Source of the DNA: Candidatus Gastranaerophilales bacterium
GTDB lineage: Bacteria; Cyanobacteriota; Vampirovibrionia; Gastranaerophilales; Gastranaerophilaceae
Assembly: GCA_944324445.1 (NCBI GenBank)
Contig: CALUWL010000003.1
Coordinates: 1-64,000, forward strand
Reading direction: 5' to 3'
DNA length: 64,000 nucleotides
The notes beneath the pieces were generated by a model. It did no database searches. It was given only the letters and a program-made list of their open reading frames with translations, and was not told where the DNA came from. The translations under genes and the position numbers were made by a program. Positions 1 through 64,000 of the stretch are shown one piece after another. Each line of letters begins with the position of its first letter. Position 1 is the stretch's first letter.

Positions 1-1013
1 TACCGATAAGTGAATCAACTCCTGTAGTATCTTTATGTGAAGGTGCTACACCTTTAATAAAAGCTGATAATTTAGCAAAAGAAATCGGATTAAATATTAA
101 TTTGTATTTAAAATATGAAGGCTTAAACCCTACAGGAAGCTTTAAAGATAGAGGCATGACGATGGCTGTAACAAAAGCCAAGGAAGAAGGCTCCAGAGCA
201 ATTATTTGCGCTTCCACGGGTAATACTTCAGCGTCTGCCGCTGCATATGCTGCAAGGGCAAAAATGAAATGTTGTGTTTTGATTCCTGACGGTCATATTG
301 CAATGGGAAAATTATCTCAAGCTATGATGTATGGCGCAAATATTATTGCTATTGACGGGAATTTCGATGAAGCGTTAGATGCAGTTAGAGAAATTTCTTC
401 TAAATATCCGATTACGCTTGTAAATTCAGTTAACCCTTATAGAATTGAAGGTCAAAAAACAGGAGCATTTGAAATAGTTGATGATTTAGAAGATGCACCT
501 GATTATCATTTTATTCCTGTTGGAAACGCAGGAAATATTACTGCATATTGGAAGGGGTATAAAGAATATTATTCAGAAAATAAATGTTCCAAGCTTCCAA
601 AGATGATGGGTATTCAAGCTGCAGGAGCTGCACCGATTGTTCTCGGTCATAAAGTTGATAATCCTGAAACTATTGCAACTGCAATAAGAATAGGCAATCC
701 TGCAAGCTGGGATAAAGCGCAAGCTGCGCTTGATGAATCATCAGGGCATATTGATATGGTTGATGATAATGAAATATTAAATGCTTATGTTCTTTTAACA
801 AGATGTGAAGGTGTATTTTGCGAGCCTGCTTCTGCTTCAAGTGTTGCAGGATTAATTAAATTAAAAGATAAGGTTAAAGAAAATTCAACAGTTGTCTGTA
901 TTTTAACAGGTAACGGATTGAAAGATCCTAATAATGCAATTGAATATTCAAGAAATTCAATTCATAAAACAAGCTCTAAAATTGATGATATAGTTAAAAT
1001 AATTAATATGTAG
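1..1013 (+). CDS. thrC: Threonine synthase, 5' end outside window
   Basis: PLP enzyme converting O-phospho-L-homoserine to threonine in the cytoplasm. The reading frame is open from base 3 to the window edge, so the gene is cut at its start; a TTG at 102 is internal, not the start. Visible: the PLP-lysine motif [10 protein letters not shown] followed by MTMA, a glycine-rich phosphate-binding segment PVGNAGN, and a C-terminal LTGNGLKDP. The family is about 350 residues, so only the first few dozen codons at most are missing. It lies 11 nt before leuS on the same strand, so the two are probably co-transcribed. Threonine synthase is favoured over threonine dehydratase by the short length and the SFKDRG context. 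Confidence 0.9.
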
Positions 1014-1024
1014 GAATAAATGAA

Positions 1025-3493
1025 ATGTTGGAAAAAGAATACTACCCTCAGCAAATAGAGAAAAAATGGTTTGATATTTGGGAAAAAAGCAATCCGTATA
1101 GAGCGGATGATAATTCATCCAAGCCAAAATACTACGCGCTTTCCATGTTTCCATATCCATCAGGAAAACTTCATATGGGACATGTTAGAAATTATACAAT
1201 AACTGATGTTGTTGCAAGATTTAAAAAAGCCCAAGGTTATAATGTTCTGCATCCGATGGGATGGGATAGTTTTGGTTTACCCGCGGAAAATGCTGCTATT
1301 CAGCATGGTGCAAATCCTGAAACTTGGACACTAGATAATATTGCTTATATGAAAAAGCAATTGAAAATGCTGGGTTTATCTGTTGATTGGGATAGAGAAG
1401 TTACAACTTGTCTTCCCGATTATTATAAATGGACTCAGTGGTTATTTATTCAGCTTTATAAAAAAGGACTTGCTTATAAAAAAACTGCTCCTGTTAATTG
1501 GTGCGATAAGTGCCATACTGTGCTTGCAAATGAACAAGTTATAGACGGTAAATGCTGGAGATGTGATAGTGAAGTAACTAAGAAAAATCTTTCTCAATGG
1601 TTTTTAAAGATTACTGATTATTCTGAGGAATTGTTAAAAGATTTAGATTTACTTACCGGTTGGGGTGATAACGTTAAAACAATGCAATCTAATTGGATAG
1701 GTAAATCTGAAGGTGCAATTTTAAAATTTAAAGTTAAAGAAATTGAAGGTCTTGAAATACCCGTATATACTACAAGAGCTGATACAGTATATGGTATAAC
1801 TTACCTTGTTGTTGCGCCTGAATACAAAGATATTGAAAAATTAACCACTCCTGAAAATATGCAAAAAGTTCAGGAATACAGGGAAAATGCTAAAAAACTT
1901 TCTGAAATTGAACGTTTATCAACCGAAAGAATTAAAACAGGTGTTCCATTAGGAACTCACTTTATTAATCCTTTCACCGGACGTGTTTGCCCTATTTGGG
2001 TTGCTGATTATGCTCTTGTTGATTATGGTACAGGGGCTGTCATGGCTGTTCCTTATCATGATGATCGTGATTTTGATTTTGCTAAAAAATATAATTTGCC
2101 TATGATTCAGGTTATAACTGGTGATGACTTTGTAGATGGTAAATGTTACACTAATAAACAAGGTAAATTAATAAATAGTGCACAGTTTGATGGAATGCGC
2201 GCAGATGAAGCAAGAGAAAAAATTACAAAATTCGCAATTGAAAAAGGTTTTGGCGAATTTAAAACGCAATATAGATTGAGAGATTGGCTTGTTTCTCGTC
2301 AAAGATACTGGGGAGCTCCAATACCTGTAGTTTATTGTCCAAAATGCGGTGCTGTTCCTGTTGATGAAAAAGATTTACCTGTATTATTACCTAAAGATGT
2401 TGATTTTAAGGTGCAGGGTAAATCGCCAATAGAAACCAGTCCGACATTTAAAAAGGCAATTTGCCCTGTTTGCGGCGGCCTTGCGGAGCGCGAAACTGAT
2501 ACTATGGACACATTTGTATGTTCAAGCTGGTATTATATGCGCTATAGTGATGCTAAGAATGATAAAAAATGTTTTGATAAGGATTTAGTTAATAAATGGC
2601 TGCCCGTTGATCAATATATAGGCGGTATTGAGCATGCTATTTTGCATTTATTATATTCAAGATTTATAACTAAAGCTCTAAGAGATTGCGGATTGCTTGA
2701 TTTTGATGAACCCTTTAAAAATCTTTTAACACAGGGAATGGTATTAAAAGACGGTTCTAAAATGTCAAAATCAAAAGGAAACACAGTTGATCCGGATGAT
2801 ATATATAAAAATTTCGGAGCTGATACAGCCAGATTATTTATCCTATCCGATTCGCCTCCGGCTCGTGATTTTGATTGGACAGATGCCGGTGTAGAAGGCT
2901 GCTATAAGTTTATCTGCAGAGTTTATCGTCTGTTTTCAAAATATCAAAATCAAATCAAGCTTGATTATAATTTTGATTTTTCGAAATTGTCCAAAAAAGA
3001 TAGTGATTTAGTTAGAGAAACTCATATAGCTATCAAAAAAATAACAAATGATATTGAAAATGAATTTCAATTTAATACTGTTATTTCAAGGTATAGAGAA
3101 TTTACAAACTCAATTTACGACTACATTGCAAATGAAAGCGAAATTAATTATGATGTTTTAAGCTTTGCACTTTTAACTCTTTTAAAATTAATTTCTCCTG
3201 TATGTGTATTTATGGCAGAAGAAATATATTCTTCATTAGGCGGAGCTGATTCAATTCATAATATTTCTTGGTGCAAGTATGATGATAATTTAGCAAAAAC
3301 AGCTAATATTACTCTTATTGTTCAAGTGAATGGAAAAATCAAAGATAAATTAGAAGTTGAAGCTGATTTATCAGATGATAAACTGAAAGAACTTGCTACA
3401 TCGGCACCAAAGACTGCTGAATTTATTCAGGGAAAAACTATAGTAAAAACAATTGTTGTTCCGAATAAATTGGTTAATATAGTTGTTAAATAA
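1025..3493 (+). CDS. leuS: Leucyl-tRNA synthetase
   Basis: Charges tRNA-Leu with leucine. An 822-residue class I synthetase, in the range of bacterial LeuRS. The HIGH-type signature reads HMGH near residue 50 (with the family extension HVRNYT), and the KMSKSKGN loop is near residue 578. A CDKC...CWRC zinc-type cluster lies near residue 160 and an editing-domain TTRADT motif follows. A second CPKC/CPVC cysteine set sits in the catalytic insertion. The ATG follows thrC by 11 nt, and the gene ends at a strong hairpin terminator. Confidence 0.97.
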   Translation: MLEKEYYPQQIEKKWFDIWEKSNPYRADDNSSKPKYYALSMFPYPSGKLHMGHVRNYTITDVVARFKKAQGYNVLHPMGWDSFGLPAENAAIQHGANPETWTLDNIAYMKKQLKMLGLSVDWDREVTTCLPDYYKWTQWLFIQLYKKGLAYKKTAPVNWCDKCHTVLANEQVIDGKCWRCDSEVTKKNLSQWFLKITDYSEELLKDLDLLTGWGDNVKTMQSNWIGKSEGAILKFKVKEIEGLEIPVYTTRADTVYGITYLVVAPEYKDIEKLTTPENMQKVQEYRENAKKLSEIERLSTERIKTGVPLGTHFINPFTGRVCPIWVADYALVDYGTGAVMAVPYHDDRDFDFAKKYNLPMIQVITGDDFVDGKCYTNKQGKLINSAQFDGMRADEAREKITKFAIEKGFGEFKTQYRLRDWLVSRQRYWGAPIPVVYCPKCGAVPVDEKDLPVLLPKDVDFKVQGKSPIETSPTFKKAICPVCGGLAERETDTMDTFVCSSWYYMRYSDAKNDKKCFDKDLVNKWLPVDQYIGGIEHAILHLLYSRFITKALRDCGLLDFDEPFKNLLTQGMVLKDGSKMSKSKGNTVDPDDIYKNFGADTARLFILSDSPPARDFDWTDAGVEGCYKFICRVYRLFSKYQNQIKLDYNFDFSKLSKKDSDLVRETHIAIKKITNDIENEFQFNTVISRYREFTNSIYDYIANESEINYDVLSFALLTLLKLISPVCVFMAEEIYSSLGGADSIHNISWCKYDDNLAKTANITLIVQVNGKIKDKLEVEADLSDDKLKELATSAPKTAEFIQGKTIVKTIVVPNKLVNIVVK

Positions 3494-3494
3494 T

Positions 3495-3526
3495 AAAAAA
3501 GGAGGCGATTGCCTCCTTTTTTATTG
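3495..3526. terminator. Bidirectional rho-independent terminator between leuS and deoB
   Basis: GGAGGC (3501-3506), a GATT loop and GCCTCC (3511-3516), with A-run before and T-run after, so each strand has a stem followed by U's. It sits between convergent genes and would stop both. Confidence 0.9.
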
Positions 3527-3534
3527 TAATAAAC

Positions 3535-4662
3535 TTATAATAAATGGTTTTTAATAACTTCGCTTACATAGGTAAAACTTTCTTTTATTCCTATGTTTTT
3601 TCCTTTGTAGTTATTTTTATACATTAAATATGGAACGCATTCTCTTGTATGATCCGAACCTCTAAATGTCGGGTCGCAGCCGTGGTCTGCCGTAATTATT
3701 AAAATATCGTCATCAGTCATAGCATCTATAAAATCGGGTATATAAGAATCAATTTCTTCAATTGCTTTTTTATACCCTAAACTATCTCGTCTGTGGCCAT
3801 AGAGCATATCTGTATCAACAAGATTTGTAAATATAAGGTCGCATTTAGAATTTTTAATAGCATCCAGAGTCTTATTTAAGCCGTCTGTATTACCTTTTGT
3901 AGTAATTTTTTCAGTTATTCCGCTTCCTGTAAATATGTCATATATTTTACCAATACCTAAAACTCTTTTATTATTTTTTTCTAAAATATTTAAAATGGTA
4001 TCCTTAGGTGGTGCAACCGAATAATCATGCCTTAAACCACCTATTCTTGTTGGTTTATTATCAACAATCCTATAGGGTCTTGCAATAACTCTTGAAATGC
4101 CTGAATTATTGTCATCTAAAATTTTTCTTGCAATTTTACACCAATCGTATAAAGTTTCAACGGGAATTAAATCAATATCAACCGCAACTTGGAAAACGCT
4201 ATCTGCAGAAGTATAGATAATTGGAAATTTGGTTTTTTGATGTTCGTCATTTAATTCTTCAATTATTTTTGTTCCTGAAGCAGGATAATTACCTAAGATA
4301 CCCTTGCAGCCGGTTTTTGAAATGAATTCGGATATTATCTTGTCATCAAATTTTAAATATGTTTTAAAAGGATTATCCAAAACCAGTCCCATAAGCTCCC
4401 AGTGCCCTGTTGTAGTATCTTTTCCTTTGGATTTCATATTTAAAATACCGTAATCTGCAGTTGGGTTTTGAGTTTTTTTGACACCTTTTATATCTTTTAT
4501 GTTCCCCAGTCCCATTTTTTCCATATTGACTACATTAAGCCCGTTTTCTTTGTTTGCAATATTAACTATGGTATTAACCGTAAGGTCATCATTAAATTCG
4601 CTTGCATCGGGAAGTGCGCCAATTCCCATAGAATCAATTACTATAACTATAGCTCTTTTCAT
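3535..4662 (-). CDS. deoB: Phosphopentomutase
   Basis: Interconverts (deoxy)ribose-1-phosphate and -5-phosphate in nucleoside salvage. At 375 residues it is close to the family length of about 390. Alkaline-phosphatase-superfamily metal sites are visible: DSMGIGALPD near the N terminus, TTGHWE in the middle with the phosphothreonine position, and ADHGCDPTFRGSDHTRE near the C terminus. The start overlaps the stop of the upstream decarboxylase by one base (4662), indicating translational coupling. Confidence 0.95.
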   Translation of the reverse strand: MKRAIVIVIDSMGIGALPDASEFNDDLTVNTIVNIANKENGLNVVNMEKMGLGNIKDIKGVKKTQNPTADYGILNMKSKGKDTTTGHWELMGLVLDNPFKTYLKFDDKIISEFISKTGCKGILGNYPASGTKIIEELNDEHQKTKFPIIYTSADSVFQVAVDIDLIPVETLYDWCKIARKILDDNNSGISRVIARPYRIVDNKPTRIGGLRHDYSVAPPKDTILNILEKNNKRVLGIGKIYDIFTGSGITEKITTKGNTDGLNKTLDAIKNSKCDLIFTNLVDTDMLYGHRRDSLGYKKAIEEIDSYIPDFIDAMTDDDILIITADHGCDPTFRGSDHTRECVPYLMYKNNYKGKNIGIKESFTYVSEVIKNHLL

Positions 4663-5973
4663 TATACAATCACCTCAACGTCTTTATTTAAGTAGTCTAA
4701 ATGCCATTTTTGTATTGCTTCTCCCGGATACAGGATTCCAATTCCGGGAGGATATGGAAGAAGCATAATATTTGAAATTTTAAGCAGTGAATCATTTTTG
4801 TTTACGTATATAAAATCTCTGTTAAACGTATCGACAGGCTGCATTTTAACAAGAGGGAAAGGTTGAAAATCAATACTAATCGGTTCAAAAGATGGATTTG
4901 TTCTAACTTTTTTGAGAGCGTTTTTTAATTTTTCAAGTTTCTGTTTTGTAGTGCCTATACCGCATAAATACAAACATCCGACTGAATTATTAAGTTCATC
5001 TTCAATGTTAAATTCGTCATACATTGAATCAGATAAATCAAAACCGGATATACCTTCTTTTTTTAGAAATAATTTGGTAGGATCATGATTTTCATCTTCT
5101 AAAAATTCAATCCCGAAGCGCTTTAGTTCTTTTTTGAATTTATCAATCTCTAAAAGCAGATTTTTAATTTCATCTGTACCGTTTTTAGAGGTTAGATAAT
5201 TAATGCAGGCTTCAATATTAGCTAAAAGCGGATACGAAGGGGATGTAGTTTGAAAAACATTAACTGCTTTTTGAAAAATATGAGTGTCAATATTTCTTAT
5301 GTCGTTATTTATGTTTAGTATTGCCGTTTGATTAAGCGCCCCTGCTGTTTTATGTAAGGAGTTAACTGATATATCAGCTCCTTGTGAAATTGCAGATTTA
5401 GCTAAATCATTTGAAAAATTATATAAAGCCCCATGTGCTTCATCTACAATTAAATATGTATTATGTTTTTTGCATATTTCTGAGATTTTTTTAATATCAG
5501 AATTTATGCCTTCATATGTAGGGCTTGTCATGATGAACACTTTATAATCATTTATTTCAAGAGTAGATTCAAGCTTTTTAGGGTCAATTTTTGTATAAAT
5601 TCCCCAGTCTTTATCAGTATCAGGCATAAACCATTCAACGTATCCTGCTGTTAAAATTAAACCATTGAAAACAGATTTATGACAATTTCTTGCGGCTAAA
5701 ACTTTATCTGCAGGATTTATAAGCGCTTTCATAGCAGCTAAAATTGCTGTTGTTGCACCTTGAGTTATAAAAAAAGTGTGTTTAGCTCCGATAATATCTG
5801 CAACTTTTCCTTGCGCCATAAGTATTGCGCTTTTTGGATTAGCTAGATTATCATATCCTTCGATTTCAGAAAAATCATTTTTGTAAAAATTATCATAATT
5901 TTGACTAAACTGCGCCTTTTGGTTGTGTGTCGGCGTTGTAAAAATTGTTCTATCAAGTTTTTTATTTAAAAGT

Positions 5974-5987
<14 letters not shown>
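4662..5987 (-). CDS. Orn/Lys/Arg decarboxylase family PLP enzyme
   Basis: Fold-type I PLP decarboxylase that would form a polyamine precursor (cadaverine, agmatine or putrescine); the substrate cannot be told from sequence. The PLP lysine is in SLHKTAGALNQTA (about residue 212) and the cofactor-binding aspartate in DEAHGALYNF. At 441 residues it is the short form without the N-terminal wing domain of E. coli inducible decarboxylases, as in Gram-positive and cyanobacterial SpeA-like proteins. The ATG is only 23 nt from the ATG of ligA on the other strand. Confidence 0.85.
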
Positions 5988-8026
<2,039 letters not shown>

Positions 8027-8028
8027 CT

Positions 8029-8748
8029 ATGAAAAATAAAATTTTATTATCTTTTTTAGCTTTAAGTTTAATTTTTGCGCCTGCTGTTGCAGTCGAAGAA
8101 ATGGAATCAATTATTAGTGTTGAAGCTTCTAAAACATCAGAAATTGCTCCCGATACTGCAACTTTAAGATTTTACGTTGAAAATTCAGGTGTTAACTTAT
8201 CAGATTTAAAAGAAAAAAATGATAAAACTGTAAATACAGCAATAAATGCTATAAAAGCGAAATTAAAACCTGATGAATCGATTAAAACAATAGCGTTTAG
8301 TGTAAATAATATTTATTCTTATAAAGATAAAATTAGAATATTTCAAAAATATGAAGTAAAAAATGGTTTTGAAGTCAAATTAAAAGATTTATCAAAAATA
8401 TCTGAAATAATTGATATTGCTATGAATAATGGTATTAAAAATATCGGGCAGCTAAGTTTTTCTGTAGCTGATGGCGAAAAAGCATGTAATGATGCTATGG
8501 CAGAAGCTATAAAAATAGCTAAAAATCGTGCACAATATTTATCTCAAAGCTCAGGAAATCAACTATTAAAGGTTAAATCTATAAATCCTTATTGTTCATT
8601 AAATAATAATGTTGTACCAAGATATTATTCAAATGCCATGTTATCAAAAGCTCAAGATAGCTCTGAAGGTGCTGCAACAGTTGATGTTATAGAGCCTGGT
8701 ACAATTAATATCAGAGCCGGAGTTAATATGACATATTATCTAAAATAA
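8029..8748 (+). CDS. Secreted SIMPL-domain (DUF541) protein
   Basis: 239 residues beginning with a clear signal peptide (positively charged MKNK, then a hydrophobic run ending near AVAVEE). The rest matches the SIMPL/DUF541 pattern: repeated SVEASKTSEIAPDTATL-type start, YEVKNGFEVKLKD in the middle, and an AIKIAKNRAQYLSQSSG helix. These periplasmic or outer-membrane proteins have no agreed enzymatic role. Two bases separate it from ligA, and a Shine-Dalgarno GGAG lies before the ATG inside the ligA end, so it is probably in the ligA operon. Confidence 0.8.
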   Translation: MKNKILLSFLALSLIFAPAVAVEEMESIISVEASKTSEIAPDTATLRFYVENSGVNLSDLKEKNDKTVNTAINAIKAKLKPDESIKTIAFSVNNIYSYKDKIRIFQKYEVKNGFEVKLKDLSKISEIIDIAMNNGIKNIGQLSFSVADGEKACNDAMAEAIKIAKNRAQYLSQSSGNQLLKVKSINPYCSLNNNVVPRYYSNAMLSKAQDSSEGAATVDVIEPGTINIRAGVNMTYYLK

Positions 8749-8791
8749 CTGCTTGCAATTTTTTTATAGTAATGATATCTTTATATTGTTA

Positions 8792-8832
8792 GCACCATAT
8801 GGAATTTTTTTATTCTATTTTAATTCTGGTGC
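8792..8832. other. Inverted repeat in the 118-nt gap before the helicase gene
   Basis: GCACCA (8792-8797) plus GAATT (8802-8806) can pair with AATTC (8822-8826) plus TGGTGC (8827-8832), with a T-rich loop. It may be a 3' end for the ligA operon or a 5' leader structure; there is no clear U-run after it. Confidence 0.35.
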
Positions 8833-8866
8833 AAGTTATGTGAGTAGTTTTTGTCACGGATAATTT

Positions 8867-11800
8867 GTGAAGTACACGTTTAATAATAAATTTTTAAAGG
8901 ATAATTCTAAACCCGGCTCTTTTAGAAGGGGATATGAAACTTTTCAAAAGGGTCTTGTTGAAGATGTTAAATTTAACGAAAATATTGTAAGAGCAAAGGT
9001 TAAAGGTAATTATCGTTCTCATTATGATGTTGGAATAAAATTTACTAAATCTGATGTTCGACCGACATGTAACTGTCCTTTGGAAGAACCTTGGTGCAAG
9101 CATGCTATTGCGCTGGGATTTTATTCTTTAAAAAATCATTTTTGGGAAGAGTTTTTATATGAAAAGCTAAATATTGAACCAAACTTGATTGATGAAGAAC
9201 TGCCCATGAATGAAAATCCTGAGGGTGATTTTATATTCCATTTTAACCCTAAAAGAAGACAAAACTTTTTTTCAATTCTTGTGATGAATAGGCACACAAA
9301 AAAAGTAATAAGGGATTTAGAAGCGGTATTTAAGCAGATAATAACAAGACAAAAAGAAGAAGAAAATTTTGAACTAACCAATTCCCAAAAACTTGAAGTT
9401 GTAATGTTTAAAATGCTTTTGAGTCAATCAAGACTTGATAAAAAATCAGGTTGGTATGATGTTCAAATTAATAAATTTGATGAATTCTTTAAAATGCTAT
9501 CCAAAATGGATGATGTTATCGATGCTAAAACACATAAAAAAATACGTTTTGCTAAAGATATTTGGAATTTATGTTTAGATGTTAATGTTTCTTATGTTGG
9601 AAATGTTTTATTGAGTTTATATTGGAAACGTCCTGATATTGATGAAATTTATCCTTTTGAAGAAGTCAGATATTTTTCAAGACAATTAAAATGGGGCAGA
9701 TACAAAGATGTTATATTCCAAACAGATGCTTCTGTGAGTGTTGTTCCTCAATATCTTACTAAGGCAAGTTTTTCTGATATAAAAGACGCCGACGGCGGTA
9801 AGTTTGTATATGAGGAATTGCCAAAGCTTAAGGAAGTTATGACAGTTAATATGTCAGAGCAAATGGAGAAATTAACATTTGAAAAACGTCCTCCAAAATG
9901 TATTGTGGAACTTGGAATAGATTATGATCAATCCCTAAAAGCATCTTTAGATTTTGAATATGATGGAGTAAGAGTTCCTTATCAAAAGCAATATAAAAGT
10001 CCTTATGTAACCATTAAAGACCCTGATAAAGATTTATTATACTGGATTAAACGTGATATGGCATTTGAGCAATCGGCTTATCAAATGCTTTTAGCTTGTC
10101 GTTTTGCACCTGTTCAATCTAATAATCTGGCTTTAGATAAAGAATTTGCAATTGATTTTTATAACTATTACATATCAAAAGCAGGTAAAAATTGGGAATT
10201 TATTGAAAAAGATGATTTATCTTTTTACAAATTAAATAAAAAAGGCTTAAAGCTTGTTGCTGATATTGATTTTCTGCCGGATAGTATCGATAAATTTTAT
10301 ATTCAGCTAAAAGGCTTAGCAGATGATAAAGAGCTTGATTTTGAAAAGATTGTTGATTTAACTTATGAAGGTGCAAAATATTATAATGTTCCTTCTGGCG
10401 GGCAAGTTTCAATTCCAACGGATGATATATTATCTCTTTTAAAATCTTTTAATACTTATGATGTTTATAAAAATGATGAAGAAAAATACATTGTAAGAAC
10501 ATATAGAGCTGGCGTTGTCTCTGAAATGGAGAAAATGGGCATCACTCTTAAAATGAGCAGAGCTTTTTCTAAATTTTGGAAAGAGATATCAACCTTTTCA
10601 ACAATGGACACAACTTCTCTACCTAAAACTGTCAAGGCTGATTTGCGTGAGTATCAACTAAAAGGCTATACTTGGCTCTGGTTCTTGTACAAATACGGTT
10701 TAAATGGCGTATTAGCAGATGACATGGGTCTTGGTAAGACATTACAGACGCTTACCTTATTGCAAAAAGCAAAGGAAAAAGACGGTAAAGAACCAACTCT
10801 TGTAGTATGTCCGACTTCAGTTGTGTTTAACTGGGAAAAAGAAATTGATAAATTTGCTTCAAATTTAAAATATTTGACTTTAACAGGTGCTGATAGAAAA
10901 ACAAAATTTAAAGATATAGAAAAATACGATGTTGTAATAACAAGTTATGCGCTAGTAAGGCGTGATATTGAGTGTCTAAAAAAACAAAAATTCAGATATG
11001 TAATATTGGATGAATCTCAAAATATTAAAAATTCAACCAGTCAAACCTCCAAAGCATGTAAAATGTTAAATTCCTCTCATAGATTGGCTCTATCAGGTAC
11101 ACCAATAGAAAATAAGCTCGAAGAATTGTGGAGTGTTTTTGATTTTCTTATGCCGGGATTTTTATTTGATGCAAATGAATTTAATCATAGATTTGTGAAC
11201 CCGATTGTTGAAAATGAAGATACCGAAGTTCAAAAGCGTTTAAAATCGCAGATTTATCCGTTTATTCTAAGAAGAATGAAGCGTGATGTTGCAAAAGACT
11301 TGCCTGATAAAATTGAATCAGTTGCATATTGCGAGCTTACACCTGATCAAAAAGATTTATATTTGCAAGTTCTTGATTCAACAAAAGAAGAATTGTTTAA
11401 ATCTATTGAAACTGTTGGTCTTGAAAAATCGAGAATGTCAATATTTTCTGCTCTGTTGCGCTTAAGACAAATTTGTTGTCATCCTCGTTTGTATGATAAA
11501 GAAGGACAGCTTGGAATTAACGAATCAGGTAAATTTGAACAATTACAAGCTATGCTTGAAGAAATCATTGCCGAAAAGCACAGAATACTTCTATTTTCTC
11601 AATTTGTCGGTATGCTTGATATTATAAAAGGCTGGTTAGAACAAAAAGGCATTAAACATGAATACTTATCAGGCAAAACAAAAGATAGACAAGCTGTTGT
11701 AGATAGATTTAACAATGATCCTACTATACCAATTTTCCTTGTATCATTAAAAGCAGGCGGAACAGGTTTGAACCTTACCGGTGCTGATTATGTTATTCAT

Positions 11801-12034
11801 TATGATCCTTGGTGGAATCCTGCTGTTGAAGATCAGGCAACCGATAGGGCATATCGCATCGGTCAAACTAAAAAGGTATTTGTGTATAGATTAATAACCA
11901 AAAACACGGTTGAAGAAAAAATCCAAGCATTGAAATCTAAAAAGCGTTCTTTGGTAGATAGCGTAATTTCAATTGATAGAAATATTGTTAAATCGCTTAC
12001 TTATCAAGATATTAAAGATATATTCTCGATTTAG
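8867..12034 (+). CDS. SWIM-domain SNF2/RapA-like helicase
   Basis: Large (1,055 residues) superfamily 2 ATPase that would translocate on double-stranded DNA; role in transcription or DNA remodelling is not defined for this bacterial branch. An N-terminal SWIM zinc finger reads CNCPLEEPWCKH (from about residue 68), then a long DUF-type middle region, then SNF2_N with GLGKT (about residue 622) and DESQ (about 714) in place of DEAH, and a helicase C domain with FSQF, GGTGLNLT and a YRIGQ ending of motif VI. The start is GTG at 8867 with a weak upstream GGA. Complete, no frameshift. Confidence 0.9.
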   Translation: MKYTFNNKFLKDNSKPGSFRRGYETFQKGLVEDVKFNENIVRAKVKGNYRSHYDVGIKFTKSDVRPTCNCPLEEPWCKHAIALGFYSLKNHFWEEFLYEKLNIEPNLIDEELPMNENPEGDFIFHFNPKRRQNFFSILVMNRHTKKVIRDLEAVFKQIITRQKEEENFELTNSQKLEVVMFKMLLSQSRLDKKSGWYDVQINKFDEFFKMLSKMDDVIDAKTHKKIRFAKDIWNLCLDVNVSYVGNVLLSLYWKRPDIDEIYPFEEVRYFSRQLKWGRYKDVIFQTDASVSVVPQYLTKASFSDIKDADGGKFVYEELPKLKEVMTVNMSEQMEKLTFEKRPPKCIVELGIDYDQSLKASLDFEYDGVRVPYQKQYKSPYVTIKDPDKDLLYWIKRDMAFEQSAYQMLLACRFAPVQSNNLALDKEFAIDFYNYYISKAGKNWEFIEKDDLSFYKLNKKGLKLVADIDFLPDSIDKFYIQLKGLADDKELDFEKIVDLTYEGAKYYNVPSGGQVSIPTDDILSLLKSFNTYDVYKNDEEKYIVRTYRAGVVSEMEKMGITLKMSRAFSKFWKEISTFSTMDTTSLPKTVKADLREYQLKGYTWLWFLYKYGLNGVLADDMGLGKTLQTLTLLQKAKEKDGKEPTLVVCPTSVVFNWEKEIDKFASNLKYLTLTGADRKTKFKDIEKYDVVITSYALVRRDIECLKKQKFRYVILDESQNIKNSTSQTSKACKMLNSSHRLALSGTPIENKLEELWSVFDFLMPGFLFDANEFNHRFVNPIVENEDTEVQKRLKSQIYPFILRRMKRDVAKDLPDKIESVAYCELTPDQKDLYLQVLDSTKEELFKSIETVGLEKSRMSIFSALLRLRQICCHPRLYDKEGQLGINESGKFEQLQAMLEEIIAEKHRILLFSQFVGMLDIIKGWLEQKGIKHEYLSGKTKDRQAVVDRFNNDPTIPIFLVSLKAGGTGLNLTGADYVIHYDPWWNPAVEDQATDRAYRIGQTKKVFVYRLITKNTVEEKIQALKSKKRSLVDSVISIDRNIVKSLTYQDIKDIFSI

Positions 12035-12052
12035 GAAAATAATAAATAAATA

Positions 12053-13144
12053 CTACTCTTCAACTTCAGCTAATTTTTCCAATTTTAATTTTTGGTCGTA
12101 TTCAATTAGCATGTTGATTAGTTTGTCTAAATTCCCTTCAATAACTTCCCAAACGTCCAAATTTTGACCAATTCTATGGTCGGTTAATCTGCCTTGAGGA
12201 AAATTGTATGTTCTGATACGTTCAGACCTATCTCCGGTTCCTACTTGCGAGCGGCGAAGGTCAGTAACCTCTTGCATTTGCTTTTGGACTTCCATATCGT
12301 AAAGTTTAGCTTTTAATATTTGAAGAGCACGTTCTTTGTTCTGTAATTGAGAACGTTCTTCGGTACAGAATATCATAATCCCTGTTGGTTTATGGAAAAC
12401 TCTTGCTGCGGTTTCAACTTTATTTACGTTTTGTCCGCCGGCACCGCCTGAGCGCGCTGTTGTAATTTCGATATCGTTCATATTAAGTTCAATTTCAACA
12501 TCATCAACTTCAGGCATAACTGCAACCGTTGCAGTAGACGTGTGGACTCTTCCTTGAGATTCTGTTTGAGGGACTCTTTGAACTCTATGTACACCGGATT
12601 CATATTTTAATTGAGAATATATGTTATCTCCACCTTTAATAGATATAACAACTTCAGATACGCCGCCTGCTTCGCATTCATTTATTGAAAGAATTTTTGT
12701 TTGCCAACCTTTACTTGCAGCATATCTTAAATACATTCTCATAAGGTCGCCTGCAAAAATATTGGCTTCATCTCCTCCTGCAGAACCTCTGATTTCAAGC
12801 ATAATATCTTTATCATCCATTGGGTCCCTTGGAAGAAGCAGGACTTTTAATCTGTGTTCATACTCTTCTATTTTTGCTTCGTTGGACGAAATTTCATTAT
12901 TTAAAAATTCACGCATAGAACCGTCTTTTTCACTATGAAGCATTTCTTTTGCTTCAGTTATCGCGTTCATAGCGTCTTTGTATTGGTAATAAATATTTAC
13001 CGTTTCTTCCATTGTTTTTCTTTGCTTAGATAAATCACGGAATTTTTCGTAATCTTGGATAACTTCAGGTTTGGATAGAGTAACTCCTAATTCCTGATAT
13101 TTTTTTTCAATTTTTTCAACTTTATCGAACATTGAATTATCCAT
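12053..13144 (-). CDS. prfA: Peptide chain release factor 1
   Basis: Recognises UAA/UAG and triggers peptidyl-tRNA hydrolysis. 363 residues. The GGQ motif is in [14 protein letters not shown] (about residue 236). The stop-codon-reading loop region contains [12 protein letters not shown], which carries the PxT motif of RF1 (PQT here corresponds to RF1's PxT rather than RF2's SPF). It overlaps the end of thyX by 8 nt, so thyX-prfA are coupled. Confidence 0.96.
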
Positions 13145-13832
13145 TTTTAGTTTTCATCCTTCCGCATGAATTATCTTCGTCACAATAACCTAATCTTTCA
13201 CATTTGGGAACCAAATGTTCAGCAAGCCAAGGTTCTTTTTCTTCAACTAAAGCACACATTTTTTTAACTAACATTCTTATTTCAAGCTGTGCCCTTGTGC
13301 ATAGTCTTAAATTTGCAAGGTGAATGAGTTCTCTTAAGTTAAGGCTGGTTACAAGCGAACTTACAGTTGCATTTGGTAAAATAGAGCGGGCATCTTCTCC
13401 TTTTATTCCGCTTTGCAGAAACTCTTGGTATAAGTTTGCAGTTTGCTCCATGTGATTTTTAAATTTTTCATAAAGCTCTTTGTTTGCTTCAATGGCAGGA
13501 GGTACTATAAAATCAAACTCACCTTTTTCTCTTACGTATCTTTGGGATTTTTGAGAAAAACTCATGTGTCTGTGTCTTACAAGTTGATGAGTTGCAGCTC
13601 TTGAAACGTTGTTTATTGCAAATGTAAGTTGTATATGTTCAATTGTGGAGTAGTGGCCTGATGAAATAACTTTCTTTATCAAAGAAAGCATTTTATCTTT
13701 ATCATTTGTGTGGTTTTCATAAATTTCAACAGCGCCATCTGCACTATAGCAAGTTCTGCAAGCAGTATAAACTACATCCAGAAGATTTTCCGGTATTGAA
13801 ATTAACTTAACTTCCATTTCTTTTTTAGCCAT
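13137..13832 (-). CDS. thyX: FAD-dependent thymidylate synthase ThyX
   Basis: Makes dTMP from dUMP using methylenetetrahydrofolate, FAD and NADPH. The ThyX signature [14 protein letters not shown] matches RHRxxSxxxxSxRY exactly. 231 residues if translation begins at the ATG at 13832 (MAKKEMEVK); an upstream in-frame GTG at 13844 has less support. A third possible start is the ATG at 13817. Having ThyX implies thymidylate is made without ThyA/DHFR coupling. Confidence 0.95.
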
Positions 13833-13852
13833 TTTAAACCCCACACATAAAT

Positions 13853-13879
13853 TTTTGGCTGGTCTTTAGCCAGCCAAAA
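13853..13879. terminator. Hairpin between rpmE and thyX
   Basis: Ten-bp perfect stem TTTTGGCTGG / CCAGCCAAAA around a 7-nt loop. It lies after the rpmE stop on the minus strand and before thyX; the following bases are only partly U-rich, so it may attenuate rather than stop transcription. Confidence 0.55.
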
Positions 13880-13891
13880 CGTTTTTTGTAA

Positions 13892-14092
13892 CTATTTTTT
13901 TTCGTAACGTTTTTTAAATCTTTCAACTCTACCTTCAGAGTCAAGAATTTTTTGGTTGCCTGTGTAAAAAGGATGGCAAGCGTTACAAATTTCAACTGTG
14001 ATGTTTTCTTCAACTGAACCAGTTTCGATTTCGTTTCCGCAAACACATTTTATAGTTGTTTTTTTGTAATCGGGATGGATATCTTTTTTCAT
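13892..14092 (-). CDS. rpmE: Ribosomal protein bL31
   Basis: 66-residue large-subunit protein. Starts [10 protein letters not shown], with cysteines at CVCG and [10 protein letters not shown] forming the zinc site of the Zn-containing (C+) form. A good Shine-Dalgarno (AAAGGA) precedes the ATG. It is first in the rpmE-thyX-prfA run; rpmE-prfA linkage is common in bacteria. Confidence 0.97.
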
Positions 14093-14194
14093 TACTTTTT
14101 CCTTTATGCGATATTATCTGATATTAATATTTTATTTGCTCAAAAAAATATTTCAAGTTGCAAATAAAAATTATTAAATTAACCTTGTTTATTG

Positions 14195-14207
14195 TATAAT
14201 TCAAATT
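14195..14207 (+). promoter_or_regulatory. lepA promoter -10 box, apparently leaderless
   Basis: Perfect TATAAT at 14195-14200, exactly 7 nt before the lepA ATG at 14208. No room for a Shine-Dalgarno in an mRNA starting at the expected site. Confidence 0.55.
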
Positions 14208-16010
14208 ATGAAAAAACTTGAACATATAAGAAACTTTAGCATAATAGCTCACATTGACCATGGAAAATCTACTCTTGCAGATAGGCTGCTTGAAAAGACG
14301 GGTACTGTTACCAAGCGTGAAATGCAAGATCAACTGTTAGATACTATGGATATCGAGCGTGAGCGAGGTATTACAATTAAGCTAAATGCTGCCAAAATGA
14401 ATTATAAAGCCTCAGATGGTAAGGATTATATCTTAAATTTAATTGACACCCCCGGGCACGTTGATTTTTCTTATGAGGTATCCCGTTCTCTTGCTGCTTG
14501 CGAAGGCGCTTTACTTATAGTTGATGCAACTCAAGGTGTTGAAGCGCAGACATTGGCTAATGTTTATCTTGCGATGGAACAAAATCTTGAAATAATTCCT
14601 GTTATAAATAAAATTGATTTACCTTCTGCTGATGTTGAAAGAGTAAAAAAAGAAATTGAAGACGTCCTTGGAATAGACGCCTCTATGGCAATTCCAGTGA
14701 GTGCTAAAACCGGTGTTGGAATTGAAAATGTTTTAGAAGCGATAGTTAATTATATTCCTGCTCCGATTGATACATCAGATAAACCTCTAAGAGCACTTGT
14801 TTTTGATAGTGCGTATGATGCGTATTTGGGCACAATTTGCTTTTTTAAAGTTGTAGATGGCTCAATTAAACTCGGTGATAAGATTAAGTTTATGGCAACC
14901 GGTAAAGAATTTGATGTTATAGAGCTTGGTTTTCTAAATCCAAATAGAAATCAGGTTCAAGAACTTAAAACCGGCGAAGTTGGATATTTTGCAGGTTCTA
15001 TAAAAGAAATTACCCGTTTTGTTGGAGATACTATAACCCATGTTGAAAATCCTGCTCTAGAACCCTTGGAAGGATATAAAGAAGCAAAACCTATGGTATT
15101 TTCAGGTTTGTATCCTGTTAACAATGAAGATTATCATGAATTAAAAGAAGCACTTGAAAAATTAAAGCTTTCTGATAGCTCAATTACCTATGAACCCGAA
15201 ACATCAAATGCACTTGGTTTTGGTTTTAGGTGCGGTTTTTTGGGTATGCTCCATATGGAAATTGCTCAGGAAAGATTAGAAAGAGAATATAATTTATCTT
15301 TAATAACCACTGCTCCTTCGGTTATATATAAAGTTCATAAAACAGATGGGTCTGTAGTTGAAATCGATAATCCGGCTGAACTTCCTGCTGCTCAATATCG
15401 TGATTATATCGAAGAACCTTATGTAAGGGTTAATATTTTTACTCCAAACGATTTTGTTGGTACTTTAATGGAATTGTGTCAAGATAAAAGAGGCATATTT
15501 ATTAATATGCAATATATTGACGATATTAGAGTTAATCTTGAGTATCAACTGCCATTATCTGAAGTTATTACAGATTTTTACGATCAATTGAAATCGCGCT
15601 CCAAAGGTTATGCTTCGCTTGATTATGAATTTTGCGATTATAAAAAATCCGATCTTGTTAAAATGGATATTTTACTTGCAAATGAAGTAGTGGACGCTTT
15701 GTCTGTTATTTGTCATAAAGATAGTGCGTATAATATCGGTCAAAAGCTAACAAATAAATTAAAAGAAATTATACCAAGACAATTATTTGAAGTAGCTATT
15801 CAGGCTGCAATAGGCGGCAGAGTTATAGCTAGAACCAATATAAAAGCTTTAAGAAAATCTGTCTTGGATAAATGCTATGGCGGTGATATCTCTCGTAAAA
15901 GAAAGCTATTAGAAAAGCAAAAAAGAGGTAAAAAGCGCATGAAATCCGTTGGTAGAGTTGAAATACCGCAAGAAGCATTTATGGCAGTTTTATCTTTAAA
16001 TGAAGAATAA
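14208..16010 (+). CDS. lepA: Elongation factor 4 (LepA)
   Basis: Ribosome-associated translational GTPase. 600 residues, the standard length. G1 [11 protein letters not shown]2 around RGITIK, G3 DTPGHVDF, G4 NKID and G5 SAKTG are all visible. The C-terminal LepA-specific domain ends with [20 protein letters not shown], a family hallmark, and the protein lacks EF-G domain IV. The gene runs away from rpmE and ends one base before the stop of the Nudix gene. Confidence 0.97.
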
Positions 16011-16586
16011 TTATTTTATTCTGTTCAGTGCAAAGAATATTCCGCAAACTGTTGCTGTTGCAACAGATAATTCTTTTGATGTTTCTAAAATAAATTGTCT
16101 TATTTTGCTTGCAGGAACATAAGTTCTTGCTTCAATTATTCCACCATCAGATATTGGGTCTTTTAAAATTCTATCTTCATCAAGTACAGCTGTTACATAG
16201 CTTATTGTTTCAGATGATAGTCCTGCAGATGTTGAACTGTTTAATAGTTCAACATAGATATTATCTGCTGCATGTCCAGTTTCTTCGAGTAGTTCTTTTT
16301 TAGCACACTTAATTAGTGTTTCGTTGCAATCAATGTCGCCAATTAAACCGGCGGGAGATTCAAGACAAAATTGAGCCTTATCCTCTGCGTAAATTGGCGG
16401 TCTTTTTGTTTTTAAAAACAGGAAATTGTATTCATCTTTTTTCTTTATTAAAGTAGTTATAACAACAGCGCTATCTTTTTCGCTTGAATCATTTGTTCTT
16501 TTAACATAATACCATTCATTTCCTGATGGAGAAGTCGCTGCTTTTAGCTGTAGAAATTTTGTTTCGTATAATATTTTATTTTCCAT
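16011..16586 (-). CDS. Nudix hydrolase (ADP-ribose pyrophosphatase-like)
   Basis: 191 residues from the ATG at 16586, chosen because GAGGAG lies 7 nt upstream; a TTG six bases earlier is less likely. The Nudix box runs from GLIGDIDCNE through AKKELLEETGHAAD, with the REUXEE part present as KELLEE (Lys replacing the usual Arg). Substrate is not determinable; the layout resembles ADP-sugar pyrophosphatases. It overlaps thiE by 11 nt and is probably translated with it. Confidence 0.8.
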   Translation of the reverse strand: MENKILYETKFLQLKAATSPSGNEWYYVKRTNDSSEKDSAVVITTLIKKKDEYNFLFLKTKRPPIYAEDKAQFCLESPAGLIGDIDCNETLIKCAKKELLEETGHAADNIYVELLNSSTSAGLSSETISYVTAVLDEDRILKDPISDGGIIEARTYVPASKIRQFILETSKELSVATATVCGIFFALNRIK

Positions 16587-17601
16587 TTTCAATCTCCTCT
16601 ATAAATCTTTTAACTGTTTTTTCAGGATTTTCGCTATTCATCAGGGCTCTTATTACCGCAATTCTATCAGCACCTGCCTTTATAACGCTATTTACATTGT
16701 TTTCATCAATTGAACCTATAGCGTAAAATGGTATATTAATGTTTTCTTTTACCCATTTAACATATTCAAGACCCACAGGGGTTGTGTTTGGTTTTGTCGG
16801 AGTTTTAAAAACCGGACCTACTCCAATATAATCGGCTCCGTTTTGTTGCGCTATAATTGCATCATCCGGCTTATGAGTTGATATTCCGATTATTTTATCG
16901 TCGCCAAGAATTTTTCTTGCATCACTTATTGAAATATCATCCTGTCCTAAATGAACTCCGTCGCTATCTAAAATTTTTGCAATATCAACTCTGTCGTTTA
17001 CTATAAATAAGGCATTATACATAGAACACAGTTGTCTTAGCGCTTGACCTGTTTTTATTATTTCAGATGCTGATTTATTTTTTTCTCTGTATTGAATAAT
17101 TTTAACGCCTGCATTTAAAATTTGCGCTACTTTATCTAAAAATTCATTTTGAGAACTAAAATTATCCGATGATGTAATAAGATATATGTTTTTATCTTTT
17201 AAAAGTACGTTTTTAATATTAGTTTGTTGTTTCATAGAAATTAATTCCGTTATTTCTTTTTCAATTATATATATTTCATATCTGTATTTATCGCTTAAAT
17301 GACCATATTCGCTCAACACTCTTAAGCCTTCTTGAACTCTTTTAAGATTAGCCCTTAATACATTAGTGTTTTCATTTTTTTTTGAAATATTTTCAATTGA
17401 TGTTCCAACATCATTTAAAGTATCTCTTGATGAGATTAAATTGTCATAATTTTTATCAAAGAAAATTGATATTTCATGCCTGATATTTTTTAATTTTTTA
17501 GTCAGGTTTTGATTGTTTAATTGAAAACGAGTGTATTCTTCTATACACCTCAAACCTTCATTTACACGATTCAAATTTGCATCAATTATTCGATAGTTCA
17601 T
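16576..17601 (-). CDS. thiE: Thiamine-phosphate synthase, two-domain cyanobacterial type
   Basis: Joins HMP-PP and thiazole phosphate to thiamine monophosphate. At 341 residues it is much longer than the roughly 210-residue single-domain ThiE. Residues about 1-130 (ANLNRVNEGLRCIEEY... and a second VLRANLKRVQEGLRVLSEY) form the extra helical domain, and residues about 150-341 the TIM barrel with QYREKN, NDRVDIA, DGVHLGQDD and GVGPVF. This layout is known from cyanobacterial ThiE and supports a cyanobacterial-lineage host. A TATAAT-type -10 lies about 45 nt upstream. Confidence 0.9.
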   Translation of the reverse strand: MNYRIIDANLNRVNEGLRCIEEYTRFQLNNQNLTKKLKNIRHEISIFFDKNYDNLISSRDTLNDVGTSIENISKKNENTNVLRANLKRVQEGLRVLSEYGHLSDKYRYEIYIIEKEITELISMKQQTNIKNVLLKDKNIYLITSSDNFSSQNEFLDKVAQILNAGVKIIQYREKNKSASEIIKTGQALRQLCSMYNALFIVNDRVDIAKILDSDGVHLGQDDISISDARKILGDDKIIGISTHKPDDAIIAQQNGADYIGVGPVFKTPTKPNTTPVGLEYVKWVKENINIPFYAIGSIDENNVNSVIKAGADRIAVIRALMNSENPEKTVKRFIEEIENGK

Positions 17602-17672
17602 AAAAAATTACCATTGCGACTATATATTTATGATTATAGCTAATTTTTATAAATTTTAATAGTCTGTTTTTT

Positions 17673-18239
17673 ATGAAGGATGATTTAGAAAAATTAATTT
17701 TAAGAGCTCAAAAAGGCGATAATAAAGCTCTTTGCGATTTAATCAAGAAAGAACAAACTAATATTTATACCACTTTGTTTTATTTAAAAAAAGATGAAAA
17801 TGATATAGCAGATATTATGCAAGATGTTTTGATTAAATTAACTAAAAGATTAAATCAATTGAAAAATCCAGCATTTTTTAAAACGTGGTTAAATCAAATT
17901 ATAATAAATTCCTATTATGATTATTTAAGAAAAAACAAAAAGAAAATTTTAACAATAAATCCTTATAAACCTGATGAAGAAGTTGAATTTGAAATTCCGG
18001 ATAATTCAACTAATCCGCAAAATACAATTTTATACACAGAACTTGATAATATAATAAAAAATGCTATTCAAAGTTTGCCTATACAATATAAAATTCCAAT
18101 TGCTCTAAGGGAAATTCAAGGATTGAGTTATGATGAAATATCCAATATTACAAATACTTCAATTGGTACTGTAAAATCACGTATTTCAAGGGCAAGAGCC
18201 AAAATTAAAGATGATATAGCAAGATATTCTAGGAGCTAG
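17673..18239 (+). CDS. ECF-type RNA polymerase sigma factor
   Basis: 188 residues. Sigma region 2 covers about residues 10-85 (DENDIADIMQDVLIKL, core-binding and -10 recognition), region 4 about 125-180 with helix-turn-helix LSYDEISNITNTSIGTVKSR. No extra domain. A TATAAA-like -10 lies upstream. The next ORF starts 2 nt after it and may encode its regulator. Regulon unknown. Confidence 0.88.
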   Translation: MKDDLEKLILRAQKGDNKALCDLIKKEQTNIYTTLFYLKKDENDIADIMQDVLIKLTKRLNQLKNPAFFKTWLNQIIINSYYDYLRKNKKKILTINPYKPDEEVEFEIPDNSTNPQNTILYTELDNIIKNAIQSLPIQYKIPIALREIQGLSYDEISNITNTSIGTVKSRISRARAKIKDDIARYSRS

Positions 18240-18241
18240 CT

Positions 18242-18496
18242 ATGATTGAACTTGATTTTTTAGACGAACAAATAAACAGATACTACGATAAAGAGATGAA
18301 TGAAAGCGAAATTATAGCATTTGAAGCCAAAATGCAGTCATCTTTTGGAATAAAATCTTATGTAGATGAAAAATGCTATGGAAATTACAAAATATCTAAC
18401 TCTATTAATATTGCTAAATACAGGGCTCAAAGAACAGCTTCTGAAATTACAAGTAATTTTTTTAATGAAAAAATTAAGAAAAAATTATTCCTTTAA
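18242..18496 (+). CDS. Small protein, possible cytoplasmic anti-sigma factor
   Basis: 84 residues. The start resembles the N-terminal part of anti-sigma factors (a short acidic helix, LDEQINRYYDKEMNESE, like the LxxYLDGEL segment), but there is no transmembrane helix and no zinc HxxxCxxC motif. Position 2 nt after the sigma gene is the main argument. Its 3' end overlaps the convergent 107-aa gene by 12 nt. Confidence 0.55.
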   Translation: MIELDFLDEQINRYYDKEMNESEIIAFEAKMQSSFGIKSYVDEKCYGNYKISNSINIAKYRAQRTASEITSNFFNEKIKKKLFL

Positions 18497-18808
18497 TTCT
18501 ATGCCATTGCTTTTTAGTGCTTGTATAAAATTTTCAGCAGTGCGTTTTTGGACATCAGTTGGCACAATTCTAAGCAATTCAACTGTTTTTGATATAACTT
18601 CGTCTTCATCATACCAGCGTTTGCCGCCATTTAAGGGTTTTGCCATAGCATAAAATCTTTCAAGTGTTTCTTTAGAAACCTTTTCTTCTATGCTTTTTAG
18701 GAAGATTTCAGCTTGTTCTCTTAATTCAGATTTATAGTCTTTTAACATGTTTATAACTTTTAGTAAGAGTGGATCATGGTCGTACCATCTTTTATATTCT
18801 TGCGCCAT
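18485..18808 (-). CDS. Conserved-looking helical protein with an internal repeat
   Basis: 107 residues, no recognised family. It contains a duplicated motif: YKRWYDHDPLLLKVINML near the start and GKRWYDEDEVISKTVELL near residue 60, each followed by a charged helix. The ATG has GGAGAAG upstream and overlaps the murA end by 17 nt, so it is likely co-expressed with murA. Function unknown. Confidence 0.7.
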   Translation of the reverse strand: MAQEYKRWYDHDPLLLKVINMLKDYKSELREQAEIFLKSIEEKVSKETLERFYAMAKPLNGGKRWYDEDEVISKTVELLRIVPTDVQKRTAENFIQALKSNGIELKE

Positions 18809-20111
18809 TGTCTTCTCCTGTATATATTTTTTTTATAGCTTCGTCATTGATTCTTGTTGCATCAATATTTAGGCCTCTTAGTTTTTCAACAAAATTTTCA
18901 TAGCCTCTATCTATATGATTTAACGCACCAATTTCAGTTTCACCTCTTGCCATAACTGCAGCCGTAACGAGTGCTGCTCCTGCTCTTAAATCGGTTGATT
19001 CAACTTGAGTACCAACAAGACAATCTACACCTTTTATTATCGCATGCTTTTTATTTACGATAATATTAGCACCCATTTTCCAAAGTTCTTGTATGTGCAT
19101 GAACCTATTTTCATATAGACTCTCAGTTACAACTGATATACCATCAGCACAACACAATAATGCCATAGCTAATGCTTGAAGATCAGTTGGAAACCCGGGG
19201 TAAGGTTGTGTTATAAAGTTCATAGGTTTTAAGCGCTTATTGTTTGAAACCTCCATTGTATTCGGGTCGATTAATTTAATATTAGCACCCATTTCAAGAA
19301 GTTTGCCTGTAAATAATGTAAGGTGATTTGGAAATATATTCCTTATAATACCATGTCCTTTTGAAGCAATTATTATGCTCATATATGTTCCTGCTTCAAT
19401 TCTATCCGGTATGGTTGTATATTCGCATCCTCTTAAATCACTTTGTTTAACACCTGTAATAACAATTTGACTTGTTCCTGCGCCATCGATTTTTGCCCCC
19501 ATGGACTTAAGAAAATTTGCTAAATCGACAATTTCAGGTTCTTGAGCTGCATTTTGGATAATTGTTGTACCATCAGCTAGAACCGATGCCATCATAACAT
19601 TTTCAGTTGCACCAACAGAAGGAATATCAAAGCAAACAGTGGCACCGATTAATTCTTTGGCTTTTGCTATAACATAACCATCATCTATTTGACATTCACA
19701 TCCAAGTGCTTCAAGTCCTTTGATATGAAAATTAACACGCCTTTCACCTATTTTGCAACCACCCGGAAGGGCAACTTTTGCTTCCTTAAGTCGTCCAACA
19801 AGCGCGCCTAGTACAACAAAACTTGCACGCATTTTTGAAACATAGTCTTTTTCTGCGGTGCAATTTGTTAGGTTGCTTGAATCTATTTCAATTTTTTTAA
19901 GTTTTTTATCATATGAAGTAATAGCACCAAGGCCATTTAAAACTTCCAACATTATTTCAACATCTGTGAGTTCAGGCACATTATGTATAATACATTTATC
20001 AGCAGCCAAAAGGGAAGCAGCCATTAATTTTAAAACCGAATTCTTAGCTCCGCTAATAGTAACTTCGCCTTGCGCAGGGTTTAGACCTTTTATTATTAAT
20101 TTTTCGCTCAA
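18792..20111 (-). CDS. murA: UDP-N-acetylglucosamine 1-carboxyvinyltransferase
   Basis: First committed step of peptidoglycan synthesis. 439 residues. The active-site cysteine loop reads LPGGCKIGERRVNFH, so the enzyme keeps the fosfomycin-target Cys. Other hallmarks: SGAKNSVLKL near the start, RAGAALV and a DRGYENFVEKL end. The start is TTG at 20111 (Ser-Glu-Lys next), supported by AAAGGA seven nt upstream. Confidence 0.95.
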   Translation of the reverse strand: MSEKLIIKGLNPAQGEVTISGAKNSVLKLMAASLLAADKCIIHNVPELTDVEIMLEVLNGLGAITSYDKKLKKIEIDSSNLTNCTAEKDYVSKMRASFVVLGALVGRLKEAKVALPGGCKIGERRVNFHIKGLEALGCECQIDDGYVIAKAKELIGATVCFDIPSVGATENVMMASVLADGTTIIQNAAQEPEIVDLANFLKSMGAKIDGAGTSQIVITGVKQSDLRGCEYTTIPDRIEAGTYMSIIIASKGHGIIRNIFPNHLTLFTGKLLEMGANIKLIDPNTMEVSNNKRLKPMNFITQPYPGFPTDLQALAMALLCCADGISVVTESLYENRFMHIQELWKMGANIIVNKKHAIIKGVDCLVGTQVESTDLRAGAALVTAAVMARGETEIGALNHIDRGYENFVEKLRGLNIDATRINDEAIKKIYTGEDNGARI

Positions 20112-20152
20112 TTTTATATCCTTTTCTAACTGATTTTAGTATAAATTGACAC

Positions 20153-20175
20153 TCTTTTAAAGGAAAAGAGTTAAA
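20153..20175. terminator. Hairpin between yidC and murA
   Basis: ACTCTTTT and AAAAGAGT arms around a 4-5-nt loop downstream of the yidC stop on the minus strand. On that strand no clean U-run follows the stem, so termination is uncertain. Confidence 0.4.
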
Positions 20176-20196
20176 AATAAAATTTTTGTAGGATAT

Positions 20197-21315
20197 TTAT
20201 TGTTTATTTGAGTCATTTTTGCTATCAATTACTTTAGCATCAATAACTTTTGCATCAATTATACCATTTTTTTCATTTTTTTGAGCTTCTTTTTTGCGTT
20301 CTTCAATTTCCAATTGTTTATTTATAACAATTGTCTGCACTATTTGGAATATATTACTTGTAACAAGGTATAATAGCGCCCCTGCCGGTATTGGAATAAA
20401 TACAAATGTGAGAATAATCATAACGGGCATAATCGTACCCATAGATTTTTGTATTGCAGCTTGTGTAGCGTCTTGATTTTTAGTTTGGGTTGTTGCCATC
20501 ATTACTTTTTGAGATAACCAAATTGTTAGACCAAACAGTGCTACAAGCAGTATAACATCATAATGTATTTGATTTTGCGCAGGAATCGTTGGAACCGTTG
20601 CAATTAATATATCTCCTCTGCGAGCAAATTCGATATTTTCAGTTTCTTTTGTCATAATATTCATGACAGAAACATCAGCTTTTTGTACTTTATCTAGCTG
20701 TGAGAATTTTAAATTTAAGTTATCAAGAGAAATTTTAAGTTCAACCGGTTTATCTGTTTCAATATCGCCTTGAATACTAACTGCTCTTTGAGGTTTTTCA
20801 ATTTTAACATTGTCAATAATTTCATTATTTTCAAGATAAACTTTAGCTGATTTTCCTGCTTGGAATTGCGCGTTTTTAGCTATTGAAAATTTCCCGTCTA
20901 AAGAAACACCTGCATTTGACTTAATTGTAGAATCTAGTCTATTAATAAATAGAAAATGAGTATTACCTGCCATTTGAATAAAAGAAGGACTCATTAATGC
21001 GCTATAGAGCATAATAAATACAGGAATTTGAATTAACATAGGTAAACATCCTGCAGTAGGATTAAAGTTATGTTCTTTATAAAATTCCATCATTTTTTGC
21101 TGCATTAATTGAGGATTGTTTTTATATTTTTCCTGAATCATCTTCATTTTAGGGGTAAGTTGTTGCATATTTTTCATTGAACGTTGTTGTGAAACGTTAA
21201 TAGGCCATAAGCAAATGCGCATTAAAATTGTAAAAATTATGATTGCCATGCCATAGCTTCCAGCAAATTGCGCTAATTTTCCAAGTATATTGATTGTTAA
21301 TGTAACAAAGTCCAT
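20197..21315 (-). CDS. yidC: Membrane protein insertase YidC/Oxa1
   Basis: Inserts and folds inner-membrane proteins with or without SecYEG. 372 residues from the ATG at 21315, chosen because GAGGAG lies just upstream; an open frame extends to 21369 but lacks such a site. N-terminal transmembrane segment (YGMAIIIFTILMRICLWPI), a periplasmic insert of about 130 residues, then the conserved hydrophobic core. The charged C-terminal tail contains a short repeat, IDAKVIDAKVIDSK. Confidence 0.92.
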   Translation of the reverse strand: MDFVTLTINILGKLAQFAGSYGMAIIIFTILMRICLWPINVSQQRSMKNMQQLTPKMKMIQEKYKNNPQLMQQKMMEFYKEHNFNPTAGCLPMLIQIPVFIMLYSALMSPSFIQMAGNTHFLFINRLDSTIKSNAGVSLDGKFSIAKNAQFQAGKSAKVYLENNEIIDNVKIEKPQRAVSIQGDIETDKPVELKISLDNLNLKFSQLDKVQKADVSVMNIMTKETENIEFARRGDILIATVPTIPAQNQIHYDVILLVALFGLTIWLSQKVMMATTQTKNQDATQAAIQKSMGTIMPVMIILTFVFIPIPAGALLYLVTSNIFQIVQTIVINKQLEIEERKKEAQKNEKNGIIDAKVIDAKVIDSKNDSNKQ

Positions 21316-21371
21316 TATTTTCTCCTCATGTGTCAAAAAATTGTTATATATAAATTTTACTATAAACATGA

Positions 21372-21383
21372 TAAAATCAATTT
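21372..21383 (+). promoter_or_regulatory. mnmE -10 box, apparently leaderless
   Basis: TAAAAT (21372-21377) followed by 6 nt and the ATG at 21384; no Shine-Dalgarno is present. Confidence 0.45.
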
Positions 21384-22709
21384 ATGGAAAATAATTTTGA
21401 TACAATTGTTGCAACAGCAACCCCATTAGCATATAGTGCAGTCGGAATAATTAGAATATCAGGCAAGAACTCTTTTTTTATTGCTGAATCAATTTTTTCA
21501 AAAAAAATTGTTCCAAAAAAGATTAATTATGGCTATATAGTTGATAATTCAAAGAAATTAGATGAGGTTGTATTGCTGCCTTTTGTTGCTCCTCACAGTT
21601 ATACAGGAGAGGATGTAGTTGAAATCCAGACCCATGGCAGTCCTGTAATTATTAATTCAATAATAGAACTTATAATTTCTAAAGGTGCAAGAATGGCACA
21701 AAAAGGCGAATTTACTAAACGCGCTTTTTTAAATCATCGTATAGATTTATCTCAAGCTGAAGCAGTATTAGATATTATAAATTCAAAGGGAACAAAATCA
21801 ACTGAAAATGCGCTTGCAAATCTTGGCGGCTACTTAAAAGATAAAATAAATTTTCTTAAAAAGGATTTAACCGAGTTATATTCAAAAATTATTGCATCAA
21901 TCGATTTTCCTGAAGATGTGGCTGAAATTGAATCAAAAGATATCGTTTCGATATGTAATGATAAAATTCTTGAAATTGACAATATTTTAAAAAATTCATC
22001 TAGCCACGATTTTATAAGAGATGGAATTAATGTATGCTTAATTGGGAAGCCAAATGTCGGCAAAAGTTCGCTTTTTAATTCTCTTTTAAATTATACTAGA
22101 GCAATAGTTACCCCAATTGAAGGCACTACAAGGGATACCATAAAAGAAGCTGTTAATTTAAACGGATATATTATTAATTTTGTAGATACTGCAGGAATCA
22201 GAGATAAAGACAAGGCTGATGTAGTTGAAAAAATTGGTATCGAAAATTCGCTAAAGACAATAGAAACATCAAATATTGTTTTGTTTTTATTTGAAAATTC
22301 AATTGATGAAATAGATAAAAATTTGATTGAATTTGCAAAAGACAAAGAAATTCTTTATATTCAAACAAAATGCGATATAAACAAACCAACATCAGAAAAT
22401 AACGCAATTAACATAAGTTCTATGACAGGTTTTGGAATAAACATTCTTAAAGATAAAATTTATGAAATAGTTCAAAAGCTAGCACCCGAAGAATTAGATT
22501 ACACTACAAATAAAAGACAGCAGACTTGTTTGATTCAGGCAAAAAATGCTTTATTGAATGTTATTGAAACTTCTGAATTTAACTGTGAACCGGATTTATT
22601 TGCAATGGATTTAAAATCTGCAATTTTATCATTAGGAGAAATTGTTGGCGAAGTATTTACCGATACTATTCTTGACGATATTTTCAGTAATTTCTGCATT
22701 GGAAAGTAA
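21384..22709 (+). CDS. mnmE: tRNA modification GTPase MnmE (TrmE)
   Basis: With MnmG forms the 5-carboxymethylaminomethyl group on U34 of tRNAs. 441 residues. N-terminal folate-binding domain, then the G domain with GKPNVGKSSLFNSL, DTAGIRD, and the final CIGK matching the family C-terminal C[IL]GK with the catalytic Cys. Divergent from yidC, an arrangement (yidC next to mnmE) known in many bacteria. Confidence 0.96.
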   Translation: MENNFDTIVATATPLAYSAVGIIRISGKNSFFIAESIFSKKIVPKKINYGYIVDNSKKLDEVVLLPFVAPHSYTGEDVVEIQTHGSPVIINSIIELIISKGARMAQKGEFTKRAFLNHRIDLSQAEAVLDIINSKGTKSTENALANLGGYLKDKINFLKKDLTELYSKIIASIDFPEDVAEIESKDIVSICNDKILEIDNILKNSSSHDFIRDGINVCLIGKPNVGKSSLFNSLLNYTRAIVTPIEGTTRDTIKEAVNLNGYIINFVDTAGIRDKDKADVVEKIGIENSLKTIETSNIVLFLFENSIDEIDKNLIEFAKDKEILYIQTKCDINKPTSENNAINISSMTGFGINILKDKIYEIVQKLAPEELDYTTNKRQQTCLIQAKNALLNVIETSEFNCEPDLFAMDLKSAILSLGEIVGEVFTDTILDDIFSNFCIGK

Positions 22710-22788
22710 TTAACATTACTTTACAAATAAGCAATTATTGATGAAATATATACTTAATATATATGTAGTCGATACAAGGAAAAGCAAA

Positions 22789-23649
22789 ATGTCTGAATAT
22801 ACCGTTGGTAATTACACAACAATGGATTATATTAACATTGTAACCGTTAAAAGTCAGGATACTGTTTCAAAATATTGTGAAAAAACGGGCTTACCTAAGG
22901 AAGAAGTAAGAGAAAATAATAATCTTGGTGCTGATTACGGTATAATTGATAACCAAAAATTAGTAGTTGAATTTCCTTACGAAAAAAGACTTGATACAAT
23001 TTATTCTACGGATGAAAAACGTCAAATATCTGTTTATGAAGTGCAATCAGGAGATACAATAGAAAGCATTTTTGACAATATGAATGTTAATCCGGATGAT
23101 AAATATATCTATGATTTATTAAATCCAAATAATACAAAAGATTCAGATTTAGAAACCGGGGAAAAACTTGCGCTGCCGTATACTGTAACAGAATTTGAAC
23201 TGGTTAAAAAATATTGTCCGAATTTTATTAATAAATATGATTTTTATAAATATTTAGATACCGTTCAAAATGTATTTGTAGGAGAAAATGGTGAATTGGG
23301 ATTACCGTCTGAAGCATCGCTAGATTATAGTGGTATAGAAAATTTCTACATAATGCTTCAAAATACAAATAATTCTTATCCTAGTGCTAGCTCAAGTGCT
23401 CTTCCTGACGGTAGCCGCAAATATAGCATTAATACAAATGGAAATAATGAATTTTTTATAGATGATAACGGCAATATAGATTATAACTACATATCAGATT
23501 TATTAGATATAGAAAATATCGATTTTGATACTGCAGTTCATGATGTCAGCTGCAATAAGCACCATAATGCCATGCAGCCAGAATATAAGTGCAACAATAA
23601 AATAATCACACTAACCGGAGATTTTCCCTTATTTAGCAGTGCAAATTAA
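22789..23649 (+). CDS. LysM-like repeat protein
   Basis: 286 residues from the ATG at 22789 (AAGGA eight nt upstream; the frame is open from a TTG at 22738). Two LysM-like segments: VTVKSQDTVSKYCEKTGLP and VYEVQSGDTIESIFDNMNV with LETGEKLALPY. No signal peptide, so it is either cytoplasmic or exported by a non-Sec route. The last third is low in recognisable motifs. Its stop overlaps the convergent FAD oxidoreductase by 17 nt. Confidence 0.7.
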   Translation: MSEYTVGNYTTMDYINIVTVKSQDTVSKYCEKTGLPKEEVRENNNLGADYGIIDNQKLVVEFPYEKRLDTIYSTDEKRQISVYEVQSGDTIESIFDNMNVNPDDKYIYDLLNPNNTKDSDLETGEKLALPYTVTEFELVKKYCPNFINKYDFYKYLDTVQNVFVGENGELGLPSEASLDYSGIENFYIMLQNTNNSYPSASSSALPDGSRKYSINTNGNNEFFIDDNGNIDYNYISDLLDIENIDFDTAVHDVSCNKHHNAMQPEYKCNNKIITLTGDFPLFSSAN

Positions 23650-24919
23650 AAATATATTTGGCAACTGCTTCGCCCATCGACATACAGCTTTTTTGAACTC
23701 TTAGGGCGCTATGAGCATAAAAATCAACGCCTATTGGTTTACCTATTACAAATAAATTGTCTAAATCGGCGCTGATTAAACTTTCGATTGGCAGTTCATA
23801 TGCTTTTGAAATATTGATAATTGAAGAATTTTTATCATTTGTGTGAACATCAATTCCATAACTAGATGTTAGAACTTTGTTTTTAAAGGTTTTTGACGAT
23901 AAAAGATCTTCTTTTGTGTAGTAATAGCGTGTTTTAATCCTATTTTCTTCTCGTTTGCCTGTTTGTGAGGCGATATTACATATTTGAGCATTTTCAAATC
24001 CTGGAAAATATTTCCTTACGAAATTAAATAATCGCCAAATAGCTTTTCTTCCTTCTATAAGCTCATTAGAAGACATATAAGGATTGTTTTTGAACTGCGC
24101 TATCCTAGGACAATTAAATGCAACTTTGTTTGAAGAGCCGGCGACAGAGAATATTTGGAAATATGCCCTATCATGTTCTAAAAGCAGACCTTCTTTTATG
24201 GCTTTTTTCAAGTATTTATCTAATTTCCATAAAGTTTCTTGATTCCAAGTGCTTGCGGTTGTAAAATGAAATTCTCCATTTGTATCTACATCGCTTCGAT
24301 AGGTATTGGTAATATTCTCATCGTCCTCAAGATTTAGGAGAAACTTTTCAAATTTATTGAAATCAACATTATCTAAAATAAATCTGAGCGAGTTTTGTTG
24401 ATTTTGATCTACATCTTTTATAATTTGGCAGCCTGCAAGTATGGAAAATTCCCCAGAGCCTGTTGCGTCTACAAAATATTTCGATACGATTGGTAATGAT
24501 AATAAATTTGAATTTAAAATTACTTTAGATATTTTTTTATCACAAGTTTCTATACTTTGAATTGTAGTTTCAAATAATATATCAAGATTTTCTTTAATGC
24601 AATTTTCTGAAAGGATGTCATCAAGGACAATTTTTAAAATTTCAGGATTAAACCAGCCTTCGTTTTTATCCTTGTATGTGATTTGAGCATTGAATTTTTT
24701 TGCCGAGGAAACTAATTTTTTATAATATTCGCAATTAATTGTGTTATCTGACGAATTCATAACCGGAACCACGAGCCCACCGGTCATAAGCCCGCCCAGA
24801 AAATTGTTTTTTTCGATTAATAACGTCTTGAGCCCCAGTTTTGCGCACATATACGCACATGCGCAACCTGAAGTACCGCCGCCAGCTATAAAAACATCAT
24901 ATTTCATTGAATTTTCCAT
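23633..24919 (-). CDS. FAD-dependent oxidoreductase (FAD_oxidored family)
   Basis: 428 residues with the dinucleotide-binding motif GGGTSGCACAYMCAKLGL at the N terminus, an ATG-type motif YFVDATGSGE in the middle and a GKPIGVDFYAHSALR flavin-contact region at the end. The family includes poorly characterised reductases with a covalent or tight FAD. Start: ATG at 24919, with TATAAT ending 6 nt upstream; an ATG four codons later is possible. Substrate unknown. Confidence 0.78.
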   Translation of the reverse strand: MENSMKYDVFIAGGGTSGCACAYMCAKLGLKTLLIEKNNFLGGLMTGGLVVPVMNSSDNTINCEYYKKLVSSAKKFNAQITYKDKNEGWFNPEILKIVLDDILSENCIKENLDILFETTIQSIETCDKKISKVILNSNLLSLPIVSKYFVDATGSGEFSILAGCQIIKDVDQNQQNSLRFILDNVDFNKFEKFLLNLEDDENITNTYRSDVDTNGEFHFTTASTWNQETLWKLDKYLKKAIKEGLLLEHDRAYFQIFSVAGSSNKVAFNCPRIAQFKNNPYMSSNELIEGRKAIWRLFNFVRKYFPGFENAQICNIASQTGKREENRIKTRYYYTKEDLLSSKTFKNKVLTSSYGIDVHTNDKNSSIINISKAYELPIESLISADLDNLFVIGKPIGVDFYAHSALRVQKSCMSMGEAVAKYIFNLHC

Positions 24920-24931
24920 AATTATATTATA
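24920..24931 (-). promoter_or_regulatory. -10 box of the FAD oxidoreductase gene, apparently leaderless
   Basis: Minus-strand TATAAT at 24926-24931, 6 nt from the ATG. Confidence 0.45.
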
Positions 24932-25034
24932 GTCTATATAATTTTAATTGTGAAATAATTAACCATACTTTTTTAGATAAATTTAATAATCGGGATATTT
25001 GTATATTTTGGGTCAATATGCATGCTAAACGATT

Positions 25035-25062
25035 GGTTATGATAATGTATATTATGTAACTT
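25035..25062 (+). repeat. attL, dif-like XerCD site at left end of prophage
   Basis: Left arm GGTTATGATAA, core TGTATA, right arm TTATGTAACTT: the 11-6-11 layout of bacterial dif. The core and most of the right arm equal E. coli dif. The left arm should be host-derived and the right arm phage-derived. Confidence 0.85.
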
Positions 25063-25137
25063 GGCACTTAAAAAAATAATATAGTAGTTTACTATTCTTT
25101 TTTTATTTTACCCGTCTTAAAATCGATTCTAACGGCT

Positions 25138-26235
25138 CTAATTTTCATTAAACTCATATTGTCTAATAAGTAAATCCAAGTTCATTTTTTTCAATTCTTC
25201 TCTACAGATGAGTCGCTCTTGTGTACTATCTAAATTTTCAACAATTAAATTATCACACATATTATTAAAACTTGACATCCTATATTTGTTGTACATAAAT
25301 TCATCAATATTTTGCAATTTATTAACATAATATCTAGGAATTGGAGCTTTATGTCCATTAGGTAGAACTATATAACCTAATTCAAAAATATTTTTGTAAA
25401 ATTTTTCTAAATATGAATAACCTAATCCAGGCATTCTAGAAGTTAACAAAAATTCAGGCTCAATATCTTTATAAACTTGATAAGCTAATTTACCGAATAA
25501 TTTTTTAGTTACATATCGAGCAACATAAGCAGAACTTTCAAAATTAACTTCACCAATAACAGAAAAACCATAACTTTCATTTGAATAAGCTGGAGACCAA
25601 ATTTTCTCTAAAAAAGGACTACGATAATATAAAACTTCTTTTCCGTGAACACGTCTAAATTGATAAACATATTTATCAGGAAAATTAAAACCATAAATAA
25701 TTAAATGATAATGTGGTCTTTTATGTTTTGCACCATATTCACCACAAGCCATAAAACGAAATTTACAATCATATTCAGACTTAACAGCTTTTCTCAATCT
25801 CTTAAGCCAATTTCTAAAAGCAACTTTGTTTAAACTATGGGGATTAGAACGTCTTAAGAGCATATCATTATTAAAAGTTAAAGTTAAAAAAGCACAATTA
25901 TTATAATGATTATGCATATAAGCTTCATTAGCTGAACGAGTAGCCCACATTCTAGAATAATCAAGACGGCAACCTATACATTTACCACAAGGGACTTTAA
26001 TATTTAAACCACATTCATTACCTTCAAAATCATAATAAATAGGATAATTGTAAGGCTCTTCATATATATCAGAATAATGAACTTTAAACTTTTGAGTATA
26101 TTCTGAAAACATCCAAGCATATACAGAAGATTGTAAACCAAGCAAAAAACGCTGTTTACCAAATTTCAAATATCTTTTACCTTGTTCATCAGTATATAGG
26201 GGATAATATGCTTTTATAGGATGAAAACATACCAT
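25138..26235 (-). CDS. Microvirus replication initiator VP4
   Basis: 365-residue rolling-circle initiator that nicks the replicative form. Starts MVCFHPIKAYYP as gokushovirus VP4 usually do. Motif 1 area LTLTFNNDML, HUH motif in RPHYHLIIYGF, motif 3 in SAYVARYVTKKLFG with the catalytic Tyr and Lys spaced Y-x3-K. Zinc-type CGKCIGCR lies before them. AAGGAG sits 13 nt before the ATG. The stop overlaps the palindromic segment near attL. Confidence 0.93.
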   Translation of the reverse strand: MVCFHPIKAYYPLYTDEQGKRYLKFGKQRFLLGLQSSVYAWMFSEYTQKFKVHYSDIYEEPYNYPIYYDFEGNECGLNIKVPCGKCIGCRLDYSRMWATRSANEAYMHNHYNNCAFLTLTFNNDMLLRRSNPHSLNKVAFRNWLKRLRKAVKSEYDCKFRFMACGEYGAKHKRPHYHLIIYGFNFPDKYVYQFRRVHGKEVLYYRSPFLEKIWSPAYSNESYGFSVIGEVNFESSAYVARYVTKKLFGKLAYQVYKDIEPEFLLTSRMPGLGYSYLEKFYKNIFELGYIVLPNGHKAPIPRYYVNKLQNIDEFMYNKYRMSSFNNMCDNLIVENLDSTQERLICREELKKMNLDLLIRQYEFNEN

Positions 26236-26264
26236 GAATATAGTTAAACTCCTTGTTCACTCCT

Positions 26265-26297
26265 GCCGAGGGCAACCCCCTCGGAAAACCGAGGGGG
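26265..26297. promoter_or_regulatory. Mutually exclusive hairpins before VP4
   Basis: CCGAGGG (26266-26272) can pair with CCCTCGG (26278-26284), or CCCCCTCGG (26276-26284) with CCGAGGGGG (26289-26297) around an AAAA loop. The middle arm is shared, so only one can form. It lies between the VP8-like gene and VP4; no long U-run follows on the minus strand. Confidence 0.6.
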
Positions 26298-26304
26298 AAT
26301 AAAT

Positions 26305-26424
26305 TTAAAGTCGGTAGCCACCACGTGAAAGATTGGGAGTCAGGTTTTTAACGTGAGTTTTTAAAGCACCTTTAATAAATACAGATTTAGAAACTGAATT
26401 AGATAATTTACGCCTCATTGCCAT
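26305..26424 (-). CDS. Small basic DNA-binding protein, VP8-like
   Basis: 39 residues beginning MAMRRKLSNSVSKSVF and ending SRGGYRL, rich in Arg/Lys. This pattern (RRKLS...FxKGA...RGGxRL) recurs in gokushoviruses as the small packaged DNA-binding protein. A longer frame exists upstream, but the ATG at 26424 has AAAGGA ahead of it and matches the phage family's usual start. Confidence 0.8.
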   Translation of the reverse strand: MAMRRKLSNSVSKSVFIKGALKTHVKNLTPNLSRGGYRL

Positions 26425-26566
26425 AATTTTTATAATCCTTTCTATAATTGTTACAAAGTAATTCAAGAGATGTTTTATAATCGTCGACAGAAATATGGTC
26501 ATTAACAAATAATTTAGTTAAAGTTATAAAATCAATTTGATATTCTCGTTTAGTTAGTTTTTTCAT
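26408..26566 (-). CDS. Prophage small protein, unknown
   Basis: 52 residues starting MKKLTKREYQIDFITLTKL, charged and helical in appearance. The ATG overlaps the stop of the 80-residue ORF by 17 nt, and its own stop overlaps the start of the VP8-like gene by 17 nt, so it is embedded in a tightly packed phage run. No family recognised. Confidence 0.6.
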   Translation of the reverse strand: MKKLTKREYQIDFITLTKLFVNDHISVDDYKTSLELLCNNYRKDYKNYGNEA

Positions 26567-26792
26567 TAATAGGCTCCTCTGGAAAATGAATTAATAGTTT
26601 GTTAACACAATCTAAAAAGACCGCATGAGAAATTTTACGAGAAGTAACTAACTTAAATAAATATAAAAAAGTATCTTTTGCGCATTTATCAAACAATTTA
26701 GGATAAATAGGGTCGCATAAGTAAATATTAATATTTTCATCTATAAACTTTGTTGTATCAAACAATGTTAACTGTTTTGAAGAATTTGACAT
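26550..26792 (-). CDS. Prophage hypothetical protein, 80 residues
   Basis: MSNSSKQLTLFDTTKFIDEN start, mixed helical content, no signal or membrane segment. Located between VP2 and the replication side, where gokushoviruses vary most. The AACG/AAAGG stretch upstream can serve as ribosome site. Function unknown. Confidence 0.65.
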   Translation of the reverse strand: MSNSSKQLTLFDTTKFIDENINIYLCDPIYPKLFDKCAKDTFLYLFKLVTSRKISHAVFLDCVNKLLIHFPEEPINEKTN

Positions 26793-26902
26793 AATTTAAC
26801 CTTTCGTTTAGTGTAATAGTATGGAAATATTATTAATAGTTATAATTATTCAATTATCATTAATACACTTTCGATTAAGAGAGTGTAAGAAAATATATAA
26901 AA

Positions 26903-27619
26903 TTATTTACGAATTGGAACAGAAACAGAACCACCAAAACCAAAACGACGATAGCCAGTAGCCCAATCTTTTAATTTAGGATTATTCTTATCCCAAGAAG
27001 ATTGCAAATCATATTCGCGTTTAATAGATTGAGCGCTATTATTATTTAAATTAACCTGTGAATTGGTTAATAAATTTTGATTTTTCATATCATTAAGAAC
27101 TTTAGCAGTACCAGCATTTATTTGAGCGATTTCTGCTTGAGCACGTAAAGGGCCATAATCTTGAAGTTGCCGATTTTGCTCTGTAGTATAGGCGGATTCT
27201 GCATGAGCTTTATCTGATAAATAATCATTTAATTTGATTGCAGAATTATTAACATCAACTTGAGATTCAGTAGCTTTTTTATTATTTTTGTATGCTAAAT
27301 AATCAAGAGCAGAAGAAGCCAAGTCAAACTGTGGAGCAGATACGCCAACAGAGCCACCAGAACCTGCAGACAAATTATTGATGCCTTGAGTAATTGCAAG
27401 CATAGGATTAATACCTGCTTGACGCATTGAATAAGTTGTATCTTGATAGGCATTTTGATTTAATTGACGAGTCAAATTGTATTGATGATTCATCAATTTT
27501 TTCTGATATTTATAAGCTTTTCTAGCTGAATAAGCAGAAGAACCAAAATTAACTGCTAAACTAGGTAAACCTAAAGAGGCAAGAGAAGAAAGAGAAGAAA
27601 GTGCGAGAGCTTCGGCCAT
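26903..27619 (-). CDS. Microvirus DNA pilot protein VP2
   Basis: 238-residue minor structural protein expected to form the tube for genome delivery. Features: Gly/Ala/Ser-rich N terminus, a helix beginning LMNHQYNLTRQLNQNAYQDT, the hallmark AYQDTTYSMRQAGINPMLA, and then a long Gln/Asn-rich helical region. VP1 and VP2 overlap by one base (TAATG), suggesting coupling. AAGGAG precedes the ATG. Confidence 0.9.
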   Translation of the reverse strand: MAEALALSSLSSLASLGLPSLAVNFGSSAYSARKAYKYQKKLMNHQYNLTRQLNQNAYQDTTYSMRQAGINPMLAITQGINNLSAGSGGSVGVSAPQFDLASSALDYLAYKNNKKATESQVDVNNSAIKLNDYLSDKAHAESAYTTEQNRQLQDYGPLRAQAEIAQINAGTAKVLNDMKNQNLLTNSQVNLNNNSAQSIKREYDLQSSWDKNNPKLKDWATGYRRFGFGGSVSVPIRK

Positions 27620-29166
27620 TATATTCTCCTTAATCCTGGAACACCATATTGAGGTATTGGTCTAATATCTTGAAATTCGTGATAAACATCAAGCAAAAAT
27701 TCAGGTTCATTTTGAACAGCTAAACAACGCTTGATAGGTGGATTTTCTTCAATAAAATCACTATTAAGTTTAGGTAATTCTTCAAATTTTTGAGCTAAAT
27801 GCCAAATATCTAAAGATTGAGGGTCTGAACTTCTAAATTTACCAGTTATATATGAGTTTTTATAACGATATTCTGCATTTCGTTCATTATAACCATATAT
27901 TTCATCATCTACAGAAGTACCTTGAGCATAAATTTCTTTATTATATACAGCCTGTTCACCTAAATGAGCTAAAGTTGGGAAGAAATAATCATAACGAGTA
28001 TTTCTTGAAAAGTGTCTATCTAAACCTTGTTGATAAGTCATATCTGTTCTAATAGATACAAGGCCAAGAATAACACCGTGTTCAGTAAATGAATGAGTAA
28101 AACCTGCTCCAGTAGAACCAAAAGTAGCATAAGCAGCTAAATTACCCTGCGGAGAAGTAGAATCAGTTGATGAATTTTGTGTAACGGGATTAATATTTAG
28201 TCTAATTGTACCACCACCGAGATATTCAGGACGTTGTAAACGATAATCAGGACAACGAACACCAAAATGAGAAAGTATAAGCTCAATGTAACGTGTACCA
28301 CCTCGAGCGTCTTGTTCTAAAAATTGTTGTAATGCAATAGCTTGACGCATAGAATTAATTGTTACAGAAGTTGCAGAGGAAAGATCAGCAAGTAAAGTAA
28401 CATTTTGACCAAAAAAACTATCACCGTCGGCACCAATGAGAGTAGAAGGATTATATTTACCAGAAACACCTTCCATTGAATGAGCAATAACAGGACTATG
28501 TAACTGGTTGTCAGAAGTTTGTATAGCTAAATTAGCTGTAGCTCCTAGCGGTAGTTCAACACCAGGACCTTTTTGCGGTTGAGGTAAACAAGAAGTGAAA
28601 TAATCTTGCCTTTTACCGCGTTTTAAAAGTGGGTAATCTTCTTCAACATCATTAGTATCAGTTGTATTTACTTTTACACTATCTTGGAGATTTTCATCTC
28701 TGTACCATTCATTCCAAATTAAATTATATGCACGTAAATAAAAAATAACAGAAGAACATGAAAGATTTGGAATTGCAGGGGGGACGGAAAGATAATCAAG
28801 AAGTCCACCACGAGCAAAACCACTTTCACCTGCTATAATTTTAGGTACAAGAAAATCAATAGAATCATCTGGATTTTTTCTCTCACCCATAAATCTCTGC
28901 CAATTATCCCAAGTCAAACGATTAGGAACAAAGAAATAATGAACATCTAAATAAACGTTATCTAAAACAGGAACAAAGGGAGTAGACATTCTACCAAAGA
29001 AAGTAGAAACTAATTTTTTTGTATCACCAGGGATAACTTCATCAAAAAAAACAGGATATAAATAACCACTGTCAATAGTACCTTTCCAAGTATGATTTCT
29101 TATAAATACGTTACGAGGAATATTTGCAGTAGGTACTTGTGCAAATTGATTAACCATTTGAGACAT
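27619..29166 (-). CDS. Microvirus major capsid protein VP1
   Basis: 515 residues, gokushovirus F-type capsid protein. Diagnostic N-terminal region: HTWKGTIDSGYLYPVFFDEV, then PGDTKK and YFFVPNRLTWDNWQRFMGE; further down RYIELILSHFGVRCPDYRLQ and RPEYLGG, all standard for this family. An insertion of roughly 60-80 residues between the middle blocks fits the surface protrusion loop. Starts at the base where the 39-aa ORF ends. Complete. Confidence 0.96.
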   Translation of the reverse strand: MSQMVNQFAQVPTANIPRNVFIRNHTWKGTIDSGYLYPVFFDEVIPGDTKKLVSTFFGRMSTPFVPVLDNVYLDVHYFFVPNRLTWDNWQRFMGERKNPDDSIDFLVPKIIAGESGFARGGLLDYLSVPPAIPNLSCSSVIFYLRAYNLIWNEWYRDENLQDSVKVNTTDTNDVEEDYPLLKRGKRQDYFTSCLPQPQKGPGVELPLGATANLAIQTSDNQLHSPVIAHSMEGVSGKYNPSTLIGADGDSFFGQNVTLLADLSSATSVTINSMRQAIALQQFLEQDARGGTRYIELILSHFGVRCPDYRLQRPEYLGGGTIRLNINPVTQNSSTDSTSPQGNLAAYATFGSTGAGFTHSFTEHGVILGLVSIRTDMTYQQGLDRHFSRNTRYDYFFPTLAHLGEQAVYNKEIYAQGTSVDDEIYGYNERNAEYRYKNSYITGKFRSSDPQSLDIWHLAQKFEELPKLNSDFIEENPPIKRCLAVQNEPEFLLDVYHEFQDIRPIPQYGVPGLRRI

Positions 29167-29285
29167 TAATTATCACCGCCTAACTTTTCTAAAACAGTAG
29201 TGATAACAGAAACAAGAACATCTGCAATTTTTAAAATAACATTTAAAACTTGTTTAATAACTTCAATTTTATCTAAGATAGACAT
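29166..29285 (-). CDS. Small amphipathic prophage protein, 39 residues
   Basis: Too short for ordinary ORF listing. MSILDKIEVIKQVLN then a hydrophobic stretch (VILKIADVLVSVITTVLEKL) and GGDN. GAAAGGA lies 9 nt before the ATG, and its stop overlaps the VP1 start (TAATG). It could be a membrane-active lysis or scaffolding accessory peptide; this is inferred only from hydrophobicity and position between VP3 and VP1. Confidence 0.65.
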   Translation of the reverse strand: MSILDKIEVIKQVLNVILKIADVLVSVITTVLEKLGGDN

Positions 29286-29347
29286 TTAAAATTCCTTTCA
29301 TAAAATGTATAAAACGGCTGAAACACGCATTATAATTAAATGGTGTC

Positions 29348-29384
29348 AGTCCGCACTATTATATCAAGTAAGGGGGTGCGGACT
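29348..29384. other. Long-stem hairpin at VP3 stop
   Basis: AGTCCGCAC (29348-29356) and GTGCGGACT (29376-29384) form a perfect 9-bp stem with a 19-nt loop that holds a TATAAT sequence on the minus strand. It overlaps the VP3 stop codon. Confidence 0.5.
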
Positions 29385-29872
29385 TACTGAGAAGAAACCT
29401 CAGTAACTGGAGTTTCAACAGGATTAACAGGAGTTGAAATAGTTCCAGTGCCCACAGGGGGTTCAACAGGATTAACAGGAGTTGAAATAGTTCCAGTGCC
29501 CACAGGGGGTTCAGCCGTTATTTTCTTTTCAATAAGACCTAATTTAACAGCTTTTTCATAATTATCAGGATTATCAATAAAAGCTAATAACTTCTTAGGG
29601 TCATTTCCAAATTCGGCTCTAATATGCGATGGTAGTTCCTCAAATCTTGAATTTGCATCAGCAATAACATTTAAAGCATTTTCATAAGCATCTGGAGCAA
29701 CAACTTGATTAAAAAGGGGAGTTTTTTGATTATATGAAGGAGCAATCATACCTTTTACAATATTATTAATATCAGTTTCAAAACCAAAGGACTGTTGTGT
29801 TTTTGAGGGCTTATCAGACTTAAAACCCTCTAGCTTTGTATGATTATATAAAGTATTAAATTTTATTGCCAT
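29384..29872 (-). CDS. Microvirus internal scaffolding protein VP3
   Basis: 162 residues from the ATG at 29872 (MAIKFNTLYNHTKLEG), selected because AAAGGA is 4 nt upstream; an in-frame ATG ten codons earlier is less supported. The segment KTQQSFGFETDINNIVKGM followed by the FEELPSHIRAEFGNDPKKLL motif (RFEELPxxxRxxFxxxPxxFL) is the VP3 signature. The tail carries a 16-residue unit, EPPVGTGTISTPVNPV, in two tandem copies. Confidence 0.88.
   Translation of the reverse strand: MAIKFNTLYNHTKLEGFKSDKPSKTQQSFGFETDINNIVKGMIAPSYNQKTPLFNQVVAPDAYENALNVIADANSRFEELPSHIRAEFGNDPKKLLAFIDNPDNYEKAVKLGLIEKKITAEPPVGTGTISTPVNPVEPPVGTGTISTPVNPVETPVTEVSSQ
29414..29509. repeat. Two tandem 48-bp repeats in VP3 tail
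   Basis: Two 48-bp copies in direct tandem, starting at 29414 and 29462, encoding a Pro/Thr-rich 16-residue unit. The frame is kept. Confidence 0.85.
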
Positions 29873-29889
29873 AAAATCCTTTCTACTAA

Positions 29890-29912
29890 AGAAAGCGGGC
29901 AAAGCCCGCAGG
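29890..29912 (-). terminator. Hairpin between ORF5 and VP3
   Basis: GCGGGC (29895-29900), AAA, GCCCGC (29904-29909); on the minus strand it is followed by TTTCTTT. It could reduce read-through from ORF5 into the structural genes. Confidence 0.6.
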
Positions 29913-29938
29913 TGAATAACAGTTATGGAGTACTAATG

Positions 29939-30523
29939 TTAGCTAAAAAGTTTATCTAAAAAAGTTCGTTTTTGTTTAGATAATTCAGGTTTAGGAGTGT
30001 ATAGTTCAACAGGCTCTTCACATTTAATTACGTTATAAAATTTATTTTCAAATTCTTGTATTTTAGTATCTAGTAAGCGAATTTTTCTTTCATATTCAGA
30101 ATGAATTTTTTCATAATCACAAAGAATAGATGATAATTGCTGCTTATCAATTTGAACTTCTTTTAACAATTCATCATATTTAATAGAATCTTGAAGTTTA
30201 TAAACAGACAAATTATCAGAAAGATGATTAAAATCAGATATTAAATCGCCTGTATCAAGGTTAAACTTACCAAGAGTAACTAAAGAATAATCATCCGGAA
30301 ATTTGCAAATTAAAGAACTAGTATAATTAACAATTGAAGAAACTTGGCGCATAGCTTCATCATCTGATTTTGCAAAAAACGGGGGCAAATATTGTTTAAG
30401 TTTTTTATCATAAATAGAATAAAGTTTTAAACTATTTGAATCTACAAATTGACAATTTTTTAATTCTTCTTCATTTGCAATGGTAACAAAATCGTTACAA
30501 ACTTGACTTTCATGTTTCATCAT
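29939..30523 (-). CDS. Microvirus ORF5-like nonstructural protein
   Basis: 194 residues. The core LYSIYDKKLKQYLPPFFAKSDDEAMRQ followed by FPDDYSLVTLGKFNLDTG matches the gokushovirus ORF5/VP5 family, involved in viral DNA synthesis. After about residue 110 comes a heptad-like charged helix (coiled coil) not typical of the short phage homologues. AAGGAG lies 8 nt before the ATG. First gene after the right dif site. Confidence 0.8.
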   Translation of the reverse strand: MMKHESQVCNDFVTIANEEELKNCQFVDSNSLKLYSIYDKKLKQYLPPFFAKSDDEAMRQVSSIVNYTSSLICKFPDDYSLVTLGKFNLDTGDLISDFNHLSDNLSVYKLQDSIKYDELLKEVQIDKQQLSSILCDYEKIHSEYERKIRLLDTKIQEFENKFYNVIKCEEPVELYTPKPELSKQKRTFLDKLFS

Positions 30524-30554
30524 GGTTCTAACTCCTTTTTCATTCGGAGCGACA

Positions 30555-30582
30555 TGTAGTGAAAATGTATATTATGTAACAT
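30555..30582 (+). repeat. attR, dif-like XerCD site at right end of prophage
   Basis: Left arm TGTAGTGAAAA (expected phage-derived), core TGTATA, right arm TTATGTAACAT (expected host-derived). The host arms of attL and attR joined give a site matching E. coli dif at 22 of 28 positions by my count. Confidence 0.85.
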
Positions 30583-30783
30583 ATCAATATTTTATTAAAA
30601 CATATATTTATACCAAATTAATATTATATCGGCCTTAAAATTGATTTTAGAGGCTGTAATTATTATATGCATAATAATGTTTCAAATTTAACTAAATGTA
30701 ATAATTGCACTCTATAGTTATTTGTTTGCAATGAAGATTTTTATTTATTTTGTTAAATTAATACAAAAATTAAGGAGAAATTT

Positions 30784-31473
30784 ATGCAAAATTCAATAAC
30801 AAGTCAAATAAACGACAAAGTAAGATTAATTCTTGTTGATGACCATAAATTATTTAGATGCGGAATTAAATCTTTGTTTGAAAATTCCAAAGGTGTATGT
30901 GTCATCGCTGAAGCCTCAAACGGCAAAGAAGGCATCAGCAAAATAATAGCTCAAAATCCTGACGTTGTACTATTGGATTTAGAACTTGGCGATATAAACG
31001 GACTTGATTTAATTGAAAAAGTTCTAGCGCAAAAACCAAATGTTAAATTTATAATTTTAACATCTCATATTAACGAACATGTTATTAATAAAGCAATGAA
31101 AATGGGGATTTATGGATATATTTTGAAGGATATTAATTCAGAATTTCTCGATATGATTGTAAAATCTGTTTCAACCGGAGCAATGTGGATTGATAAAAAA
31201 GTAGTCCAAATTTTAAGAGAACTAAATCCAAACGTGGTCCCAGCAACACAAATAAGCCGCTCTAGTTTTAAATCTACACACGCAAATTTAACTGCAAGAG
31301 AATATGAAGTACTCAAACTAGTTGTTGATGGAAAATCTAATCAACAAATAGCTGAAGCTCTAAATATCTCAGAACACACCTCTAAAGCCCATGTGTGCAA
31401 TATTATTCAAAAACTTGTTGTTGACGATAGAACACAAGCTGCTGTTAAAGCAATTAGGGAAGGTATAGTTTAA
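30784..31473 (+). CDS. NarL/FixJ-family response regulator
   Basis: 229 residues: receiver domain with acidic DD pair (LVDDHKLF), phosphoacceptor Asp about 65 in VVLLDLELG, and Lys in the YILKD segment; then a LuxR-type HTH (LTAREYEVLKLVVDGKSNQQ through HTSKAHVCNIIQKL). No histidine kinase is next to it, so it is an orphan here. AAGGAG just upstream of the ATG. It lies beside the dif site. Target genes unknown. Confidence 0.92.
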   Translation: MQNSITSQINDKVRLILVDDHKLFRCGIKSLFENSKGVCVIAEASNGKEGISKIIAQNPDVVLLDLELGDINGLDLIEKVLAQKPNVKFIILTSHINEHVINKAMKMGIYGYILKDINSEFLDMIVKSVSTGAMWIDKKVVQILRELNPNVVPATQISRSSFKSTHANLTAREYEVLKLVVDGKSNQQIAEALNISEHTSKAHVCNIIQKLVVDDRTQAAVKAIREGIV

Positions 31474-31483
31474 GTCTATTATC

Positions 31484-31575
31484 ATTATCAATCGTTTCGA
31501 TAGAACATATTATAATTACCAATCGAAACGCATGTTATAGTATATTATAAATACCAATCGAATTGATAGAATTGA
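31484..31575 (+). promoter_or_regulatory. Three repeated operator-like boxes before the rhodanese gene
   Basis: ATTATCAATCG (31484-31494), ATTACCAATCG (31515-31525) and AATACCAATCG (31550-31560), each followed by a partial inverted match (for example ATCGTTTCGAT and CAATCGAATTGATAG). Spacing is 31 and 35 nt, roughly three helical turns. Confidence 0.6.
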
Positions 31576-31587
31576 AAGGAGAAAAAT

Positions 31588-31980
31588 ATGATTGAAAATT
31601 TTAAATTTGATAAATCAAAAGCAACTGAATTCTTTAATAATCAATTATCTTATTTTGCAAGTATTTATGAATTAAAGAATCTAATAGAAAATGAAATTGA
31701 AAATATTAATATTGTTGATGTAAGAAAATATGATGATTATATTGAAGGGCATATTCCGTATGCAATCCACGTGCCATATGATAGCTTGGATGAGCACTTT
31801 GTTATGCTTGAAAAACATAAAATGAATATTGTCTACTGTTATGACTACAACTGTAAATTAGGGCTAAAAGCTGCACTGAAAATGGTTGAAAATGGCTATC
31901 CTGCAATGGTTCTTGTAGGCGGATATCACACTTGGCATAAAATGGGATACGATGTGGTTAAAACAGCTAGCGACTATTAG
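31588..31980 (+). CDS. Single-domain rhodanese
   Basis: 130 residues, sulfurtransferase fold. Motifs: VDVRKYDDYIEGHIPYAIHVP, and the active-site cysteine about residue 84 in VYCYDYNCKLG, though the loop after it (CYDYNCK) differs from the usual CxxGxR and has a second Cys. Sulfur donor/acceptor unknown. AAAGGAG upstream. Preceded by three repeated boxes that suggest control by a DNA-binding repressor. Confidence 0.82.
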   Translation: MIENFKFDKSKATEFFNNQLSYFASIYELKNLIENEIENINIVDVRKYDDYIEGHIPYAIHVPYDSLDEHFVMLEKHKMNIVYCYDYNCKLGLKAALKMVENGYPAMVLVGGYHTWHKMGYDVVKTASDY

Positions 31981-32082
31981 CACCCCTTTTATAGTACAAA
32001 TGGGCTACTAATTTCACTCTCCATAAATAGTATAAACGTAGTATTTCTATATTTGTAGAATATAGTATAATTATAATCGTAA

Positions 32083-32106
32083 TAAAAAAAAGCCCATTAA
32101 GGGCTT
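32083..32106 (-). terminator. Terminator for the rex transcript
   Basis: AAGCCC/GGGCTT stem with a 5-nt loop, followed on the minus strand by a run of U's. It is about 170 nt past the rex stop. Confidence 0.75.
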
Positions 32107-32139
32107 CAAGATTTACTAACGATACAAGACTCATTATAT

Positions 32140-32176
32140 AACCGGCTTTGAAATAACATCAAATTCGGTTTTTTTT
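32140..32176 (+). terminator. Terminator after the rhodanese gene
   Basis: AACCG...TTTGA pairs with TCAAA...CGGTT (12-bp stem with one mismatch and one wobble) around a 7-nt loop, then at least six U's on the plus strand. Confidence 0.7.
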
Positions 32177-32277
32177 ATGCCTTATATTTAAGGCGCATTA
32201 TCTATGATATAGGAAAAATATTTTTTTGCAATAATTTTTTTTCGAAAAAATTAATTTTTCTTAATAATTTTAAATGC

Positions 32278-32901
32278 CTATAAAATATTTTCTATAGCGC
32301 AAAATTGCAAAAAACTTCCTATTAAATTTTCGTGCCAAACATGTATACCTGCAGGAACAGACAATATTGTTGGAGCAAAGTTCCAAATGTATTTTATTCC
32401 TGATTTAATAATATAATCTGCGACTTCTTGAGCTACTTTATTTGGCGTTGTTAATATAGCTATATTAACACCTGTATTTTTAATATATTTTTCAATCGTA
32501 TTTAGATTGTATACTTCTATTTCGCCTATTTTCTCACCTATTTTATTGCTGTCAATGTCAAATAAAGCACAAATTTTAAGCCCATAATCGCTAAATTTTG
32601 AATAGCCGGAAAGAGCTGTTCCTAAATTACCAGCACCTATTACAAGCGCTTTTTTGATAACTTTATAGTCTAAAACATCTTCAATAATATCTTTAAGCTC
32701 AACAACATCATACCCAACTTTGCACTTTCCTTTGCAATTAATGCTTTTAAGGTCTTTTCTTACTTGTGTTTCATCAATCTCAAGCAAAGATGATATTTGC
32801 GATGATGTAATATTTTTTATATTTTTTTTAGTGTAATCTCTTAAAATTGTGTGATATTGCGTTAAGCGCACTATTGCTCTTTGCGATAAATTATTTTTCA
32901 T
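32278..32901 (-). CDS. rex: Redox-sensing transcriptional repressor Rex
   Basis: 207 residues. Winged helix (ITSSQISSLLEIDETQVRKDLK) followed by a Rossmann domain with VIGAGNLGTALSGY binding NADH/NAD+. It represses fermentation genes when NADH is low. Its gene follows adhE, the classic Rex target. No obvious Rex operator with the TTGTTAA/TTAACAA layout was seen in the adhE promoter by eye. Confidence 0.93.
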   Translation of the reverse strand: MKNNLSQRAIVRLTQYHTILRDYTKKNIKNITSSQISSLLEIDETQVRKDLKSINCKGKCKVGYDVVELKDIIEDVLDYKVIKKALVIGAGNLGTALSGYSKFSDYGLKICALFDIDSNKIGEKIGEIEVYNLNTIEKYIKNTGVNIAILTTPNKVAQEVADYIIKSGIKYIWNFAPTILSVPAGIHVWHENLIGSFLQFCAIENIL

Positions 32902-32913
32902 AAACTTTCTCTA

Positions 32914-32942
32914 TATAAAAATCGGGGCAAAATGCCCCGATT
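32914..32942 (-). terminator. Terminator between adhE and rex
   Basis: AATCGGGGCA (32920-32929) and TGCCCCGATT (32933-32942) form a perfect 10-bp stem with a 3-nt loop, and on the minus strand it is followed by U-rich bases. It stands only 19 nt before the rex start, leaving little room for a separate promoter. Confidence 0.8.
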
Positions 32943-32957
32943 GAAATGTTTATATTA

Positions 32958-35582
32958 CTAAACAACTCCATTGAATGCATCAATATAAAGTTGTTTCATA
33001 TCTTCCATAATTGGATATACAGGGTTAGCACCAGTACATTGGTCGTCAAATGCTAATTCAACCATTTCATCCAATTTTGCATAGAAGTCTTCTTCTGATA
33101 CTCCAAAATCTTTAATTGATCTTGGTAATTCAATATCAGCCATTAATTTATCTATTGCATCAAGCAACAATTGAGTTTTTTCTTCGTTAGTTGTTCCGCC
33201 CAATTTTAATTCATCTGCAATTTGAGCATATCTTTCAACTGCACAAGGATATTTGTATTGAGGGAATGTTGCTTGTTTTTTAGGACAATCAGTTGCATTA
33301 TATTTGATTACTTGTCTAATTAACAATGCATTAGCTACACCATGCGGAATATGGAACATAGCGCCTAGTTTGTGTGCCATTGAGTGGCATAATCCTAGGA
33401 ATGAATTTGCAAATGCCATAGCAGCAATTGTTGCAGCATAGTGCATTTTTTCACGTGCTATAGGATCGTTAGCACCATCATGGTATGAGCGGCTTAAATA
33501 TTTAAATACTAATTTTACAGCTTCTAGCGCATTTGAATTTGTGAAATTCGTTGCCATACAAGAAACATAAGCTTCAATAGCGTGAACTAACGCATCAATA
33601 CCTGATGCTGATGTTAATCCTTTAGGCATACCATCAACGAAGTTTGGATCAACAATAGCCATTGAAGGAGTTAGTGCATAATCAGCTATAGCATATTTAA
33701 CACCTGATTTATCATCTGTTATGATAGAGAATGGTGTAACTTCTGAACCAGTACCTGATGTAGTAGGAATAGCAACCATAAGGGCTTTTTTGCCAAGTTC
33801 AGGAAGTTGACAAATTCTTTTTCTGATATCCATAAATCTCATTGCGATATCTTCAAAAACTGTATCAGGTTGTTCATATCTTAACCAAAGAATTTTAGCA
33901 GCATCCATTGGTGAACCGCCTCCAAGAGCGATGATTACGTCTGGTTCAAACGGTTTCATGATTGTGTAAGCTTCTTCAATTGTTGATAATGTTGGATCCG
34001 GTTTTACATCGAAGAAGATTTCATGATCTATACCGATTTCATCTAAAACTTTAGTAATTTTTTCAGCTGCACCTGAATTAAACAAGAATCTATCAGTAAC
34101 GATAAATGCTTTTTTTCTTCCTTGTAATTCACGTAAAGCTAAATCAGTAGCACCACGTTTAAAGTAAACTTTTTGTGGAACCTTAAACCAAAGCATATTT
34201 TCTCTCCTTTCAGCAACTCGTTTATAGTTTAAAAGGTTTTCAACTCCAACATTACCTGACACAGAGTTTTTACCCCAAGAACCGCAACCTAGTGTTAATG
34301 ACGGTTCCATACGGAAGTTGTATAAATCACCTATACCACCTTGGCTTGAAGGTTGATTAATGAGCACTCTGCAAGAAGGCATTTTCTTAGCGTAAGCATC
34401 AATTCTGTCAGATTTACGATCGTCAGTATATAATACTGATGTGTGGCCAGCGCCACCTTTAGAAACCAATGTGTATGCCATTTCAGCTGCTTGTTCAAAA
34501 CTTTCAGCCTTATACATAGCTAAAATTGGTGATAATTTTTCTCTTGAAAAAGGATCTTCCCAGTTTACTTCGGGTCTTTGTGCAAGAAGCACTTTAGCAT
34601 TTTCGGGAACATCAAATCCAGCAAGCTTAGCAATTGTATGAGCAGTTTGACCAACGATTTTAGGGTGTGCAGTTCCTCTTGCAGGATCAATGAAACCAAA
34701 ATCGATTAATTTTTGCATTTCGCTATCACTTAAAATGTGAGCGCCTCTATATGCAAATTCTTTTTTAACATCTTCATATATACTGTCAATTACAATAACT
34801 GATTGTTCTGAAGCACAAATCATACCGTTATCGAATGTTTTTGACATTAGAATTGAAGAAACTGCCATTTTTATGTCTGCTGTTTCATCAATTACTGCAG
34901 ATGTATTACCTGGGCCTACACCTAATGCAGGGTTGCCTGAAGAATAAGCAGCAGTTACCATACCAGGACCACCTGTTGCTAATATACAAGAGATTTTCTT
35001 ATGTTTCATTAATTGACCAGAAAGTTCAATTGAAGGAACATCAATCCATCCGATGATATCTTTTGGAGCACCTGCTTTTACTGCAGCATCAAGAACAATT
35101 TTAGCAGCTTCGATTGTGCATTTTTTTGCTCTTGGGTGTGGTGAAAAAATAATACCGTTTCTTGTTTTAAGTGAAATTAATGATTTGAAAATAGCGGTTG
35201 AAGTAGGGTTTGTAGTAGGTACAACACCAGCTAAAACTCCCAAAGGTTCCGCTACAATTTTAATTCCATTTGCTTTATCTTCACTGATTACACCACATGT
35301 TTTTGTATTTTTATGTTTATTGTAGATATATTCTGAAGCATAGTGATTTTTAATAACTTTGTCTTCAATGATACCCATACCAGTTTCTTCGTGTGCCATT
35401 TTAGCTAATGGAATACGGGCTTTGTCTGCTGCAGTTGCTGCTGCTTTAAAAATTTTATCTACTTGTTCTTGAGAATAAGTAGCAAATTCTTTTTGTGCGG
35501 CAACTACCCTGTCAATAAGAGCTTCCAGTTGTTCAGCGGTTTCAACTGTTTCTCCTGTTTTGATTTCTTCAGTTGTTGTCAT
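32958..35582 (-). CDS. adhE: Bifunctional aldehyde-alcohol dehydrogenase AdhE
   Basis: Converts acetyl-CoA to acetaldehyde and then ethanol, regenerating NAD+; forms spirosomes in known cases. 874 residues. N-terminal ALDH half with active Cys in DNGMICASEQS, linker FKVPQKVYFKRGA, C-terminal iron-ADH half with GGGSPMDAAK and the iron ligand region (HSMAHKLGAMFHIPHG). It implies anaerobic fermentation. AAGGAG precedes the ATG. Confidence 0.97.
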   Translation of the reverse strand: MTTTEEIKTGETVETAEQLEALIDRVVAAQKEFATYSQEQVDKIFKAAATAADKARIPLAKMAHEETGMGIIEDKVIKNHYASEYIYNKHKNTKTCGVISEDKANGIKIVAEPLGVLAGVVPTTNPTSTAIFKSLISLKTRNGIIFSPHPRAKKCTIEAAKIVLDAAVKAGAPKDIIGWIDVPSIELSGQLMKHKKISCILATGGPGMVTAAYSSGNPALGVGPGNTSAVIDETADIKMAVSSILMSKTFDNGMICASEQSVIVIDSIYEDVKKEFAYRGAHILSDSEMQKLIDFGFIDPARGTAHPKIVGQTAHTIAKLAGFDVPENAKVLLAQRPEVNWEDPFSREKLSPILAMYKAESFEQAAEMAYTLVSKGGAGHTSVLYTDDRKSDRIDAYAKKMPSCRVLINQPSSQGGIGDLYNFRMEPSLTLGCGSWGKNSVSGNVGVENLLNYKRVAERRENMLWFKVPQKVYFKRGATDLALRELQGRKKAFIVTDRFLFNSGAAEKITKVLDEIGIDHEIFFDVKPDPTLSTIEEAYTIMKPFEPDVIIALGGGSPMDAAKILWLRYEQPDTVFEDIAMRFMDIRKRICQLPELGKKALMVAIPTTSGTGSEVTPFSIITDDKSGVKYAIADYALTPSMAIVDPNFVDGMPKGLTSASGIDALVHAIEAYVSCMATNFTNSNALEAVKLVFKYLSRSYHDGANDPIAREKMHYAATIAAMAFANSFLGLCHSMAHKLGAMFHIPHGVANALLIRQVIKYNATDCPKKQATFPQYKYPCAVERYAQIADELKLGGTTNEEKTQLLLDAIDKLMADIELPRSIKDFGVSEEDFYAKLDEMVELAFDDQCTGANPVYPIMEDMKQLYIDAFNGVV

Positions 35583-35619
35583 ATATGTTCTCCTTTTCGT
35601 GAAAAAAATCTCTATTTAA

Positions 35620-35647
35620 AATATACTACATAATCAATAAATGTCAA
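35620..35647 (-). promoter_or_regulatory. adhE promoter
   Basis: On the minus strand TTGACA (35642-35647), 16-nt spacer and TATATT (35620-35625). A leader of about 30 nt follows with a good ribosome site. Confidence 0.7.
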
Positions 35648-35678
35648 GATTACACTTTATTAAAATAAGATAAAGATA

Positions 35679-35706
35679 TTGAACTAATTGCATTATGTGT
35701 TAAAAT
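35679..35706 (+). promoter_or_regulatory. Promoter of the small membrane protein/TOPRIM pair
   Basis: TTGAAC (35679-35684), 16-nt spacer, TAAAAT (35701-35706), then ATG at 35728. Confidence 0.5.
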
Positions 35707-35727
35707 GACAATGTGGTGAGGTAATAT

Positions 35728-36000
35728 ATGTTTATTGCAACATACGATAGCAATAATGCAAACAGCTCAATATATAAAAACTCTCTTAAAAGTGCTGCAA
35801 TAGGCGGTGTATTAGGAGCTGTTGTTCAAAGCGGTTCTCTTGTTTATGATAAGTTGAAATATAAAGATACTTTTCAATTAACAGCTAAGCAATCCGCTTC
35901 ACTAATTGCAAAGAATGTTGTTTATTGTGCAAGCTTAAGTGCTCTGCTTACCTTTGTCATAGGATTTTCTCAAAAATTATTTAGAAAAAATGAAAATTAA
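35728..36000 (+). CDS. Small putative membrane protein
   Basis: 90 residues with two hydrophobic stretches (AAIGGVLGAVVQSGSLVY and NVVYCASLSALLTFVIGF) separated by a short charged stretch. No known family. Its last codons overlap the start of the TOPRIM gene by 11 nt, so the two are coupled and may act together. Confidence 0.6.
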   Translation: MFIATYDSNNANSSIYKNSLKSAAIGGVLGAVVQSGSLVYDKLKYKDTFQLTAKQSASLIAKNVVYCASLSALLTFVIGFSQKLFRKNEN

Positions 36001-36964
36001 AAAAATTCCCGATGAATATTTTATAACCATTATGGATAGGTTATCCAGATTTCAACCCGCAAATATAAGATATGAAAGGGTTTTTGACGATATTATCTCA
36101 AAGTATTCTGCTAACTGCAACTGTTCAAGTTTAACCGATAAATTATACCTCGTAGAAGAAATATTTAATTATTCTCTTGGTTATTCTGAAAAATCACTTT
36201 ATTTTAATCAATTATTCTTACAAATCGAAAATATTTATTTTGAATCTAACGAAATATCTTATCGTTACCTATCGACTCGATTGAATTATGTGGAAATAAT
36301 ATCAAAAATAAGTAAATTTGCCAATTTACCAAAAAATTTATATTGGCTTATAAATTTATTAAATTTTTCAGATGATGTATATGAATTGAGAAAAAAGAAG
36401 AATTTATTGTATCCAATAGAAAAAATTATACTATGTGAAGGTCAAACCGAAGAACTTTTATTGGAACCTATATGCAAAATACTTGGCCTGGATTTTTCAA
36501 AATATGGAATTAAAGTAATTCCTGCAGGCGGCAAAAACCAGGTCGCACGAAAATATTATAAAATGGTAGAGTACACTAAACTTCCATTTTTTATTTTACT
36601 TGATAGGGATGCATCGAAAATAAAAGACTTAATTAATACTAAATTAAGAGCTATAGACGATTTATATCTCATTAAGAGCGGAGAATTTGAAGATATTATA
36701 CCAAAGAACATTCTTCTAAAAACAATTAACTATATTCATAAAAACGATTTTAACTGTTATTTTGACGATTTTTCAGACAACGATACAATGGTGCATAATC
36801 TCGAAAACATATATAAAATGTATGGATTTGGGGAATACAAAAAGGCCGACTTTGCAAAAGATTTGGCAAATTATATTGAAAACTTTTCTAAAGCTGAAGA
36901 TTTTAATTCTTCAGAGCTTCTTGATATTGCAAATAGTATTTCTTCAAGCTTTACAAGAATATAA
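35990..36964 (+). CDS. TOPRIM-domain protein (OLD/DUF4435-like)
   Basis: 324 residues. The C-terminal half carries a TOPRIM core: IILCEGQTEELLLEPI gives the catalytic Glu, and FFILLDRDASK the DxD pair, as in OLD-family nucleases. The N-terminal half is helical and unrecognised, and there is no Walker ATPase domain, unlike full OLD proteins. A nuclease, primase-like or defence role is possible but not shown. Confidence 0.7.
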   Translation: MKIKKIPDEYFITIMDRLSRFQPANIRYERVFDDIISKYSANCNCSSLTDKLYLVEEIFNYSLGYSEKSLYFNQLFLQIENIYFESNEISYRYLSTRLNYVEIISKISKFANLPKNLYWLINLLNFSDDVYELRKKKNLLYPIEKIILCEGQTEELLLEPICKILGLDFSKYGIKVIPAGGKNQVARKYYKMVEYTKLPFFILLDRDASKIKDLINTKLRAIDDLYLIKSGEFEDIIPKNILLKTINYIHKNDFNCYFDDFSDNDTMVHNLENIYKMYGFGEYKKADFAKDLANYIENFSKAEDFNSSELLDIANSISSSFTRI

Positions 36965-36985
36965 AATCATTTTAAAATAAAATAA

Positions 36986-37855
36986 ATGAATAGAATTTTA
37001 ATTACGGATATTACAAGTTGTTTAGCTGTAAATTTAGCTCTTGAGCTGGTGAATGATGATATCAATGTTGTTTATGGTGTTCAAAATGACCTAAATTCAG
37101 ATATTTCAAATTTATACCTTCTTTTAAAAAACCCAAGATTTAATTTAATTCAATGTATAGACAAAAATAAGATCCCGATTAATTCTGACTATGTCATTAA
37201 AATTAACTCTTTTTCTAAAAATTCTTTTTTGCAAAACAAGGTTAATTTTGCTTTTAACTCTTTTTCTGATACTCAATTTATACTTGACTATTGCCAAAAA
37301 TCCGGCAGTAAACTAATAAGCGTATTTGAGCTAAATGAAGACACTTTACAAGATAACGACATTAATATTTATTCAAAAATTACAGATTTAAATATAAACC
37401 TAACCTTGGAATATTGCAAAAATAATAAAATATACGCAAAAATAATCACCTATTCAAATCTTTTCGGGAAATATTTTAACTACAATGAAAATAATTTTAT
37501 ATCTGATACTATCAAATTGGCGTTCATGAATAAAAATATACCAATAAAAGACGATATTAGTGCAAATTGGACATTTGCCTCTGATCTAACTAACGTAATA
37601 AAAAATATTATGTTCAATTATTTTGATGAAAATATCATTGCAATTAATTCAAAAGAAAATTATAGTAAGTCAGACATCGCAAATTATATAATTAAAACTA
37701 TTAATTCATCTTCGCAAATTATTGTTGAAAACAAACAAATACCAAAATCAAATTCTATTCTTATTAAACCAGACATTAAATTAGAATCGGAAAGTGATTT
37801 ATATAGCAATATTAATGAAATAATTAACTATATTAAGCTCGTGTTTTTTACATAA
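36986..37855 (+). CDS. Degenerate extended-SDR-like protein
   Basis: 289 residues. Overall layout resembles sugar-nucleotide epimerases/dehydratases: Rossmann start RILITDITSC, ITYSNLFGKYFNYN like the RxxNVYGP loop, and WTFASDLTNVIKNI like the xFTxVxDxxxAI segment. However, the GxxGxxG nucleotide loop is replaced by non-glycine residues and no clear YxxxK pair is present. It may be a non-catalytic or highly diverged member. Follows the TOPRIM gene by 21 nt. Confidence 0.55.
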   Translation: MNRILITDITSCLAVNLALELVNDDINVVYGVQNDLNSDISNLYLLLKNPRFNLIQCIDKNKIPINSDYVIKINSFSKNSFLQNKVNFAFNSFSDTQFILDYCQKSGSKLISVFELNEDTLQDNDINIYSKITDLNINLTLEYCKNNKIYAKIITYSNLFGKYFNYNENNFISDTIKLAFMNKNIPIKDDISANWTFASDLTNVIKNIMFNYFDENIIAINSKENYSKSDIANYIIKTINSSSQIIVENKQIPKSNSILIKPDIKLESESDLYSNINEIINYIKLVFFT

Positions 37856-37857
37856 AA

Positions 37858-37882
37858 AAAAGCTCCCCAAAAAGGGAGTTTT
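37858..37882. terminator. Hairpin after the SDR-like gene
   Basis: CTCCC (37863-37867) and GGGAG (37874-37878) with A-run before and T-run after, so it can act on both strands. Confidence 0.7.
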
Positions 37883-38231
37883 CTACTTGGTACATAGAAA
37901 GGAAGGAAAGGTTAGGAAAAATGTAGGTGTGTGTAAATATGGTTTAGAGCATATTTTTTAATATATAAAAAATATATACTATATATATACCAATATAATA
38001 TTTTTTTTAACTTAATCTGTAATAAAATTTACCTTTTTTACAATTCTTAATGTTAAATTTTACACTTAATTTAATAATGATTGAGCATTTATGCAATTTT
38101 ATTATTATTAGAAAATGGTAAAATATACACTTAAAAATCAGCCTAAAATACTTGTAGAAAAAGGGGTTGAGGGCATTTAGAGTTTGTGATAAAATATAAA
38201 TAGGGCATACTAGATACAGGCATTAAATAAA
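37883..38231. other. AT-rich intergenic region, no gene seen
   Basis: About 350 nt without a convincing ORF or RNA. Contains alternating AT tracts near 37967-38000 (possible curvature) and a candidate promoter close to the downstream gene. Nothing else was recognised. Confidence 0.5.
38167..38195 (+). promoter_or_regulatory. Candidate promoter of the phosphodiester glycosidase gene
   Basis: TTGAGG (38167-38172), 17-nt spacer, TAAAAT (38190-38195), about 36 nt before the ATG. Confidence 0.5.
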
Positions 38232-39545
38232 ATGATTAATTCGCAGGTAAATGACTACTATCGAAGTTATTTTGGTGCGTATTTTGCCGACTATCTAAAA
38301 GATAAAAAACGGCAGGATACAAGGTTGAACTGTATCATGATTATTTTTATTGTTAGCGTATTACTTGTATCTTTCTGTTTATCAAAACCAATATTTGCAA
38401 AAACAGATACAGGACCTGATAAAATAGCTAATACCGGTCAGGAAATATATATTCAAAAAAATTTTGAAGAAAACATCAAAAATAAATATGCAGGTTCCTA
38501 TATAACATTTCCATATTCAGGAGTAGCCCATATCAAAAGGGTAAAATACATAAATTCTAAACCAATTCGCATTAACATAGTTGAATTAAATACCAAGGTA
38601 AATCCATATTTAAAAATAAAACCGCAAACCGCGTCAGACAATCTTAATTCAAAAAGAACAGTTAGGAAAATAGCTCAAAAAGAACAATCTATAATTGCTA
38701 TTAACGGAGGATTTTTTAAACCAAATACAGGTGTACCTTTGGGAGCTTTGATGATTGATGGAGAAGTATTAACCGGACCTATATTTAATAGAGTGGGGAT
38801 TGCAATTTATGAGGACGGAAATAATACATCATTCAAGATGGATAATATTCATTTTGATATTAAAGCATACAGTTCAAACAATGTTTTAAATATAGATAAT
38901 ATCAACCAGCCAAGAATACTTTCTACCTACACGCTTATGTATACATCTGACTGGGGTGATTATTCTCCGCCGCCACCCAAAAATGGCTACAATATGGTAA
39001 TAAGGGATAATCAGGTAATTAAGATTTCTGCTAACCCGGTTAAGATAGAACAAAATGATATTGTTATTCAATCAAGTAAAGAAAAAATATCTAAAATTGG
39101 AAAAGATAAAGAAATTAAAATCGAAATTAAATTGCAGGAAAATCTTCAAGGAGCAACTCATATTATAGGCGCTGGCCCATATTTAGTTAAAAACTCTCAG
39201 ATTTATGTGGATTATAAAGAACAAAAATTGCAAGCTATATCGGGTAAAAACCCAAGAAGCGCAATTGGATACGATAGTAAAGGAAGTTTTTATATAGTAA
39301 CAATAGATGGCAGAGAATCAACTTCTGTAGGAATGACATTATATGAACTTGCAAGATTAATGAAAAATATAGGTTGTGAATATGCTATGAATTTTGATGG
39401 CGGATCTTCAAGCGCTATGTATATTAAAGGAAAAATAGTAAATAATGCTGTAAATTCAGAAGGTATTCCGGTTTCAAATGCACTTGTGGTAAATGAAATT
39501 AACCCTAATGAGCTTCAAATTTCAAGCATTAACCGGCAAATATAG
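38232..39545 (+). CDS. Phosphodiester glycosidase (NAGPA/DUF2233) family protein
   Basis: 437 residues with a transmembrane or signal-anchor helix at about 36-56 (IIFIVSVLLVSFCLS) and an extracytoplasmic domain. Family motifs: IAINGGFF, PRSAIGYD, VTIDGRES and NFDGGSSSAMY near the C terminus. In animals the family removes N-acetylglucosamine from phosphodiesters; in bacteria it is linked to exopolysaccharide genes. The 3' end overlaps nnrD by 17 nt. Confidence 0.85.
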   Translation: MINSQVNDYYRSYFGAYFADYLKDKKRQDTRLNCIMIIFIVSVLLVSFCLSKPIFAKTDTGPDKIANTGQEIYIQKNFEENIKNKYAGSYITFPYSGVAHIKRVKYINSKPIRINIVELNTKVNPYLKIKPQTASDNLNSKRTVRKIAQKEQSIIAINGGFFKPNTGVPLGALMIDGEVLTGPIFNRVGIAIYEDGNNTSFKMDNIHFDIKAYSSNNVLNIDNINQPRILSTYTLMYTSDWGDYSPPPPKNGYNMVIRDNQVIKISANPVKIEQNDIVIQSSKEKISKIGKDKEIKIEIKLQENLQGATHIIGAGPYLVKNSQIYVDYKEQKLQAISGKNPRSAIGYDSKGSFYIVTIDGRESTSVGMTLYELARLMKNIGCEYAMNFDGGSSSAMYIKGKIVNNAVNSEGIPVSNALVVNEINPNELQISSINRQI

Positions 39546-40428
39546 CTTTAAAAGCAAGCGGTATGTATTTTAATAAATCAGAAGCTAAAACAGAATATTC
39601 TGTCATGGATTTTGAAGCAATTTCACCAGCTAGACCATGCAAGTAAACAGCGCAGCAAGCGGCACTTTCAAGCTGAATACCTTGTGCACAAAAACCTGCT
39701 ATCATACCTGTTAAAACATCTCCGCTTCCAGCTTTTGCTAATGCGGAATTACCTGTATGATTTATAAATATTTTTCCGCTTGGTATTGAAATAACAGTTT
39801 CATGTCCTTTTAAAAGCACTATACAGTCAAATTCTCTGCTTGCTTCCCAAGCCCATTTTGCCCTATTTTGCTGTATTTCTTTAACATCAACTCCCATAAG
39901 ACGTGATAATTCCATCGGATGAGGCGTAATGATAGAATTTAGAGGGAAAACAAATGATTTAGAAGCTGCAATAGCATTGATTGCATCAGCATCTATGATA
40001 ATAGGAATATATGAGTTTTTATTTTTCTTTAAAAAATTAACAACAAGCTCAGAAACGCCTCCGATTTGATTTAAGCCGCAACCAATTGAAACAACGTCGT
40101 AATTTGCTATGGCAGATAAGAATTTTATAGCATCTTTTGGAATAGTACCAAAACCGGATTGACCTAAATCTAAATATGTTAAATCAGGAGCCATTGAAGC
40201 AATCGTATTTACAGTATCGCTGCAACTTGCAAGCATTGTGTAACCTGCACCAACTTTAAGAGATGCCATAGAACTTAAATAAGCAGCACCTGAAAATTGC
40301 GTTGAGCCGGCAATATTTAATACATGTCCAAAAGTTCCTTTATGCGAATTTTGGATACGCTTTGGGAGCATATTTAAAATAATTTCTTTTCCTAAAACTT
40401 GTATATCGGCTGTATTTTTATCTGGCAT
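39529..40428 (-). CDS. nnrD: ADP/ATP-dependent NAD(P)H-hydrate dehydratase
   Basis: Repairs hydrated NAD(P)H. 299 residues, dehydratase domain only, lacking the NnrE epimerase half often fused in bacteria. Motifs: KGTFGHVLNIAGS, IDADAINAIA, TPHPMELSRL, GNSALAKAGSGDVLTGMIAG. It ends the minus-strand run that begins with lptC. Confidence 0.93.
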   Translation of the reverse strand: MPDKNTADIQVLGKEIILNMLPKRIQNSHKGTFGHVLNIAGSTQFSGAAYLSSMASLKVGAGYTMLASCSDTVNTIASMAPDLTYLDLGQSGFGTIPKDAIKFLSAIANYDVVSIGCGLNQIGGVSELVVNFLKKNKNSYIPIIIDADAINAIAASKSFVFPLNSIITPHPMELSRLMGVDVKEIQQNRAKWAWEASREFDCIVLLKGHETVISIPSGKIFINHTGNSALAKAGSGDVLTGMIAGFCAQGIQLESAACCAVYLHGLAGEIASKSMTEYSVLASDLLKYIPLAFKAIFAG

Positions 40429-40435
40429 AAATCCT

Positions 40436-40903
40436 CTAATCTAACTGTATATTTAATTGTCTAACTGCTTCATAAGCAGCAATTGCAACTGAATTTGACA
40501 AATTAAGGCTTCTTGTCGTTTTCCTCATTGGTATTGTAACACAATAATCCTGATTTTTATTCAAAATATCTTCCGGGATTCCTCTTGTTTCCGGTCCAAA
40601 AACGAAAAAATCCCCTTTAGAATATTGAATTGAAGTATATTTTTTATTTGTTTTAGTTGTAAAATAATAAAAATTTGCGTTTGTATTGTTTTCTATTAAT
40701 TCATCCAATGTATCAACGTGCTCTATTTCTAGTTTATCCCAATAATCAAGCCCTGCACGTTTCAGATACTTATCTGATAAAACAAAGCCCAATCTTCCGA
40801 CAAGATACAATTTTGCACCAATACATGCACAAAGGCGAGCAATATTACCCGTATTTTGCGGGATTTCAGGTTCATATAATACAATATTAATTATATTTTC
40901 CAC
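40436..40903 (-). CDS. trmL: tRNA (cytidine(34)-2'-O)-methyltransferase TrmL
   Basis: 155 residues of SPOUT fold. Motifs: YEPEIPQNTGNIARLCA at the start, FVFGPETRGIPEDIL and MRKTTRSLNLSNSVAIAAYE, giving the knot with the AdoMet site. Methylates the wobble base of tRNA-Leu in the E. coli homologue. Overlaps the upstream gene by one base. Confidence 0.93.
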   Translation of the reverse strand: MENIINIVLYEPEIPQNTGNIARLCACIGAKLYLVGRLGFVLSDKYLKRAGLDYWDKLEIEHVDTLDELIENNTNANFYYFTTKTNKKYTSIQYSKGDFFVFGPETRGIPEDILNKNQDYCVTIPMRKTTRSLNLSNSVAIAAYEAVRQLNIQLD

Positions 40904-41523
40904 TATTTTTCCTCAACAAAAAACCTTTTTGATTCAAAGATAACAGGTAATCCTCTCAAAACGCAAAAAGCAACGGAAATATATACACAAACTACACCAA
41001 TAGATAATATTAATTCTTTTGATTGAAATTCAACAGGCATGTGTCCGAGTATTAAAAAGAAAAATGCTACTGCCTTACATACTGCATATGTAAATCTTGA
41101 AAAATTAGAAGCAACGATAAATTTAGCAATTTTACCTTGCATCATTGTTGTTTTACCAAAAGCTGTATAGCCTTTTTCAAAAGCAAGTGTTCTTAGAGAA
41201 TCGGTTATAATTCCTCTTGATAGAACAATAATAGGAACGGCAACATTAACCCAACCAAGAGCGCAAAAGCTAATCCAAAATACGTTTTCAACAATTCTAT
41301 CACCCATAATATCAAGCAGCGCTCCAAATTTAGATGATATGTTTAGTTTTCTTGCTAAATATCCATCCAAGCCGTCGAACCACATTAAAATTGCAGTTAA
41401 AATTAGCGCTAAGATATATGAATACTTGCATTCAGAACAATATAAAAGTCCAACAACGATAAATACAAAAAATATTCTTGATAATGTAACTATATTTGCA
41501 ATATTTTTTCTTACATTTTCCAT
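40903..41523 (-). CDS. CDP-alcohol phosphatidyltransferase (PgsA-like)
   Basis: 206-residue multi-pass membrane enzyme of phospholipid head-group synthesis. The CDP-OH-P motif is complete in DGLDGYLARKLN...GALLDIMGDR (DxxDGxxARx8GxxxDxxxD). Substrate, probably glycerol-3-phosphate, is inferred. Located after lpxB in the envelope block. Confidence 0.85.
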   Translation of the reverse strand: MENVRKNIANIVTLSRIFFVFIVVGLLYCSECKYSYILALILTAILMWFDGLDGYLARKLNISSKFGALLDIMGDRIVENVFWISFCALGWVNVAVPIIVLSRGIITDSLRTLAFEKGYTAFGKTTMMQGKIAKFIVASNFSRFTYAVCKAVAFFFLILGHMPVEFQSKELILSIGVVCVYISVAFCVLRGLPVIFESKRFFVEEK

Positions 41524-41526
41524 AAT

Positions 41527-42642
41527 CTACTCCCCAATTAGTTCTTTTTTGATTATTTTTGCTACATTTTCTACACAATGAGAGTCTGATAGTAATTTCT
41601 TTGTTTTTTTGCAGCCCTCAATTATATAATCTCTCTTTTGTTTATTATTAAGCATTTCAATCAAACATTCCGCAATTTTTTCAGGTTTTGCATCGTACAT
41701 CAAAAACTCATCAACATAGTCTTGTTTTGTTATTATATTTACCAAACAAGCTTTTTTAATGTTTCTTACAAGTAAATATACTAAATAAAATAATAAAGGA
41801 CCTTTGTAAGCAATAAGCATGGGTTTTTCATACATTGCTGCTTCAAGAGCCACTGTACCCGAAGTTAAAATTAGAGCATCGGAATAGGCAAGCATTTCAT
41901 GGTTTTCGTTCTTAATTGTTTGATAATCAACTTTAAAAGCATTATCTTTTAAGCTCTTTGCGTGTGAAAAGATAATTTGTACATCCGGACGCTTTTTTTC
42001 GATTATTTTTGCGGCTTTGCAAAATATATTTAGCATATATTTGATTTCAAATATTCTAGATCCGGGAAAAACTGAAACAAGTTTTTTATTTAAATCAAGG
42101 TTGTGTTTTTTAAAAAATTCGATTTTATTATTCAAGTCAGGAAGCTCAGAAACAATTGGATGACCAACAAATTCAGATTTTATACCTGCTTTATCATAAA
42201 ATTCTTTTTCAAAAGGAAAAATCGTTAAAACTTTATCGATATTTTTTTTGATTGTTTTTAATCGATATTTGCGAGAAGCCCATATTTGAGGCGGAATAAA
42301 ATAAAATATTTTAAATCCCTCTTTTTTTAAAGCTTTTGAAATTTGCAGGTTAAAAGCACCATAATCGACTAATAAAACTAAATCCGGCTTAAATTCATTC
42401 TTTAAATATTTAACTATATTTAAACCCATAAACAAGTGGTTTACTATATTTTTAAAAGTTAAACCCACTTCGCCCATTTTTTCATGATTTAAAAAGAGTT
42501 TTACACCTTCTTTTTCCAAAGAAGATTCGCCCACGCCTTCAATTATGACATCCGGATATATTTTCCTTAATTCACGCACAACACCAGATGCATGAATATC
42601 TCCCGAATACTCTCCTGTAATAATAAAAACTTTTTTTGCCAT
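41527..42642 (-). CDS. lpxB: Lipid-A-disaccharide synthase
   Basis: Transfers 2,3-diacylglucosamine to lipid X at the inner membrane, making the lipid A disaccharide. 371 residues. Hallmarks: TGEYSGDIHASGVVREL, PPQIWASRKYRLK, FPFEKEFYDKAG, FVGHPIVSELPD and FPGSRIFEIKYM. Proof that the host has LPS. Follows lpxI with about 1 nt gap. Confidence 0.96.
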   Translation of the reverse strand: MAKKVFIITGEYSGDIHASGVVRELRKIYPDVIIEGVGESSLEKEGVKLFLNHEKMGEVGLTFKNIVNHLFMGLNIVKYLKNEFKPDLVLLVDYGAFNLQISKALKKEGFKIFYFIPPQIWASRKYRLKTIKKNIDKVLTIFPFEKEFYDKAGIKSEFVGHPIVSELPDLNNKIEFFKKHNLDLNKKLVSVFPGSRIFEIKYMLNIFCKAAKIIEKKRPDVQIIFSHAKSLKDNAFKVDYQTIKNENHEMLAYSDALILTSGTVALEAAMYEKPMLIAYKGPLLFYLVYLLVRNIKKACLVNIITKQDYVDEFLMYDAKPEKIAECLIEMLNNKQKRDYIIEGCKKTKKLLSDSHCVENVAKIIKKELIGE

Positions 42643-42643
42643 T

Positions 42644-43465
42644 TTATACTGCTACAATTACCATTTTATGTCTGTTTGCGTAATCGACCATTTTCTTCTG
42701 ATCAACAATTATTGTTTCGCCGCTTTCAAGTGCCAAAACATTAGCACCGTATTTGTGCATAATTTTAATTGTTCTAAGCCCAACTGCAGGAATATCAAAT
42801 CTCTTATCTTGGGCAGGCTTAGAAACTTTTACAACAATTGCGTTTTTTCTTTTGGCAAGCTTTCCACCGCGCTTAATACATCTATCTGTACCTTCAATAG
42901 CTTCAATAGCCATTATCATTCTATCTTTCATGACAACAGACTGCCCAATATCAAGTCCGCCCATCTCTTTTGCGATTTTAAATCCATAATCGATATCGGA
43001 TAATTGAATATCACTGGGTGCTAATTTTGTTAATACTCCCTTTTGAACCATTAAATTTTTAATAAAAATAGTTTGATCAAGAATTGTAATACCAATTTCT
43101 TCCATTTGTTCTATGATTTTTAGCATTATAGCATCGTCATTTAGTTTTTTCATGGATTTTAACAAGCTAAAAGCTGTTTTATCAAGTTTAGGACGCTTAA
43201 TTAACATAGTCTTAGAAACTTTACCCAAGAATGTTAGTTGTTTGATATTTTCATCAAGTAAAAACTTTTTAATCTTTTCTACTTCACCGGGACCACAAGA
43301 CACAACTTTAGAACAATATTTTTGCAAGTCTTTATAATTATCCGAAGAAAGCGATATACAGACAATTTCAAACCCGTTCTGAACCGCACTTTTTGCCATT
43401 TGAACCGGAAGCGAGCCATCTCCTGCAATCAAACACTGTTTATGATCAAGTATTATATTTTCCAT
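42644..43465 (-). CDS. lpxI: UDP-2,3-diacylglucosamine pyrophosphatase LpxI
   Basis: 273 residues. Cleaves UDP-2,3-diacylglucosamine to lipid X by attack at the alpha phosphate, replacing LpxH. N-terminal LIAGDGSLPVQMAKSA and C-terminal AVGLRTIKIMHKYGANVLAL and ETIIVD typical of LpxI. LpxI instead of LpxH is common in alphaproteobacteria and cyanobacterial relatives. Confidence 0.93.
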   Translation of the reverse strand: MENIILDHKQCLIAGDGSLPVQMAKSAVQNGFEIVCISLSSDNYKDLQKYCSKVVSCGPGEVEKIKKFLLDENIKQLTFLGKVSKTMLIKRPKLDKTAFSLLKSMKKLNDDAIMLKIIEQMEEIGITILDQTIFIKNLMVQKGVLTKLAPSDIQLSDIDYGFKIAKEMGGLDIGQSVVMKDRMIMAIEAIEGTDRCIKRGGKLAKRKNAIVVKVSKPAQDKRFDIPAVGLRTIKIMHKYGANVLALESGETIIVDQKKMVDYANRHKMVIVAV

Positions 43466-43467
43466 AG

Positions 43468-44454
43468 TTATAAACTAAACTCCATTTTATTATTGCTATT
43501 ATTATCATTTGAGCCTTGTTCAATATTTGTTTTAACATTTCCAACTGCCTCAAATGTTTTCGGATTAATTGTCATCGTAATTTTATCAGCTTCTACCGAA
43601 TTAACACCTTTTTCAACTATTTTAGACCTACCCACAAAAATAATTTTTTCGGGTTTATTTGTTTTTGAATTAACATGCATAATTGCTTTTGGACCATCTG
43701 CAATATAATCTGCATACTTTATATGCACAGCCCCAACGGCCATCATAGTATTTGATTTACGGTCATATTGCTGGCTTCTGGCATTTATAATTACCCTATC
43801 ACCATTATCAAATGTTACATCTGATAAAGTGTTGCCGGATACAATTATATCTTGTCTTAATTTGGAATATTGAATGTTGTCGCCTTTAATTATACTCTTA
43901 TCTTGTTTAATCGTAGCTCTTGACGACAGTTTAATATTATGAACATCACCTTTTTTATCTAAAAGCGCATATGCCTTATCGGATGTTGCAACCATATCTT
44001 CATAATTTATTACAACTGACCCTGTCGCTTTCATTAAACTTGTATTTGTATCATACTCTTGTGTATCTGCTGTAATTATTATTGTTGGTTTTTTATCCTC
44101 TAAAATATTTGTTTGGGAATTTCCTTGAGCGGTTATAACTTTTTTAATCAATGAAACTTTTATTATATCCGCTTTAACTTCATGTTTTTTACTGCCTTTA
44201 ACCTGATAAGCATAAGGCTTATCGAAAAAAGTTGCAAGAGAAGGTTTTTTGGTTTCGGGTTCTAAATCCAAATCAGCTCTTGGGGATTCAACAATTACAT
44301 CACCAACTTGAACCTTAACATCACCTGTAAAATAACCTTTATTTTTATCCATCTGGATTTCTTGTTTTTTCGATTCAATTGTTACAGCAAACACACTTCC
44401 TGTTAACATAATCGCCAATAACAATATTAAAAATTTACAATTTATCTTTTTCAT
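43468..44454 (-). CDS. lptA: LptA/OstA-like LPS transport protein
   Basis: 328 residues with a signal peptide (KKINCKFLILLLAIMLTG). Repeated beta-strand segments typical of the OstA/LptA bridge are seen, such as YFTGDVKVQVGDVIVESPRAD and ATGSVVINYEDMVATSDKAY, and in two more copies. At 328 residues it is longer than E. coli LptA (185), indicating a longer bridge. Follows lptC by 21 nt. Confidence 0.85.
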   Translation of the reverse strand: MKKINCKFLILLLAIMLTGSVFAVTIESKKQEIQMDKNKGYFTGDVKVQVGDVIVESPRADLDLEPETKKPSLATFFDKPYAYQVKGSKKHEVKADIIKVSLIKKVITAQGNSQTNILEDKKPTIIITADTQEYDTNTSLMKATGSVVINYEDMVATSDKAYALLDKKGDVHNIKLSSRATIKQDKSIIKGDNIQYSKLRQDIIVSGNTLSDVTFDNGDRVIINARSQQYDRKSNTMMAVGAVHIKYADYIADGPKAIMHVNSKTNKPEKIIFVGRSKIVEKGVNSVEADKITMTINPKTFEAVGNVKTNIEQGSNDNNSNNKMEFSL

Positions 44455-44475
44455 AATTAATAATCTAGCATAAAA

Positions 44476-45066
44476 TCATATCTGTGTATATTTTTTCTTG
44501 GCATCATCATCTGCATAAACTTTAACAATTGCCTTTCCAATTATTTTAAAATTTGTTAAAGTAGAGTTAAATACTGCCTTTTGAGATTTAGTAACAAGCT
44601 TATCAGGCTGAACAAACTGAACGTTGCCGTTAGCCAAAATATCTTGATTAGAACCTTGCCAAATAAGTTCATCAGCATAAAGCTGTGAGCCATCTTTTCC
44701 AACAAATAAATTGTCGCCATTTAGCTTAACTTTTTTTGTTTTTTCATCATAAGTGCCTTTAGTTGACTTAAAGCTAACAACAACGTTTTCATTGTCGTCA
44801 TAAAAATTTCCTATAACATCATTTAAAACTACACTATTGTGTTCTGAATTATATTCACCTGATTTTGCGTAAAATTCCCAGTATTTTTTTTCATCTCTGG
44901 TTTCTGTTGCAATTATATTTTTAACAATTGCATGTTGGTTTTTCATTGATTCATTTCTGCTATTTCTTCTTACTGTTTTTGTAATTGCCCAAGACCAAAC
45001 AAAACCCCATACAACAGCAACTAAAATTACTAATATAGTTATTTTCAAAAACAACTTTCTTTTCAT
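44476..45066 (-). CDS. lptC: LptC-like LPS export protein
   Basis: 196 residues with an N-terminal membrane anchor (LKITILVILVAVVWGFVWSW) and a single periplasmic jelly-roll: EFYAKSGEYNSEHNSVVLND, KVKLNGDNLFVGKDG and a VTKSQKAVFNSTLTNFKI ending. Hands LPS from the LptBFG transporter to LptA. Starts with a TATTAT box 6 nt from the ATG. Confidence 0.8.
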   Translation of the reverse strand: MKRKLFLKITILVILVAVVWGFVWSWAITKTVRRNSRNESMKNQHAIVKNIIATETRDEKKYWEFYAKSGEYNSEHNSVVLNDVIGNFYDDNENVVVSFKSTKGTYDEKTKKVKLNGDNLFVGKDGSQLYADELIWQGSNQDILANGNVQFVQPDKLVTKSQKAVFNSTLTNFKIIGKAIVKVYADDDAKKKYTQI

Positions 45067-45078
45067 ACCTTGATAATA
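45067..45078 (-). promoter_or_regulatory. -10 box before lptC, possibly leaderless
   Basis: Minus-strand TATTAT at 45073-45078, 6 nt (CAAGGT) before the ATG. The CAAGGT could instead be a weak ribosome site of a longer mRNA. Confidence 0.4.
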
Positions 45079-45136
45079 TCATAAAATTGCAAAAAAAATT
45101 ATTTATTTGTTTTTTGTAACTATACAAGGTAATAAA

Positions 45137-46786
45137 ATGAGAATTAATTCAATAAAACCAATAAAATTCACTAATCAACAAAAAATGTTGCCATATAACA
45201 AAGCACCTTTAGATACGTCCAACAAATGCGCAAAAACCTTTGTTTTTTCAGATTTAACACCTTGTGAACTAAGACGAGTAATTAAAAGGGATTTAATTTC
45301 GCAAACCAAAAATTGTTCTGTAATCAAAAATTTAGCCAAACTTGACGATAAGCGCTTTAGGGCAATCAGAGAATTTGCTGTCAAAATCTACACTACTTTC
45401 GATGATAATGATTATTACTTGTATGTTTACGATCCGTCAAAGGACATAATTAAAGATTATCAGGAAGGCAAAATTACTGTAGATGAGCTTTTTAGAGCAT
45501 ATTCATTTTGTAAAATATGCGAACTAACTAAAGATGAAAATTCAAGCGATTATTCAATTAATCAAGCCAAAAATATACTCGAATTGCTGTCTAATTCTGG
45601 CGTTGAATCAAGTAATACAGCAATGCTATTGGATTTAATCAAAGACAAAAAAATATCAAAGAATATTCTTGATTTTTGCACAATTGAATCAAAATTATCA
45701 TATGACGCTGAATCTGATTTAGATAAATTATTATCTTGCTTAATCGAAAATAAAGAAATAAAAGGTGCCTTTGTACCAAAATTTGAAACAAAAAAAGATG
45801 CACTAAAACATGTCTCAATTGGTGATGTATTTGATTTAAATGGTGAAAATTTTGCATACATAAAAACACAAAACGGGATAGAAAAGTTAAACATCACATC
45901 AAATACATATTTAAAACTATTTCCACCTGTCGAAAGATTTTGCGCAACACAAAACGATATTGGAGATTGTTTTTTATTATCTGTCTTATTTACTGCTTAT
46001 TCAAATCCAAATACAAGATATAGCATTTTAAAGCTTTTTAAAGATAATGATGACGGGACAACCGATGTCGAGTTTTGTTCAAGAAAAGGGTTTGAATATA
46101 CCCTAAAAGATGTTTTTACAAAGCTAAAGACAGCGCAAGACAATCCTGAATATTCAAATACTATATCTAAAAGCTGTCCTGCGTATGCAATATTTGAAAT
46201 ATTATGGGATAAAACATTAGAGAATATAGCTGATATTTATTTAAAATCGTTATATGAAACTGCTTTAAATGAATTTAAAAATAATATTAATACAGAAACA
46301 ATTACAGTTGCAGATGAAGATTTTTCTCAAGATGAACTTGCCATATTATTACAAACTTTGAAATTATATACAGAAGGAAAAATTAACATATACGTTGACA
46401 ATGTGCTTACGTATGAATTTGATAGAAAATTAAGTTTTAAAAATCATCCGCTGCAAGTTTGCAAAAAAAATTCAGCACAATACAGAAACGGTGGAATTGC
46501 TGAATTTGCAGCTATAAAACTTGGCTTAAACTTTATTCTAGATGACAAGTTAAATGTAGATAAGGACACATATACCCTATTAATTAGTAAAAATAACTTG
46601 GATAATATCGAATACGAAGAAGATATGTCAGATGTAAAACATGCATATAGTGCAAAAATTAAAAAAGGAAAAACGTCAAAAACTCGAATATACAATCCCT
46701 ATAATACATCAAGAGAGGTAACAATTAAAAAGAATAAACTGGAAAGTCAAATTGATTACGCGCTTATCTTTGGTAACTATAAATAA
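45137..46786 (+). CDS. Calpain-family (C2) cysteine protease
   Basis: 549 residues from the ATG at 45137 (AAGGT upstream; earlier TTG rejected). The catalytic core has the calpain layout: ATQNDIGDCFLLSVL with Cys about 278, VKHAYSAKI with His about 502 and IYNPYN with Asn about 520, the C-H-N triad. The N-terminal third (MRINSIKPIKFTNQQ...) has no recognised domain, and no signal peptide is present. Function unknown. Its 3' end overlaps the HD gene by 10 nt. Confidence 0.75.
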   Translation: MRINSIKPIKFTNQQKMLPYNKAPLDTSNKCAKTFVFSDLTPCELRRVIKRDLISQTKNCSVIKNLAKLDDKRFRAIREFAVKIYTTFDDNDYYLYVYDPSKDIIKDYQEGKITVDELFRAYSFCKICELTKDENSSDYSINQAKNILELLSNSGVESSNTAMLLDLIKDKKISKNILDFCTIESKLSYDAESDLDKLLSCLIENKEIKGAFVPKFETKKDALKHVSIGDVFDLNGENFAYIKTQNGIEKLNITSNTYLKLFPPVERFCATQNDIGDCFLLSVLFTAYSNPNTRYSILKLFKDNDDGTTDVEFCSRKGFEYTLKDVFTKLKTAQDNPEYSNTISKSCPAYAIFEILWDKTLENIADIYLKSLYETALNEFKNNINTETITVADEDFSQDELAILLQTLKLYTEGKINIYVDNVLTYEFDRKLSFKNHPLQVCKKNSAQYRNGGIAEFAAIKLGLNFILDDKLNVDKDTYTLLISKNNLDNIEYEEDMSDVKHAYSAKIKKGKTSKTRIYNPYNTSREVTIKKNKLESQIDYALIFGNYK

Positions 46787-47583
46787 CATTTTCTATCACA
46801 GCCAACAACCCCTGCATACAATTCAACATATTGCTTAGCAGGACTTGAATCAATTTTAGTTAAAAGTACTTCTTCTATTTGGAAAAATCCAACATCACCC
46901 GACATTTCAATATCGATTCTTATTGGTTTTCTCTCGCCTTTACATATTGAAATTCTATTTATTGCATTAGCAGAATACTTATGAATATCACCAACTCTTG
47001 GCATATTATTAATTGCAAGCGGGATTCTCGCTCTGCCTTTTGTCATATCGCAACCGTCAGCTATTAAAAGTATTCCCGCTTCTATAGAATGAATTTTTCT
47101 TGATGACATATGTCCAACTATGGCTTCAGTAGCAAGAGCTTTAATTATTGTTTTTCTGTGCAAATCATCTGGAAATATATGATTTAGCGCTCTATCAATA
47201 ATAGGCTGAGCTAATATTACAGACATATCCTCGTGCCCTTGTCTTGATATAGCCATACCAAGATCATGCATTAAACCTGCTAAAATAACAGCGCACATAC
47301 TATCATCAAAGCTGCCTACTTCTTCTTTTTCAAGAGAAGTTTTAATTCCTGCACTTTGAAGTATATTCAACATTTTTATAGCGTTTCCAACAACCTGACG
47401 CATATGGACAGGTCCATGGTCATTAAAGCCGAGACGTTTAATTGAAACATTATTTGCATATTCTTGCAGCTCTTGCAACTCTTCATCTGCAAAAAGATAT
47501 TTAACTAATTTTGTACATATTTCATTATTTTCAAGTCTTTTTAAAATTTTTGTTTCTATAGATATTTCTTTAGCGGACTTCAT
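46777..47583 (-). CDS. HD-domain phosphohydrolase
   Basis: 268 residues from ATG (47583); a TTG five codons earlier, with AGGT upstream, is also possible. Motifs: HGPVHMRQVVGNAIKM and LMHDLGMAISRQGHED give the HD metal site, and HMSSR follows. Substrate unknown (nucleotide or cyclic nucleotide are common). TATAAT lies upstream. Confidence 0.75.
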   Translation of the reverse strand: MKSAKEISIETKILKRLENNEICTKLVKYLFADEELQELQEYANNVSIKRLGFNDHGPVHMRQVVGNAIKMLNILQSAGIKTSLEKEEVGSFDDSMCAVILAGLMHDLGMAISRQGHEDMSVILAQPIIDRALNHIFPDDLHRKTIIKALATEAIVGHMSSRKIHSIEAGILLIADGCDMTKGRARIPLAINNMPRVGDIHKYSANAINRISICKGERKPIRIDIEMSGDVGFFQIEEVLLTKIDSSPAKQYVELYAGVVGCDRKCYL

Positions 47584-47670
47584 AATTTTAGCTTTCAATT
47601 TTACCTATTTATATTATACCAAAAATCAATTTTATTATCACATAATCAGATTTTGTTATTTTTTATTCAT

Positions 47671-47722
47671 TTCTTGGAATATAGGAATATGTAAGGATAT
47701 CTCTTTTCAAGGATAGAAAATT
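47671..47722 (+). promoter_or_regulatory. Conserved upstream segment of autotransporter 1
   Basis: Shares TTCTTGGAATATA, AAGGATATC and TTTCAAGGATAGAAA with the segment before autotransporter 2 (53614-53667), at nearly the same distance from the ATG. The last part includes the ribosome site AAGGA. Both genes are probably controlled in the same way. Confidence 0.6.
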
Positions 47723-50700
47723 ATGAAAATTTGCTCAAAAATCTGTATAGGACTGTCTTTAGCCCTTTTAATTAGTTTAGTTGGGGTTAATCAAAATGCA
47801 TTTGCGGATAATTACACTCCAACTCTCGACGAATTAAATAAGCAAGGAGTAATTAATCCAGAAACAGGTGAAATTTATCCTGAATCAGGTTATACTTTAG
47901 TTGAAACAGATGTTAAAGGTGATAATACAATTGTTATTCCTGAATACAATGAAGATAATAATACTCTAACGGAAAAATTGTATGATTTAGAACTTAAAAA
48001 ATATGATTATGGTCATACAGATGTTGCTGATGATACGTATAGTTTTAATATAGATATTTTTGATAGAGATATAACTTATTCAACAGATAATTCAAGACTA
48101 GAAAGCAACAGAATTATTAATTCAACTGATTTAGCTTTGATTGATAATGATTTTATCGGGTTGAACAGTAATTTTTATGGCGGAGCGATAGATAATTATG
48201 GCACAATAGAATCTATCACAGGTGATTTTATAGGAAATTATGCAAGTGGTGGTTCTTATGGCGGAGCGATACATAATCGTGGCACAATAGAATCTATCAC
48301 AGGTGATTTTATAGGAAATTATGCAAGTAGTAATTCTTATGCCCATGGCGGAGCGATATATAATTATAGCAATAGCAAAATAGAAACTATCACCGGTGAT
48401 TTTATAGGAAATTATGCGACATCTGCTAGCGGTATTGGTGCCTATGGCGGAGCGATAGATAATGGTGGCACAATAGAATCTATCACAGGTGATTTTATAG
48501 GAAACTATGTAACATCTTCTGGCGACTATATCTATGGCGGAGCGATAGAAAATAGTGGCACAATAAATTCTATCACAGGTGATTTTATAGGAAACTATGC
48601 AAGTGGTGATGATGGAGCCCGTGGCGGAGCGATATATAATAGTGGCGGCACAATAGGCTCTATCACAGGTGATTTTATAGGAAACCATGCAAGTGGTGGT
48701 TATTCTACCTATGGCGGAGCGATATATAATAAAGACACAATAAAATCTATCACAGGTGATTTTATAGGAAACTATGCAAGTAGTGATAGTGTTGTCGGTG
48801 GCGGAGCGATATATAATAGTGGTGGCACAATAGGCTCTATCACAGGTGATTTTATAGGAAACTATGCAAGTGGTCTTGCCTCTGGCGGAGCGATATATAA
48901 TAGTTATGGCACAATAGGTGCCATCACAGGTGATTTTATAGGAAACTATGCAAGTGGTGATTCTTCTGCCTCTGGCGGAGCGATAGATAATGGTGGCACA
49001 ATAGAATCTATCACAGGTGATTTTATAGGAAACTATACGACATCTGCTAGCGGCAATACCTCTGGCGGAGCGATATATAATTATGACACAATAGAAACTA
49101 TTAACAGTGATTTTATAGGAAATTATACGACATCTGCTAGCGATGGTGCCTATGGCGGTGCTATATATAATAGTAGTAAAGGCACAATAGGCTCTATCAC
49201 AGGTGATTTTATAGCAAATTATGCAAACGGTAATTCTTATGCCTATGGCGGAGCGATATATAATAGAAACACAATAGACTCTATCACCGGTGATTTTATA
49301 GAAAATTACGCAAGCAGCAATTCTTCCGCCCGTGGCGGAGCGATATATAATTCCCAATACAGAACTTCAAAGGCAATTATAAATAATATCACCGGTGATT
49401 TTATAGGAAATTATGCGACATCTGCTAGCGGTGGTGCCTATGGCGGAGCGATAGATAATGATTATAATAGTACAATAGAAACTATTACCGGTGATTTTAT
49501 AGGAAACTATGCAAGTGGTGATAGTGTTGTCGGTGGCGGAGCGATAGATAATAATGGCACAATAAATTCTATCACAGGTGATTTTATAGGAAACTATGCA
49601 AGCAGCAATTCTTCTGCCTATGGCGGAGCGATATATAATTATACTAAAGGTAAAATAGACTCTATCACCGGTGATTTTATAGGAAATTATGCAAGCAGCA
49701 ATTCTTCTGCCTATGGCGGAGCGATAAGAAATAATGGCACAATAGGAACGATAAATGGCAGTTTTGTAAATAACTATGCTAAAACAGATAGTGCTAACAG
49801 TTTTGCATTAGGCGGAGCAATTTATACAACCTCTGATTTAACTTTTGTTGCTGATAACAAGCAAAATGTATTTTCAGGTAACTACACTGAAGATTCAAGA
49901 GGAAAAATTAATAATGCAATATTTGTCGGAAATACTGACACTACTTTAACCTTTGATATTAAAAACAACGGAAGTTTTGTATTTGATGATACAATTGATG
50001 GCGGTATGCCTGATTTTGATGATATGGGAAATATTACAGGTATCGATAGAACCAATCAATACAATATAAAAATCCAAGGTGATAACACAGGATATATTGC
50101 ATTTAATAATGATGTAATTAATGCTGATATAGTATCTGATAATGCTAATATTATCCTTGGTAAAGACAGCGCATTTAATCAATCTCAATCGTTAGCTTTA
50201 AATAATAGTTCTCTATCAATGGTAAATAATTCTATCGGTTCAATAATAATACCTGAATTTAATTTATCAGGAATATCATCTATGAAGGTTGATGTTGATT
50301 TATTGAATGAAAAAATGGATAGAATTGAAGCAGGAAGTTACAATGTATCTCCTGACAGTAAATTAAATGTTGATTATTTAAATTTACTTAATGATGCAAA
50401 TAAAGATTTAACTTTAATAAATTTTGCAGATAGTGATTTAGCAAATAATGTAGATTATACAGGTGAAAATCCTGTTGCATATTCTCCGATATATAAATAT
50501 GATGTGGGATATGATAAAACAAGCGGTATATTCTCTTTTTTAAGAGGATCAGGTTCAAGTTCGTCTGATTACAATCCTACTGTATTAGCACCTGCAACCA
50601 TGTCATTAGCAGGAGCTTATTCAACTCAAATGCAGACATTTAACTATGCTTTTCAACATTCTGATAATTTTATGAACCTTCCGTATATTGATAGAGTAGT

Positions 50701-51556
50701 TTTAGGAAATAAGAATAAGTATGCATTTAATGGTGAAATACCTGTTAGTAATGCAGGGGTATTTTCTCCGATATTTTCTCAATTTGATGATGCATCTATT
50801 TGGGTAAAACCTTATACAAGTTTTGAAAGCATACCTTTAAAGAATGGTCCTAAAGTATCTAATATATCTTACGGAACATTAGTCGGTTTTGATTCAAAAT
50901 TAAAGAAATTAAAAAGAGGTTTTTCAAGAGTATATACAGGTTACTTAGGATATAACGGGGCAAGTCAAAGATATAGCGGAGTTGATTCAACTCTAAACGG
51001 AGGCTTATTGGGCGGTACCGTTACATTCTACAAGGGTAACTTCTTTAACGCTACAACATTATCAGTTGGTGCTTCAGTTGCAAAAAACTCTAATATGTAT
51101 GGAACTGATAATTTAACTATGCTAATGGGCGGTGTTGGTAATAAGACAGGGTATAACTTTGAATTTAAAGAAGGTAAATTAATACTTCAACCTAATATAC
51201 TGTTATCCTACACATTTGTTAATACATTTGATTATACAAACTCTGCAGGTGTAAGAATGACATCTGATCCTTTGCATGCTATTCAGATTGCACCGGGTGT
51301 TAAATTGATAGGTAATTTAAAGAACGGATGGCAGCCATACTTAGGAGTTAATATGGTATGGAATATAATAGCTGATTCTAAAGTTATGGCAAATGATGTA
51401 ATATTACCTGAGATGAGTATAAGACCGTATGTACAATATGGTGTCGGTGTACAAAAGACCTTCAAAGACAGATTCCAAGGTTTCTTGCAAGCCATGGTAC
51501 AAAATGGCGGAAGAAACGGTATATCACTCACTGCAGGGTTCAGATGGGCGATATAG
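47723..51556 (+). CDS. Autotransporter adhesin 1 with Pmp-like repeats
   Basis: 1,277 residues. Signal peptide to about residue 28 (ICIGLSLALLISLVGVNQNAFA). Then a lead region, 18 tandem units of about 30 residues (about 152-695), each with GGAI(Y/D)N...SITGDFIGNY, so GGAI and FxxN tetrapeptides as in chlamydial Pmp passengers, predicted beta-helix. A linker of about 300 residues is followed by an autotransporter beta-barrel domain of about 280 residues ending GFRWAI. Likely surface adhesin. Last 1,584 bp repeat in adhesin 2. Confidence 0.88.
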   Translation: MKICSKICIGLSLALLISLVGVNQNAFADNYTPTLDELNKQGVINPETGEIYPESGYTLVETDVKGDNTIVIPEYNEDNNTLTEKLYDLELKKYDYGHTDVADDTYSFNIDIFDRDITYSTDNSRLESNRIINSTDLALIDNDFIGLNSNFYGGAIDNYGTIESITGDFIGNYASGGSYGGAIHNRGTIESITGDFIGNYASSNSYAHGGAIYNYSNSKIETITGDFIGNYATSASGIGAYGGAIDNGGTIESITGDFIGNYVTSSGDYIYGGAIENSGTINSITGDFIGNYASGDDGARGGAIYNSGGTIGSITGDFIGNHASGGYSTYGGAIYNKDTIKSITGDFIGNYASSDSVVGGGAIYNSGGTIGSITGDFIGNYASGLASGGAIYNSYGTIGAITGDFIGNYASGDSSASGGAIDNGGTIESITGDFIGNYTTSASGNTSGGAIYNYDTIETINSDFIGNYTTSASDGAYGGAIYNSSKGTIGSITGDFIANYANGNSYAYGGAIYNRNTIDSITGDFIENYASSNSSARGGAIYNSQYRTSKAIINNITGDFIGNYATSASGGAYGGAIDNDYNSTIETITGDFIGNYASGDSVVGGGAIDNNGTINSITGDFIGNYASSNSSAYGGAIYNYTKGKIDSITGDFIGNYASSNSSAYGGAIRNNGTIGTINGSFVNNYAKTDSANSFALGGAIYTTSDLTFVADNKQNVFSGNYTEDSRGKINNAIFVGNTDTTLTFDIKNNGSFVFDDTIDGGMPDFDDMGNITGIDRTNQYNIKIQGDNTGYIAFNNDVINADIVSDNANIILGKDSAFNQSQSLALNNSSLSMVNNSIGSIIIPEFNLSGISSMKVDVDLLNEKMDRIEAGSYNVSPDSKLNVDYLNLLNDANKDLTLINFADSDLANNVDYTGENPVAYSPIYKYDVGYDKTSGIFSFLRGSGSSSSDYNPTVLAPATMSLAGAYSTQMQTFNYAFQHSDNFMNLPYIDRVVLGNKNKYAFNGEIPVSNAGVFSPIFSQFDDASIWVKPYTSFESIPLKNGPKVSNISYGTLVGFDSKLKKLKRGFSRVYTGYLGYNGASQRYSGVDSTLNGGLLGGTVTFYKGNFFNATTLSVGASVAKNSNMYGTDNLTMLMGGVGNKTGYNFEFKEGKLILQPNILLSYTFVNTFDYTNSAGVRMTSDPLHAIQIAPGVKLIGNLKNGWQPYLGVNMVWNIIADSKVMANDVILPEMSIRPYVQYGVGVQKTFKDRFQGFLQAMVQNGGRNGISLTAGFRWAI
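48179..49810. repeat. Eighteen ~90-bp tandem repeats in adhesin 1
   Basis: Mean unit 90.7 bp, with conserved GGCGGAGCGATA and ATCACAGGTGATTTTATAGG blocks separated by variable bases. All copies keep the frame. A long antisense reading frame results from the repeat periodicity. Confidence 0.9.
49973..51556. repeat. Left copy of 1,584-bp direct repeat
   Basis: Identical by eye to 55669-57252: the linker and beta-barrel region of the two autotransporters, ending at the stop codon. The first mismatch upstream is at 49972 (A) versus 55668 (T). Confidence 0.85.
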
Positions 51557-51585
51557 GGAAAAATACAACTTTTGTATTTTGTAAA
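51557..51585 (+). terminator. AT-rich hairpin after adhesin 1
   Basis: AAAATACAA (51560-51568), 3-nt loop, TTGTATTTT (51572-51580), directly after the stop. Possible terminator or 3' end stabiliser. Confidence 0.45.
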
Positions 51586-51613
51586 ATTTAAATTGTAGCT
51601 GTAGCATAAGAAA

Positions 51614-52579
51614 ATGGCTAGAATTTCTGTTATAGTACCTATTTTTAATGCTGAAAATTATCTTAATTTTTGTTTAGACAGTTTATTGCTGCAAAATTTT
51701 AAAGACTACGAAATTATTTGCATAAATGACGGTTCTACTGATGACACTATCAATATTTTAGACTGCTATTCAAAATTTGATAATAAAATAAAAATTATAA
51801 CTCAAGAAAACAAAGGCTACGGTGGCGCTAAAAACAAAGGTTTAGAAAATGCAACGGGGGAATATATAACTTTTGTTGATAGTGATGACATAGTTTCTCC
51901 TTTAATGCTTAAAAACTTATACGAAAACATAAAATATACTAAAAGCGACTTTGTATTCAGCAACATCATAAATATTAATAACAACACCATGCAAATTTCT
52001 AAGGTTGATTTCGGAATTGAAAGCAAAGTTTTTAAAGAGACTGCAAACCAAACATCAAATTGCAGCGCAAACGAAATTTTTGCATGTATATCAGGAACCG
52101 CCTGTGCAAAATTATACAGGAGAAATTTTATTGAAAATATGAAGTTTGACGAAAATATTGCATATGAAAACATACCCTTTATTACAAATTGTTTCCTAAA
52201 TGCAAATAGAGTTTCTTTTGACAAAAATACGTATTATGTCTATAACAATGAAAATAAATTACCCCCGTGTGATATCATCAGAATGCGCGACAAACAAGCA
52301 GAAATCTTTAAAACAGCAAACAAATATGATAATTTTAAAGAATTACTCTTTAAATTCAAGATAGCAGATATTTTAAATAGTATCTTATACAAAAGTGATT
52401 TAGATAAAGTATATATGCTAAGCGTGTTAAAAATAATTATAGCTAACACAAATTTCGATATTTACAATCGTTCAAAAATAAACAAAATTAAAAAAATTTG
52501 TGAAAAAATTTTACTGATGAATGATTTTGATTTTATTAAATATATTAATCACCTGAGACAGAGAGGTGAATATGTTTAA
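51614..52579 (+). CDS. GT2 family glycosyltransferase (first)
   Basis: 321 residues. N-terminal GT-A fold: ISVIVPIFNAENYL, EIICINDGSTDDT, and the metal-binding DxD in FVDSDDIVSP. C-terminal part variable. Transfers a sugar from a nucleotide donor; acceptor unknown. Sits between the two adhesins, so it may act on them or on a surface glycan. The next GT overlaps it by 8 nt. Confidence 0.88.
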   Translation: MARISVIVPIFNAENYLNFCLDSLLLQNFKDYEIICINDGSTDDTINILDCYSKFDNKIKIITQENKGYGGAKNKGLENATGEYITFVDSDDIVSPLMLKNLYENIKYTKSDFVFSNIININNNTMQISKVDFGIESKVFKETANQTSNCSANEIFACISGTACAKLYRRNFIENMKFDENIAYENIPFITNCFLNANRVSFDKNTYYVYNNENKLPPCDIIRMRDKQAEIFKTANKYDNFKELLFKFKIADILNSILYKSDLDKVYMLSVLKIIIANTNFDIYNRSKINKIKKICEKILLMNDFDFIKYINHLRQRGEYV

Positions 52580-53576
52580 AATTTCCGTAATTGTGCCAAT
52601 ATACAACTCTGAAAAATATCTGGAAAAATGTCTCAAGTCTATAATAAATCAAACGTACAAAAATCTTGAAATTATCTGCATAAATGACGGCTCAACAGAT
52701 AATTCCGATAAAATTTTAACCGATTTTGCAAAAAAAGATGACAGAATAAAAATATTAACACAAAAAAACAAAGGATTATCCGCAGCAAGAAACGCAGGAA
52801 TTGATTTTGCACAAGGCGAATATATCTCTTTTGTTGACAGCGATGATTGGATATCGCTTACTTTATACAATGATTTCATAAAAATCTTAAATAAACTTAA
52901 CACCAAAGTTGATATCTATAATTTCAACGTAACTTCGATTAAAGAATATCCTGATGAACTTTTTCCCGATACTTTTTTTGATATAAAAAATATCAATAAT
53001 CACAATTCACTATACACAATACACACATTTAAAGACTTCAAAAAGCCGTTCAACGGGAATTTTGGCGCTTATAATAAAATATATAATCTTGAATTTATCA
53101 AAAAAAATTCTATCCGATTTCCGGTTGGTTTAATATTTGAAGATCATCCTTTTTATATTGAATCATTTATAAAAGCAAGGTCAATTATAATAAACCCCAG
53201 AATGTATTATATTTATTTCAGAAGAAGAAGAAATAATATAATGAATAATCTGGAATATAAAACATTTGATATATTTAAAATACTTGATATTGCAAGAGAA
53301 TTGATAAAATCATCAGAATACTTCAATTATCTTAAATATGCATATTTGCAACATGAATATAATACACTATCATATATGCTATTTGAAACAGCATCAGAAA
53401 GACAAAATGAATATTATAAGCAGGCACAAAACCACCTCAAAAAAACATCAAAATTTAATTTAGATAAAAAAATCATAAAACAACTTGCAAATTACCCTAT
53501 TTATAAGGATATTTTAAAATTAAAATGCAGAGATTTTGTAAAAAAATATAAATGCAAAGTTACAAAAAGCCACTGA
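52572..53576 (+). CDS. GT2 family glycosyltransferase (second)
   Basis: 334 residues from the ATG at 52572 (GAGAGG upstream; a GTG two codons earlier is also in frame). Motifs ISVIVPIYNSEKYLEKCLKS, INDGSTDNSDKIL and FVDSDDWIS. Resembles the first GT closely in the N-terminal half, indicating duplication. No membrane helices, so it probably acts on the cytoplasmic side. Confidence 0.88.
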   Translation: MFKISVIVPIYNSEKYLEKCLKSIINQTYKNLEIICINDGSTDNSDKILTDFAKKDDRIKILTQKNKGLSAARNAGIDFAQGEYISFVDSDDWISLTLYNDFIKILNKLNTKVDIYNFNVTSIKEYPDELFPDTFFDIKNINNHNSLYTIHTFKDFKKPFNGNFGAYNKIYNLEFIKKNSIRFPVGLIFEDHPFYIESFIKARSIIINPRMYYIYFRRRRNNIMNNLEYKTFDIFKILDIARELIKSSEYFNYLKYAYLQHEYNTLSYMLFETASERQNEYYKQAQNHLKKTSKFNLDKKIIKQLANYPIYKDILKLKCRDFVKKYKCKVTKSH

Positions 53577-53613
53577 CACCAACATTCAATTCTCATTGTT
53601 ATAGTTTCATAAA

Positions 53614-53667
53614 TTCTTGGAATATATGATATATAAAAGGATATCTTTTTTTTCAAGGATAGAAAGT
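53614..53667 (+). promoter_or_regulatory. Conserved upstream segment of autotransporter 2
   Basis: Shares TTCTTGGAATATA, AAGGATATC and TTTCAAGGATAGAAA with the segment before adhesin 1 (47671-47722). Confidence 0.6.
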
Positions 53668-56600
53668 ATGAACAATAATTCTAAAATCTGTATAGGATTA
53701 TCGTTAACTCTTACAATTAGTTTGACTGGGGTTAATCAAAATGCATTTGCGGATAATTACACTCCAACACTCGACGAATTAAATAAGCAAGGAGTAATTA
53801 ATCCTGCAACAGGAGAAAAATATCCTGAATCGGGCTATACTTTAGTTGAAACAGATGTTAAAGGTGATAATACAATTGTTATTCCTGAATACAATAAAGA
53901 TAATAATACTTTAACGGAAAAGTTGTATAATCTAGAACTTAAGAAATATGATTATGGTCATACAGATGTTGCTGATGATACATATAGTTTTAATATAGAT
54001 ATATTTGATAGAGATATAACTTATTCAACAGATAATTCAAGGTTAGAAAGTAACAGAATTATTAATTCAACTGATTTAGCTTTGATTGATAAAGATTTTT
54101 ATGGATTGAGCGGACATTTAGATGGCGGAGCAATAAATAATAGTGGCAGAATTGATTCTATTACTGGTGATTTTATAGGAAACTATGCAACATCTTCTGG
54201 CAACACTACCTATGGCGGAGCGATAAGTAATCGTGGCACAATAGGCTCTATTACCGGTGATTTTATAGGAAACTATGCTAGCGATTATGGCGATGGCGGA
54301 GCGATAGATAATGGTGGCGAAATAAATATTATCACCGGTGATTTCATAGGTAATTATGCAAGCAGCAACTCTTCTGCCTCTGGCGGAGCGATATATAATG
54401 GTGGCGAAATAAATATTATCACCGGTGATTTTATAGGAAATTATGTAACAACTTTTGGCAACTTTGCCCATGGCGGAGCGATATATAATTATGGCACAAT
54501 AGGCTCTATCACAGGTGATTTTATAGGGAATTATGCAAATGGTAATGACCAGACCTTTGGCGGAGCGATATATAATGATTCTGATAGTACAATAGAAACT
54601 ATTACCGGTGATTTTATAGGAAACTATGCAAGTGGTAGTTCTTTGGCCTATGGCGGAGCGATATATAATTACACCGGCACAATAGATTCTATCACCGGTG
54701 ATTTTATAGGAAATTATGCAAGTGGTGATGATAGAGCCTCTGGCGGCGCGATATATAATTCCAGTTACAGCGGTTCAAAGGCAATTATAAATAATATCAC
54801 CGGTGATTTTATAGGAAATTATGCAAGTGGTGGTGATGAAGCCAATGGCGGAGCAATATATAATAGTGGCACAATAGGTTCTATTTCAGGTGATTTCATA
54901 GGAAATTATGCAAGAGGTGATGATGAAGCCAATGGCGGAGCGATATATAATGATAGCACAATAGATTTTATCACAGGTAATTTCATAGGTAATTATGCAA
55001 GTGGTGGTGATGCTGCCTCTGGCGGAGCAATATATAATTGGTTCAATAGCACGATCGATTCAATCACAGGTGATTTTATAGGAAACTATGCAAGTGGTGG
55101 TGATGAAGCCTATGGCGGGGCAATATATAACGAAAATAAAGTAAAGTCTATCACAGGTGATTTTATAGGAAACTATGCGACATCTGCTAGCGGTGGTGCC
55201 TATGGCGGAGCGATATATAATGAAGACACAATAGGCTCTATCACAGGTGATTTTACAGGAAATTATGCAATTGGTGAGCCCGGAGGTGGTGCTATCAGTA
55301 ATGAAACAGATGGTTCAATAGAATCTATCACAGGTAATTTTGTAGGGAATTATACAAATGGTGATTTGAATGCCTATGGTGGAGCTATAGAAAATTATGG
55401 CACAATAGGACAAATAGATGGCAGTTTTGTAAATAACTATGCAAAAGCTGATAGTGCTAACAGTTTTGCATTGGGCGGAGCTATACTTACAACCTCTGAT
55501 TTAACTTTTGTTGCTGATAACAAACAAAATGTATTTTCAGGTAACTACACTGAAGATTCGAGAGGAAAAATTAATAATGCAATATTTGTTGAAAATGGAA
55601 TAATATTTCCAGATGGACCACTTGATTATGGGGATATAACTTTAACCTTTGATATTAAAAACAACGGTAGTTTTGTATTTGATGATACAATTGATGGCGG
55701 TATGCCTGATTTTGATGATATGGGAAATATTACAGGTATCGATAGAACCAATCAATACAATATAAAAATCCAAGGTGATAACACAGGATATATTGCATTT
55801 AATAATGATGTAATTAATGCTGATATAGTATCTGATAATGCTAATATTATCCTTGGTAAAGACAGCGCATTTAATCAATCTCAATCGTTAGCTTTAAATA
55901 ATAGTTCTCTATCAATGGTAAATAATTCTATCGGTTCAATAATAATACCTGAATTTAATTTATCAGGAATATCATCTATGAAGGTTGATGTTGATTTATT
56001 GAATGAAAAAATGGATAGAATTGAAGCAGGAAGTTACAATGTATCTCCTGACAGTAAATTAAATGTTGATTATTTAAATTTACTTAATGATGCAAATAAA
56101 GATTTAACTTTAATAAATTTTGCAGATAGTGATTTAGCAAATAATGTAGATTATACAGGTGAAAATCCTGTTGCATATTCTCCGATATATAAATATGATG
56201 TGGGATATGATAAAACAAGCGGTATATTCTCTTTTTTAAGAGGATCAGGTTCAAGTTCGTCTGATTACAATCCTACTGTATTAGCACCTGCAACCATGTC
56301 ATTAGCAGGAGCTTATTCAACTCAAATGCAGACATTTAACTATGCTTTTCAACATTCTGATAATTTTATGAACCTTCCGTATATTGATAGAGTAGTTTTA
56401 GGAAATAAGAATAAGTATGCATTTAATGGTGAAATACCTGTTAGTAATGCAGGGGTATTTTCTCCGATATTTTCTCAATTTGATGATGCATCTATTTGGG
56501 TAAAACCTTATACAAGTTTTGAAAGCATACCTTTAAAGAATGGTCCTAAAGTATCTAATATATCTTACGGAACATTAGTCGGTTTTGATTCAAAATTAAA

Positions 56601-57252
56601 GAAATTAAAAAGAGGTTTTTCAAGAGTATATACAGGTTACTTAGGATATAACGGGGCAAGTCAAAGATATAGCGGAGTTGATTCAACTCTAAACGGAGGC
56701 TTATTGGGCGGTACCGTTACATTCTACAAGGGTAACTTCTTTAACGCTACAACATTATCAGTTGGTGCTTCAGTTGCAAAAAACTCTAATATGTATGGAA
56801 CTGATAATTTAACTATGCTAATGGGCGGTGTTGGTAATAAGACAGGGTATAACTTTGAATTTAAAGAAGGTAAATTAATACTTCAACCTAATATACTGTT
56901 ATCCTACACATTTGTTAATACATTTGATTATACAAACTCTGCAGGTGTAAGAATGACATCTGATCCTTTGCATGCTATTCAGATTGCACCGGGTGTTAAA
57001 TTGATAGGTAATTTAAAGAACGGATGGCAGCCATACTTAGGAGTTAATATGGTATGGAATATAATAGCTGATTCTAAAGTTATGGCAAATGATGTAATAT
57101 TACCTGAGATGAGTATAAGACCGTATGTACAATATGGTGTCGGTGTACAAAAGACCTTCAAAGACAGATTCCAAGGTTTCTTGCAAGCCATGGTACAAAA
57201 TGGCGGAAGAAACGGTATATCACTCACTGCAGGGTTCAGATGGGCGATATAG
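53668..57252 (+). CDS. Autotransporter adhesin 2 with Pmp-like repeats
   Basis: 1,194 residues from the ATG at 53668 (MNNNSKICIG), matching adhesin 1 and its ribosome site; the frame is open from a TTG at 53617. Signal peptide, a lead region almost the same as adhesin 1, 15 units of GGAI...SITGDFIGNY, and then the identical linker and beta-barrel. The repeat part differs from adhesin 1 in number and variable residues, which is where diversity lies. Its end overlaps rfbG by 17 nt. Confidence 0.88.
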   Translation: MNNNSKICIGLSLTLTISLTGVNQNAFADNYTPTLDELNKQGVINPATGEKYPESGYTLVETDVKGDNTIVIPEYNKDNNTLTEKLYNLELKKYDYGHTDVADDTYSFNIDIFDRDITYSTDNSRLESNRIINSTDLALIDKDFYGLSGHLDGGAINNSGRIDSITGDFIGNYATSSGNTTYGGAISNRGTIGSITGDFIGNYASDYGDGGAIDNGGEINIITGDFIGNYASSNSSASGGAIYNGGEINIITGDFIGNYVTTFGNFAHGGAIYNYGTIGSITGDFIGNYANGNDQTFGGAIYNDSDSTIETITGDFIGNYASGSSLAYGGAIYNYTGTIDSITGDFIGNYASGDDRASGGAIYNSSYSGSKAIINNITGDFIGNYASGGDEANGGAIYNSGTIGSISGDFIGNYARGDDEANGGAIYNDSTIDFITGNFIGNYASGGDAASGGAIYNWFNSTIDSITGDFIGNYASGGDEAYGGAIYNENKVKSITGDFIGNYATSASGGAYGGAIYNEDTIGSITGDFTGNYAIGEPGGGAISNETDGSIESITGNFVGNYTNGDLNAYGGAIENYGTIGQIDGSFVNNYAKADSANSFALGGAILTTSDLTFVADNKQNVFSGNYTEDSRGKINNAIFVENGIIFPDGPLDYGDITLTFDIKNNGSFVFDDTIDGGMPDFDDMGNITGIDRTNQYNIKIQGDNTGYIAFNNDVINADIVSDNANIILGKDSAFNQSQSLALNNSSLSMVNNSIGSIIIPEFNLSGISSMKVDVDLLNEKMDRIEAGSYNVSPDSKLNVDYLNLLNDANKDLTLINFADSDLANNVDYTGENPVAYSPIYKYDVGYDKTSGIFSFLRGSGSSSSDYNPTVLAPATMSLAGAYSTQMQTFNYAFQHSDNFMNLPYIDRVVLGNKNKYAFNGEIPVSNAGVFSPIFSQFDDASIWVKPYTSFESIPLKNGPKVSNISYGTLVGFDSKLKKLKRGFSRVYTGYLGYNGASQRYSGVDSTLNGGLLGGTVTFYKGNFFNATTLSVGASVAKNSNMYGTDNLTMLMGGVGNKTGYNFEFKEGKLILQPNILLSYTFVNTFDYTNSAGVRMTSDPLHAIQIAPGVKLIGNLKNGWQPYLGVNMVWNIIADSKVMANDVILPEMSIRPYVQYGVGVQKTFKDRFQGFLQAMVQNGGRNGISLTAGFRWAI
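54124..55473. repeat. Fifteen 90-bp tandem repeats in adhesin 2
   Basis: Average 90 bp, same conserved blocks as adhesin 1, frame kept throughout. Confidence 0.9.
55669..57252. repeat. Right copy of 1,584-bp direct repeat
   Basis: Matches 49973-51556. Offset of 5,696 bp. No differences were seen in line-by-line comparison. Confidence 0.85.
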
Positions 57253-58285
57253 CTTCATATTCTTTAATTTGATTTAAAGTATATTCACTCATATTGCACC
57301 CTGAATAAAATGCTTTATACCAATCTACCGTATATTTTATAGTTTTGTTAATATCTAAGGCACACTTCCAATTAAGTTCACTTTCAGCTTTTTTTGGATC
57401 AAGCATAAGTAATGTTGCTTCATGCAAAGAATCTTGCCTATTAATCTTAACATTACCGCTACCCCAATATAATATAACATTTTCTACAATCTCACTAACG
57501 CTCAAAACACAAGAGCTATCAGGTCCAAAATTATATGCTTGAGCAAATTTAGCACCATTTTTATATAATTTCTGAGCTAAAATCATATATCCTCTTAAGG
57601 GCTCTAATACATGCTGCCAAGGACGAATTGCATTAGGATATCTTATTTCAATAATTTTATTTTGAGATAAATAACGCATACAATCTGGAATTAACCTATC
57701 AACTGCCCAATCGCCGCCCCCTATTACGTTACCTGCCCGAGCTGTTGCAAGAAAATAACCATTATTTAAAAATGAGCGACGATAAGAAGAAGATAAAATT
57801 TCAACACATCCCTTAGAGGATGAATACATATCATATCCGCCCATAGGATCAGTTTCTTTGTAGGCAATATTAGTCTCTTTATTTTCATAGCATTTATCTG
57901 TAGTGATGTTTACAAATGCTTTAACACTGTCAACAGCTCTTGCGGCTTCTAATACATTTAAAGTTCCCATAACATTTGTTTCATACGTTTCAATGGGTTT
58001 TTTATAAGAAAGTCTAACTAAGGGCTGAGCAGCTAGATGAAACACTATTTCAGGTTTAAAACTATTAAAAACTTGTTTTAAATTATCAATATTTCTAATA
58101 TCTCCAATATTAGAACGGCAATAAGATACAATATTTGCTTGATTAAACAAAGATTCTTCTTCAGCAGCAAGAGAATATCCGCAAACGTCAGCACCTAAAT
58201 AAGATAGCCACATTGTAAGCCAACTACCTTTAAAACCGGTGTGTCCTGTTATTAATATTTTTTTATTTTTAAAAAAATCAAACAT
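57236..58285 (-). CDS. rfbG: CDP-glucose 4,6-dehydratase
   Basis: 349 residues of extended SDR type. NAD site GHTGFKGSWLTMWL, catalytic YSSSKG (YxxxK), and FVNITTDKCYENKE with the Thr-Asp-Lys triad of dehydratases. Makes CDP-4-keto-6-deoxyglucose for 3,6-dideoxyhexoses or related sugars. The last five codons lie inside the adhesin 2 coding end on the other strand. Downstream of rfbF by zero nt. Confidence 0.92.
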   Translation of the reverse strand: MFDFFKNKKILITGHTGFKGSWLTMWLSYLGADVCGYSLAAEEESLFNQANIVSYCRSNIGDIRNIDNLKQVFNSFKPEIVFHLAAQPLVRLSYKKPIETYETNVMGTLNVLEAARAVDSVKAFVNITTDKCYENKETNIAYKETDPMGGYDMYSSSKGCVEILSSSYRRSFLNNGYFLATARAGNVIGGGDWAVDRLIPDCMRYLSQNKIIEIRYPNAIRPWQHVLEPLRGYMILAQKLYKNGAKFAQAYNFGPDSSCVLSVSEIVENVILYWGSGNVKINRQDSLHEATLLMLDPKKAESELNWKCALDINKTIKYTVDWYKAFYSGCNMSEYTLNQIKEYEAISPI

Positions 58286-59065
58286 CTATTTTCTCCAAAT
58301 AGCCCAAGGCGCATGACCTGTCATCCACATATTTGTTAATTCATTTTTATCCTTTAAAGTGTCCATCGGCCGCCAAAAACCATTATGCTTATAAGAATTT
58401 AACTGTTTGTTTTTTGCTAAATTTTCTAAGGGTTCTCTTTCAAATATTGTTAATTCATCATCAACAATATAGTCATAAACTTCAGGTTCACAAACAAAAA
58501 ATCCGCCATTAACCCAAGAATTATCACCCTTAGGTTTTTCGCTAAAAGCAGAAATGGCACCATCTGCTTCAATATTCAATGCACCATATTTACCGGTCGG
58601 CTGAACAGCTGTCATGGTTACAATCTTGTTTGATTTTTTATGATTATCTAATAATTTGTTAATATCGACATCAGCAACACCATCACCATAAGTAAGCATA
58701 AAAGGCTCATCTTGAGTATAAAACTTAGCTTTTGCTATCCTGCCACCCGTCATCGTATCAGGACCAGTATATAACATTGTAACTTTCCAAGGCTCAACTC
58801 TTTGCTCATGGATTTCAACTGCATTAGTTTCCATATCAATAGTAATATCTGAATATCTTGTGTAATAATTCAAAAAATAATCTTTTATAACGTGAGATTT
58901 ATATCCGGTTAAAATAATAAAATCGTTAAATCCGTAATATGAATATATTTTCATAATATGCCACAAAATCGGTCTTCCGCCAATTTCAACCATAGGTTTT
59001 GGCTTTAGGTCGGTTTCTTCACTCAATCTTGTACCAAGTCCGCCTGCTAAGATTACAACTTTCAT
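58286..59065 (-). CDS. rfbF: Glucose-1-phosphate cytidylyltransferase
   Basis: 259 residues. Nucleotidyltransferase signature LAGGLGTRLSEETDLKPKPM and a second GRPILWHIMKIYS, LTYGDGVADVDINKL with the metal aspartates. Makes CDP-glucose from CTP, the substrate for rfbG. AGAGGG before the ATG. No RfbH seen in the window. Confidence 0.94.
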   Translation of the reverse strand: MKVVILAGGLGTRLSEETDLKPKPMVEIGGRPILWHIMKIYSYYGFNDFIILTGYKSHVIKDYFLNYYTRYSDITIDMETNAVEIHEQRVEPWKVTMLYTGPDTMTGGRIAKAKFYTQDEPFMLTYGDGVADVDINKLLDNHKKSNKIVTMTAVQPTGKYGALNIEADGAISAFSEKPKGDNSWVNGGFFVCEPEVYDYIVDDELTIFEREPLENLAKNKQLNSYKHNGFWRPMDTLKDKNELTNMWMTGHAPWAIWRK

Positions 59066-59126
59066 AGATACCCTCTATTTAAAATAATTATGATTATGTT
59101 AACATAAATAAAAAAGAAGGTGGAAT

Positions 59127-59663
59127 ATGATATTTACAAAACTTGAAATAGATGGAGCATATTTAATTGAACCGGAACCCTATAATGATAACAGAGGTTT
59201 TTTTGCCAGAGGATTTTGCAAAAAGGAATTAAAAGATAAAACAGGTATCGATTTTGATGTATGTCAGGCAAATATTTCTTACAACATAAAAAAAGGCACA
59301 ATAAGAGGCATGCACTATCAAATTCCGCCTTATGAAGAGCAAAAAATTGTATCATGTGTTAAAGGCGCTATATTTGATGTCGTTTTAGATTTAAGAAAAG
59401 ATAGCAAAACATATCTTAAATGGCTTGGTTTTGAATTAAGTGAAGACAATTATAAAATGTTATTAATTCCAAAAGGTTGCGCGCATGGCTTTCAATCTCT
59501 TGTTGATAATACCGTATTAAATTACAAAGTCGATCAATATTTTAACCCTGCTGCAGATAGCGGCGTAAGATACAATGACCCGTTAATTAACATCGATTTT
59601 CCAATTAAAACCGATATAACAATTTCAGATAAAGATAAAAAACATAAAGACTGGATATATTAA
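59127..59663 (+). CDS. dTDP-4-dehydrorhamnose 3,5-epimerase-like (RmlC) protein
   Basis: 178-residue cupin. Motifs: [26 protein letters not shown] (with the catalytic His), [27 protein letters not shown], and [10 protein letters not shown]. Next to CDP-sugar genes it may act on CDP-4-keto-6-deoxyglucose instead of the dTDP sugar; substrate is inferred. AAGGTGG before the ATG. Its stop overlaps the acetyltransferase stop by 4 nt. Confidence 0.85.
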
Positions 59664-60325
59664 GGTTCAAAGAATTTTTTAAATTCATGTATGTTTTCTT
59701 TATTTAATTCACACTTAATAATAAAATCACTGTACTGTTTTATTTTATCGGTATTTATTTTTGAATAATCAGCAAAGGTTAAAAGTTCATTAATTACATC
59801 TCTATCAAAACGATACTTAATAATTTTTGCCGGAGATCCTGCAACAACACTATAAGGTTCGACATCTTTTGTAACAACAGAACCCGCCGCAACAACAGCG
59901 CCCTGACCTATTGTAACTCCACCCAAAATCGTCGCTCCGGTAGCAATCCATACGTCGTCCATTACATTAATAGTATAGTCCTTGTTTATAAGGGAGCTAT
60001 CAATATCATGAATGATATACGGATAAATAGCAAAAGTGCTTAAGGTTTTTGTTGAATGCACTCCGCCTAAAATAAAATTTACACCGTGTGCGATTGAACA
60101 AAATTTTCCTATATTAAGTTTTGAGTCATCCCCAAAATACAAAAAATTAATCGGACCGTAAGAATAATTACCAACAAATAAGCGCTCAAGATGGTCAATA
60201 GAATACTTTTCAAGTCCAAATACATTACTATTTGAAAATCTGCCTTTAATATAAGCTTGCTTTTCTTTTTTCATCTGACGCTTAACATAGGACCTTGGAA
60301 TAAATTTAGAAAAAAACGATGTCAT
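59660..60325 (-). CDS. CatB-like hexapeptide acetyltransferase
   Basis: 221 residues from the ATG at 60325; a TTG at 60352 is in frame. Left-handed beta-helix repeats: [19 protein letters not shown] and [21 protein letters not shown], then [20 protein letters not shown]. Xenobiotic-type O-acetyltransferases of this fold act on antibiotics or sugars; here a sugar is likely given the neighbours. Confidence 0.85.
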
Positions 60326-60552
60326 GTATTTAAAAAACCTTCTGAATATCAATGTTTTGACTTATACTAACACGTGAATACAAATCTGTAAAGGAATAAT
60401 TTGAGATTGTATAAATACCAATATATGTGCATATATAAGTTTTTTAAAATCATGATAATAATATAAAATATATAAATTAAATTGCTAACTTTTACTGTAC
60501 AAAAAAATATTAGAGTGATAAAATTCAATATAGTTTTAAAAAGAGGAGAAGT

Positions 60553-61881
60553 ATGAGAGATTGCTTATCAATAATTGAAGAATTTAAGAAAAATCAAAAT
60601 AACATTGAAAAATCTATTGAACTTGCCGATAAAATAACTGATAAACTTAAAAATTATAAGTTAGCTGTTTATCCCGCAGGTGTAAACGGACATTTGATAC
60701 AAGAAACACTATTGCAATACAATATTCGAGTTGATAAATTTTTTGATAAGAATTATAACAAAATTGTTCAAGTAAACGGAGTAAAGGTATTGGCGCCTGA
60801 TGAAATAGAGCAGTGTGATGATAACACTATTCTTTTAATTTGTGCCAATTTAAGAACTCGATATGATTTCTTTTTTGAAAACGCAAAAAAAATCAATCCT
60901 AATATTAAAATTTTGAATGGCGAAATGCTAAATAGAATGTTAAAATATTCAAATTGCTTCAATAAATTTAAAAACAACAAACAAATAAATCTATATGAAT
61001 GCGAGCATTGCGGATTTGAAAAACAATACTGTCCAATTGCTACAATGAGTCTTAAAAAATTTGCAAACCATAAAGAACTGCCAAACGATACAAGAAGCGA
61101 TAAATTCGATTGGTTCGGCTATATCGTAAGTCAAACTTGCACACTAAAATGCAAACATTGCTGCGAGCAAGTTGCACTACTAAATGATAAAGGTTTTACA
61201 CCGGTTGAAGAATTAGTTAAAGATGTTAAAAAATTAGCAGAAAGCACCAAGTGGCTTATTTTCGTTGAATTAATTGGCGGCGAACCTTTTTTACATCCAA
61301 ATATTGAAGAATTAATAACAGAACTATTAAAAATTGAAAATATAGGGTATATAAAATCATTTACAAATGCAACTGTTATTCCTTCAGACGAACTATGCGA
61401 AATAATGAAAAACCCCCGCTTTATGTTGCATATGTCAAACTACGAAAATATATTAAGCGGCAAGCTTCTTGAAAATATTCATAAAACAAGAGAAAAACTA
61501 AAAGAAAAAGGTGTTAATTATCTTTTTACTCCAAATTTTGAATGGCTGGACTTTACAGGATATGAACTAAATCCAAACCAAACTGATGAACAATCATTAA
61601 AAAAAGCATTCAACGATTGTTTTATTAGTAACTGTAATAGAGTATATAAAGGTGTTTTATACAGATGTCCTCATCAATATTCAGGAATTCAACTCGGCAA
61701 ACTAAAAAAACTTCCTATTGAATGTATTGATATTCATACTATGGATAAAGAGGAACTATCAGCCAAACTGCAAGAATTTGCACAATTAGATTATATTGAT
61801 GCATGTAAATATTGTAAATTACCTTATGATGCAAAGCCCGTTCCTGCAGGCGAACAGCTAGGGGAAAAAGTACATGCTTAA
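60553..61881 (+). CDS. Radical SAM enzyme with N-terminal Rossmann-like domain
   Basis: 442 residues. Residues 1-130 look like a Rossmann-like domain (KLAVYPAGVNGHLIQETLLQ, then RVDKFFDKN) as found fused in surface-glycan enzymes. A CEHC...C cluster lies about 150-160. The radical SAM core has CTLKCKHC (Cys 196, 200, 203; CxxxCxxC) then VELIGGEPFLHP. C-terminal cysteines CKYC near residue 428 may bind a second cluster. GAGGAG upstream. The substrate is unknown. Confidence 0.82.
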   Translation: MRDCLSIIEEFKKNQNNIEKSIELADKITDKLKNYKLAVYPAGVNGHLIQETLLQYNIRVDKFFDKNYNKIVQVNGVKVLAPDEIEQCDDNTILLICANLRTRYDFFFENAKKINPNIKILNGEMLNRMLKYSNCFNKFKNNKQINLYECEHCGFEKQYCPIATMSLKKFANHKELPNDTRSDKFDWFGYIVSQTCTLKCKHCCEQVALLNDKGFTPVEELVKDVKKLAESTKWLIFVELIGGEPFLHPNIEELITELLKIENIGYIKSFTNATVIPSDELCEIMKNPRFMLHMSNYENILSGKLLENIHKTREKLKEKGVNYLFTPNFEWLDFTGYELNPNQTDEQSLKKAFNDCFISNCNRVYKGVLYRCPHQYSGIQLGKLKKLPIECIDIHTMDKEELSAKLQEFAQLDYIDACKYCKLPYDAKPVPAGEQLGEKVHA

Positions 61882-63019
61882 CGGAAAGTATGAAAATTCA
61901 ACCATATACTATTTTGGTAAGGATACCGAAAAATTTATAGCAGATGAGCTTAAAGGTAAATATAACAATGTCTTACTTCATTTTGGGAAAGAAAGCTTTA
62001 AAACAAGCAGCCTGTATCCTAAAATAACTGAAATACTTAACAATGCCGGTATTAAATATACAGAACTTGGGGGAGTTGAATCAAATCCAAAGGCTGATCT
62101 TGTATATAAAGGTATTGAGATTTGCAAAAGTAAAGATATTGATTTTATCTTAGCTGTTGGCGGGGGCAGTGTTATAGATAGCGCCAAAGCAATTGCTATA
62201 GGTTCATTATTTGACGGAGATTTTTGGGATATATATTTAAACAAAGTTCCTTGTCCCAATAAAATTTTACCTTTCGCGACAGTTTTAACAAATTGCGGTT
62301 CAGGGTCTGAAACAAGTACCACAAGTGTTATTACAAAGGAAAATTGCAAAATTCCTTTATATAACCCGATTCTTCGCTCAAAATTTACTATAATGAATCC
62401 GCAAAACACTATTACGGTGCCAATTTACCCAACATTATGCGGCATATTTGATTCAATCACTCATATTTTTGAAAGATATTTTTCTAATACAGAATTTGTT
62501 GATTGTTCAGATAGATTATGCGAAGGCTTAATATTAACCCTTATGAAATATGCAAAATTAGTTAAAAATGAGCCTAAAAATTATGATTATAGAGCAGAGA
62601 TTATGTGGGCATGCAAAATGGCAACTGATCCTATTATATCCTTTGGACGCAAAGAAGATTGGTCAAGTCATATTATTGCTCATTTTATCGGCGGCTTAAC
62701 AAATAGAAGTCATGGCGAAATATTATCAATCATATATCCTGCTTGGCTTGAGTATTGTGCTGGCGCGAATGAAAAACTTATGAAGCAATTTTCAAAAAGA
62801 ATATTTAATACGGAAGATATCGATGTAGCCATAAAATCACTTAGATATTTTATTCAAGAGATCGGTTTACCACTAAAATTAAGCGAAATTGGTTTCGATA
62901 AAAAATACTTTGACTACATTGCAAACGAATGCGCCAAAATAAATCCAAGCAGCACCATAGGAAACTTCAAGAGATTAGACAAAAAAGATATAATTAATAT
63001 TTTAGAAAGTGTTTGGTAA
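61874..63019 (+). CDS. Iron-type alcohol dehydrogenase
   Basis: 381 residues. NAD site AVGGGSVIDSAKAIA, TNCGSGSETSTTSVIT, and ligands in DSITHIFERY plus SSHIIAHFIGGLTNRSHGE. Resembles bacterial butanol-dehydrogenase-like proteins. ATG overlaps the radical SAM stop by 8 nt, so the two are coupled. Could reduce a sugar aldehyde or an intermediate of the radical enzymes; not shown. Confidence 0.85.
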   Translation: MLNGKYENSTIYYFGKDTEKFIADELKGKYNNVLLHFGKESFKTSSLYPKITEILNNAGIKYTELGGVESNPKADLVYKGIEICKSKDIDFILAVGGGSVIDSAKAIAIGSLFDGDFWDIYLNKVPCPNKILPFATVLTNCGSGSETSTTSVITKENCKIPLYNPILRSKFTIMNPQNTITVPIYPTLCGIFDSITHIFERYFSNTEFVDCSDRLCEGLILTLMKYAKLVKNEPKNYDYRAEIMWACKMATDPIISFGRKEDWSSHIIAHFIGGLTNRSHGEILSIIYPAWLEYCAGANEKLMKQFSKRIFNTEDIDVAIKSLRYFIQEIGLPLKLSEIGFDKKYFDYIANECAKINPSSTIGNFKRLDKKDIINILESVW

Positions 63020-63021
63020 AA

Positions 63022-64000
63022 ATGGAAATATGCAACAACTACTTGAACGAAGATAGTTTCTTAAAAATAGCTCATAAATACGTTGATGTATTTAAAAATT
63101 CAGAAGTAGCCCTATGGGGGAAAGGAAAACAAATCAATGTTCTCTTAAAATACTGCAAAGACTTAAATATAAAATATATTATTGATAAAAATGCAGCCTT
63201 AAGTGGAAAAACTAAAATCTGCAACAAAGAATTTGACGTGTTTTCTCCACAAAAATTACTCCAAGACAAAGATAAAGGCATAAAGATTATAGTAATGCTT
63301 GCGGGAAGTGATTATGAAGATATATCAGAAGAATTATTTAAAATGGGCTTCAACAATAATGACTTTTGCTGTGCTTATGATTATGTTGTTGCATATAATA
63401 TTATAAACAACAATAAGTTAGTAGTACCCAATTTAGAGTTAATTGTTACAACTGTATGCACATTAAAATGCAAAAATTGTATAGCAAAAATTCCTTATTT
63501 TGACAAAAGCAAAATTTTCCACAGACCATTTGAAAAGTTGAAAACTGAAATTGACAATATATTTAATAAATTTGACTACATTGGCAGATTTCAATTAGCC
63601 ACAGGAGAAGTTTTATTGCATCCTGAACTTCCTAAAATAATTGAATATGTGGCCTTAAACTATAAAGATAAATATGATCATTTCACATTTGTTACTAATG
63701 GAACAATAGTTCCAAACGACGAAAAACTTTCGTATATTTCAAAATATATCGACTTTATACAAATTTCACCGTACTTTAATGAAGAATTAAAAGGTCTATT
63801 AAAAGTAGACAAATTAATAGAAAAATTTAAAAAATATCAAATCAGTTATTTATACGGACATTATGCAACAGGTAGAGAACTCCCAAAATGGAATGACATA
63901 GGAGATATGGTTACAAATCAAAACAGATCAAACGAAGAAAATATACGAATATACCAAAAATGTCTCATGAATGTCTGCAAATGCATATCGGACAATTTGA
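63022..64000 (+). CDS. Second radical SAM enzyme with N-terminal Rossmann-like domain, 3' end outside window
   Basis: At least 326 residues; the frame is open to the window edge. Starts 2 nt after the ADH stop. N-terminal SEVALWGKGKQINVLLKYCK and YIIDKNAAL recall the same Rossmann-like domain as in the gene at 60553. Radical SAM cluster CTLKCKNC (Cys 146, 150, 153), then FQLATGEVLLHPEL. A CLMNVCKC stretch near the edge may be an auxiliary cluster. Confidence 0.82.
   Translation, partial: MEICNNYLNEDSFLKIAHKYVDVFKNSEVALWGKGKQINVLLKYCKDLNIKYIIDKNAALSGKTKICNKEFDVFSPQKLLQDKDKGIKIIVMLAGSDYEDISEELFKMGFNNNDFCCAYDYVVAYNIINNNKLVVPNLELIVTTVCTLKCKNCIAKIPYFDKSKIFHRPFEKLKTEIDNIFNKFDYIGRFQLATGEVLLHPELPKIIEYVALNYKDKYDHFTFVTNGTIVPNDEKLSYISKYIDFIQISPYFNEELKGLLKVDKLIEKFKKYQISYLYGHYATGRELPKWNDIGDMVTNQNRSNEENIRIYQKCLMNVCKCISDNL

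Follow-up and report, generated by a model that had tools for sequence, protein, structure and literature searches.

A complete gokushovirus prophage at the dif site of a Gastranaerophilales chromosome, probably integrated by the host XerCD recombinases

The window (the whole stretch of 64,000 nucleotides that was analysed) belongs to a gut MAG of Candidatus Gastranaerophilales, non-photosynthetic relatives of cyanobacteria; the MAG is a fragmented draft of 1.8 Mb in 96 contigs. On its minus strand, the window carries the complete gene set of a gokushovirus, a small ssDNA phage, flanked by two copies of dif, the site used in chromosome separation, and measuring 5,520 bp from core to core. The limits given originally, 25035-30582, are exact to the base: they take in both 28-bp dif copies in full and nothing outside them. 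The locus holds the following features:

23633-24919, minus strand: FAD-dependent oxidoreductase of the left host flank, the left neighbour of dif in congeners (PF12831, E=7e-76)
25035-25062, plus strand: attL, a full dif made of the host XerC arm GGTTATGATAA, the core TGTATA and the phage-side XerD arm TTATGTAACTT
25046 and 30566: host/phage junctions of the contig
25116-25131, plus strand: palindrome-like motif CTTAAAATCGATTCTA, on the phage side of attL
25138-26235, minus strand: Rep/VP4, rolling-circle replication initiator, 365 aa (PF23343, E=1e-16; phrog_942, E=2e-90)
26305-26424, minus strand: VP8/J-like small basic protein, 39 aa, with the size and place of the annotated "DNA binding protein" of PQ007125
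26550-26792, minus strand: 80-aa ORF between VP2 and Rep, without PHROG match; circular relatives have an ORF of similar size there
26903-27619, minus strand: VP2 DNA pilot protein, 238 aa (phrog_8693, E=1e-11)
27619-29166, minus strand: VP1 major capsid protein, 515 aa (PF02305, E=1e-174)
29166-29285, minus strand: hydrophobic/amphipathic 39-aa ORF overlapping the start of VP1; circular relatives have an ORF of the same size at the equivalent place
29384-29902, minus strand: VP3 internal scaffold, 172 aa from a TTG, with an ATG 10 codons in (PF09675, E=6e-27)
29939-30523, minus strand: ORF5 nonstructural DNA-binding protein, 194 aa (PF20577, E=1e-19; phrog_1670, E=4e-20)
30555-30582, plus strand: attR, made of the phage-derived weak XerC arm TGTAGTGAAAA, the core TGTATA and the host XerD arm TTATGTAACAT
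30634-30649, plus strand: CTTAAAATTGATTTTA, a second occurrence of this palindrome-like motif, in the host DNA flanking attR
30784-31473, plus strand: LuxR-type response regulator of the right host flank of dif (PF00072 and PF00196)

The phage F/VP1 capsid, the rolling-circle Rep, the pilot protein and a genome length within 4-7 kb are those of the Microviridae, and the presence of a Chp2-type scaffold VP3 and of ORF5/VP5 is that of the Gokushovirinae. Profile searches found neither external scaffold nor spike genes, nor any further microvirus-matching ORF within the unit. The original prediction of a full microvirus gene set with intact frames between two dif-type sites is borne out by these profile matches and by the ORF calls, in which every prophage frame is open. 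The phage was also expected to lack an integrase; none was found within the prophage region, and the four tyrosine-recombinase matches of the genome all lie on other contigs. The prophage is complete and probably viable.

The genes flanking dif are syntenic in 27 genomes. The same dif is phage-free in 22 congener genomes, where it lies 166-241 bp from the next gene; the empty site that was to be sought in related genomes does exist. The 201 bp separating attR from the response regulator gene are comparable to these distances, and the left arm of attL is identical to the left arm in many of the empty congeners. In four genomes of the genus, the same dif is occupied by microviruses, which belong to three capsid clades and are inserted in both orientations. 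Another candidate, G009 (L105), was rejected as an occupied site: the 1.8 kb between its dif and the response regulator gene correspond to an unrelated ORF with no phage match. An exact scan of GTDB-220 contigs with the dif of the genus gave 26 loci, all from Candidatus Gastranaerophilales or from unnamed/Cyanobacteria MAGs, in agreement with the Vampirovibrionia-type host initially proposed. In the 1.03-Mb contig of the relative G033, dif is located 30 kb from the maximum of the cumulative GC skew, which forms a clear peak and places dif at the terminus in this genome; the GC skew of G007 shows a broad plateau only.

Such prophages are found well beyond this genus. Five further dif prophages were identified in other genera, one of them in a second family, which gives a total of nine in six genera, all exactly at dif. 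Phage_F is carried by 12 of the 383 genomes of the order, plus G016, which rules out the reading of a single lysogen. A sample of 386 genomes of the phylum, whose photosynthetic share is not broken down, gave five Phage_F matches, all within this family. With 22 sister species lacking a phage at this site and several more having other microviruses there, life as a dif prophage is genuine and recurrent among microviruses of Gastranaerophilales.

Within the 64 kb, the 15-mer TGTATATTATGTAAC is found only in attL and attR at up to 2 mismatches (0.51 expected by chance) and, at the same tolerance, the extended dif pattern is found only in these two sites in the whole 1.8-Mb genome. Phage and host share an identical core stretch of 17 bp. 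Compared with dif, the sites of the nine prophages match at 6/6 positions of the core, 8-11/11 of the XerD arm and 4-8/11 of the XerC arm. Furthermore, the phage core tracks that of its host, whether TGTATA, TAGATA or TATATA. The phage site thus copies the core and the XerD arm of dif, not its XerC arm, the opposite of the arrangement in the enterogokushoviruses of E. coli and in TLCphi.

The dif-like attachment site, the integration at the chromosomal dif and the lack of an own integrase are those of IMEX (mobile elements exploiting Xer). CTXphi, VGJphi and TLCphi of Vibrio (PMC4246890, PMC5357621) are integrase-less ssDNA phages that use host XerCD at dif, as the window phage would do; these phages differ from it in being filamentous, TLCphi being moreover a satellite. 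Their sites have the reverse arrangement: the dif homology of CTXphi is confined to the XerC side, the core of VGJphi departs from dif next to the XerD site, and TLCphi combines a dif-like XerC arm and core with a divergent XerD arm. The enterogokushoviruses of Escherichia (EC6098 and relatives; E. coli C5, C41; PMC7062461) share with the window phage gokushovirus capsid, rep and scaffold-type genes, the lack of integrase, chromosomal dif integration and one full dif left afterwards. However, they belong to another host group and to a separate VP1 clade, and their site keeps the XerC arm while altering the core and the XerD arm. The reversed polarity seen here lends itself to a simple assay of Xer recombination.

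This polarity could be an artefact of arm naming, if the arm called XerD actually binds XerC in these bacteria and the mechanism is that of enterobacteria. The Gastranaerophilales dif is nearly palindromic about its core and its arms were assigned from sequence only. Nevertheless, the right arm, TTATGTAA, agrees with the XerD arm of E. coli (TTATGTTAAAT) and is the arm conserved across genera, in agreement with the conservation of the XerD arm in all phyla examined (PMC3025954), and we consider such a swap unlikely.

VP1 is 73% identical to that of bajarodmic virus 877. In the VP1 tree, it falls, as expected for the Gokushovirinae, within a 38-row group (97/99) including phiMH2K, Gokushovirus WZ-2015a and the E. 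coli prophages. Among the latter, C5 and C41 group together in a clade (100/100) that excludes the window phage, which is therefore not placed in Enterogokushovirus. In ten circular relatives, the dif core lies between rep and the gene that follows it, and the nearest of them, from rodent faeces, have it at the same intergenic position. For example, bajarodmic viruses 877, 1116, 868, 556, 770 and 864, Dipodfec virus 760 and Microvirus mar38 show this arrangement and a similar gene order and length, their VP1 and those of their kin being 53-73% identical to that of the window phage or of G010. Unlike the window phage, they are known as circular genomes only, obtained from faeces of rodents or marmots, and their records state no bacterial host; the present analysis suggests Gastranaerophilales. 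Hosts are thus predicted for a number of gut microviruses that are uncultured and carry the same dif core. In contrast, bajarodmic viruses 902 and 440, the nearest relatives of the G016/G024 lineage, have no dif core at up to 2 mismatches, so that the dif habit is not universal among the lineages. A scan of IMG/VR with VP1 gave only relatives at most 57% identical, of no help for host assignment.

These relatives bear on whether the prophage is a defective or fossil copy, no longer able to excise or form particles. The weak XerC arm of attR could be taken this way. However, the circular phages also have the weak XerC arm, which is therefore the normal state and not decay. Moreover, all ORFs are intact, the length and gene order are those of the circular relatives, and the differences between its VP1 and that of bajarodmic virus 877 are concentrated at third codon positions (0.249/0.144/0.425), the pattern expected under selection on the protein. 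A fossil is thus improbable.

The original prediction named host XerCD as the expected machinery. The host genome does encode a XerC/XerD-type pair, whose scores fall just short of the equivalog cut-offs for XerC and XerD; catalysis by it, reversibility and viability are what we infer. The integrase-less phage would integrate at the chromosomal dif through host XerCD, its own site supplying a host-like core and XerD arm with a weak XerC arm. Integration would leave a full dif at the left junction and a weak one at the right; chromosome dimer resolution should therefore keep working. As the two junctions have the same core, these enzymes should also be able to excise the phage, making lysogeny reversible. 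Integration by other means, such as homologous recombination or the third, shorter tyrosine recombinase of the genome (a 192-aa frame at the start of contig C37), is very improbable: all nine prophages lie exactly at dif in six genera and their core changes along with that of the host. Furthermore, an identity of about 17 bp is too short for efficient RecA-dependent exchange. For another gokushovirus, XerCD dependence of dif integration was demonstrated (PMC7062461). Altogether, we give a probability of about 0.9 to the presence of a complete gokushovirus prophage, integrated by host XerCD, in a chromosome of Gastranaerophilales (Vampirovibrionia/Melainabacteria).

In a draft of 96 contigs, free phage DNA could have been falsely joined to, or mis-binned with, the host through the 17 bp that both share, although usual assembly k-mers are longer than this repeat. 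Some bins of the order do include isolated microviral contigs (G325, G362, G227), a risk already pointed out (PMC9239249), but nine genomes, from several named assemblies, share this architecture and have host DNA on both flanks, with a variable phage side and constant host flanks; the 22 empty sites and these nine junction pairs rule out a chimera, which is not credible given also the four occupied sites of the genus and the five prophages elsewhere.

Dif-integrating microviruses are a known kind, and the host class is new. Besides the gokushovirus prophages of enterobacteria (PMC7062461), which the original prediction mentioned, dif-integrated microviruses are known in Bacteroidetes (PMC3091885). 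These BMV proviruses are also integrase-less, use dif-like sites and were compared with an empty site for one BMV; they differ by their host phylum and by a capsid group separate from gokushoviruses (PMC3091885). The proposal that Vampirovibrionia are not known as hosts of such lysogens agrees with the PMC papers searched, of which none joins Microviridae with Gastranaerophilales, Vampirovibrio retrieves one unrelated review and Melainabacteria only PMC9239249. It has to be refined, as that paper had single microviral contigs binned with Melainabacteria, set aside as error-prone. The comparison with empty sites now provides physical evidence that gokushoviruses have hosts among Gastranaerophilales, which had been doubted while it rested on such lone contigs.

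The dif site of most of the order is embedded in frame in a methyltransferase gene (PF05430), in contrast with the approximately 94-96% of known dif sites that are non-coding (PMC3025954, PMC2731167). Other microvirus prophages split this gene, which is intact in the empty relatives of the G114 and G036/G051 prophages. The present analysis identifies dif sites in a neighbouring lineage of Cyanobacteria, for which an earlier profile-based prediction had failed (PMC3025954). A broader reading, tentative and slightly short of an even chance, joins a further Xer-exploiting mode, based on mimicry of the core and XerD arm with a degenerate XerC arm, to a lysogeny that would, in most of the order, reversibly silence the methyltransferase gene embedding dif. 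Under this joint reading, such mimicry would imply that CTXphi, VGJphi, TLCphi and enterogokushoviruses have another order of reactions or other helper factors.

The palindrome located about 52 bp from dif is often common to hosts and phages. The mimicry part of the joint reading includes this motif, often present about 52 bp beyond the phage site.

The window carries on the minus strand a gokushovirus (Microviridae) prophage with a full set of microvirus genes, all in open frames, and a copy of dif (XerC arm, core and XerD arm) at each end, as the original prediction had stated.

Features of the prophage and its flanks
25035-30582, minus strand: Rep (rolling-circle replication initiator, VP4); 39-aa VP8/J-like ORF; 80-aa ORF; VP2 (pilot); VP1 (major capsid protein); 39-aa ORF overlapping the VP1 start; VP3 (scaffold); ORF5 (nonstructural DNA-binding protein)
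25035-25062: left dif copy (attL), GGTTATGATAA-TGTATA-TTATGTAACTT
30555-30582: right dif copy (attR), TGTAGTGAAAA-TGTATA-TTATGTAACAT
25116-25131 and 30634-30649: palindrome-like motif

The core-to-core length of 5,520 bp is within the range of its circular relatives (5.3-5.7 kb), i.e., bajarodmic viruses and kin from rodent or marmot faeces. The absence of an integrase within the prophage was confirmed, and all four places in the genome that match tyrosine recombinases are located on other contigs. The genome encodes a pair of Xer-type recombinases, each about 300 aa long, one closest to the XerD model and the other to XerC; both pass the cut-off of NF001399, the general family, and score slightly under those of the equivalogs.

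Comparison of 28 genomes of the window's genus revealed the empty sites that the original prediction had proposed to look for in relatives. In 27 of them, dif is present exactly once, between a FAD oxidoreductase gene and a LuxR-type response regulator gene. It lies 166-241 bp from the regulator in 22 genomes and 5.69-5.86 kb from it in four (the window genome, G010, G016 and G024), while G009 carries 1.8 kb of unrelated sequence between dif and the regulator. In the whole order, the capsid family was found in 12 of 383 genomes. Microviruses flanked by two dif copies, at a distance of 4.6-5.5 kb from each other, occur in G098, G195, G199, G373 and also G056, which belongs to another family; G349 shows a single dif plus a contig end. 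Three contigs of 5.4-7.1 kb binned with Gastranaerophilales (L125, L126 and L127, from G325, G362 and G227) also carry microvirus capsid genes, divergent in the latter two genomes. These short contigs, on which no host flank was recognised, prove nothing about integration or host link.

The attribution of the host to a Vampirovibrionia type was borne out. The window belongs to contig 3 of a genome of 1.8 Mb (97% complete, 96 contigs), and when 84,980 species genomes were scanned for exact matches to the dif of the genus, 26 loci were found, all from Candidatus Gastranaerophilales, which NCBI taxonomy includes in Candidatus Melainabacteria, or from unnamed/Cyanobacteria MAGs. Several of these loci bear gut or ruminant sample names. 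Concerning the identity of dif, the cumulative GC skew of the 1.03-Mb contig of G033 peaks at 775.8 kb over the 400 kb examined, and the only dif of this region is at 806.0 kb. In G007, whose skew is weak, dif falls on a broad plateau.

Empty hosts carry the same left 11-bp arm as attL (GGTTATGATAA), and attR has its right arm on the host side; the phage therefore supplied the two remaining arms, the left one in attR and the right one in attL. Between host and phage arms of nine prophages, the core always matches (6/6), the XerD arm matches at 8-11 of 11 positions and the XerC arm at 4-8 of 11. Likewise, ten circular phages match the genus dif at 98% (core), 94% (XerD) and 61% (XerC). The core matched to the host is TGTATA in the window's genus, TAGATA in G098 and its empty relative G114, and TATATA in the remaining prophages and the empty relatives of G056. 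Xer recombination requires core identity, and this tracking of the host core by the phage core is thus the pattern expected of it. The lysogen would keep one full dif, with which dimer resolution should continue, as for the enterogokushovirus design. The arms were putatively assigned by resemblance to E. coli dif and by the general rule that the conserved arm is the XerD arm (PMC3025954). By the same method, the E. coli enterogokushoviruses show what is apparently the opposite situation, with an intact XerC arm and an altered XerD arm, in agreement with their published description (PMC7062461), and the core is altered in one of the two. In Vibrio elements, too, it is on the XerD side that the phage site deviates from dif (PMC4246890, PMC5357621).

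The proposed VP1 phylogeny (IQ-TREE) places the window phage in a clade of 11 rows (support 98/96) with the G010 prophage and circular phages from rodents and marmot. All nine circular phages of this clade carry the dif core, as does bajarodmic virus 868, whose match was too short for placement in the tree; in the circular layouts checked, the core lies between rep and the next gene. G098, G195, G056/G199, the very divergent G016/G024 and the long-branched G373 and G349 form separate lineages; microviruses of at least five capsid lineages have therefore entered dif in this order. The phage genes are antiparallel to dif in the window genome and G024 and parallel in G010 and G016. Circular phages from one capsid clade (L156, L157 and L158, relatives of G010) share the intergenic position of the dif core and differ in its orientation.

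Outside the window's genus, most of the order has dif embedded in a gene for a PF05430 (MnmD-like) methyltransferase; in the family to which the window host belongs, this gene adjoins the FAD gene.

Loci with dif and the PF05430 gene
L190, 5936-7171; L191, 6314-7357; L192, 5534-6553; L193-L222: dif-bearing PF05430 gene
L072, L120, L121, L122, L123: methyltransferase gene split by a microvirus prophage at dif

An open frame of 292-438 aa runs through dif in 28 of the 29 loci scanned, the scan having read the wrong strand of the near-palindrome in the 29th. Antisense to dif, this frame encodes xHNIYY; the codons CAT AAT ATA TAT TAT of the 28 loci show no synonymous change, and the 140 codons compared contain a single substitution, TGT for TAT. 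The prophages of G056, G098, G195, G199 and G373 split the gene into two parts that flank the phage. In G195 (L121, 10889-12436), the Rep frame continues into the C-terminal half of the methyltransferase gene. In the window's genus, dif is intergenic and the methyltransferase gene lies elsewhere; that of the window genome (contig 32, 267 aa) matches the query only in the latter's C-terminal part. Known dif sites are non-coding in 94-96% of cases (PMC3025954, PMC2731167), and profile-based prediction of dif had failed in Cyanobacteria (PMC3025954).

Microvirus lysogeny at dif was already known in Bacteroidetes (PMC3091885) and in enterobacteria, where its dependence on XerCD was shown (PMC7062461). 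In Melainabacteria MAGs, a global survey noted single microviral contigs and termed such links error-prone (PMC9239249). As far as the literature searched shows, the evidence of an integrated microvirus controlled by empty sites is new for Gastranaerophilales, as are the recurrent entry at dif from several phage lineages, the apparently mirror-image attachment site and the location of dif within a coding region.

Many hosts and phages share the palindrome-like motif CTTAAAATCGATTYTA, located 51-54 bp past the XerD arm. Scored at ≥11/16 with an offset of 50-55, it is present at 12 of 23 phage-free congener sites, in 6 of 10 circular phages and at 6 of 8 prophage ends (shuffle means 0.56, 0.15 and 0.13, respectively), an effect of uncertain size because the motif was derived from these same data and one other offset window reaches 7/23 in hosts. 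It may serve Xer as an accessory site or may represent a flank swapped between phage and host. The latter is suggested by the empty flank after dif in G013 (L094), whose similarity to the phage side of the window attL is about 80% over 70 bp, as if phage and host had traded flanks.
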